Virus record (IMG/VR): IMGVR_UViG_3300025736_000112
Coordinates: 1 to 31,011 of that record
Direction: 5' to 3' (one strand)
Length of the DNA stretch: 31,011 bases
DNA from: a virus
This document shows positions 1 to 31,011 of the stretch, piece after piece. The notes below the pieces were generated by a model. That model was given only the letters and a program-made list of their open reading frames with translations. It made no database searches and was not told where the DNA came from. The position numbers and the translations under genes are program-made. The first letter of the stretch is position 1. Each line of letters starts with the position of its first letter.

Positions 1-2
1 GG

Positions 3-104
3 TCCGACGATCGCGATGATTCTGAGATGTTGGCTTGGTTTTTTCCTATTTCCTGTTCCGCAAACGAAATAATGACACAGAGAGGTAAAACTGATGGAAT
101 TTAA
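3..104 (+). CDS. C-terminal fragment of an upstream gene (uncertain)
   Basis: The window opens in an open frame that reads in phase 3 and stops with TAA at 102-104, overlapping the start of the next gene by 11 bases. It gives about 33 acidic-to-mixed residues including DDRDDSEMLAW. Short overlaps are normal in this genome, which supports it as the tail of a real gene. Phase 1 is also open, up to a stop at 70-72, so the frame choice is a guess. No function can be assigned. Confidence 0.35.
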   Translation, partial: SDDRDDSEMLAWFFPISCSANEIMTQRGKTDGI

Positions 105-1392
105 TATTAAACCGGAAATCAAGAACATAAAACTTTCCTCTATTAAGCCCTGTCCTACAAACCCACGAGAGATCAACGACACAGCCCTGGAAGGATTAAA
201 AGAAAGCATTAAAAATTTTGGCTATCTGGATCTTTTGGTTATCAATAAAAAAAACATGCAGATTGTATCCGGCCATCAGCGATTCAAGATCTTGAAAGGG
301 GCCGGTGTTAAGACAGCCCCTTGTATAATTGTGAATCTTGATCGCGTGCGCCAGCAGTCTTTGATGGTTACAATGAATAATCAACAAATTGCTGGATATT
401 GGACAGCGGCCTTGATACCTATTTTGGAAAAACTAAAGGAAAACAACCCGGATGAATTTCTCAAACTTAGACTTGCGGAACTGAGGGAAGATGTAAAGGA
501 TTTTGAAATTGAAAATAAAGGTTCAGGGAAAACTCTTCCAGATGATATTCCAGAAACACCCAAAAAGGCAACAACGAAGCCTGGGGACCTCTGGTTGCTA
601 GGGGATCATCGGTTGCTATGTGGTAGCAGCTTAATTAAAAAAGATGTGTTTAAATTAATGAGAAGCGAAAGGGCCGGTTTGTTGGCTACGGATCCACCTT
701 ACCTTGTAGACTATACTGGAAAAGACAGACCTAATGGAGGACGTGACTGGTCCGATGTTTTTCGTGAGATAGATATAAAAAAGCCAAAGGAATTTTTAAC
801 TGGATTTTTAAAAACCGGTTTGGAGTATTGTCTTGATAGGATCCCTATCTATGTATGGCATGCTTCTTCACGCATTATGCTTTTGACAGAAGTTTTTAAT
901 GATTTGAATTTACTTATTCATCAGCAGATCATTTGGGTGAAGCCATGTTCTGTCTTTTCATTTTCTATTTATCCCTGGCGGCATGAGCCATGTCTTTTTG
1001 GATGGAAAAAAGGGAGTAAGCCTTTATTGAGAACTCCGCACCGGCCCGATGGCACCGTTTGGATGATAGGGTTAACTCGATCCGGGGATCCTGAACAGCC
1101 GGAGTATTATACCGACATTTGGGAACTTGATTGGGAAGGGAAAAAAAGACCTGGGAAAAATTATCATCCCACAATAAAGCCCACTGAGGTCTTTGCGGTA
1201 CCTATGCGCGTTCACACAAAGCCTGGGGATGTTTGTTATGAACCGTTTTCTGGATTTGGATCTCAAATTATCGCGGCCGAGAGACTTAACCGGCGCTGCT
1301 TTGCTATGGAAGTTGAACCGGTTTTTGTTGATGTTGCTGTCAGAAGATGGGAGGAATTTTCAGGAGGGAAAGCCCAATTAAAAAGAAAGTAA
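94..1392 (+). CDS. ParB-like domain fused to DNA methyltransferase
   Basis: The N-terminal ~120 residues look like a ParB/Srx-type domain: an 'I.p.p.NPRE' opening at residues 18-26 and the VSGHQR box at 58-63. The C-terminal part is an amino-methyltransferase of the DNA N6-adenine/N4-cytosine class, with catalytic DPPY at 200-203 and the AdoMet-binding FSGFGS at 385-390. Catalytic motif before AdoMet motif is the beta-type order. A purine-rich site (AGAGAGG, near 79-86) precedes the ATG. Such ParB-methylase fusions are common in phages, often beside terminase genes as here. It probably modifies phage DNA against host restriction. Target base and recognition site cannot be read from sequence, and no partner endonuclease is seen. 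Confidence 0.88.
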   Translation: MEFNIKPEIKNIKLSSIKPCPTNPREINDTALEGLKESIKNFGYLDLLVINKKNMQIVSGHQRFKILKGAGVKTAPCIIVNLDRVRQQSLMVTMNNQQIAGYWTAALIPILEKLKENNPDEFLKLRLAELREDVKDFEIENKGSGKTLPDDIPETPKKATTKPGDLWLLGDHRLLCGSSLIKKDVFKLMRSERAGLLATDPPYLVDYTGKDRPNGGRDWSDVFREIDIKKPKEFLTGFLKTGLEYCLDRIPIYVWHASSRIMLLTEVFNDLNLLIHQQIIWVKPCSVFSFSIYPWRHEPCLFGWKKGSKPLLRTPHRPDGTVWMIGLTRSGDPEQPEYYTDIWELDWEGKKRPGKNYHPTIKPTEVFAVPMRVHTKPGDVCYEPFSGFGSQIIAAERLNRRCFAMEVEPVFVDVAVRRWEEFSGGKAQLKRK

Positions 1393-1976
1393 TTAAAAAA
1401 AAGGAACCAAAAAATATAAACGTTTTACAAATGGCAAAGAAGAAACGCCATATCTTTCTGCTTGAAAAATTCCTTTCCGGAAAGCATCTATCTCGATCTG
1501 AAATAAAAGAGCTTGAAGTGTTTGAGGGCGGGGGGTTGCCGGCCGGCATAGTTAATTCTCAGGAGAAGGTTGCAAGAGCTTTAAAGGTTTCATCCCGCAC
1601 TATCCGCCACTGGGTGAAAGATGATATGCCTGTCAGATCAGATGGCAACTATGATGTTTCAGAAATTCAAGCCTGGCGCGTTTCTAAGCACCCAAAAAAC
1701 AAAAAAGATGATCCCTATCAGAAGGAAAAGTGGGATGCCTCTTACCGAGAGTACAAAGCCCTACTAGCTGAAATAGAATATAAGCGTGCGATAGCAGAAG
1801 TCATTGCCAGGGTTGAAGTCGAGAAGGGCCGTGTTCAAAGAATCCTTGTGGTCAAGCGGGCCTTTCTTGGATTGCCCCGGAGAGTGGCTCCCCAGCTTGT
1901 TGGTTTAGATGTAAGACAGATTGAAGCCATTATCTCAAAGCGTTTAAAAGAAATCATACAGGAATTTTCTAAATGA
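1347..1976 (+). CDS. Terminase small subunit, Nu1-like
   Basis: Role inferred: the DNA-recognition half of the packaging terminase. Around residues 70-110 is a winged-helix-like segment (VARALKVSSRTIRHWV, then a wing and DVSEIQAW) typical of Nu1-type subunits. The C-terminal half is helical and charged, as expected for the oligomerisation and large-subunit-binding part. It overlaps the methyltransferase gene by 46 bases, and its stop overlaps the large-subunit start (ATGA). The start is uncertain. ATG at 1347 has a poor ribosome site. A perfect AGGAGGG lies at 1362-1368, but the only sensibly spaced in-frame codon after it is ATT at 1377. The next ATG is 1431, with weak ribosome-site support. 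The call rests on the helix-turn-helix and the position before the large subunit. Confidence 0.8.
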   Translation: MGGIFRRESPIKKKVIKKKEPKNINVLQMAKKKRHIFLLEKFLSGKHLSRSEIKELEVFEGGGLPAGIVNSQEKVARALKVSSRTIRHWVKDDMPVRSDGNYDVSEIQAWRVSKHPKNKKDDPYQKEKWDASYREYKALLAEIEYKRAIAEVIARVEVEKGRVQRILVVKRAFLGLPRRVAPQLVGLDVRQIEAIISKRLKEIIQEFSK

Positions 1977-3838
1977 AAACCGCTATAAAAAATATCTGGT
2001 CCGAAGCTGAGAAGAATGCCTGGGAGCTTCCGGAAGATCTTACTGTTTCTGAATGGACTGATAAAAATAGGGTTTTAGATCCTATCACGTCTGCAGAGCC
2101 TGGTATGTTCCGCACTGATCGGACCCCTTATATGCGAGGGGTAATGGATGCCTTTGCGGATCCTTTCGTTTCAGACATAACTATAATGTCAAGTACCCAA
2201 GTTGGCAAAACTGAAAGCATGAATAATATGTTGGGTTATCTTATTGACCAGGATCCTGGCCCTACTCTTTTTGTAATGCCCAGGGATGAGGATGTGAGAG
2301 GTTTTTGTGATGAGAGAATCCAGCCGATGATTAATTTATCAGCGAATCTGGATGCTCATAAAACGGGTGAATATTATGATATGACGAAAAAAAAGATAAC
2401 GCTTGATCGAATGATCATTTATTTTTCCGGATCCAATAGCCCCGCTTCTCTTGCTTCAAAGCCTATTAAAAATCTTTTTATGGATGAGGTTGACAAGTAC
2501 CCCCGCTTCTCCGGCCGGGAAGCGGACCCAATTAAGTTAGCTACAGAAAGGACCAGGACTTTTTGGAATAGAAAAATAGTTAAATGTTCAACCCCGACTA
2601 CAAGAGAAGGATATATTTTCAAAGAATATGAGAAGTCAGATAAATGCCGGTATTATGTTCCTTGTCCGCATTGTGGTAAATACCAGGTCCTTATTTTTAG
2701 CCAGATAAAATGGACTGAAGGGGTCAGGGATCCAGAATTAATAAAAGAAAAAATCCTGGCTTGGTATGAATGTATAGGCTGTAAAGGTCAAATTGATGAC
2801 GTAAACAAAAACAAGATGCTCTTAGCCGGTGTATGGTGCCCAGATGGGTGCTCAGTCAATAAAGAAGGGAAGATCAAAGGAAAAGTACCTGTAACTTCAA
2901 AGAGAGGCTTCTGGCTTAATTCTCTTTATTCTCCGTGGTTGACCTTCTCAGATATTGCGGCGGAGTTCTTAGAATCATTTGAATATTCTGAGCAGCTTAT
3001 GAACTTTGTTAATTCGTGGCTGGCCGATGTGTGGGAAGAAAAAATAGAAGAAAGGAAAGAAGACCAGATTAAAAAACTATCCTTGGATTATTCAGAGGGT
3101 AGCGTTCCAGACGGCGTTCTTGTTTTAACGGCCGGCGTTGATGTTCAAGATGATCATTTTTATTTAGTTATAAGGGGCTGGGGTTACTTTAATGAATCAT
3201 GGTTAATAAGGGCCTGGATAATTGAATCATGGGAAGAGGTAGTAAGTATTTTATTTCAAACAAAATATGGAAAAATGATGGTCCGGCTAGCTTGTTTTGA
3301 TTCTGCTTATAGAACGGATGAGGTCTATGACTTTTGTAAGGAGTGGCGTGACGTTGCCAGGCCGATAAAAGGATGGGACAAGCTATCAGGGGCCCCCTAC
3401 AGGGTGTCAAAGATTGATAGAAATGCAAATACAGGAAAACTTTTAAAAAGAAATGTTCAATTATGGCACTTGGATACGAACTATTTTAAATCAAAGATCA
3501 GCCGCCTTGTTAGTATAACCCCAGGAGAGAACCCAAAATGGCATTTACACCGGGATCCCTCAGATGTTTATTTAAAACAATTTTGTGGAGAACATAAAAT
3601 AATTGATAGAAACAGAAAAACAGGAAAGCCAACAGAGATCTGGCAAAAGAAAAAACCCAGCACAAGGGTTGACTTTTGGGATGCCGAAGTCTACGCAACG
3701 GCGGCCGCTGATATGCTTCACGTTTCAGCTTTAAGACCAGATGGACAGATACAAGATGCACAGCCCAGGGAAAGAAAATCTAGTTCATTAAGAAGGGGCG
3801 GGCGCTGGAATAAGAGGGGCGGAGGCTGGAATAAATGA
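1973..3838 (+). CDS. Terminase large subunit, lambda GpA-like
   Basis: ATP-driven DNA packaging motor and nuclease. Visible motifs: Walker A SSTQVGKT at residues 73-80; Walker B-like NLFMDEVD with acidic D171/E172; a zinc-binding pair CPHCG and CIGC around 231-269; nuclease acidic residue near D390 in GVDVQDD; and a late WDAEVY at 569-574. Motif order and the 621-residue length match GpA of lambda (about 640). It overlaps the small subunit (ATGA) and the following zinc-ribbon gene (ATGA), so the three are probably translationally coupled. The C-terminus ends in an Arg/Gly/Trp-rich tail (from about residue 600) that probably contacts the portal or DNA. This family usually makes cohesive ends, but no cos site was identified. 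Confidence 0.95.
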   Translation: MKTAIKNIWSEAEKNAWELPEDLTVSEWTDKNRVLDPITSAEPGMFRTDRTPYMRGVMDAFADPFVSDITIMSSTQVGKTESMNNMLGYLIDQDPGPTLFVMPRDEDVRGFCDERIQPMINLSANLDAHKTGEYYDMTKKKITLDRMIIYFSGSNSPASLASKPIKNLFMDEVDKYPRFSGREADPIKLATERTRTFWNRKIVKCSTPTTREGYIFKEYEKSDKCRYYVPCPHCGKYQVLIFSQIKWTEGVRDPELIKEKILAWYECIGCKGQIDDVNKNKMLLAGVWCPDGCSVNKEGKIKGKVPVTSKRGFWLNSLYSPWLTFSDIAAEFLESFEYSEQLMNFVNSWLADVWEEKIEERKEDQIKKLSLDYSEGSVPDGVLVLTAGVDVQDDHFYLVIRGWGYFNESWLIRAWIIESWEEVVSILFQTKYGKMMVRLACFDSAYRTDEVYDFCKEWRDVARPIKGWDKLSGAPYRVSKIDRNANTGKLLKRNVQLWHLDTNYFKSKISRLVSITPGENPKWHLHRDPSDVYLKQFCGEHKIIDRNRKTGKPTEIWQKKKPSTRVDFWDAEVYATAAADMLHVSALRPDGQIQDAQPRERKSSSLRRGGRWNKRGGGWNK

Positions 3839-4071
3839 CAGCCTGGCTTGAAAGAAAAAAAAGATGGTTAGGAAAAAAGAAACTCAAAAGAAAAAAAGAA
3901 CTTTATCCAGAAGAAAATATTATTGACGTTGTTGATTACATTCCTTTGCGTTGCCCTAAACCCAAATGTAATTCAAAAAAAACAAGATGCTATTGCACTG
4001 ACCTTCCTGTCAGGTATCATATATGTTTGAAGTGTAAGCGAAAATTTAAAAGTTACGAAAAAGAAGAATAA
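3835..4071 (+). CDS. Small zinc-ribbon protein, NrdR/Ogr-like ribbon
   Basis: A 78-residue basic protein. The first ~25 residues are very rich in Lys/Arg. The C-terminal half holds six cysteines (C40, C45, C52, C54, C64, C67). The ending ICLKCKRKFKSYEKEE resembles the second half of NrdR-type zinc ribbons, where 'C..C..RF.TYE' is conserved; Ogr/Delta-type activators are the other similar family. No ATP-cone domain follows. It overlaps the large terminase stop (ATGA) and is followed by a long non-coding gap. It may be a DNA-binding regulator of late genes or a packaging accessory. The zinc ribbon is visible; the role is inferred. Confidence 0.65.
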   Translation: MTAWLERKKRWLGKKKLKRKKELYPEENIIDVVDYIPLRCPKPKCNSKKTRCYCTDLPVRYHICLKCKRKFKSYEKEE

Positions 4072-4084
4072 ACTTAAATATTAA

Positions 4085-4107
4085 TAGTCTATCATAAAAG
4101 TAGACTA
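4085..4107. repeat. Inverted repeat TAGTCTA/TAGACTA
   Basis: A perfect 7-base inverted repeat with a 9-base spacer (4085-4091 and 4101-4107) lies 14 bases after the zinc-ribbon gene's stop and runs into a T/C-rich stretch. It is AT-rich and so a weak hairpin. It could be a modest terminator or an operator. Confidence 0.5.
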
Positions 4108-4108
4108 T

Positions 4109-4135
4109 CTTTCCTTGTACAAGATACTTTCCTTG
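4109..4135. repeat. Direct repeat CTTTCCTTG x2, 18-base period
   Basis: CTTTCCTTG occurs at 4109-4117 and 4127-4135, start to start 18 bases. Between them is the palindrome CTTGTACAAG (4114-4123), which overlaps the first copy. The 222-base region from 4072 to 4293 has no convincing gene. It holds these elements, poly-T tracts around 4214-4236 and the hairpin at 4241. Phased repeats of this kind may bind a regulator. Confidence 0.45.
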
Positions 4136-4240
4136 ATTCTTCACTATTCATTAGTTTAAGAAATTTGTGTTCCTACGTAATCCATAGTAGTTTTAAATTA
4201 TCAGGTGTATCGTTCTTTTTTTTTGCCGTTTTTTTCTTCT

Positions 4241-4271
4241 GGGCTGTTTTAATTAAAAGTTAGAGCAGCCC
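4241..4271 (+). terminator. GGGCTG/CAGCCC hairpin before gpW-like gene
   Basis: GGGCTG (4241-4246) pairs with CAGCCC (4266-4271) across a 19-base AT-rich loop that can itself pair internally (TTTT/AAAA). ATTTTATT follows. It resembles a weak Rho-independent terminator or an mRNA processing/stability element, 12 bases before the gpW-like gene's ribosome site. The long loop and imperfect U tract make terminator function uncertain. Confidence 0.4.
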
Positions 4272-4293
4272 ATTTTATTAAAAAGGGGTGGTT

Positions 4294-4503
4294 ATGGCTA
4301 CAGATGCAGAACTATTAACAGCGGTAACGGCAGCAATAGAGGCCCGTCTAAATAATGGGGCAGTTCAATCCTACTCTATTGGCGGCAGAAACCTTCAATA
4401 CATGAATATCACAGAGCTCTACAACCTCAAAGCAAATCTTGAAAAACGAATCAGTGCCGGAACCTCAACCAGGAACTACGGAACATTCCGGAGGCCCCAA
4501 TAA
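4294..4503 (+). CDS. Head-tail joining protein, gpW-like
   Basis: A 69-residue protein between large terminase and portal, exactly where lambda W lies. It is mostly helical, with SIGGRNLQYMNITELYNLKA in the middle, matching the family pattern of a small beta-hairpin (GR.v.Y) between two helices. Lambda W is 68 residues. It is inferred to join the filled head at the portal and receive the tail. The start is set at ATG 4294 because AAGGGG (4283-4288) is spaced correctly for it; the GTG at 4288 lies inside that ribosome site. Its stop shares one base with the portal start (TAATG). Confidence 0.75.
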   Translation: MATDAELLTAVTAAIEARLNNGAVQSYSIGGRNLQYMNITELYNLKANLEKRISAGTSTRNYGTFRRPQ

Positions 4504-6182
4504 TGAGAGAAGTCAAACCTAAAAAAGAAAGCTTTTCTGTTAGGGTATCAAAAAAGGTTGATGATTTTGTGGGAATCTTCTGGCCGGACAAAGCTGCAAA
4601 AAGAAAGGCTTTTAGAAAAGCTGGAAAAATGATGGATCGTTTCGGATCTTACCGTGGTGCTGAAAGAAACAGATTAAATAAAGATTGGTTCCCAGGTGGC
4701 GGTTCTGCTGATCAGGATATTTTAAGAGAGCTTCCAACTCTCAGGGAGCGGAGCAGAGATCTAAACAGAAATGATCCACACGCCGCCGGCATAACTACAA
4801 CAATGACTTCCAATATTGTAGGTACCGGTTTTAATCCTCAGAGTTGGGTCGATCGTGAGGGTGTCGGCCGTTCTGTTGTTGAGGTTGAAAAATTTCAGAA
4901 ACAGGCGGAAAGAATCTGGCAGAAATGGGTACCCTTTGCAGATGCCGCAGAGGTCCAGGATTTTCCTGAATTATTGGCAATGATTAACCGCCAAATATTA
5001 GAAAATGGCGAAGTGATTGTTTTGCCTTTGCGCTTAAAAGATAAAAACCGCCCTTATTCCCTGGCCTTAGAAGTTATTGAATCCGATAGGCTTATCACCC
5101 CTCCAAGTAAAAGAGGTGATAAGCGCGTGAGGGATGGGGTAGAAATAGGAGAAAGGACCCAGCCCATAAATTATTTTATAAGGAAAACTCATCCTGGGGA
5201 TGCAACATTTTTAAGACAGTCAAACCCGGAAGATTATGCAACTTATCCAGCTAAAAATAAAAATGGAAAAAGTAATGTTTATCATCTTTATTGGAAACAA
5301 AGACCAGGACAAACGCGCGGTGTTCCTTTCTTTACGCCGGCTATGAATTATTTTAAAGATCTTGCTGATTACCTTGAAGCTGAAATAGTAGCCGCACGCA
5401 TATCCGCCTGTTTTTCTTTGTTCATTGAAAAAGAGGATGCGGAGGGCGCGGCCGTTATTAATTCCACCAGCACAAATTCAAAGGATCAAAGGCTGGAAGA
5501 AATTGAACCTGGTATGATTGAATATTTATCCCCAGGTGAAAAAATAAGCACTTTTAATCCTAACCGGCCAGGTGGAAGTTTTGACCCGTTTGTTAATAGG
5601 ATCCTCCGGGCCATATCAACATCATTGGGTTTGCCTTATGAGCTTGTTTCAAAAGATTTTTCCCAAGTTAATTATTCTTCTGCACGGGCCGCCCTTTTGG
5701 AAGCCAGAAAATATTTTAGAGTTTGGCAGTCATGGTTGACCAGAAGACTCTGCCAGCCTGTTTATGAATTATTGATAGAAGAAGCATATTTAAGGGGTGA
5801 AATACCGGCTCCTAATTTTTATAAAAATCAATACGATTGGCTGAGAACAAAATGGATAACTCCAGGCTGGGCTTGGATCGATCCTCTTAAAGAAGTGAAA
5901 GCGGCCGAACTTGCAGTAAAAAATAATTTGTCTTCATTGTCTGACGAACTTGCAGCCAACGGGAAAGACGTTGATCAGGTTCTTGAACAGAGATCTAGGG
6001 AAGAAAAGAAAAAGAAAATTTTAGGATTATCTGAAGAGCAGCTTGATCCTAAGAAAAAAGTTGAGGTGATTGATGATAAAAAAAACGGAGCTGATGAAGT
6101 TAAAAATAACACACCCGGCGCTAATGTCGATGCCCCAAGAAGTCAGCCTGATAATAAAGACGGAACAAAAAAAGGAGAATAA
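4503..6182 (+). CDS. Portal protein, lambda gpB-like
   Basis: A 559-residue protein, close to lambda B (533), directly after the gpW-like gene. It has the usual features of the lambda-type portal family. An N-terminal region contains a GAERNRLNKDW-type stretch, followed by REL..LR.RSRDL.RNDPHAAG near residues 77-100. The central LALEVIESDRL comes next, then a PFFTPAMNYFKDLADYLEAE stretch and SSARAALLEARKYF near 395-410. The C-terminal ~70 residues are charged and low-complexity. It forms the dodecameric ring at the packaging vertex. In lambda the C-protease region follows, and here too a protease gene starts two bases after the stop. Confidence 0.93.
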   Translation: MREVKPKKESFSVRVSKKVDDFVGIFWPDKAAKRKAFRKAGKMMDRFGSYRGAERNRLNKDWFPGGGSADQDILRELPTLRERSRDLNRNDPHAAGITTTMTSNIVGTGFNPQSWVDREGVGRSVVEVEKFQKQAERIWQKWVPFADAAEVQDFPELLAMINRQILENGEVIVLPLRLKDKNRPYSLALEVIESDRLITPPSKRGDKRVRDGVEIGERTQPINYFIRKTHPGDATFLRQSNPEDYATYPAKNKNGKSNVYHLYWKQRPGQTRGVPFFTPAMNYFKDLADYLEAEIVAARISACFSLFIEKEDAEGAAVINSTSTNSKDQRLEEIEPGMIEYLSPGEKISTFNPNRPGGSFDPFVNRILRAISTSLGLPYELVSKDFSQVNYSSARAALLEARKYFRVWQSWLTRRLCQPVYELLIEEAYLRGEIPAPNFYKNQYDWLRTKWITPGWAWIDPLKEVKAAELAVKNNLSSLSDELAANGKDVDQVLEQRSREEKKKKILGLSEEQLDPKKKVEVIDDKKNGADEVKNNTPGANVDAPRSQPDNKDGTKKGE

Positions 6183-6184
6183 CG

Positions 6185-7483
6185 ATGAAGGATGATTTTT
6201 TCCGGACAGGCGTATCAAAAGGAATAAAGAAATCTGAGCAAATTGTTGACCGTGAAAATGGGATTATCTATGGCTTTGCTGTTGCCTCTCAAGGATTGGC
6301 AAATGATGCCAGGGGCGAAGTTGATGCGGATGAATTATTCAATATAGCTGAGCTTGGAAATAAAACAAAGATCGGTGTTAAATCCAGATATGGACACCCC
6401 AGCATGAGCGGCACAGCTTTTGGAACATTCCTTGGCCGTGTTAAAAATTTTGTCGTTGATAATGGCGTGGTCCGTGGTGATCTGTTTCTTGATAAAACAG
6501 CGTATGAGACCCCTAACGGCGATCTGGCCACGTATGTGATGGACCTGGCCGAAAGTGACCCGGCTGCATTTGGATCTTCAATGGTTGCGCCCTGGGATCC
6601 GGAATTTAAAATAAAGAAAGATGGCACAAAAGAAACAGACGAAAAAGGGAACGCTTTACCGCCGTTGATTCGTTTCACAAAAATGAGAAGCGTTGATATT
6701 GTTGATGACCCTGCTTTAAATAAAAGTCTGTTTAATAATTCTTTCTATTCTCCGGATGTTCAATTGTCTGCAGAGGTTGCCGCATTCCTTGACAAGTTCA
6801 CACAGTATCCGGATGCCGTTGATAAAGCAATGGACTTTTTAAGCCGCTATTCATCTAACCGCGGGGCTAAGGAAAAAGAAATGACTGGTGACCATCGGAC
6901 TTTATCACATTGTAAAACTTATGGGGGTCATTATTTGGATAACTTAGTACATTTAAATGAAGATGAAAATAATAACAATAACGAACAAAAGGAGGATGTG
7001 AACATGGATTTTAAAGAATTAACTCTTGATGCATTGAAATCCGGAAGAGTAGATCTTTTTGATGCTATTCTTTCAGAGGGTAAAACAGCCGGGATTAATG
7101 AAGGTATTAAAACTGGCGTAACTCAGGAACGTGAAAGAGCTTTTTCTATTATTGAAGAGGCTAATGGTTTTAAAGACGTTGGGGCTCTTGCTCTTGAATC
7201 AGTCAAAGAGGGCTATTCAAAAGAAGCCGCCCTTGATAAATTCAAAACGAAAAAAATTCAGGATCTTGAAACTGCGGCCCCGGCTTCCGCCGGTCCTGGG
7301 ATCGATCCAGAAAAGAATGAAACCTTTGACAATCTTCCCATTGAAGAAAGATTAACAAAAGAGTGGGAAGCGGACAAAGATTTACAACAGGAATTTAAAA
7401 GAGTTCAAACTTATATCGCTTTTAAAATCGCTGAGGGCGAAGGGAGGGTTAAGATTCTAGGAACAGGATTAAAAAAACAATAA
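6185..7483 (+). CDS. Prohead maturation protease with C-terminal scaffold
   Basis: The N-terminal ~200 residues look like a prohead protease that is not ClpP-like. A conserved-looking RYGHP (H71) and AFGSSM (S131/S132) are candidate catalytic His and Ser, as in the HK97-type/assemblin fold. An Asn- and Glu-rich linker spans roughly 255-273. The last ~159 residues are helical and charged, as expected for a scaffold, and can also be made separately from an internal ATG at 7004. A protease-scaffold nested pair between portal and decoration genes copies the logic of lambda C/Nu3, though the protease type differs. It probably cleaves scaffold and shell proteins during head maturation. Family assignment rests on position and the His/Ser spacing. 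Confidence 0.75.
   Translation: MKDDFFRTGVSKGIKKSEQIVDRENGIIYGFAVASQGLANDARGEVDADELFNIAELGNKTKIGVKSRYGHPSMSGTAFGTFLGRVKNFVVDNGVVRGDLFLDKTAYETPNGDLATYVMDLAESDPAAFGSSMVAPWDPEFKIKKDGTKETDEKGNALPPLIRFTKMRSVDIVDDPALNKSLFNNSFYSPDVQLSAEVAAFLDKFTQYPDAVDKAMDFLSRYSSNRGAKEKEMTGDHRTLSHCKTYGGHYLDNLVHLNEDENNNNNEQKEDVNMDFKELTLDALKSGRVDLFDAILSEGKTAGINEGIKTGVTQERERAFSIIEEANGFKDVGALALESVKEGYSKEAALDKFKTKKIQDLETAAPASAGPGIDPEKNETFDNLPIEERLTKEWEADKDLQQEFKRVQTYIAFKIAEGEGRVKILGTGLKKQ
7004..7483 (+). CDS. Internal in-frame start: capsid scaffold (Nu3-like)
   Basis: ATG at 7004 is in frame with the protease gene (its residue 274) and sits seven bases after a perfect AAAGGAGG site (6988-6995). The product would be 159 residues, starting MDFKELTLDALKSGRVDLF. 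It is rich in helix-forming and acidic residues, with no visible catalytic motif. Lambda Nu3 is made in the same way from within C. The ribosome site, spacing and domain boundary are seen; separate synthesis is inferred. As an internal assembly core it would be expected to be degraded by the protease whose C-terminus it shares. Confidence 0.72.
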   Translation: MDFKELTLDALKSGRVDLFDAILSEGKTAGINEGIKTGVTQERERAFSIIEEANGFKDVGALALESVKEGYSKEAALDKFKTKKIQDLETAAPASAGPGIDPEKNETFDNLPIEERLTKEWEADKDLQQEFKRVQTYIAFKIAEGEGRVKILGTGLKKQ

Positions 7484-7541
7484 AAGAAAAACACCGGCAA
7501 AATAACAGAGCAATAAATTAATTTAAATAGGAGGTAGTCAA

Positions 7542-7958
7542 ATGGCTCTTTCACAGAACACACCCGCAAAACTTGACATTGGAGACTTTGAAGAGTTTAA
7601 TATTGTGGGTTCAGGTTGCGTAATTTATGAGGGCGCGGCAGTAGGTCTTATTACTGGAACGAAGCTGGCAAGGCCCCTGAATGCAAGGGATCAGTTTGCC
7701 GGTCACGCCCAGTTTAAGGTTGATAACACGCTTGGTGTTTCAACAAAACGTGTACAGACCCGCCGGAAATTTTATCAGCAGCAGGTATCAGTTCCAAGTG
7801 TTGCTGTAACAAGTATTGATGGTGCTGTATATATGTCAGATGATGGCACATATACTTTGACAGAAACCGCGGAAACAACTCTTGTAGGAAAAGTTGTCAG
7901 ATACGTTTCTTCAGGTGTTGCAATCGTTGAATTTGAGCCTCTTATAAGTAATCTTTAA
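7542..7958 (+). CDS. Capsid decoration/stabilising protein
   Basis: A 138-residue beta-rich, Gly/Val/Thr-rich protein between protease-scaffold and major capsid genes, where lambda D lies. The pattern GAAVGLITGTKLARPLNA, then FAGHAQFKVDN, then SIDGAVYMSDDGTYTLTE looks like the small beta-tulip cement proteins (gpD or DUF2190-like). These trimerise on the shell surface and stabilise it after expansion. A strong AGGAGGT site lies seven bases before the ATG, consistent with high expression. No signal peptide or cysteine bridge is evident. Assignment relies on composition and synteny. Confidence 0.65.
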   Translation: MALSQNTPAKLDIGDFEEFNIVGSGCVIYEGAAVGLITGTKLARPLNARDQFAGHAQFKVDNTLGVSTKRVQTRRKFYQQQVSVPSVAVTSIDGAVYMSDDGTYTLTETAETTLVGKVVRYVSSGVAIVEFEPLISNL

Positions 7959-7981
7959 AAGAGGGTTGTAAATTTTTAATG

Positions 7982-8046
7982 GTTCCGGGTTGATCTCCTG
8001 GAACTTGTAAGCGGCGGTTGGGGGGCCCTAACACTTTCAACTGCCG
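7982..8046 (+). other. Two stable hairpins upstream of the capsid gene
   Basis: Within the 122-base spacer 7959-8080, GTTCCGGG (7982-7989) pairs with CCTGGAAC (7997-8004) through one G-U. CGGCGGTTG (8012-8020) pairs with CAACTGCCG (8038-8046), also with one G-U. They are GC-rich in an otherwise AT-rich spacer and are followed by an A/T-rich leader and AGGAGG before the capsid ATG. They could stabilise the capsid mRNA, partly terminate transcription or form a structured leader. Only the base pairing is seen. Confidence 0.5.
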
Positions 8047-8080
8047 TATAAATTTAATTTTAATTTAAGGAGGAACAAAA

Positions 8081-9037
8081 ATGAAATACACTGGAATTAC
8101 CAGTAGAGAAGTAATAGGCACATTTTATGAGTTGCTGAACACTTCAATGGACACAGCTTGGCCGTTTCTGTTAGGTATGCTTTTTGATTCTAATCAGGAA
8201 TCAGAAACTTATAAATGGCTGGGTATGACTCCGGCGCTCCGTGAATGGATCGGTGGCCGCCAGGCTAAAGGCCTTAGAGAAGAGGGCGTAACCATTATTA
8301 ACAAAAAGTTTGAAGCAACATTAGAAATTGATGTTGATTCAATCAGGCGCGATAAAACCGGCCAGATCAATATTCGTATTGGTGAATTGGTTGACCGTGT
8401 TAATCAGCATTGGGCTAAATTGCTGACTGAACATATTATAGCCGGCTCGGCCGCAACACTTGGCCTGGCTTATGATGGTCAATTTTTCTTTGATGATGAC
8501 CATGTTTCAGGCGATTCCGGAACGCTTACAAATCTATTGTCCGCCACGGAAGTTCCTAACCTTAATGTTGGTACCGCTGCGGCTCCGACAGCCGATGAAA
8601 TGGCTTCTGCTATTATGGATGTCATTGCATATTTCTTTAATTATAAAGATGATCAGGGTCAGCCAATAAATGACGCCGCTAAAGAATTTTCAGTGATGGT
8701 TCCTGTTAATTTATATTCACCGGCATTACAGGCCCTTACTAAAAACAACCTTAATGTTGGCACTGGCGTAAGGGATAACCCTCTTGTTGGTGGACCTTTT
8801 AAAATCAGTCTAATTCCTAACTCTCGACTTTCTACAACAACTGAATTTTATGTTTTCCGGACAGATGCAAGAACTTCAGCCTTTATCTTGCAGGAAGAGG
8901 AAAAAGTAAAAATCCAGGCCGTTGCTGAAGGTTCTGAGCTTGAATTTAATGACGATGTTCACCGCTATGGTGTGAAGTCGCTTAGAAATGTGGGCTATGG
9001 TCAGTGGCAGTTTGCAACACACTGTACTTTGTCTTAA
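8081..9037 (+). CDS. Major capsid protein, Mu gpT-like
   Basis: A 318-residue protein resembling the Mu major head subunit gpT family, an HK97-fold shell protein. Visible family features: WLGMTPALREWIGGR near residues 46-60; a 'tiinkkFEaTLEIDVDSIRRDKTGQ' stretch around 75-98, partly diverged; ELVDRVNQHWAKLLTEHI; and AYDGQFFFDDDH near 129-140. Mu gpT is about 305 residues. It follows a strong AAGGAGG site, as a highly expressed gene should. The lambda-type packaging genes upstream make this a mosaic head. It forms the icosahedral shell with the scaffold and decoration proteins encoded just before it. Confidence 0.88.
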   Translation: MKYTGITSREVIGTFYELLNTSMDTAWPFLLGMLFDSNQESETYKWLGMTPALREWIGGRQAKGLREEGVTIINKKFEATLEIDVDSIRRDKTGQINIRIGELVDRVNQHWAKLLTEHIIAGSAATLGLAYDGQFFFDDDHVSGDSGTLTNLLSATEVPNLNVGTAAAPTADEMASAIMDVIAYFFNYKDDQGQPINDAAKEFSVMVPVNLYSPALQALTKNNLNVGTGVRDNPLVGGPFKISLIPNSRLSTTTEFYVFRTDARTSAFILQEEEKVKIQAVAEGSELEFNDDVHRYGVKSLRNVGYGQWQFATHCTLS

Positions 9038-9065
9038 ACAATAATAAAACGTTAGGGGGCTTATT

Positions 9066-9263
9066 ATGGCTAAAAATGTTAGGGAAGTAAAAGTTGTATT
9101 AACGAAGGATAGAAAAATCAATGGTAAAGATCGCAAGGCGGGGTTTGTTCTTATGATTGGAACTTTGAGTTCTGGGATAACAGCAAAGGATGTGGACCTG
9201 GCTATTGCAAGAAATACAGCCAGTGCCGTAGCCAAACCTGAAAAAATAGAAGAGGGCTCCTGA
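9066..9263 (+). CDS. Small head-region protein, unknown
   Basis: A 65-residue basic protein with a good ribosome site (TAGGGGG, 9053-9059). The N-terminal half is beta-prone (REVKVVLTKDRKINGKDRKA); the second half is helical (AKDVDLAIARNTASAVAKP). It directly follows the major capsid gene, where phages often encode small connector or completion proteins. No family was recognised. Its stop codon lies in the loop of a hairpin that leads into the next gene (see 9251-9286), which suggests the two are linked in expression. Confidence 0.7.
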   Translation: MAKNVREVKVVLTKDRKINGKDRKAGFVLMIGTLSSGITAKDVDLAIARNTASAVAKPEKIEEGS

Positions 9264-9286
9264 TCGGGGTCCTCTTTTAAAAGAGG
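9251..9286 (+). promoter_or_regulatory. Mutually exclusive hairpins over a ribosome site
   Basis: Hairpin 1: AGAGGGCTCC (9251-9260) pairs with GGGGTCCTCT (9266-9275) over a five-base loop; ten pairs including two G-U, with TTT after the stem. Hairpin 2: the perfect 16-base palindrome CCTCTTTTAAAAGAGG (9271-9286). It covers most of the AGAGGGG ribosome site (9282-9288) of the fibre gene starting at 9293. The two share 9271-9275, so only one can form. Hairpin 1 would free the ribosome site or weakly terminate; hairpin 2 would block translation. The layout is seen; regulation is inferred. Confidence 0.5.
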
Positions 9287-9292
9287 GGTAAA

Positions 9293-10555
9293 ATGGGAAC
9301 GCCAACAACAAATCTAAGCCTTTATAAACCGGACAAGGATGAAACCGGCTGGGATGCTTTAGTCAATGCAACATTAGACTTGATTGACACAGCGCTTGGT
9401 CTTAATTTTGATTCTACCGGTGATCTTGTAAATGGCTCTGATACAGAAGTAGCGTACCGTGATGGAAACACCCTTGCTTTTGACCCGGCTTTTACTTTTG
9501 ATAATATTTCCGGAAGTATTCATATTAGCGGAACAATTTCAGTGGGCGGTGGGGCTTTCAGTCTGCCTAAAGTTGACGGCACTGCGGACCAGATAATGAA
9601 AACAGATGGTTCAGGAAATCTTTCTTGGACCGCTGGCGCTATGACTCATAATGGGCTGTCAGGCTTGCAGGGCGGGGCCGCTGACGAATATTATCACCTC
9701 ACTGCGGCCGAATATACCAACTGGCAATTATTCAGCGCTGAAACGGCTTATATGCTCTTAGACGGGACAAGACCTTTAACCGGGGCCTGGGATGCCGGAT
9801 CATTTGAAATAAAGGCAGAAACGTTTGAAAGTGATATTGCCACTGGAACGGCCCCTTTTACTATTGCCTCAACGACTTTAAACGCAAATTTAAACGCTGA
9901 TCTGTTAGATGGCCTTGAGGGAAATCAATATTCTGTTGTTGCCGGTTCTGCCAGCATTGTGACGGTGGGAACAATAGGGACCGGGGTATGGGAAGGTACT
10001 GTTATTGGATCCGGGTTTATTGCAGATGATTTTTTAAAAAATGATGGTGATATAGGAACCGGTGTCTTTGATTTTGGAGGAGCGGACAGTTTTGAGATCC
10101 CAAACGGGAGCAGCGGAACAACTGACGTTACCGGCGAAATATTCCTTGATACAGATGGTGATGGCGGAACAAATTTCAGTGGGCCGGTTGTTCAAATATA
10201 TACAGGGTCCGCAAATGAATATTTATTTCCAGTTGCTTTACCTTTGGCCGCTTCCCAGGATAATTACATAATGACTTATGATGCCGCTGGGAAAACGGTT
10301 CAATGGGAAGCTGGCGGCGGCGCTGCATTAACAAGTTACCAGGAAGATTTAACAATAGATGCAGACGGTGATATAACATTAACACTTTCAAATACTCCAG
10401 ATGCAGATTCAACCGTTAATTTATATGTGAATGGAAAACACCAGCAGCAAGGATCCGGGAAAGATTATACTATTTCAAGCGCCACAATAACTTATTTAGA
10501 AAGAGATGTTGAATTAAAAACTACGGATGATATTGTCGCTACATATTTGGGGTAA
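9293..10555 (+). CDS. Fibre-like structural protein
   Basis: A 420-residue, Gly/Asp/Thr-rich beta protein typical of phage fibres. It opens with TTNLSLYKPDKDETGWDALV, a common fibre N-terminus. It contains LNADLLDGLEGNQYS near 201-215, the 'aLLDG...' signature of fibre shafts. The last 72 residues (349-420) are about 47% identical, without gaps, to residues 38-109 of the next gene's product. No signal peptide is visible. It begins a three-gene cassette placed between capsid and connector genes rather than with the tail genes, so a head fibre or an accessory surface protein is possible. Its ribosome site lies in a palindrome. Exact role unknown. Confidence 0.75.
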   Translation: MGTPTTNLSLYKPDKDETGWDALVNATLDLIDTALGLNFDSTGDLVNGSDTEVAYRDGNTLAFDPAFTFDNISGSIHISGTISVGGGAFSLPKVDGTADQIMKTDGSGNLSWTAGAMTHNGLSGLQGGAADEYYHLTAAEYTNWQLFSAETAYMLLDGTRPLTGAWDAGSFEIKAETFESDIATGTAPFTIASTTLNANLNADLLDGLEGNQYSVVAGSASIVTVGTIGTGVWEGTVIGSGFIADDFLKNDGDIGTGVFDFGGADSFEIPNGSSGTTDVTGEIFLDTDGDGGTNFSGPVVQIYTGSANEYLFPVALPLAASQDNYIMTYDAAGKTVQWEAGGGAALTSYQEDLTIDADGDITLTLSNTPDADSTVNLYVNGKHQQQGSGKDYTISSATITYLERDVELKTTDDIVATYLG

Positions 10556-10564
10556 GGTGAAAAA

Positions 10565-13174
10565 ATGAAATTATCAAAAAGGGAAAAAGTATTACTAGTT
10601 ATTTTATTTATAGTTGTTTTTGCTAGTTGTCTTTATAGCGGAAAGTTAAGCAGAAGACAAATAACAATAACACATTATATTGAAAATCTTCCTATTGATG
10701 ATAATGGTGATACTTCTTTTACTCTTGCAAATACACCTTCACAAAATAACGCTGTTAAATTATTTATTAATGGTCAGGCTGCAGAACAGGGGACCGGAAA
10801 AGATTTTACCGTTTCCGGAAAAACTGTTACTTGGCTTGATAGAAATTTTACACTTAAAGTGGAAGACATAATAATTGCTATGTATGAAGGATATACAACG
10901 GCAAGTGATGCAACATATACAGAAACTTTTTATTGTCGCGTTTCCGGTGATGGTTCTGCTCCTGAAACAAAAGCCGGTGCCTGGGATATGGATGATGTTA
11001 ATACTTCCGGAAATTGGGATACAGACGATTCTGATGATGGCAAATTGGGCCCTAATGACAGACTCATTGTTCTTGATGATGATGGTATTTTTAGGAAAGC
11101 TTTAACATATCAACAGTCAGGGTTAAGCGCTAAACAAATAACAATTGAAGGTGAATATGGTGGAACACCTACTTTAAATTGTTCTGATTTAGTTGCAACG
11201 TGGTCACAGTATGCCGCAACTGCTATTTATTCGGCTTCCGTTAATTGGACCACTGGTCATGTTTTTGAAGATATAATAACAGAGTTAACAGAAATTACCT
11301 GGGATACAAATATAGCAACAACGGCGGCCGCTATGAGCGCCGGGACTTTTTCGCTAGACGATGCGAATGATCTTTTATATGTTTGGGCTACAGATGGCGC
11401 GGACCCGGATACACATATAATGGATGTTTCTAATAGAGCTTTTTCCGTTAATCTTAACAATAAAAATTATATAACATTTAGGGGTATAACTTGCCAGTAT
11501 AGCAATACTAGTAGCCTTATAAGAAATTATGATTCTAGCGGAGCGGCCAGAGCAAATGTGATTATTAGTGGATGTATATTTAATTTTGCAGATGCAAGCT
11601 GGATCTGGATTTCTTTAGATAATGCAGCTGCCACAATGGTGGGCTTAGAAGTCTTTGACAATACTGGTAATACAGCTGGGGATTATGGTCTTTATTTTAC
11701 TGGTAATGGCGCTGAATATACAGATTCAGAATATTATAGGAATTATTTAACAAAGGCTCAAAAAGAAGCCTGTAGGCTAGACGGTGATAATGATGGCCTA
11801 TATACTCAAAATAAAATGATTCAAAACGGTATTGCTGATTCTGCTAGTATGATGATGGGCGGGACTAATAGCGGAACACAAATTACATTAAATTACAGTG
11901 ATAAAGTCGTATCCGGAAACACAAGCGCAGAAAACTTCTGGATAGGCGGCACCTCAACAGGAATAGATTTAAAATATAATATTTGTCTTAATGCAACAAG
12001 ATCCGCCGCGTTACATTTTGAATCTAATATTGATGACAGTTCACTTATTGGTAATTCTGTTTTTAATGCAAAACAGGGTGTTTCTTATGGTGAAGCCGGT
12101 CAATGTACTGGGCTTACAATGCAAAATAATGCATTTGATGAAATAGGTGTAGATGGCAATTTCGCTTCTGCAAATGCTTCTACATATACAGCAATAGACT
12201 ATAACCTTTGGGATGAAAACAGAAGCTTTGATGATAATGGTACCGGTAGAACTTTTTCTGAATGGCAGGGGCAAGGATATGACGTTAACGGTTTTTATGA
12301 AGACCCGCTTTATGTTGATCCAACAAACGGTGATTTAAGTTTACAAGCAACTTCCCCGTGTATTGATTCCGGTACAGATTTAGGGGATCCCGACACCTAT
12401 GCCCTTGATGACACAAGCGTATGGCCTTTAGTAATTGTTAAAAATCAGGATGATAGGGGTACTGGCTGGGAAATAGGTGCTTTCATTTATAACGAAAAAG
12501 GGTTTATCCGGGGAGAACAAACAAGCCTTGATTCCTTTTCTAAATTACAAACACAGATAAGTGATAAGACACTAATTAATGAGGAAGATCAAATTAATTT
12601 TGATATTTTTCCCATTACACCTTCAGCGGCCCCAGATGCGGATTACGAAGTTTCCAATAAAAAATATGTTGATGATAACGCTGGCGGTTCAACGGAAGTC
12701 AATCTTGAACTTATGCCACAACAGGGAAAGCTCCCTTCAAGTGATCCGGCAAGAATTGATGCAGCAAATAATGGATGGCGTTTGCTTTTTGATGATACAA
12801 CCCAGCAAACCGCAGTATGGGAAAAAGCTCTTGATGATGATTATGGTGGGGGAACATTATATTGTGATATTTATTTTTCAATGTTAAGTGGTGAATCAGA
12901 TGAAGTTCAATTTGAAGTATATATTATGGCTTATACACCCGGAACAGATTCAGCGGACTGGGACACAGATTCTTATGATACTGAAAACGTTGGGGTAACA
13001 ACGGTGGCCGCTACAGCCGGAAGATTATATAAACAAACAATTACTTTAACAAATAAAGATAGCGCGGCGGCCGGGGATATGTTGAGAATAAAAATTTCCA
13101 CTGATAGTGATGACGCTGGAAATGATGACGCTACAGGTGACAGGGAGCTACGCTATGCGATTATTCGTGAGTAG
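10565..13174 (+). CDS. Spike-like beta-helix protein with export signal
   Basis: An 869-residue protein. Residues 1-22 are a basic start and hydrophobic core ending VVFASC, a plausible lipobox with C22; it could instead be a signal anchor. Residues 38-109 repeat the C-terminal domain of the previous protein. The middle (about 110-640) has short repeated beta strands with Asn/Cys/Ile ladders, such as IISGCIFNF and LTMQNNAFDEIG, as in right-handed beta-helix spikes. It contains SPCIDSG near 596 and WEIGAF, a pattern seen at the end of bacterial surface beta-helix proteins. NKKYVDD near 698-705 is a common phage-fibre junction, followed by a C-terminal beta domain. An export signal on a fibre-like phage protein is odd. 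Binding of host surface glycans is inferred. Confidence 0.72.
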   Translation: MKLSKREKVLLVILFIVVFASCLYSGKLSRRQITITHYIENLPIDDNGDTSFTLANTPSQNNAVKLFINGQAAEQGTGKDFTVSGKTVTWLDRNFTLKVEDIIIAMYEGYTTASDATYTETFYCRVSGDGSAPETKAGAWDMDDVNTSGNWDTDDSDDGKLGPNDRLIVLDDDGIFRKALTYQQSGLSAKQITIEGEYGGTPTLNCSDLVATWSQYAATAIYSASVNWTTGHVFEDIITELTEITWDTNIATTAAAMSAGTFSLDDANDLLYVWATDGADPDTHIMDVSNRAFSVNLNNKNYITFRGITCQYSNTSSLIRNYDSSGAARANVIISGCIFNFADASWIWISLDNAAATMVGLEVFDNTGNTAGDYGLYFTGNGAEYTDSEYYRNYLTKAQKEACRLDGDNDGLYTQNKMIQNGIADSASMMMGGTNSGTQITLNYSDKVVSGNTSAENFWIGGTSTGIDLKYNICLNATRSAALHFESNIDDSSLIGNSVFNAKQGVSYGEAGQCTGLTMQNNAFDEIGVDGNFASANASTYTAIDYNLWDENRSFDDNGTGRTFSEWQGQGYDVNGFYEDPLYVDPTNGDLSLQATSPCIDSGTDLGDPDTYALDDTSVWPLVIVKNQDDRGTGWEIGAFIYNEKGFIRGEQTSLDSFSKLQTQISDKTLINEEDQINFDIFPITPSAAPDADYEVSNKKYVDDNAGGSTEVNLELMPQQGKLPSSDPARIDAANNGWRLLFDDTTQQTAVWEKALDDDYGGGTLYCDIYFSMLSGESDEVQFEVYIMAYTPGTDSADWDTDSYDTENVGVTTVAATAGRLYKQTITLTNKDSAAAGDMLRIKISTDSDDAGNDDATGDRELRYAIIRE

Positions 13175-13913
13175 TCTACTATGGCTTCTACTATGCTTTC
13201 CATGCCATGCAGAGGTATTTGATGCTACAGATGATTATATGCGATCATCCTTTACAGGCGTGTCAAATTATCCTTTCTCGATCAGTGCATGGGTGTATGC
13301 AATCAATGATAATGATGCGAGATGTATTACTCTGTGTGATGGTACAGCATCTGGAGAATATGCCACGATAGGAATGGGGCGGTATGGAACGGACTCTTTA
13401 TATATGAGTATCCGTGTTGGTGGGGGTGAATATAAACTTCAAGGTGATACAACGAACTGTGAAGACTCATGGAATCATGTTGTTGCTATATGGAGAAGTA
13501 AATCAGACAGACAGATATACATAAATGGTGCAAGTGAGGGAACAGATGCGACAGATGTTGGTGATTTCCTTGCTGCTGTTAATAGATTTTCAATTGGTTG
13601 TCTGGATAGATCATCTCAAGCAAATTATTGGGATGGATATATTACAGAGGTGGCAATATGGTCATCTGATATATCGACAACAGCAACAAATATCCCATTG
13701 CTTGCAACATCAAAAGTAAAAGGAATGCCATTACAAATAGATCCTACGAACCTTGAAGCGTATTTTCCGCTTGACGATGTTGCAGATGGAGAAAGCGCAG
13801 ACGGGTTAACATATAAAGATAGAAGCGGGAATGGAATTGATTTAATAGCCGATGACGGGGCAAATAATACAGGTATGACAGCAAGAGCGGAAGAAGTTTT
13901 AAGTTATCAATAA
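13155..13913 (+). CDS. Secreted LamG/concanavalin-like lectin domain protein
   Basis: The start is set at ATG 13155, seven bases after AGGGAG and overlapping the previous gene by 20 bases. This gives a textbook signal peptide, MRLFVSSLLWLLLCFPCHA, with cleavage likely before EVFDATDDY. The mature ~230 residues follow the LamG/concanavalin pattern: FDATDDYM, PFSISAWVYA, SWNHVVAIW, IYINGASEG, IGCLDRSS, GYITEVAIWSSDIS and LEAYFPLDD. Such domains bind carbohydrate. Unlike its neighbours the gene has no CCGG or GGCC, suggesting recent acquisition. It may alter or decorate the host surface (lysogenic conversion or superinfection exclusion) or be an adsorption protein. The domain is clear; the role is inferred. 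Confidence 0.78.
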   Translation: MRLFVSSLLWLLLCFPCHAEVFDATDDYMRSSFTGVSNYPFSISAWVYAINDNDARCITLCDGTASGEYATIGMGRYGTDSLYMSIRVGGGEYKLQGDTTNCEDSWNHVVAIWRSKSDRQIYINGASEGTDATDVGDFLAAVNRFSIGCLDRSSQANYWDGYITEVAIWSSDISTTATNIPLLATSKVKGMPLQIDPTNLEAYFPLDDVADGESADGLTYKDRSGNGIDLIADDGANNTGMTARAEEVLSYQ

Positions 13914-13929
13914 CAAAAGGAGTGGTTAG

Positions 13930-14109
13930 ATGGCACTTTATAGTTTAACGGATCAGCAAGTAGTAAATATTAAAACAATAATGAGCAAGGCAACAATTTT
14001 GGGTACTGAGGTCCCGGCTTTTGTTGACTGTATGAACGCGTTTAAGCCGGTAACAATACCTAAAGTTAGCTTAGACGAAAAGAAGGATGAAAAAAAGAAT
14101 GACGTTTAA
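13930..14109 (+). CDS. Small connector-region protein, unknown
   Basis: A 59-residue open frame with a good AAAGGAG site seven bases before its ATG. It starts MALYSLTDQQVVNIKTIMSK and ends in a Lys/Asp/Glu-rich tail (DEKKDEKKNDV). It overlaps the next gene by up to 23 bases. It is probably a helical head-tail connector or completion factor because of its place, but no family was recognised. The single cysteine (C34) and short length leave little to say about fold. Confidence 0.65.
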   Translation: MALYSLTDQQVVNIKTIMSKATILGTEVPAFVDCMNAFKPVTIPKVSLDEKKDEKKNDV

Positions 14110-14443
14110 ATCAAATTTATCAGTTGATGCAATAGCCGCTTTTTTAAATACGGATGAATTTGCGGAGGTCATTGCTTATACACCTTCCGGCGGGGCCGCT
14201 AAGAATATAAACGCCATTGTTATTCGTGACCGGGTAGATTCCGATGTTTCAGACGGCGGCCGGTCACTTCAAAACAGGGCGGAAATATTTATAGCAAAAG
14301 ATGCCACTAACGGTGTAACCAGTATTAATAAAGGCAATGATACCGTTGTAATGGTTGATCAGTATGGAACGTCAAAAACTTGGCTTGTTATTGATCTTGT
14401 CGTTAACGATGACGGAATGTGGCATTTACTTATGAGACTATAA
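14087..14443 (+). CDS. Head-tail attachment protein, FII-like
   Basis: A 118-residue protein, almost the same size as lambda FII (117), and in the same place before the Z-like gene. It has an N-terminal helix with DAIAAFLNTDEFAEVIAY, then beta strands (AIVIRDRV, AEIFIAKDA, DTVVMVDQYG and TWLVIDLVVND), matching the head-tail joining fold. It would attach the completed head to the tail terminator. The start may be ATG 14087 or ATG 14099; both lie within the previous gene's end. Only position, length and pattern support the family. Confidence 0.68.
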   Translation: MKKRMTFKSNLSVDAIAAFLNTDEFAEVIAYTPSGGAAKNINAIVIRDRVDSDVSDGGRSLQNRAEIFIAKDATNGVTSINKGNDTVVMVDQYGTSKTWLVIDLVVNDDGMWHLLMRL

Positions 14444-14445
14444 TT

Positions 14446-15069
14446 ATGGCATTTCAATATGTAGAAATACATCAGAGAAGATTACAGAGAGCCTTAAAAA
14501 GGTTTCCAGGTGTTTTGTATCTTGAATTTGAGGATGCCTGGGATCATATAGCCAGGAAATTTTTGAAAACGTTTAGATTGACCCGGTTGCAAGGACCCCC
14601 AGGTATCCGCGGGGGTGGTGCAAGCGGCAAGAGTGGCATATTTAATCGTTTCAAAAAGAAAAAATTAAGGGCAAACGGTAATCTTGAAAATATGGGAATT
14701 GAGATCTACACGATGTCAAAAATTGCTAAGCTTCACGAAACTGGCGGAATTGTTACTGGTAGATCCGGCCGGTTAGCCGTCCCTTTTTCTCAAGGTTATA
14801 GACCTAAAATGTACACACCCCGGGGAAGATTAAGAGGAAGATTTAAAGACGTAACCAAAGTAAAAGGAATATTTGAAATGCAATTTGGCGGGAAAACTTT
14901 TTTGGCAAAATCAAACAGAAGATTAAGAAAAACAGAGCTCCTATATGTTCTGAAAAAGAAAATCAGACTGCGGCCCCGGCTTGGTTTTATGAAAACCTGG
15001 GATAACGGAATAAATGACAGGATGCGGATTATAAATAAAGCAGTTGATAAAACTTTAAGGGTGGCATAA
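14446..15069 (+). CDS. Minor tail/connector protein, gpZ or gp10-like
   Basis: A 207-residue strongly basic protein. The start is taken at ATG 14446, three bases after the previous stop; an earlier ATG at 14419 would overlap. It contains a helix (LQRALKRFPGVLYLEFEDAW), a Gly/Arg/Lys loop, then IAKLHETGGIVTGRSGRLAV near residues 92-111, the usual 'H..GG....' segment of the lambda Z/HK97 gp10-like group, and a C-terminal MKTWDNGINDRMRIINKAVD. These proteins act at the head-tail joint between FII and U. The order FII, Z, U is preserved here, which raises confidence. Confidence 0.72.
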   Translation: MAFQYVEIHQRRLQRALKRFPGVLYLEFEDAWDHIARKFLKTFRLTRLQGPPGIRGGGASGKSGIFNRFKKKKLRANGNLENMGIEIYTMSKIAKLHETGGIVTGRSGRLAVPFSQGYRPKMYTPRGRLRGRFKDVTKVKGIFEMQFGGKTFLAKSNRRLRKTELLYVLKKKIRLRPRLGFMKTWDNGINDRMRIINKAVDKTLRVA

Positions 15070-15072
15070 AAA

Positions 15073-15537
15073 ATGGCGAATACAGTTCGTGAAAATATTA
15101 TGGCCAATATCAAAACTACCCTTGAGGGTATAACAACTGTCAATGGATATGATATCACTATTAATAGTGTTCAGCGCTGGAAACAAGCAGGTCAGGTCCT
15201 TGGCACGCCGCCTACAATAATTGTTAATGCCGGGCCTGAAAATACATTATATCAGCCGGCCAATATTCTGACAAAATCATTTAGTGTTACTTTGGAATGC
15301 TGGATTGTTGATGATGAAGGATCTACTGACCCAACAGATCTAATTTTAAATAAAATATTAGGTGATGTTGAAAAAATAATGATGCTTGATATAACAAGGG
15401 GCGGTTATGCAAAAGACACTAATATTGTATCCAGCGTTCCTTTTGAAACTGAAATAGGTCAGCCGGATGCTGGCATTATTATAGAAGTTAAAATAGATTA
15501 TCGTCAATTAATCAGTGATCCCAAAACTGCAATATAA
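15073..15537 (+). CDS. Tail terminator protein, gpU-like
   Basis: A 154-residue alpha/beta protein. It has an N-terminal helix (VRENIMANIKTTLEG), a strand with 'tPPTIIVNAGPE', SFSVTLECWIVDD around residues 76-88, and a helix LILNKILGDVEKIMMLD. This is the arrangement of the tail terminator family (lambda U, 131 residues), which caps the growing tail and joins it to the head. It lies between the Z-like gene and the tail tube gene, as in lambda. Extra residues are mainly in loops. Assignment is by order, size and pattern. Confidence 0.7.
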   Translation: MANTVRENIMANIKTTLEGITTVNGYDITINSVQRWKQAGQVLGTPPTIIVNAGPENTLYQPANILTKSFSVTLECWIVDDEGSTDPTDLILNKILGDVEKIMMLDITRGGYAKDTNIVSSVPFETEIGQPDAGIIIEVKIDYRQLISDPKTAI

Positions 15538-15552
15538 AAAGGAGGCCATATC

Positions 15553-16698
15553 ATGGCATTAACGAGATTACGTCAATTAGCGGCAAGAGAGGAAGCAGTG
15601 TCCGGAACAGCTATTGCATTAACTGCAGCTTACGGAAAGCTTTTAGTGGAAGATCCTAAAATGAGTCACGAGACAGAGATGTTTCCGCGAAATCCTGTAT
15701 TAGCCACTTTTACAAAGCTTGGTAGATTGGCTGGAAAAAGACCGGCCACCCTTGGGTTTAATATCCTTATGCAGGGATCCGGAGCAAAGGCAACGCCCCC
15801 GGAATGGTCTAAGCTGATCAAATCTATGGGATTCAGCGAGAATCTTATGGAACAGATCACTATTGGAGCGATCACCAGCGGGCCCCTTTTGCACGGTGAG
15901 GGCATAACCGGCACTAGCTCAAGCGCTACTGGCACTGTTGTTAAAAACACCGTAGACGACACCACAACGCTTTATTTCGTTACTTTGACCGGAACCTTTG
16001 AAACAGGCGAAGTAGTTACCGGCGCAGTGTCCGGCGCAACGGCCACAACCTCCTCAGTCCCTTCCGATGCTGGAACGGTCTGGTTACCGGCAAACGTAGA
16101 TATTAACACTTTAACCCTGGGAAGCTATGAAGACGGCGTTAAAAAGCTTATTAAGGGCGCAAGAGGAAAGGGAAAGCTCAACTTTAAAACGGGTGAGCCT
16201 TGTATTATAAATGCTGAATTTATGGGTGTGAACGCTGGTGTTACAGATGTTGATTTACTTGCTATTGATTACGGAACGCTGCCGGTTCCGCCGGTCCTTC
16301 TCCAAGCCGCTTTCACTTCTGGTGATGATTCCTTGAGAATAAGTGAACTGGAAATAGGCTTTGAAAGTACCCTGGCCCCGGTTGATGACATTTCCGATGC
16401 AGCCGGTTTGCATTCTTATAGGATTACAGACAGGCAGTTTGTTTTTTCATATGATCCTGAATCTGAGCTTGTGGCCAATAGGGATTTTTACGGTAACTGG
16501 ATAGCAAATACAGAATCATCTTTATCTATGACGCTTGGGGTTAATACCGGAAACAAGTTTGAATTTTACGCTCCAAAGTCTCAGATAGATAAGATAGAAG
16601 ATGATTCCCGCGAAGGGATCCAAATAAACAGAATTACCGGAGTATTGAACGGTAATGAAAACATTCAGAATGATGAGTTTTGTTTTATTCAGCTTTAA
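15553..16698 (+). CDS. Major tail tube protein
   Basis: A 381-residue beta-rich protein after a strong AAAGGAGG site, placed where tail tube genes lie. It begins MALTRLRQLAAREEAVSGTA; the 'E...GT' opening is common in tube proteins. A Thr/Ser/Gly-rich segment, about residues 116-176 (GEGITGTSSSATGTVV through GATATTSS), looks like an inserted surface domain. It is flanked by the tube-like parts, such as ARGKGKLNFKTGEPCIINAEF near 202-222. It would stack as hexamers around the tape measure. It is larger than lambda V (246), consistent with the insert and extra C-terminal region. Confidence 0.78.
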   Translation: MALTRLRQLAAREEAVSGTAIALTAAYGKLLVEDPKMSHETEMFPRNPVLATFTKLGRLAGKRPATLGFNILMQGSGAKATPPEWSKLIKSMGFSENLMEQITIGAITSGPLLHGEGITGTSSSATGTVVKNTVDDTTTLYFVTLTGTFETGEVVTGAVSGATATTSSVPSDAGTVWLPANVDINTLTLGSYEDGVKKLIKGARGKGKLNFKTGEPCIINAEFMGVNAGVTDVDLLAIDYGTLPVPPVLLQAAFTSGDDSLRISELEIGFESTLAPVDDISDAAGLHSYRITDRQFVFSYDPESELVANRDFYGNWIANTESSLSMTLGVNTGNKFEFYAPKSQIDKIEDDSREGIQINRITGVLNGNENIQNDEFCFIQL

Positions 16699-16726
16699 AT
16701 AACTAAACTGTTAGGGAGGAAAGATC

Positions 16727-17155
16727 ATGGCTTTAACTGGAATTAATTTTGCACAAACTGAATCTTTTGTATCTGAGTATGATCAGGATACAGAAAACCC
16801 CACAACCTTTGAGTTAGGAATGCTTGACAATACGATTCAGACACATATTGATAATGAATCCGTAGCGTTTAAAAGCAGTTCAAAAAAAGGAAAGGATCCC
16901 GCTATTGCTAATATTCTAATGGGAACAAAGAACTATTTGACGGTTCGCTTTGGTGTAAAAAACATTGATAATTTTTTGCACCCGGATACTGGGGATGCTA
17001 TTCCTTTTAAAACTCAGAGCGTTCCTTTTGGTCATAGAAATTACAATGCTGTTGCCTCAGATATTATGAATTTAATTCCACGTGAAGTTATTTCTGAATT
17101 GTCAAACAGAATTTCCGAATTGAATGATTTTAAAGAGGGCGAAAGAAAAAACTAA
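16727..17155 (+). CDS. Tail assembly chaperone, gpG-like
   Basis: A 142-residue soluble, acidic-to-neutral protein between the tail tube and tape-measure genes, with a good AGGGAGGAAAG ribosome site. This is the place of lambda G (140 residues). Its last codons are AGA AAA AAC TAA, giving a perfect A AAA AAC slippery site just before the stop, so a fraction of ribosomes should read on into the next frame. The chaperone binds the tape measure and coats it before tube polymerisation. No enzyme motif is seen. The strongest evidence is the frameshift layout. Confidence 0.82.
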   Translation: MALTGINFAQTESFVSEYDQDTENPTTFELGMLDNTIQTHIDNESVAFKSSSKKGKDPAIANILMGTKNYLTVRFGVKNIDNFLHPDTGDAIPFKTQSVPFGHRNYNAVASDIMNLIPREVISELSNRISELNDFKEGERKN

Positions 17156-17514
17156 TATTGGCGATTGAAGCATCCTTTTTGGGCTTGGATTGCCACAAAT
17201 GTACAGAAGAATCAAAGATCTATGATGGATGCGAAAGTGACTCACCTGTTCCGGATGTATGGCAAATTAGAAGTATTGATTGGAAGTCACAGAGGTGCCC
17301 TTTAAAAGTAGTAACAAGACAGTCACAGAAATTTTTACAGGCTTATTTCTTTTTTTCAAAGGGTTATTTACCATCGGCCGGTGGATGGTTAGAACAATCA
17401 ACACGATTTATTGAGGCAATGGAAACTATTGAAACAAGCATTAAGAGAATAGAAAGTGAAGAACAAAATAAAGTTAAAAAGAAAATAGGAAAAAAACCTA
17501 ATGCCAACAAATAG
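16727..17514 (+). CDS. Frameshifted chaperone fusion, gpGT-like (-1)
   Basis: Slipping back one base at 17146-17152 joins the 142-residue chaperone to the downstream frame, which runs to a stop at 17512-17514. The fusion has about 262 residues; lambda GT is 279. The downstream part has no convincing start of its own: its first candidate is TTG at 17158, without a ribosome site. It carries LDCHKC and further cysteines (DGC, QRCP), possibly a metal site, then a Lys/Glu-rich helical tail. The T part links the tape measure to tube subunits in lambda. Frame geometry is seen directly; frequency is unknown. Confidence 0.8.
17146..17152 (+). promoter_or_regulatory. -1 ribosomal frameshift heptamer A AAA AAC
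   Basis: The heptamer lies in the zero frame of the chaperone gene as AGA AAA AAC, immediately followed by TAA at 17153. Both tRNAs can re-pair after a -1 slip (X XXY YYZ rule). The -1 frame is then open for 120 codons. No stimulating stem-loop was worked out. Confidence 0.82.
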
Positions 17515-19219
17515 ACAGCTTACTATTATTGCCAGGGTCAAAGACGAAGTAACAAAAAGAATGAAGGGCATAAGCGGTTCTTTAATTCGTTTTGGTACTT
17601 TCTTTGGAAAACACTGGAAAGGAATAACGGCTGGCATTATTGCTTCTGTTATAGCTGTTAAAAAAGTATGGGAACAATTTAAACTATCACAAAAAATCGA
17701 ACAGCAAAAAGATGCATTTAGTAATTTATCAAAATCTTTTCAGGTAGATTCTAAAGAAATGGTTAAGGCTTTAAGAGCCGCCTCCGGAGCCACTATAACT
17801 ACAATGGATTTAATGACTAAAGCCTCAACAGCTATGGCCTTGGGGATCGATCCTTCCCGCTTATCTGAATTGATGAGAGTGGCCAGAGCTTCCGCCCGCG
17901 CTATGGGTGAAGATGTGGGAACCATGTTTAATGATATTGTGAAAGGTATTGGCCGGCAGTCAAGGATGATTCTTGACAATCTGGGTATCATAGTTAACTC
18001 AAATGATGCTTATAGAACTTATGCCAAAACATTAGGAATAACTGTTGGAGAAATGACTGATCTACAAAAAAAACAGGCTTTTATGAATGCAACTTTAGCG
18101 GCCGGTGAAATAATAATAAAAAGAGTTAATTTAGTTGGTAGATCACAAGCAGAAAATATTCAAGCAATAGAAGCGGCTTTAATAGATGCAAAAAATGAAT
18201 TATTAGCTTTCATGACTGCCTCTGCTAATTTAGGTGAAACAGCCGATGCTTTTATATTTTTCGCACGCGGCCTGGAGGATATACGATTAGGCGGCCCGAT
18301 TTCAAAGATGCGGGAATTAATGGCTGAAATAGAGGCTGGCCCATCTAAATTTCAATTATTTATGCAAGCTATTGATAGGACATTTGGTCTTCCGGTCATT
18401 GACAACATGGATAAATTACGGGAAGAATTAGAACAGATTGTTATGACCTTAATTAAAATGGATGTAATAGTTGACCCGGATGTTTTTAATTTTTTAGATG
18501 ACGCGGCAGTAAAAAGATTAAAAGATTATGAGGAAGCATTATCCAAAATACATCTTAAAGCTGTTGTAATAAAAGCATTTGAGCCAGCAGATTTTGAATT
18601 TTTTGATGATGCTCAAATAGAAAGAATGAGAATGATGCAAACCGAAATTATTAAAACTAATGAATGGTTAGAAAAAACAAAAGTTAAAGTATCTGAAATA
18701 TCAAAAGTAATGATAGACGGTATAAAAAATGCCGTTAGTGGAATGACAAATCTTTTAGGTGATTTCTTTTATAATTTTTTAACCGGTGCTTTTTCAGATA
18801 TGGCTTCCGCCTTTTCAAACTTTGGTAGTTTTATGTTGAGGATCATGGTTCAAATAATAGCAAAGATGTTAATGATCTGGGCTGTTGGTAAATTAATAGG
18901 CATGTTCTCAGATGCCGGGTTTACAGGTATAAGTGATTTACTGTCAAAGGCAGTTCCTGAAGCGGCCCCTTCATTGTTAATAGGAACTTCTTCTGTCAAG
19001 GATCGCGGGTTACATATGCTTGAACAGGGTGAAAAGGTAACGTCAAAGAATGCAGCTGATAACGATGGCGGCGGCGGGGATACGTATATTGTAGCTAACA
19101 CCTTTACTTTCATGCACCCTGAAGATATGCAGCGGCATAGCCAGGCTTTAGAATCAATTATAGATCGTTCAATAAATAGAAATTCACCATTAAGAAAATC
19201 TATAATCCGCTTAACATAG
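17501..19219 (+). CDS. Tail tape measure protein
   Basis: A 572-residue, mostly helical protein directly after the G/GT-type chaperones. Features include an N-terminal RVKDEVTKRMKGISGSL, hydrophobic stretches near 37-50 and 425-465, and a central ATITTMDLMTKASTAMALGI, RVARASARAMGEDVG and DLQKKQAFMNATL typical of tape measures. The end (HMLEQGEKVTSKN, then a Gly-rich segment) is also common in the family. At about 0.15 nm per residue it would set a tail of roughly 85 nm, an estimate from family rules. It overlaps the chaperone frame by 14 bases. It is injected or sits in the tail lumen during infection. Confidence 0.9.
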   Translation: MPTNRQLTIIARVKDEVTKRMKGISGSLIRFGTFFGKHWKGITAGIIASVIAVKKVWEQFKLSQKIEQQKDAFSNLSKSFQVDSKEMVKALRAASGATITTMDLMTKASTAMALGIDPSRLSELMRVARASARAMGEDVGTMFNDIVKGIGRQSRMILDNLGIIVNSNDAYRTYAKTLGITVGEMTDLQKKQAFMNATLAAGEIIIKRVNLVGRSQAENIQAIEAALIDAKNELLAFMTASANLGETADAFIFFARGLEDIRLGGPISKMRELMAEIEAGPSKFQLFMQAIDRTFGLPVIDNMDKLREELEQIVMTLIKMDVIVDPDVFNFLDDAAVKRLKDYEEALSKIHLKAVVIKAFEPADFEFFDDAQIERMRMMQTEIIKTNEWLEKTKVKVSEISKVMIDGIKNAVSGMTNLLGDFFYNFLTGAFSDMASAFSNFGSFMLRIMVQIIAKMLMIWAVGKLIGMFSDAGFTGISDLLSKAVPEAAPSLLIGTSSVKDRGLHMLEQGEKVTSKNAADNDGGGGDTYIVANTFTFMHPEDMQRHSQALESIIDRSINRNSPLRKSIIRLT

Positions 19220-19228
19220 GGGTTTATC

Positions 19229-19567
19229 ATGGCAGATTTTACTTGGCTTCCTTCTTTTTCATATGAACCTGAAGATAGTTTTACAACGCTTGTCACCAAA
19301 TTTGAAAATGAGACTGTGCAGCGCCGGCCTAAAGTTTCAACAGCTGCCCTTATTTGGAATTTAGTTTTCAAAAATCAGACAACAGTAACGAAAGATGAAA
19401 TTAAAGCTTTCTTTAGAAGTAAGGGCGGGATGGCTACAAGTTTTACCTGGGATGAACCGGATTCCTTGACTGAATACACTGTTTATTTTGGCCAGGATAA
19501 AGTTAAATGGTCTAATAAATCCCCCGGAATTTGGGACTTTGCATTTTCCTTTATACAGGAGATCTAA
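19229..19567 (+). CDS. Minor tail protein, gpM-like
   Basis: A 112-residue protein between tape measure and L-like genes, the position and size of lambda M (109). It shows TFTW/SFSYEP near the N-terminus, VQRRPKVS, WNLVFKNQT, a helix 'TKDEIKAFFRSKGGMATSF', TWDEPDS and WDFAFSFIQEI, which match the small distal-tail proteins. It is inferred to sit at the distal end of the tail tube. The stop shares its last base with the next ATG, so the pair is coupled. Confidence 0.75.
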   Translation: MADFTWLPSFSYEPEDSFTTLVTKFENETVQRRPKVSTAALIWNLVFKNQTTVTKDEIKAFFRSKGGMATSFTWDEPDSLTEYTVYFGQDKVKWSNKSPGIWDFAFSFIQEI

Positions 19568-20235
19568 TGCCACGTGATGTTACCAGCGAATTTATTGAAG
19601 AAAAAAATAAAAGAACAAACGAACCTGTTTTTTTATACACTATTTTTGACTATGATACTTCAGGTGATTCCGGCTGGGGTAGTGTCTGGGGATCTTTCCC
19701 CTGGGGTGGCGGCGGAGCGAACCTTTACTTTGCTGAATATAATACAGATGTAACTTTTGACGGGCAGATCTATACAAAATTTCCAATAACCCACGATGTA
19801 ATTTCAGAAAACATAAATGGCCAAATAGATCAAATTGTTTTAAGGCTGTCTAATGTATCCCGTTTGATTCAATCCTATCTAGAAAACTATGACTGGCGCG
19901 GAAAAAAAATTGAAATAAAATTAGTCTGGTCTGATCAGTTATCCGATGTAAATAATTTTATGTCGGATACTTTTTATATTGATTCTTATGGTAGTGATCA
20001 GAATGATGCTACTTTTGTTTTAACAAGTAAGTTTGACATTATAAACGAAATGCTGCCGCACGGTGCCTATTCAAGAAACTATTGCCGGTATAAACATTTC
20101 AAGGGCTTACGGTGTGCTTATTCCGGTCCGGAAACTACTTGTGATAGAAGACTTTCAACGTGCCGTGATTATGACAATGTTGAAAGATTTGGGGGCCAGC
20201 CTTCCGTTCCAGGAAAAAGGAGTTTTAGCGGATGA
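19567..20235 (+). CDS. Tail tip protein, gpL-like, probable Fe-S cluster
   Basis: The start is set at ATG 19567, after AGGAG at 19556-19560, giving 222 residues (lambda L is 232). It carries the L pattern of strands (FDGQIYTKFPITHDVIS, IDQIVLRLSNVS, KKIEIKLVWSDQL) and a C-terminal cysteine set with YCRYKHFKGLRC, then TTCDRR and STC, followed by RFGGQPSVPG. Lambda gpL and relatives are reported to bind a 4Fe-4S cluster through four such cysteines. A Trp/Gly-rich insert (SGWGSVWGSFPWGGGG) lies near the N-terminus. It lies between M- and K-like genes as in lambda, and forms part of the tail tip. Confidence 0.85.
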   Translation: MPRDVTSEFIEEKNKRTNEPVFLYTIFDYDTSGDSGWGSVWGSFPWGGGGANLYFAEYNTDVTFDGQIYTKFPITHDVISENINGQIDQIVLRLSNVSRLIQSYLENYDWRGKKIEIKLVWSDQLSDVNNFMSDTFYIDSYGSDQNDATFVLTSKFDIINEMLPHGAYSRNYCRYKHFKGLRCAYSGPETTCDRRLSTCRDYDNVERFGGQPSVPGKRSFSG

Positions 20236-20636
20236 TGACTGAAAGCGAATTTATAAATAAATATATTGCGGTTCCGTATAAGCATATGGGCCGATCTATG
20301 GCCGGCCTTGATTGTGGGGGCCTTGTCGTTTTATGTTACAAGGATCTAGGACATGAAATATTTTTTCTGCATGATTATAATAAATCTGAGGATTGGGGAA
20401 ATGAAAGTTTATTTTTAAAACATTATCATAAGGAATGGGAAGATGTTAAAAAACCTTCTCTTTATGATGTTGTTATTTTTAACCGTTGGGAAAATCCCGG
20501 ATCCCATGCCGGCATTGTTTTAAGTAATAACAGATTTGCTCATATCCATAAGATGGGCTTTACCGTTAATCGTTTAAATCATCCAATTGTAAAAAAAATA
20601 ACACAGGGTTTTTATCATCTAAAGGCGAGAATCTAA
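20232..20636 (+). CDS. Tail tip NlpC/P60 cysteine peptidase, gpK-like
   Basis: A 134-residue peptidase with GLDCGG (catalytic C28), SHAGIV (H92) and FAHIH (H104, possibly H106) forming the NlpC/P60 triad. It probably cuts peptidoglycan stem peptides as the tail crosses the envelope. Lambda K also has an N-terminal Mov34/JAB domain, which is missing here. ATG 20232 is chosen because AAGGAG (20217-20222) is spaced nine bases away; the second Met at 20235 is also possible. It overlaps the L-like stop by four bases and ends right before the I-J fusion. Confidence 0.87.
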   Translation: MMTESEFINKYIAVPYKHMGRSMAGLDCGGLVVLCYKDLGHEIFFLHDYNKSEDWGNESLFLKHYHKEWEDVKKPSLYDVVIFNRWENPGSHAGIVLSNNRFAHIHKMGFTVNRLNHPIVKKITQGFYHLKARI

Positions 20637-23600
20637 ATGATATATATTAATTATATTCCAGTGCCATTAAGTTATAAGGACCGGGAACAAAAAGAGTTTG
20701 AATATGAGCCGGGAAAAACTATTGAATACTACCTTGAAAAATCTGGGTTTATTTATAAAAATCAAAAGATCATTTTAACCGGGCAGAGAATAGGAAACCT
20801 GAATGAAATTATAGCCAGGGAAACAGAAGAAATAATTATTACGCCGGATGTTGAAGGAATGATCATCCCAATTGTCACAACTTTTTTCTGGAAAGTTGGC
20901 ACCTGGTTTGGTGTTAAAGGTCTTACCGCTACAATAGTAGGCGGAATAGCAACAACAGCCACAGCGGTAGGTGTAGGCGTTGGTATTTACAAAGGCATTA
21001 AGGCCATAAACGCCGCTAAAGAAATTGATATGACTTACCCTGTTCTGCAGCCAATGCAGCAACCTATGATGGCCTCTTATGGCGGTGTTTCTCCAAGTGG
21101 GCCTTCTTCTTCCCTGGATGCTTCAAGCCCTACATATGGCTTTGATGGGATCCGGATGACCTCAAGCGTGGGCCTACCTATTCCAATTATTTACGGAAAA
21201 CACAGAGTAGGCGGAAATGTAATAAATCAATACGTTTGGAATAATGGAAATGAAAATTTTCTTAATCTTGAAATATCATATGGATATGGGGAAATAGAAA
21301 GCATAGAAGAAACACAAATTAATGACAATCCTATTGCAAATTTTGACGGGATAACACTATATAAAAGATTTGGTACAAATATACAAACTGCAATTCCAAC
21401 ATTTAAGGACCTTCATAATTTTTACACTTTAAATACTCCACTTGAAGCTGGGGGTGATACTACATATACAACTTCTGACAGTGACGTTGAGGCAATAGAA
21501 ATAAATTTTACAATGCCGTCTGGTCTTTATGAGTTTGATTCCACAAACGGAAGTATAAAAAAATATAGTATAAGTATCCGCATTCAATATAGGATTTTTG
21601 GAACCAGCCCCTGGACCACAAACGATATTACAATAACAAAAAAACAGAGAAGTACTGTCCGCTTTAAGCATAGAATTGAAAGTTTAACCCCCGGCCGCTA
21701 TGACGTAAAAATAACAAATAGGAATGCAACTGGCACAATAAATCAGATTGCGGCTTTGACAATAACATCTATGGATGAAATTAAAACGGATGATCTTACT
21801 TATCCTGGCCTGGCTAGACTTGGTGTAAGGGCTATGGCCACGGAACAATTAAGCGGCGGAAATCCAAACGTTACAAGCCTTGTTAAAGGCATAAAAGTGA
21901 GTGTCCCTTATTTAACAGTAGGCGGTGTTGAAGTTGAATATGAAGCACATTATTGGGATCCCTTAACTAGTCAGAATAAACTTTTCTCAGATGATTCCGT
22001 TTGTATTTGGAATGGGGCCTTTGTTACAAGATGGTCAGCCAATCCGGTATGGTGTTTGAAAGATCTTTTAATTAATGAAGAATATGGACTTGGTGAAAGT
22101 ATAAATGTTGATTTTCTTGATGATGATTTATTTTTAGAAATGTCCCGGTATTGTGATGAAAAGGTAGCGGACGGATCCGGCGGATTTGAAAAACGTTTTG
22201 AAATGCACGTTGTCCTGGATAGTTTCACCAGGGCCCCGGATATGATATCACAACTGGCAGAAATATTCCGGGGTTTTGCTTTTATGTCCGGCGGGAAAGT
22301 TAGCCTTTCTATTGACAAGGCTTCTGATCCTGTTCAAATGTTTGGAATGGGAAATATTGTTGAAAACAGTTTTTCTATTTCAAAGAAGTCACTGCAGCAA
22401 TCATACAATGTTATAGAAGTTACTTTTAAGGACCGTGATAATAGTTATCAGGATGAAACAATAGCTATTATAGATGAAGATTCCCTTGCACAAGGCAACC
22501 CCCCACGCCCTAAAGCAATCAGGCATTACTCTACAAAATTATCCCAGGCTGTGCGGGCCGGTAGATATACAAAAGATATTCTTAAATATGTAAATGAAAC
22601 GGTTACGTTAAAGGCTGGGATCGATGCGATCTGCTCCCGGGCCGGTGACCGTGTTGATGTTTCCCATGATGTCCCTCAGTGGGGTTTTTCCGGTAGAGTT
22701 CTTGCGGGCTCAACTGTTGACCTGGTAAAGCTTGATAGGTCCGTAACAATACAATCAGGTATAACATATAAAATACAGGTATGGTTTAACACAAATGAAT
22801 ATGAAGAAAAAACTGTTACAGATGGTGTTGGTACTTACACTGAATTAAATGTTGATACATCTTTTAGTCAAGCCCCGGAAGCGTATGATAAATATGTTTT
22901 TGGTCAAGAAAACATTGTTATTAAACCATTCCGGTTAGTTGGCTTTAATCGTGAAAACAATAATGAAGTTAGTATGTCAGCAATAGAATATAATGCTTCT
23001 GTTTATGATGACACGGCCCCAGGAATCCCAACAAATAATTTTTCTGCACTTTTGAATACTATTCCGGATGTTTCAGATTTAACATTGACTGAAAGATTAG
23101 TTAAATTGAAAGACGGAACAATTGAAAATGTTATTGACGTATATTTTCAAAAGCCGGATCAGTCAACATATAATTTAAAACAATATGCTAAATGCTGGAT
23201 TTATTTAAGGGAAGGTATAACCGGTACTGGCTGGGTCTTCCAGGGGGAAAGTTTCGGAGAAGAGTTTATAGTGACAGGGAATCTTGTAGATCTACGCTCT
23301 TATTCTGTAACGGTTGTAAGCTTAACGGATGATGGCAAATCAAATGCTTTTGACAGTAGCCCTTCCGGTGATATAACGCTTTTAGGAAAAACGGCGAAGC
23401 CCTCAACACCCACAAATTTTGATGCTATTCAGTCAGGTGGTAATTTACAATTCAGCGTTGATAAACACCCAGACGTTGACTTTGCAAAATTCCGGGTAAC
23501 AAAATCAAACGGGGAAATTCTTATTGAAGAAGCGGATATAACAGAAATTACTTTTCCCGTTGGTGAAATTGGAGAACAGACATATTATTGTTATGCGATC

Positions 23601-24401
23601 GACACTTCTAAAAATATCAGTGATGAGCCGGCGGTTGATACCATAATTGTAACGAAGCCTCCGGAAATGAACTTTTTAAATGAGTTTGATTTATTTTCCC
23701 AAAATTTAGAATATCGTTTGTCTGGGGCCGCTGTTATAAATAGAAATGATTTTGATTCTGATTATGTCAGACCGGTATTGTCCCTGGCCTCTGCTCAAAC
23801 GTGGGAAGAGTGGGAAGCTACTGGCGGTACCTGGAAGGATGACGAAGCCAATATTTTTATAGAATTAGATGAAGGGCCATTTGAATCAACAGGATCTTAT
23901 GAAATGGTGGAGCCGCTTGATCTTCAGACTATTTTTGAATTTAAAGTGGTTCTTGATGCTGATTTTAACAATGTTGATAACGGATCCCTGGCTGTTCATA
24001 TTTCTTTATCAGATGATGATGTTAGTTATTCTGCATTTGAATTAATCAGTGCAAATTCTACTTACCGTGGCAAATATTTAAAATTTAAAATGATAATTAC
24101 TACAACAGATACCGCGTTTAATCTTTATCTTTATGCTACAACTATTTTTATTAATGCGCCGGTGACTTTGGTTGATTGGGTCCGTGATGTTGCAATAGGC
24201 GCCGGTGGAACTAGAATTAATTTTGGTCAGAATTTTACTTTCCCACCGCGCGTAAGTGCAAACATAGTAAATAATGTGGCTGGGTTCCTTGTCCTTTATG
24301 ATAAAACCGTCAGCGGTGTTTCTGCACAAATCTTTGCTGATCAGCTAAAAGTAACCGCTTTAGATACTGGTGAAATTGACTTAGATGCAAAAGGATACTA
24401 A
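20637..24401 (+). CDS. Host-specificity tail protein, gpI-gpJ fusion
   Basis: A 1254-residue central tail tip protein. Residues 1-75 resemble the ubiquitin-like domain of lambda I, with an 'iiiTPdVeG' end. A Gly/Ala/Val-rich hydrophobic segment spans about 95-120, as in I. From about residue 165 begins a J-type body: YGFDGIRMTSSVGLPIPIIYG, VGGNVINQYVW, YGYGEIESIEETQINDNPI, then LGVRAMATEQLSGG. Fibronectin III-like domains occur near 805-1010. The end (RINFGQNFTFPPRVSANIV) resembles receptor-contact tips of fibres. In lambda I and J are separate genes. It begins one base after the K-like stop. The C-terminal ~250 residues probably determine receptor choice. Confidence 0.9.
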   Translation: MIYINYIPVPLSYKDREQKEFEYEPGKTIEYYLEKSGFIYKNQKIILTGQRIGNLNEIIARETEEIIITPDVEGMIIPIVTTFFWKVGTWFGVKGLTATIVGGIATTATAVGVGVGIYKGIKAINAAKEIDMTYPVLQPMQQPMMASYGGVSPSGPSSSLDASSPTYGFDGIRMTSSVGLPIPIIYGKHRVGGNVINQYVWNNGNENFLNLEISYGYGEIESIEETQINDNPIANFDGITLYKRFGTNIQTAIPTFKDLHNFYTLNTPLEAGGDTTYTTSDSDVEAIEINFTMPSGLYEFDSTNGSIKKYSISIRIQYRIFGTSPWTTNDITITKKQRSTVRFKHRIESLTPGRYDVKITNRNATGTINQIAALTITSMDEIKTDDLTYPGLARLGVRAMATEQLSGGNPNVTSLVKGIKVSVPYLTVGGVEVEYEAHYWDPLTSQNKLFSDDSVCIWNGAFVTRWSANPVWCLKDLLINEEYGLGESINVDFLDDDLFLEMSRYCDEKVADGSGGFEKRFEMHVVLDSFTRAPDMISQLAEIFRGFAFMSGGKVSLSIDKASDPVQMFGMGNIVENSFSISKKSLQQSYNVIEVTFKDRDNSYQDETIAIIDEDSLAQGNPPRPKAIRHYSTKLSQAVRAGRYTKDILKYVNETVTLKAGIDAICSRAGDRVDVSHDVPQWGFSGRVLAGSTVDLVKLDRSVTIQSGITYKIQVWFNTNEYEEKTVTDGVGTYTELNVDTSFSQAPEAYDKYVFGQENIVIKPFRLVGFNRENNNEVSMSAIEYNASVYDDTAPGIPTNNFSALLNTIPDVSDLTLTERLVKLKDGTIENVIDVYFQKPDQSTYNLKQYAKCWIYLREGITGTGWVFQGESFGEEFIVTGNLVDLRSYSVTVVSLTDDGKSNAFDSSPSGDITLLGKTAKPSTPTNFDAIQSGGNLQFSVDKHPDVDFAKFRVTKSNGEILIEEADITEITFPVGEIGEQTYYCYAIDTSKNISDEPAVDTIIVTKPPEMNFLNEFDLFSQNLEYRLSGAAVINRNDFDSDYVRPVLSLASAQTWEEWEATGGTWKDDEANIFIELDEGPFESTGSYEMVEPLDLQTIFEFKVVLDADFNNVDNGSLAVHISLSDDDVSYSAFELISANSTYRGKYLKFKMIITTTDTAFNLYLYATTIFINAPVTLVDWVRDVAIGAGGTRINFGQNFTFPPRVSANIVNNVAGFLVLYDKTVSGVSAQIFADQLKVTALDTGEIDLDAKGY

Positions 24402-24695
24402 ATGAAAGAAAAATTAAATAAATTAATTAAAGAAATAAAAGAAAAACCTGAGAAGGAAAAAGACAAGAAAAAACTTATTAAAAAAATTAAGGATATTAAA
24501 AATAAATTATCGCGGAATGGTCTAAGGCTTTTATCAATGGAGTTAGATCTTGAAAAAGAAAAATGGTACTGCATGACGTGCGAAATAAAGCAGCCAATAA
24601 AATATCCACATTTAGTAGAACATCGAAATGCTAGAAAAATATATATGGCTACTTGTTCCGTATGCGACAATGAACTTTTAAAAAAAAGAGGGTGA
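24402..24695 (+). CDS. Lys-rich helical protein with C4 zinc ribbon
   Basis: A 97-residue protein starting immediately after the I-J gene's stop. The first ~35 residues are almost all Lys, Glu, Leu and Ile, forming a likely coiled coil. The second half has CMTC near residues 58-61 and CSVC near 87-90, a C-x2-C pair set that can bind one zinc. The gene is AT-rich and lacks CCGG/GGCC. Position between host-specificity protein and fibre suggests a tail accessory or a small DNA/RNA-binding regulator. No family was recognised. Confidence 0.6.
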   Translation: MKEKLNKLIKEIKEKPEKEKDKKKLIKKIKDIKNKLSRNGLRLLSMELDLEKEKWYCMTCEIKQPIKYPHLVEHRNARKIYMATCSVCDNELLKKRG

Positions 24696-24698
24696 TTT

Positions 24699-26234
24699 AT
24701 GGAAAGGCATTTTTATGATAGAAACGCGCCACAAGGGTCAAAATCATTAAGCAATTTAAGAAATGCAATGAGGGGTGTTTTTCAGGGTGATCTTATGCAT
24801 CTTGAACCACGGGCCTCTTTATTGGTTGAAGATTTTGAGTATCCAACAGATGCCAGCATTCAAGCGGTGTGGTCCGGTACCGGGTGCACTGTAACGGCGG
24901 AAGCCACTAAAGTTGAAAAAGGTAATTTTGCCGGCAACGTTGCCATTGATGGAACCGGAAATAGAACGGTATCAAAAACACAGTCTATCAGTATGGATAT
25001 TTTTAACAGTCTTACTCTTTGGGAACAGGTCAATGTTTCCGCTTCTGCATTCCAGTTTTATCTTAAAGACTCTTCAGCAAATGAAAGCTACTGGGATATA
25101 ACTTCAGATGGAACGCAAGATACGTGGCAGCAAGATACGCTTGATTTAACCACCCCTGATTCAGATAATGGCACAGAAGCAGTATTAACAGATATAACAG
25201 AATATGGCTTTCTTGGCCTGGATGCCAGCAAGACCTATATTTTTGATGATATAAAATTAATTGCTGGAATGGGCATTATTGTTGAAACTTCAAACCCTGG
25301 ATCCTATTACAAAAATGTTTATATTGGTTCTGAGCCTTTAGAAATAGATGCTAAAGCCAGCCCGGTTATTTCAGCCCCTTCAGGTAATCCAAGAATAGAC
25401 ATACTTGTCGTTGATGAAGCCGGCGTTCTTACTTGGGTAGGTGGTTCAGAAGCCGCCACACCGGTTCCTGACTGGTCCAGCGTTGCAACAACTAAGATGC
25501 CCATTGCCCTGGCCTACCTGAAAACAACAATGGTGAAAATGGTTGATTTTGAAGATGCTGTAGCAAATCCAAATGAGGGCTATATTTATGCGGATGTCCG
25601 TTCCCTTTATCGTATGGCTGTAACAAACCTGGCCGATATGTCCGATGTAAATGACGGCGGTATTGCAGACGGTCAGGCGCTTGTTTGGGATTCTGGTTCA
25701 GGGTTATACATTCCGGGTGATGTTATTCCATCCGGTGTTATTGTTGCCTGGTCCGGATTGCTTTCCGCTATCCCTTCCGGATGGTCATTGACTGACGGAA
25801 ACGGCGGCCGGCCCAATTTCTTAGATAAATTTCTTTTAAGTGTTCCGGATGCTTTAACGGACCCTGGGGATACTGGCGGAGCTCACACGGTAACGCTTAT
25901 AACAGCAAATTTACCGGTTCATACACATTCCTCTGGTACCGCCGGTTCTCATGCTCACACATTTAGTGAAACATCTTCAACTAACAACGCAACGCATACA
26001 CATACATATTTAGAGCCAGGTGCAAATGTACTGGTTACGGGTGGTTCAACAAATGCAGCCTTGGCTAGATCATCAAAGAACACAGGGAATGCTAGTAGAA
26101 CGCATACACATGCAGTTTCAGGAACTACCTCTGCCGCCGGGTCACATTCACATTCAATAGGAAATGCAGGGTCAGGAACGGCGGTTAATATTGACCCGCC
26201 TTATTATAAAGTGGCCTGGATTATAAAGGACTAG
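24699..26234 (+). CDS. Tail fibre with collar domain and HxH metal motifs
   Basis: A 511-residue fibre. Residues ~45-190 are a jelly-roll-like domain (LLVEDFEYPTDASIQAVW through IFDDIKLIAG). DMSDVNDGGIADGQALVWDS near 315-335 is a common fibre linker. The end is a phage tail-collar domain: SGVIVAWSGLLSAIPSGW from about 343, then PNFLDKFLLSV. Five HxH motifs at residues 408-410, 418-420, 433-435, 469-471 and 483-485 probably bind iron along the trimer axis, as known for the T4 gp37 tip. It ends PPYYKVAWIIKD, the usual collar terminus. It probably contacts the host receptor beside or instead of the J-type tip. Confidence 0.85.
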   Translation: MERHFYDRNAPQGSKSLSNLRNAMRGVFQGDLMHLEPRASLLVEDFEYPTDASIQAVWSGTGCTVTAEATKVEKGNFAGNVAIDGTGNRTVSKTQSISMDIFNSLTLWEQVNVSASAFQFYLKDSSANESYWDITSDGTQDTWQQDTLDLTTPDSDNGTEAVLTDITEYGFLGLDASKTYIFDDIKLIAGMGIIVETSNPGSYYKNVYIGSEPLEIDAKASPVISAPSGNPRIDILVVDEAGVLTWVGGSEAATPVPDWSSVATTKMPIALAYLKTTMVKMVDFEDAVANPNEGYIYADVRSLYRMAVTNLADMSDVNDGGIADGQALVWDSGSGLYIPGDVIPSGVIVAWSGLLSAIPSGWSLTDGNGGRPNFLDKFLLSVPDALTDPGDTGGAHTVTLITANLPVHTHSSGTAGSHAHTFSETSSTNNATHTHTYLEPGANVLVTGGSTNAALARSSKNTGNASRTHTHAVSGTTSAAGSHSHSIGNAGSGTAVNIDPPYYKVAWIIKD

Positions 26235-26235
26235 A

Positions 26236-26436
26236 ATGACGGATGATATTAAAATTATTAAAAAGGACAGGAGAAGCGAAAACATTAATGATCGATTAAA
26301 GCATATAGCTATTAATTTGGGGGTTATACAAAAATTGCAGAATTTAATTATTTGTGACGTTGACCATCTTGAAAAACAGATTAATGGTATGAAAAACAAT
26401 AAACCAGAAACAAAAAAAGGAGCGACACCAGAATGA
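26236..26436 (+). CDS. Small coiled-coil protein, unknown
   Basis: A 66-residue charged, mostly helical protein with a heptad-like middle (LKHIAINLGVIQKLQNLI) and a Lys/Glu tail. AAGGA precedes the ATG, and its stop overlaps the next gene's start (ATGA). It lies between the collar fibre and the holin-like gene, so it could be a fibre accessory or a lysis accessory. No signal peptide or membrane segment is seen. No family was recognised. Confidence 0.6.
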   Translation: MTDDIKIIKKDRRSENINDRLKHIAINLGVIQKLQNLIICDVDHLEKQINGMKNNKPETKKGATPE

Positions 26437-26843
26437 TAGAGACAGCAATTGATGGAGCCAAAGCAATTAATCAATATGGCGTAAGCTTTGTTTTATTTCT
26501 TGTTTTATTATTCTGCTTTTGGGCCGCTAAGAAAATGTTCAAACTTCAAGAAATAAAAGAAGGGGAACATTCTAAAATGATATCTAAGATGTTTGATTCT
26601 CAGGAACGCAAAGACGAAGTGAACACAAAGACACAGGAAAAATTTGTTGATGCAATAAATGAAACAACCAGGGAAATTAAATTAAGAATATCGTCAGCAA
26701 AAGAATTTCAAGGCTACGTTAGAGATGAACATAAAGAATCACAGGACAATCAGAAAGAAATTATTACTTTAATAAAGCAGGTTCACACACAGCACAGTTC
26801 TATAACTGAAACTTTAGGCCGGATTAACGGATATAAAAGTTGA
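26433..26843 (+). CDS. Holin-like single-membrane-span protein
   Basis: A 136-residue protein with a short N-terminus, one strong membrane span at about residues 17-33 (SFVLFLVLLFCFW), then AAKKMFKLQE and a long charged helical tail with heptad character. The N-terminal part resembles the BhlA/UviB type of phage holin-associated proteins; an inner-membrane spanin would also fit the span plus coiled coil. It sits before a peptidase that could be the endolysin. Overlap with the previous gene suggests coupling. Function is inferred from topology and position. Confidence 0.55.
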   Translation: MIETAIDGAKAINQYGVSFVLFLVLLFCFWAAKKMFKLQEIKEGEHSKMISKMFDSQERKDEVNTKTQEKFVDAINETTREIKLRISSAKEFQGYVRDEHKESQDNQKEIITLIKQVHTQHSSITETLGRINGYKS

Positions 26844-26851
26844 GGTAAAAA

Positions 26852-27463
26852 ATGACACCCAAGATTTATCCTGAATTTCATGTTTCAATCCCCCGTGAGG
26901 GTGATGTTTGGATGCATAGAGGAAAAGGATTTATCAGCCGGGGCATAACAAGAGGACAACTCCGGGCCGATTTTAGTATTCAGGAATCGGAAGTAACACA
27001 CGTTGAAATCTCTTGTGGTGAAGAACTTTCTGTTAGAGTGTGGCCCTTTGAACGTATTCAAATGATTGATATAAGGGATAAATACGCCGGCCAATATCTT
27101 GAACTTGTCCGGGCCCGCAAAATTACAGATAGAAGAAAGGCTGCCCGCGTTGCAATGTGGGCGGTAAGTAATAGTAATAAGGATTATGATCTTTCAGGCA
27201 TTGGGGCCTTTTTATCAAAGCTTTTCAGGCAAAACACCGGCAAGTTATTCTGTTCTGAAAACTGCCTGTTTGCTCTATGGAAGGAATACGCTGAGATCTT
27301 AAAGAATCATCCTATCCCCGTTAAGGATGAAAGCAAGTGCATGCCGGCTCACTTCAATCCGGCCGGTAATCCTGATCATGAATTTTTCACCGTATGGCGG
27401 GGCTGGATCCCGCGCCCACGCACACAAATCCCTGTCTTTGGGAACATTAACGTTTTTGCCTAG
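26852..27463 (+). CDS. Permuted papain-like (YiiX-type) cysteine peptidase
   Basis: A 203-residue protein with the permuted NlpC/P60 order: REGDVWMHRG near the start, VTHVEIS with H50 first, and then LFCSENC with C134 as the probable nucleophile. LELVRAR (84-90) and KDYDL (110-114) are also typical of the YiiX/YebB-like group. Members cut amide bonds in peptidoglycan or lipids. Its place after a holin-like gene and at the end of the late genes suggests the endolysin or a lysis helper, but it has no signal peptide. A structural role is possible. The fold is more certain than the substrate. Confidence 0.68.
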   Translation: MTPKIYPEFHVSIPREGDVWMHRGKGFISRGITRGQLRADFSIQESEVTHVEISCGEELSVRVWPFERIQMIDIRDKYAGQYLELVRARKITDRRKAARVAMWAVSNSNKDYDLSGIGAFLSKLFRQNTGKLFCSENCLFALWKEYAEILKNHPIPVKDESKCMPAHFNPAGNPDHEFFTVWRGWIPRPRTQIPVFGNINVFA

Positions 27464-27465
27464 CC

Positions 27466-27492
27466 CCCTATATTGATTTAATATCCCTATAT
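27466..27492. repeat. Direct repeat CCCTATAT x2, 19-base period
   Basis: CCCTATAT occurs at 27466-27473 and 27485-27492. A weak inverted repeat ATATT/AATAT (27470-27484) lies between and across them. It starts just after the late-gene stop and lies within the 145-base gap 27464-27608, which carries no gene but has a clear promoter at its right end. The near two-turn spacing is what a dimeric regulator might need. Confidence 0.4.
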
Positions 27493-27552
27493 ATGTAGTG
27501 TTAGATCATATTACAGTCAAACAATCTTGCTAAATTATTTTAAACAATTTTC

Positions 27553-27581
27553 TTGACATTGCTTTTCCCCTGGTTTATAGT
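27553..27581 (+). promoter_or_regulatory. Sigma70-type promoter with overlapping operator
   Basis: TTGACA (27553-27558), 17 bases, then TATAGT (27576-27581), which is nearly ideal. TGGTTTAT (27571-27578), overlapping the -10, is repeated inverted as ATAAACCA (27600-27607), next to the regulator ATG at 27609. TTCCCC and GGGGAA flank in similar fashion at 27565 and 27595. This suggests binding by the encoded HTH protein and autoregulation. Confidence 0.75.
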
Positions 27582-27608
27582 GGGATCAACTAAAGGGGAA
27601 TAAACCAA

Positions 27609-27824
27609 ATGTTCATACCAAACAAAATCAAAGAATTAAGAGAGAAAAAAGGCGTTACTCAGCCTAAAATGGTTCTGGAACTTTTTGCTCAATATCAACT
27701 TGAAGTTACCAGACAAACAATCACTTCATGGGAGAACGGTGATACCTTTCCGGGCGCGAATATTTTAAATATTCTTTGCAAATATTTTGATGTATCAGCA
27801 GACGTTTTTTACAACAAACTGTAG
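27609..27824 (+). CDS. XRE-family (Cro/CI-type) regulator
   Basis: A 71-residue protein that is essentially one helix-turn-helix domain: IKELREKKGVTQPKMVLEL, then TRQTITSWENGDTFPGANIL and a final 'LCKYFDVSADVFY'. All are standard for XRE repressors. Q and W positions match the recognition helix of the family. The domain has an insert of a few residues before the recognition helix (FAQYQLEVTRQ). It is driven by a strong promoter with an overlapping inverted repeat, so it probably represses itself and may control the recombination genes after it. A lytic/lysogenic partner repressor is not in view. Confidence 0.9.
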   Translation: MFIPNKIKELREKKGVTQPKMVLELFAQYQLEVTRQTITSWENGDTFPGANILNILCKYFDVSADVFYNKL

Positions 27825-27833
27825 GGGGTTGAT

Positions 27834-27926
27834 GTGAAAATAGGAACACTTTTATTTTGTTTGTTTATCTTCTGGGCCGGTCTTTATGTTGCATATCATA
27901 TGGGTAAAGCCGGGATCTTATTTTAA
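27834..27926 (+). CDS. Tiny single-span membrane protein (30 residues)
   Basis: A GTG-started frame with AGGGGG seven bases upstream encodes MKIGTLLFCLFIFWAGLYVA followed by ten further residues. It is one membrane span with a small C-terminal tail. The strong ribosome site and lack of any other gene in 27825-27953 support it. Small membrane proteins in early phage regions can block host functions or superinfection, but nothing here indicates which. The neighbouring ATG at 27832 stops at once. Confidence 0.55.
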   Translation: MKIGTLLFCLFIFWAGLYVAYHMGKAGILF

Positions 27927-27953
27927 TATCTGTATAATTTTGTAGGGGAAATT

Positions 27954-28319
27954 ATGCCAATATCTAAAGAAAAAATGAAGTTGTATCCAAAGAACTGGAG
28001 AGAGATATCAGCCAGGGTAAGGATCCGGGCCGGCAATAAATGCGAACTTTGTGACCGGCTTAATCATCATTATTATGATGGAAATAAATTGTGTCATGAA
28101 GCTGAAGTAGAGTGGTTCCTTTTATGTAAAAAAAACCCAGGATTAGTAAAAGAGCCAAGAAAGATTATTAAAATTGTTCTCACAACTCACCACTTAGATT
28201 TTAATCCTTCAAACAATGAAGAGTATAATTTAATGGCGCTATGTCAGCGCTGTCACAATAGGCTAGATGCACGCTGGCGGGCCTATAACCGGAAGAAAAA
28301 AAGGGAGGCAAAAGGATGA
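27954..28319 (+). CDS. HNH endonuclease-like protein
   Basis: A 121-residue basic protein with CELC (C30, C33), THHLDFNP (H79/H80), NLMALCQRCH (C97, C100, H101) and LDARW, the layout of a zinc-supported HNH nuclease. Many phages have one near packaging or recombination genes, where it nicks or cuts DNA for packaging, recombination or intron mobility. It follows a good AGGGGAA site and overlaps the next gene (ATGA), so it is part of the early operon. Its target is unknown. Confidence 0.85.
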   Translation: MPISKEKMKLYPKNWREISARVRIRAGNKCELCDRLNHHYYDGNKLCHEAEVEWFLLCKKNPGLVKEPRKIIKIVLTTHHLDFNPSNNEEYNLMALCQRCHNRLDARWRAYNRKKKREAKG

Positions 28320-28534
28320 AAGGTTTTGAAATAAATTATTTTGTTGAAACAGTGATAGTAGAAAATGCAACACTTCTCAGCAATTTTAGCGAAGCCAGAT
28401 CTGAGGCTTTTAGAGTAGCAAAGGAAAAAAAATGTTCTGTCTCTGTAAAAAAACAGTGTTTTTATCATAGTACATATATTGATAATTCAGAGGTTGAAGT
28501 TCTTAAAATTAACGGCGCAGAGCTTTATAAATAA
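28316..28534 (+). CDS. Small early protein, unknown
   Basis: A 72-residue protein with an alternating pattern of strands (FEINYFVETVIVENATLL) and a helix (FSEARSEAFRVAKEKK), then strands. It overlaps both neighbours: ATGA with the HNH gene and TAATG with the exonuclease. That tight packing suggests joint expression with the recombination genes. Two cysteines are present (C40, C48). No family was recognised. Confidence 0.7.
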   Translation: MKGFEINYFVETVIVENATLLSNFSEARSEAFRVAKEKKCSVSVKKQCFYHSTYIDNSEVEVLKINGAELYK

Positions 28535-29391
28535 TGACTGAAGAAACAAAAAAGAAACAGCTTCATCAAAGTCATTTAAGTATGCTATACAAATGCGGTG
28601 AACAGTTCCGCCGTGTGGTCATCGAGGGGGACCGCCAGCCCCCCGGTATAGCCCTGATAACCGGTAAATCTGTGCATTCCGTTGTTGCTGACAATCTCAA
28701 CTATAAAATAGAAAGCAAAGGATCCCTTCTTTCAAATGAAAATATTAAGGATCTGACTAAAGATTATTTTGAAAACCACTGGAATGAAACAGAAGTTGTT
28801 TTAGATAAAGAAGACCTGAAGACCGGCATAAAAAAGGTAAAGGGTACCGCCCTTGATTCAACTATGGGGTTATCTGTTTTACATCATAATGAACTGGCCC
28901 CGATTATACAACCCAAGGAAGGGGGCATAGAGCGCCCCTGGGTGATCAAGTGCAATAATTATCCTTTTGATCTGGCCGGTACCATTGATATTGATGAAGA
29001 GTATCCGGAAGGGGATAAAATCATTAATAATCTCAGAGATACAAAGACCAGAAGCAATGTCTATGGCCGGGTTGAGGTTGAACGATCTGACCAGTTGACA
29101 GTATATGCTATGGCAAAAAAGATAATAGACGGAAAGGCCCCGGACTTTGTTTATTTTGATTATCTGATAAAGAGAAAAAGACCGCTGGCCCTTCCGCAAA
29201 TAAGCAAAAGAACCGATGCTGATTTTAAGACCTTTTTAAATAGATTCACCAGGGCTTGTGAAGTAATAGAAAAACAAGTATTCACGCCGGCCAATCAGAC
29301 AGACTGGTTTTGCTCAGAAAAATTCTGTGGTTTCGCCCGCGCAAATGATTGCCCTTTTTTTTCTAAACGCCCTGTAAGGATAATAAAATGA
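28534..29391 (+). CDS. PD-(D/E)XK exonuclease, RecB/Cas4-like
   Basis: A 285-residue nuclease. It has an N-terminal HLSMLYKCGEQFR (C21), GKSVHSVV (H48), D152 in AGTIDID, the catalytic RDTK (D169, K171) and QLTVYAMA (Q187, Y191), the usual motif order of the PD-(D/E)XK_1 group. Three cysteines near the end (C260, C265, C273), together with C21, could hold an iron-sulfur cluster as in Cas4 and AddB; this is inferred. It probably resects phage DNA ends for the RecT annealase two genes on. An HNH gene now separates the pair. Confidence 0.85.
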   Translation: MTEETKKKQLHQSHLSMLYKCGEQFRRVVIEGDRQPPGIALITGKSVHSVVADNLNYKIESKGSLLSNENIKDLTKDYFENHWNETEVVLDKEDLKTGIKKVKGTALDSTMGLSVLHHNELAPIIQPKEGGIERPWVIKCNNYPFDLAGTIDIDEEYPEGDKIINNLRDTKTRSNVYGRVEVERSDQLTVYAMAKKIIDGKAPDFVYFDYLIKRKRPLALPQISKRTDADFKTFLNRFTRACEVIEKQVFTPANQTDWFCSEKFCGFARANDCPFFSKRPVRIIK

Positions 29392-29870
29392 AATTAAACA
29401 GTAAAAAAGTTTTTATTAATAAAAAAGGTAAAGCATATTTTGTCTCCGGAGGTATTAAAAGATATTTAAAAACAAAAGTATGTCCTCAATGTAAAGAAAA
29501 ATTTTATTCATATTATTCAAAATGTTGTACCACTAGGTGTGGAACGCTTTTAAATCCTCAAAGGTATTGGAAAGGAAAGAAAAACCCATTTATTACAGGA
29601 GAAAAAAACAGTAATTGGAAGGGAGGAAAAAGAAAACACAATTGTGGATATGTAGAAATAGGAGTTTATAACCATCCTTATTCTCATAGTGGTTATGTTT
29701 TAGAACATCGTTTTGTTATGGAGCAGCATCTTGGGCGTTATCTTAAACCTGAAGAAAGAGTTCATCATAATAATGGAATAAAAAATGACAACAGAATAGA
29801 AAATTTAAGATTATTTAAAAATGAATCAGAACACCAAAAGCATCATCATTCTTTTAAAAAAACAATTTAA
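29388..29870 (+). CDS. Homing-type HNH endonuclease
   Basis: A 160-residue basic, AT-rich gene. It has an N-terminal zinc-ribbon (C32, C35, C46/C47, C51), a NSNWKGG linker motif and an HNH_3-type core: GYVEIGVYNHPYSHSGYVLE, EHRFVME (H107), RVHHNNGIKNDNRIENLRLF (H126/H127). It is typical of free-standing homing endonucleases of phages. It overlaps the exonuclease by four bases and precedes RecT, sitting between two genes that usually act together. It is probably a selfish insertion that kept the operon intact. The gene has one CCGG and no GGCC, fewer than its neighbours. Confidence 0.88.
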   Translation: MKLNSKKVFINKKGKAYFVSGGIKRYLKTKVCPQCKEKFYSYYSKCCTTRCGTLLNPQRYWKGKKNPFITGEKNSNWKGGKRKHNCGYVEIGVYNHPYSHSGYVLEHRFVMEQHLGRYLKPEERVHHNNGIKNDNRIENLRLFKNESEHQKHHHSFKKTI

Positions 29871-29885
29871 CCAGGAGGAAGGAAA

Positions 29886-30761
29886 ATGGCAGTGAAAAAA
29901 ACAAAAGCGTTAACACTTGCAGAGAAACAGAAGGATATTAAATCAATCCTTGTTTCACCTGGAATGAAAAACCAGTTTGCGGCCGCTTTACCTAAACACT
30001 TATCCCCAGATCGATTTATTAGGATAGCGTTAACGGCTATGATCAAAACCCCAAAGTTGAGGCTTTGCACGCGGGAAAGTCTTTTTGAATGCTTGCTGGA
30101 TCTTTCCCAGCTTGGCCTTGAACCAGATGGAAGAAAAGCGCATCTTGTCCCTTATGGGAATAAATGCACCTTGATTATAGACTACAAGGGCCTTGTGGAG
30201 CTTGCACGCCGGTCTGGTGAATTATCAGATATTCACGCCGATATTGTAAAAGAAAATGATTCTTTTGAATATGCTTATGGAAGTAACAGTTACCTTAAAC
30301 ATCACCCTTGTTTGGCTGATCGCGGGAAAGTTGTGGCAGCTTATTCGTTTGTGAAGCTCAAAGACGGTGAACAATCTTTTGAGGTAATGAGTCTGGTTGA
30401 AATAGAAAGAATAAGATCAAAGAGCCCTGCAGCTAAAAGCGGCCCTTGGGTTACTGACTGGGATGAAATGGCAAAGAAAACCGTTTTCCGCCGGCATTCT
30501 AAATGGTTGCCTGTATCTTCTGAGAAATACCAGGAGGCTCTTGACAAGGACAATGACCTGCCAATAAAGCCGCTGATTATGGGTGATATTGAAGATCTTG
30601 ACATGATCGAAGGGGACAATGGGAATGGCCCGGATCCACTACAAGATCAGGTTACGCCCCCAGCCGATAACCCAGAAGAGAAAAAAGAAGAGAGTCTTCC
30701 AGGGCTGGCTCCTGGGGACCCTGCAGAACATTCAAAAGTGGAGCATAAACTAGGTGACTGA
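29886..30761 (+). CDS. recT: RecT-family single-strand annealing protein
   Basis: A 291-residue protein. The N-terminal helix MKNQFAAALPKHLSPDRFIR is followed by RIALTAMIKTP, the LFECLLDLSQLGLEPDGRKA stretch around 67-86, HLVPYGNKCTLIIDYKGLVE, and DADIVKEND-like and AKKTVFRRHSKWLP segments, all diagnostic of RecT. The acidic C-terminal ~60 residues may bind partner proteins. AGGAGG is seven to eight bases before the ATG. It anneals complementary single strands made by the exonuclease for phage recombination and replication. It overlaps the RusA-like gene by eight bases. Confidence 0.95.
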   Translation: MAVKKTKALTLAEKQKDIKSILVSPGMKNQFAAALPKHLSPDRFIRIALTAMIKTPKLRLCTRESLFECLLDLSQLGLEPDGRKAHLVPYGNKCTLIIDYKGLVELARRSGELSDIHADIVKENDSFEYAYGSNSYLKHHPCLADRGKVVAAYSFVKLKDGEQSFEVMSLVEIERIRSKSPAAKSGPWVTDWDEMAKKTVFRRHSKWLPVSSEKYQEALDKDNDLPIKPLIMGDIEDLDMIEGDNGNGPDPLQDQVTPPADNPEEKKEESLPGLAPGDPAEHSKVEHKLGD

Positions 30762-31011
30762 ATTGAAACAACACCCTGCAGTTATCAATTTCACCGTGCG
30801 AGGTATCCCACGGACCAAAGGCAGCACTAAAAGCTTTTATATTAAAAAGCTGAACAGAACCGTTACAACAGCTGATAATCCAAAGCTTAAAAACTGGGCC
30901 GATAATATTAATTACTTGGCTCAAGTTCATGCTCCGGATGTTCCGTGGGATGGCCCTGTTTTATTGTTCTTGTTTTTCAAAATGCAGAAGCCAAAATCCG
31001 CACCAAAGACC
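30754..31011 (+). CDS. RusA-like Holliday junction resolvase (5' part)
   Basis: A partial gene: 86 codons from GTG 30754 to the window end without a stop. The start is near the RecT stop, with an eight-base overlap; TTG 30763 is an alternative. It has NFTVRGIPRTKGSTKSF, WADNINYLAQ, PWDGPVLLFLFFKMQKPKS, matching the RusA N-terminal half ('v.G.P..Kgr.R', 'gpv.l...f...rPKs'). It would cut four-way junctions after annealing by RecT. The catalytic acidic residues lie in the part not included or just around the end. Confidence 0.85.
   Translation, partial: MTELKQHPAVINFTVRGIPRTKGSTKSFYIKKLNRTVTTADNPKLKNWADNINYLAQVHAPDVPWDGPVLLFLFFKMQKPKSAPKT

Follow-up and report, generated by a model that had tools for sequence, protein, structure and literature searches.

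Signal-bearing and signal-free forms of a CBM-like/LamG gene pair in phages, and an inserted fibre-lectin cassette next to a Mu gpT-type capsid gene

Genes at the locus

The window, meaning the whole stretch of DNA analysed here (31,011 nucleotides), is a 31-kb viral fragment from IMG/VR in which profile searches identified a lambda-type portal, a Mu gpT-type capsid and tail genes; it also encodes a central-fibre J protein and RecT-like recombination genes. A single ORF at 94-1392 matches ParB-like and DNA methyltransferase phage families alike. Three genes, termed g1, g2 and g3, lie between the capsid gene and the head-closure gene (Table 1), and the profile matches of these two borders confirm the placement given in the first-pass annotation, which had described a fibre/lectin cassette with export signals.

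Table 1. Features of the cassette and of its borders, in window coordinates
Feature	Position	Strand	Evidence
Major capsid gene, Mu gpT type; left border of the slot	8081..9037	+	PF10124 9e-36, phrog_371
Small 65-aa gene adjoining the capsid gene	9066..9263	+	profile matches in L005, L007, L014, L015, L050
g1, fibre-like, no export signal, 420 aa	9293..10555	+	
g2, signal-bearing fibre, 869 aa	10565..13174	+	
g2 hydrophobic N-terminus, MKLSKREKVLLVILFIVVFASC	10565..10630	+	heuristic score 7.6; AAGGTG upstream of ATG
g2 domain common to the g1 C-terminus	10664..10891	+	sequence comparison
g2 residues 502-603, similar to the end of a solved parallel beta-helix protein	12068..12373	+	phmmer to 9rx2, 2e-5 and 5e-6
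g2 C-terminal CBM-like beta-sandwich	12695..13171	+	AlphaFold2 pLDDT 89.1
g3 (ORF 13107-13913; likely start 13155)	13155..13913	+	LamG, PF13385 2e-19
g3 putative Sec signal peptide, MRLFVSSLLWLLLCFPCHA, followed by E	13155..13211	+	heuristic score 5.68
59-aa ORF closing the inserted stretch	13930..14109	+	
Head-closure Hc1-like gene; right border of the slot	14087..14443	+	phrog_82 7e-6, PF05354 5e-5

About 100 loci with related capsid genes were collected, and the distance from capsid to head closure (the slot) was measured in 62 of them. This distance is 5,050 bp in the window and less than 700 bp in 49 of the 62 relatives, and the g1-g3 trio is therefore inserted cargo. In the near relatives L005, L007 and L050 the slot spans 296-376 bp and holds just one gene of 57-71 aa; the small gene adjoining the capsid gene of the window is kept in the nearest relatives without the cassette. 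The earlier description of the trio as a distinct module is borne out by this insertion and by the lack of the trio in the nearest capsid relatives checked for it. Other cargo is found in the same slot: a 483-aa protein of the fibre-LamG type without a signal (L014 and L015), three different genes (L026 and L027), and several signal-bearing genes, one of them encoding a LamG protein (L029). The LamG region of L014 has a further match, to a Pfam family whose name refers to a clostridial receptor-binding domain; the LamG match is the stronger, and the other is read as a shared fold only.

The last 76 aa of g1 (10325-10552) are 46% identical to g2 residues 34-109 (E 4e-19). The end of g1 is the same domain as the start of mature g2, as if a gene had been split or a domain duplicated. 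Neither viral contigs nor named phage genomes yielded a relative when whole g1 and g2 served as queries, and NCBIfam, PHROGs and Pfam gave no family name for g2. A beta-helix had been proposed in the first-pass annotation; residues 502-603 of g2 do resemble a solved protein of this kind, whilst the full-length structure model (pLDDT 36) lends the proposal no support.

The C-terminal domain of g2 (the last ~150 aa, residues about 711-869) was modelled well, and structure comparison of this model with CBM36, CBM35 and CBM6 gave Z about 12 and rmsd 2.6-2.8; it has the beta-sandwich fold of the CBM6/35/36-type galactose-binding-like modules (Z 12.7, rmsd 2.7 over 121 residues). Among viral models it resembles uncharacterised phage proteins and giant-virus collagen-repeat proteins. 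It has one cysteine, and its sequence has no match in Pfam or in the PDB. The LamG (concanavalin A-like) domain predicted for g3 from the outset was recovered at 70.7 bits against a gathering score of 27.6. A search with g3 returned two distant viral-contig matches, plus weak LamG matches in two Synechococcus phages. Both proteins look glycan-binding, a likely property given the modelled CBM-like fold of the one and the LamG fold of the other, although a shared fold alone is no proof of function.

Export signals and their background

Signal-peptide calls were made with a home-made heuristic that accepts OmpA, PhoA and MalE and rejects LacZ; the signals of L106, L161, L162 and L134 were called by eye. 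The first-pass annotation had seen a clear Sec signal in the third gene, and it becomes clean once g3 is started at ATG 13155, the better start, which is preceded by a Shine-Dalgarno-like AGGGAG. From there g3 has a basic n-region, a hydrophobic core and small residues at -3/-1; in g2 only the n-region and the core are present. The strongly hydrophobic core of g2 follows a basic start and coincides with a helix at residues 5-24 in the otherwise poor full-length model. A strict lipobox reads [LVI][ASTVI][GAS]C and follows a hydrophobic core. The VVFASC of g2 fits a loose version of this pattern, but the Phe of FASC at -3 falls outside the strict motif and positive charges come after it, so that the hydrophobic N-terminus noted earlier stands and its lipobox is doubtful. 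Within the window only the g3 signal is clean, because g2 lacks an AxA site of the textbook kind and its lipobox is weak. The g2 N-terminus may be a signal peptide, a lipoprotein signal or a signal anchor, the last two both being kept as candidates since Phe at -3 is atypical and the charges follow.

In the window g2 and g3 are positive by the heuristic and all other listed genes, g1 included, are negative; the export signals once ascribed to the cassette hold for two of its genes. As background, the heuristic was applied to 522 genes lying upstream of the relatives' capsid genes and flagged 9, which makes two adjacent positives by chance unlikely. With the background this low and the signals recurring in relatives, chance hydrophobicity was ruled out.

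Other signal-bearing cassettes occur among the late genes of L019, L020, L021, L029 and L107. Tail gene J of L107 is followed by about ten genes in a row (8144-18726) with signal-like starts, called partly by eye; one of them encodes a beta-helix plus F5/8-type protein. A beta-helix protein in L021 (6214-7782) has an internal RREALKI stretch ahead of a hydrophobic segment, possibly Tat-like. A signal-bearing protein with a choice-of-anchor Q domain is encoded in L017 (14794-16968), a phage record in which a tyrosine integrase is present as well. In five relatives (L017 8009-8950, L031 8359-8973, L045 8038-8643, L065 6544-7122 and L030 6258-6977) the head decoration protein, homologous to that at 7542-7958 in the window, is preceded by an in-frame hydrophobic leader of 50-100 aa; in L017 the decoration protein lacks the Met of its usual start.

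Two forms of the CBM-like/LamG pair

The first-pass annotation named no known system with this gene set. This did not hold: the C-terminal domain of g2 and LamG form a common neighbour pair in phages, in a signal-free form. In most of 47 phage loci the next gene after that for the CBM-like domain encodes LamG, usually 0-20 bp away. In form A, which accounts for most loci (L108, L111-L144, L154-L157), both proteins are signal-free, the CBM-like protein has 160-180 aa and a LamG relative of g3 comes next; as queries, such standalone CBM-like proteins found no match in named phages. In form B (the window, L106, L107, L110, L146, L162 and L163/L164, at least six viral contigs besides the window) a signal is present on each of the two genes, and a long fibre ends in the CBM-like domain. 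The median length of the CBM-like protein is 175 aa in form A and 776 aa in form B. The LamG signal of form B is an N-terminal extension, the domain beginning at residue 35-50, as against 15-35 in most form A proteins. The idea that the cassette is bound to one genome position was rejected, as form B pairs also occur after J (L107) and near holin-like genes (L106), and L163 and similar loci have a different gene order.

Signals on the two genes co-occur, both in the fully automatic calls (5/0/4/30, p=2e-4) and with the calls by eye included (7/0/1/31, p=5e-7), p-values that ignore relatedness and are optimistic because the tree tips are related. One locus, L159, is discordant, with a signal on LamG only, and its domain ORF starts 27 bp from the contig end. 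In L106 (106-2288) the signal-bearing start and the fibre/CBM-like ORF are out of frame with each other around a C8 run, which is why its signal was assigned by eye; a sequencing error and phase variation would look alike here. In a tree of the 47 domains the signal state requires about six gains or losses, at least four of these changes being forced by well-supported branches. Among signal-free relatives, L154 has the domain nearest to that of the window, and its LamG neighbour is likewise without a signal.

Cysteines are expected where disulfides can form. In the CBM-like domain they number 1.56 per 100 aa in signal-bearing and 0.54 in signal-free proteins (p=6e-4, again optimistic; p=5e-4 in the automatic set), and whole signal-bearing CBM-like proteins are similarly enriched (p=3e-4, relatedness ignored); the cysteine content of LamG shows no difference between the two forms (p=0.34). 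Other genes near the pairs have signals in 12.8% of cases for form B against 2.3% (p=4e-4, relatedness ignored). In bacteria the domain was found with a signal in a Nitrospira genome (L152; 1 of 296 genomes of that phylum) and without one in a delta-proteobacterial genome (L153; 1 of 297), too few matches to name a host.

Interpretation

Phage fibres are usually viewed as virion parts assembled in the cytoplasm. The form A pair is probably such a virion appendage, since it is signal-free and stands among structural genes, and the pair has apparently switched several times from an ordinary appendage to proteins sent out of the host cytoplasm. With modest confidence we favour the reading that the window pair is a set of glycan binders derived from a virion appendage, now directed by Sec to the periplasm or cell surface and made together with the late proteins. 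Both genes would have gained Sec signals here, and separately in other phages, with the CBM-like domain joined to a long fibre; the trio, inserted after the capsid-side genes and ahead of head closure, would be transcribed with the late genes. Products g2 and g3 would then cross the inner membrane by Sec, fold in the periplasm, probably with disulfides in many members, and serve as glycan binders outside the cytoplasm, either held in the envelope, displayed on the surface or freed at lysis. By occupying surface sugars they might exclude superinfecting phages, alter adhesion or protect the progeny; exclusion, adhesion and release at lysis are candidate roles. Actual export, like the role, we infer, and the same applies to passage across the outer membrane, for which no route is visible. 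The two readings offered in the first-pass annotation, host-surface proteins or head fibres of odd origin, each survive in part, the pair looking like an appendage by origin and an exported one by signal. More tentatively, and at somewhat less than an even chance, several unrelated phage lineages may have independently converted a virion appendage pair to Sec-exported proteins, always both partners.

Three other explanations appear improbable. Under the first, the fibres fold in the periplasm, are stabilised there by disulfides and join particles once lysis mixes the compartments. This would suit the place of the form A pair among structural genes (judged from gene order and lengths), the fibre-like architecture, the form B cassette of L107 after tail gene J, a usual fibre site, the cysteine enrichment of form B CBM-like domains and the in-frame leader of the head decoration protein; against this, g2 and g3 have no recognisable virion-docking domain and no precedent was found in the literature searched, which leaves it an unlikely account. 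Nor is it probable that the three proteins are ordinary head or neck fibres, all made in the cytoplasm, whose hydrophobic N-termini are buried oligomerisation or docking segments. The trio does adjoin the capsid genes, g2 lacks a textbook cleavage site, the signal-free fibre-LamG protein of L014 and L015 occupies the same slot, and a ConA-lectin protein encoded near head genes, phiCbK gp76, is a proposed head filament (PMC3556154). Yet a basic n-region, hydrophobic core and AxA-like sites recur in the divergent sequences of both partners, the signals co-occur and cysteines rise with them.

Similarly low weight is given to lysogenic conversion genes (morons), expressed from the prophage, not late in infection, and serving exclusion or adhesion. 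Exported surface proteins are known phage cargo, the Ltp lipoprotein being one (PMC3952083); L017, a relative with a signal-bearing beta-helix protein, has an integrase, and L085 lies within a large Nitrospira contig. As for morons, extra genes stand between functional phage genes, but the trio shares the strand and spacing of the late genes, no separate promoter for it was found in the window, and neither promoters (18 vs 17 expected) nor forward terminators exceed chance level. A tyrosine integrase is absent from 12 of 13 records, many of them fragments. This late-operon position, with no promoters beyond chance and no tyrosine integrase in the window record, does not suit a classic lysogenic-conversion gene.

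If the independent conversions are real, they would mean that a class of phage proteins has gone unrecognised whose place of action, or of attachment to the particle, is outside the cytoplasm. The homologous pair, with and without paired signals, is a natural experiment on lectins sent outside the cell, and puts to a concrete test the idea that phages send out fibres in order to block, coat or mark hosts, or even to complete virions after lysis.

Comparison with known systems

The window pair shares homologous domains, identical order and, mostly, adjacency with the form A pair, and differs from it in that form A is signal-free with a short CBM-like protein. To our knowledge, Ltp of TP-J34 is neither a fibre nor a lectin, and its gene is not among head genes. 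What this superinfection-exclusion lipoprotein has in common with the proposed pair is that it is phage-encoded and exposed on the host cell surface (PMC3952083). The phiCbK protein gp76 is likewise large, has a ConA-like lectin domain and is encoded in a structural module nearer to head than to tail genes, but it is one protein of 2,799 aa and the description consulted mentions no signal peptide (PMC3556154). In the literature searched, whose coverage is incomplete, PblB was the one direct precedent for phage structural proteins with a signal. PblB is a phage tail-like adhesin; a predicted signal peptide is given for the pneumococcal form, and that of Streptococcus mitis is drawn without one (PMC4508584). 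PblA and PblB of Streptococcus phage SM1, like pneumococcal PblB, are prophage-encoded, resemble tail proteins and bind glycans on cells; they differ in their Gram-positive host, in being single proteins and in having no CBM-LamG pair, and the likeness claimed is one of functional analogy only. By that analogy PblB is the closest counterpart found, and the window pair may be compared to it as a variant of known phage-encoded adhesins.
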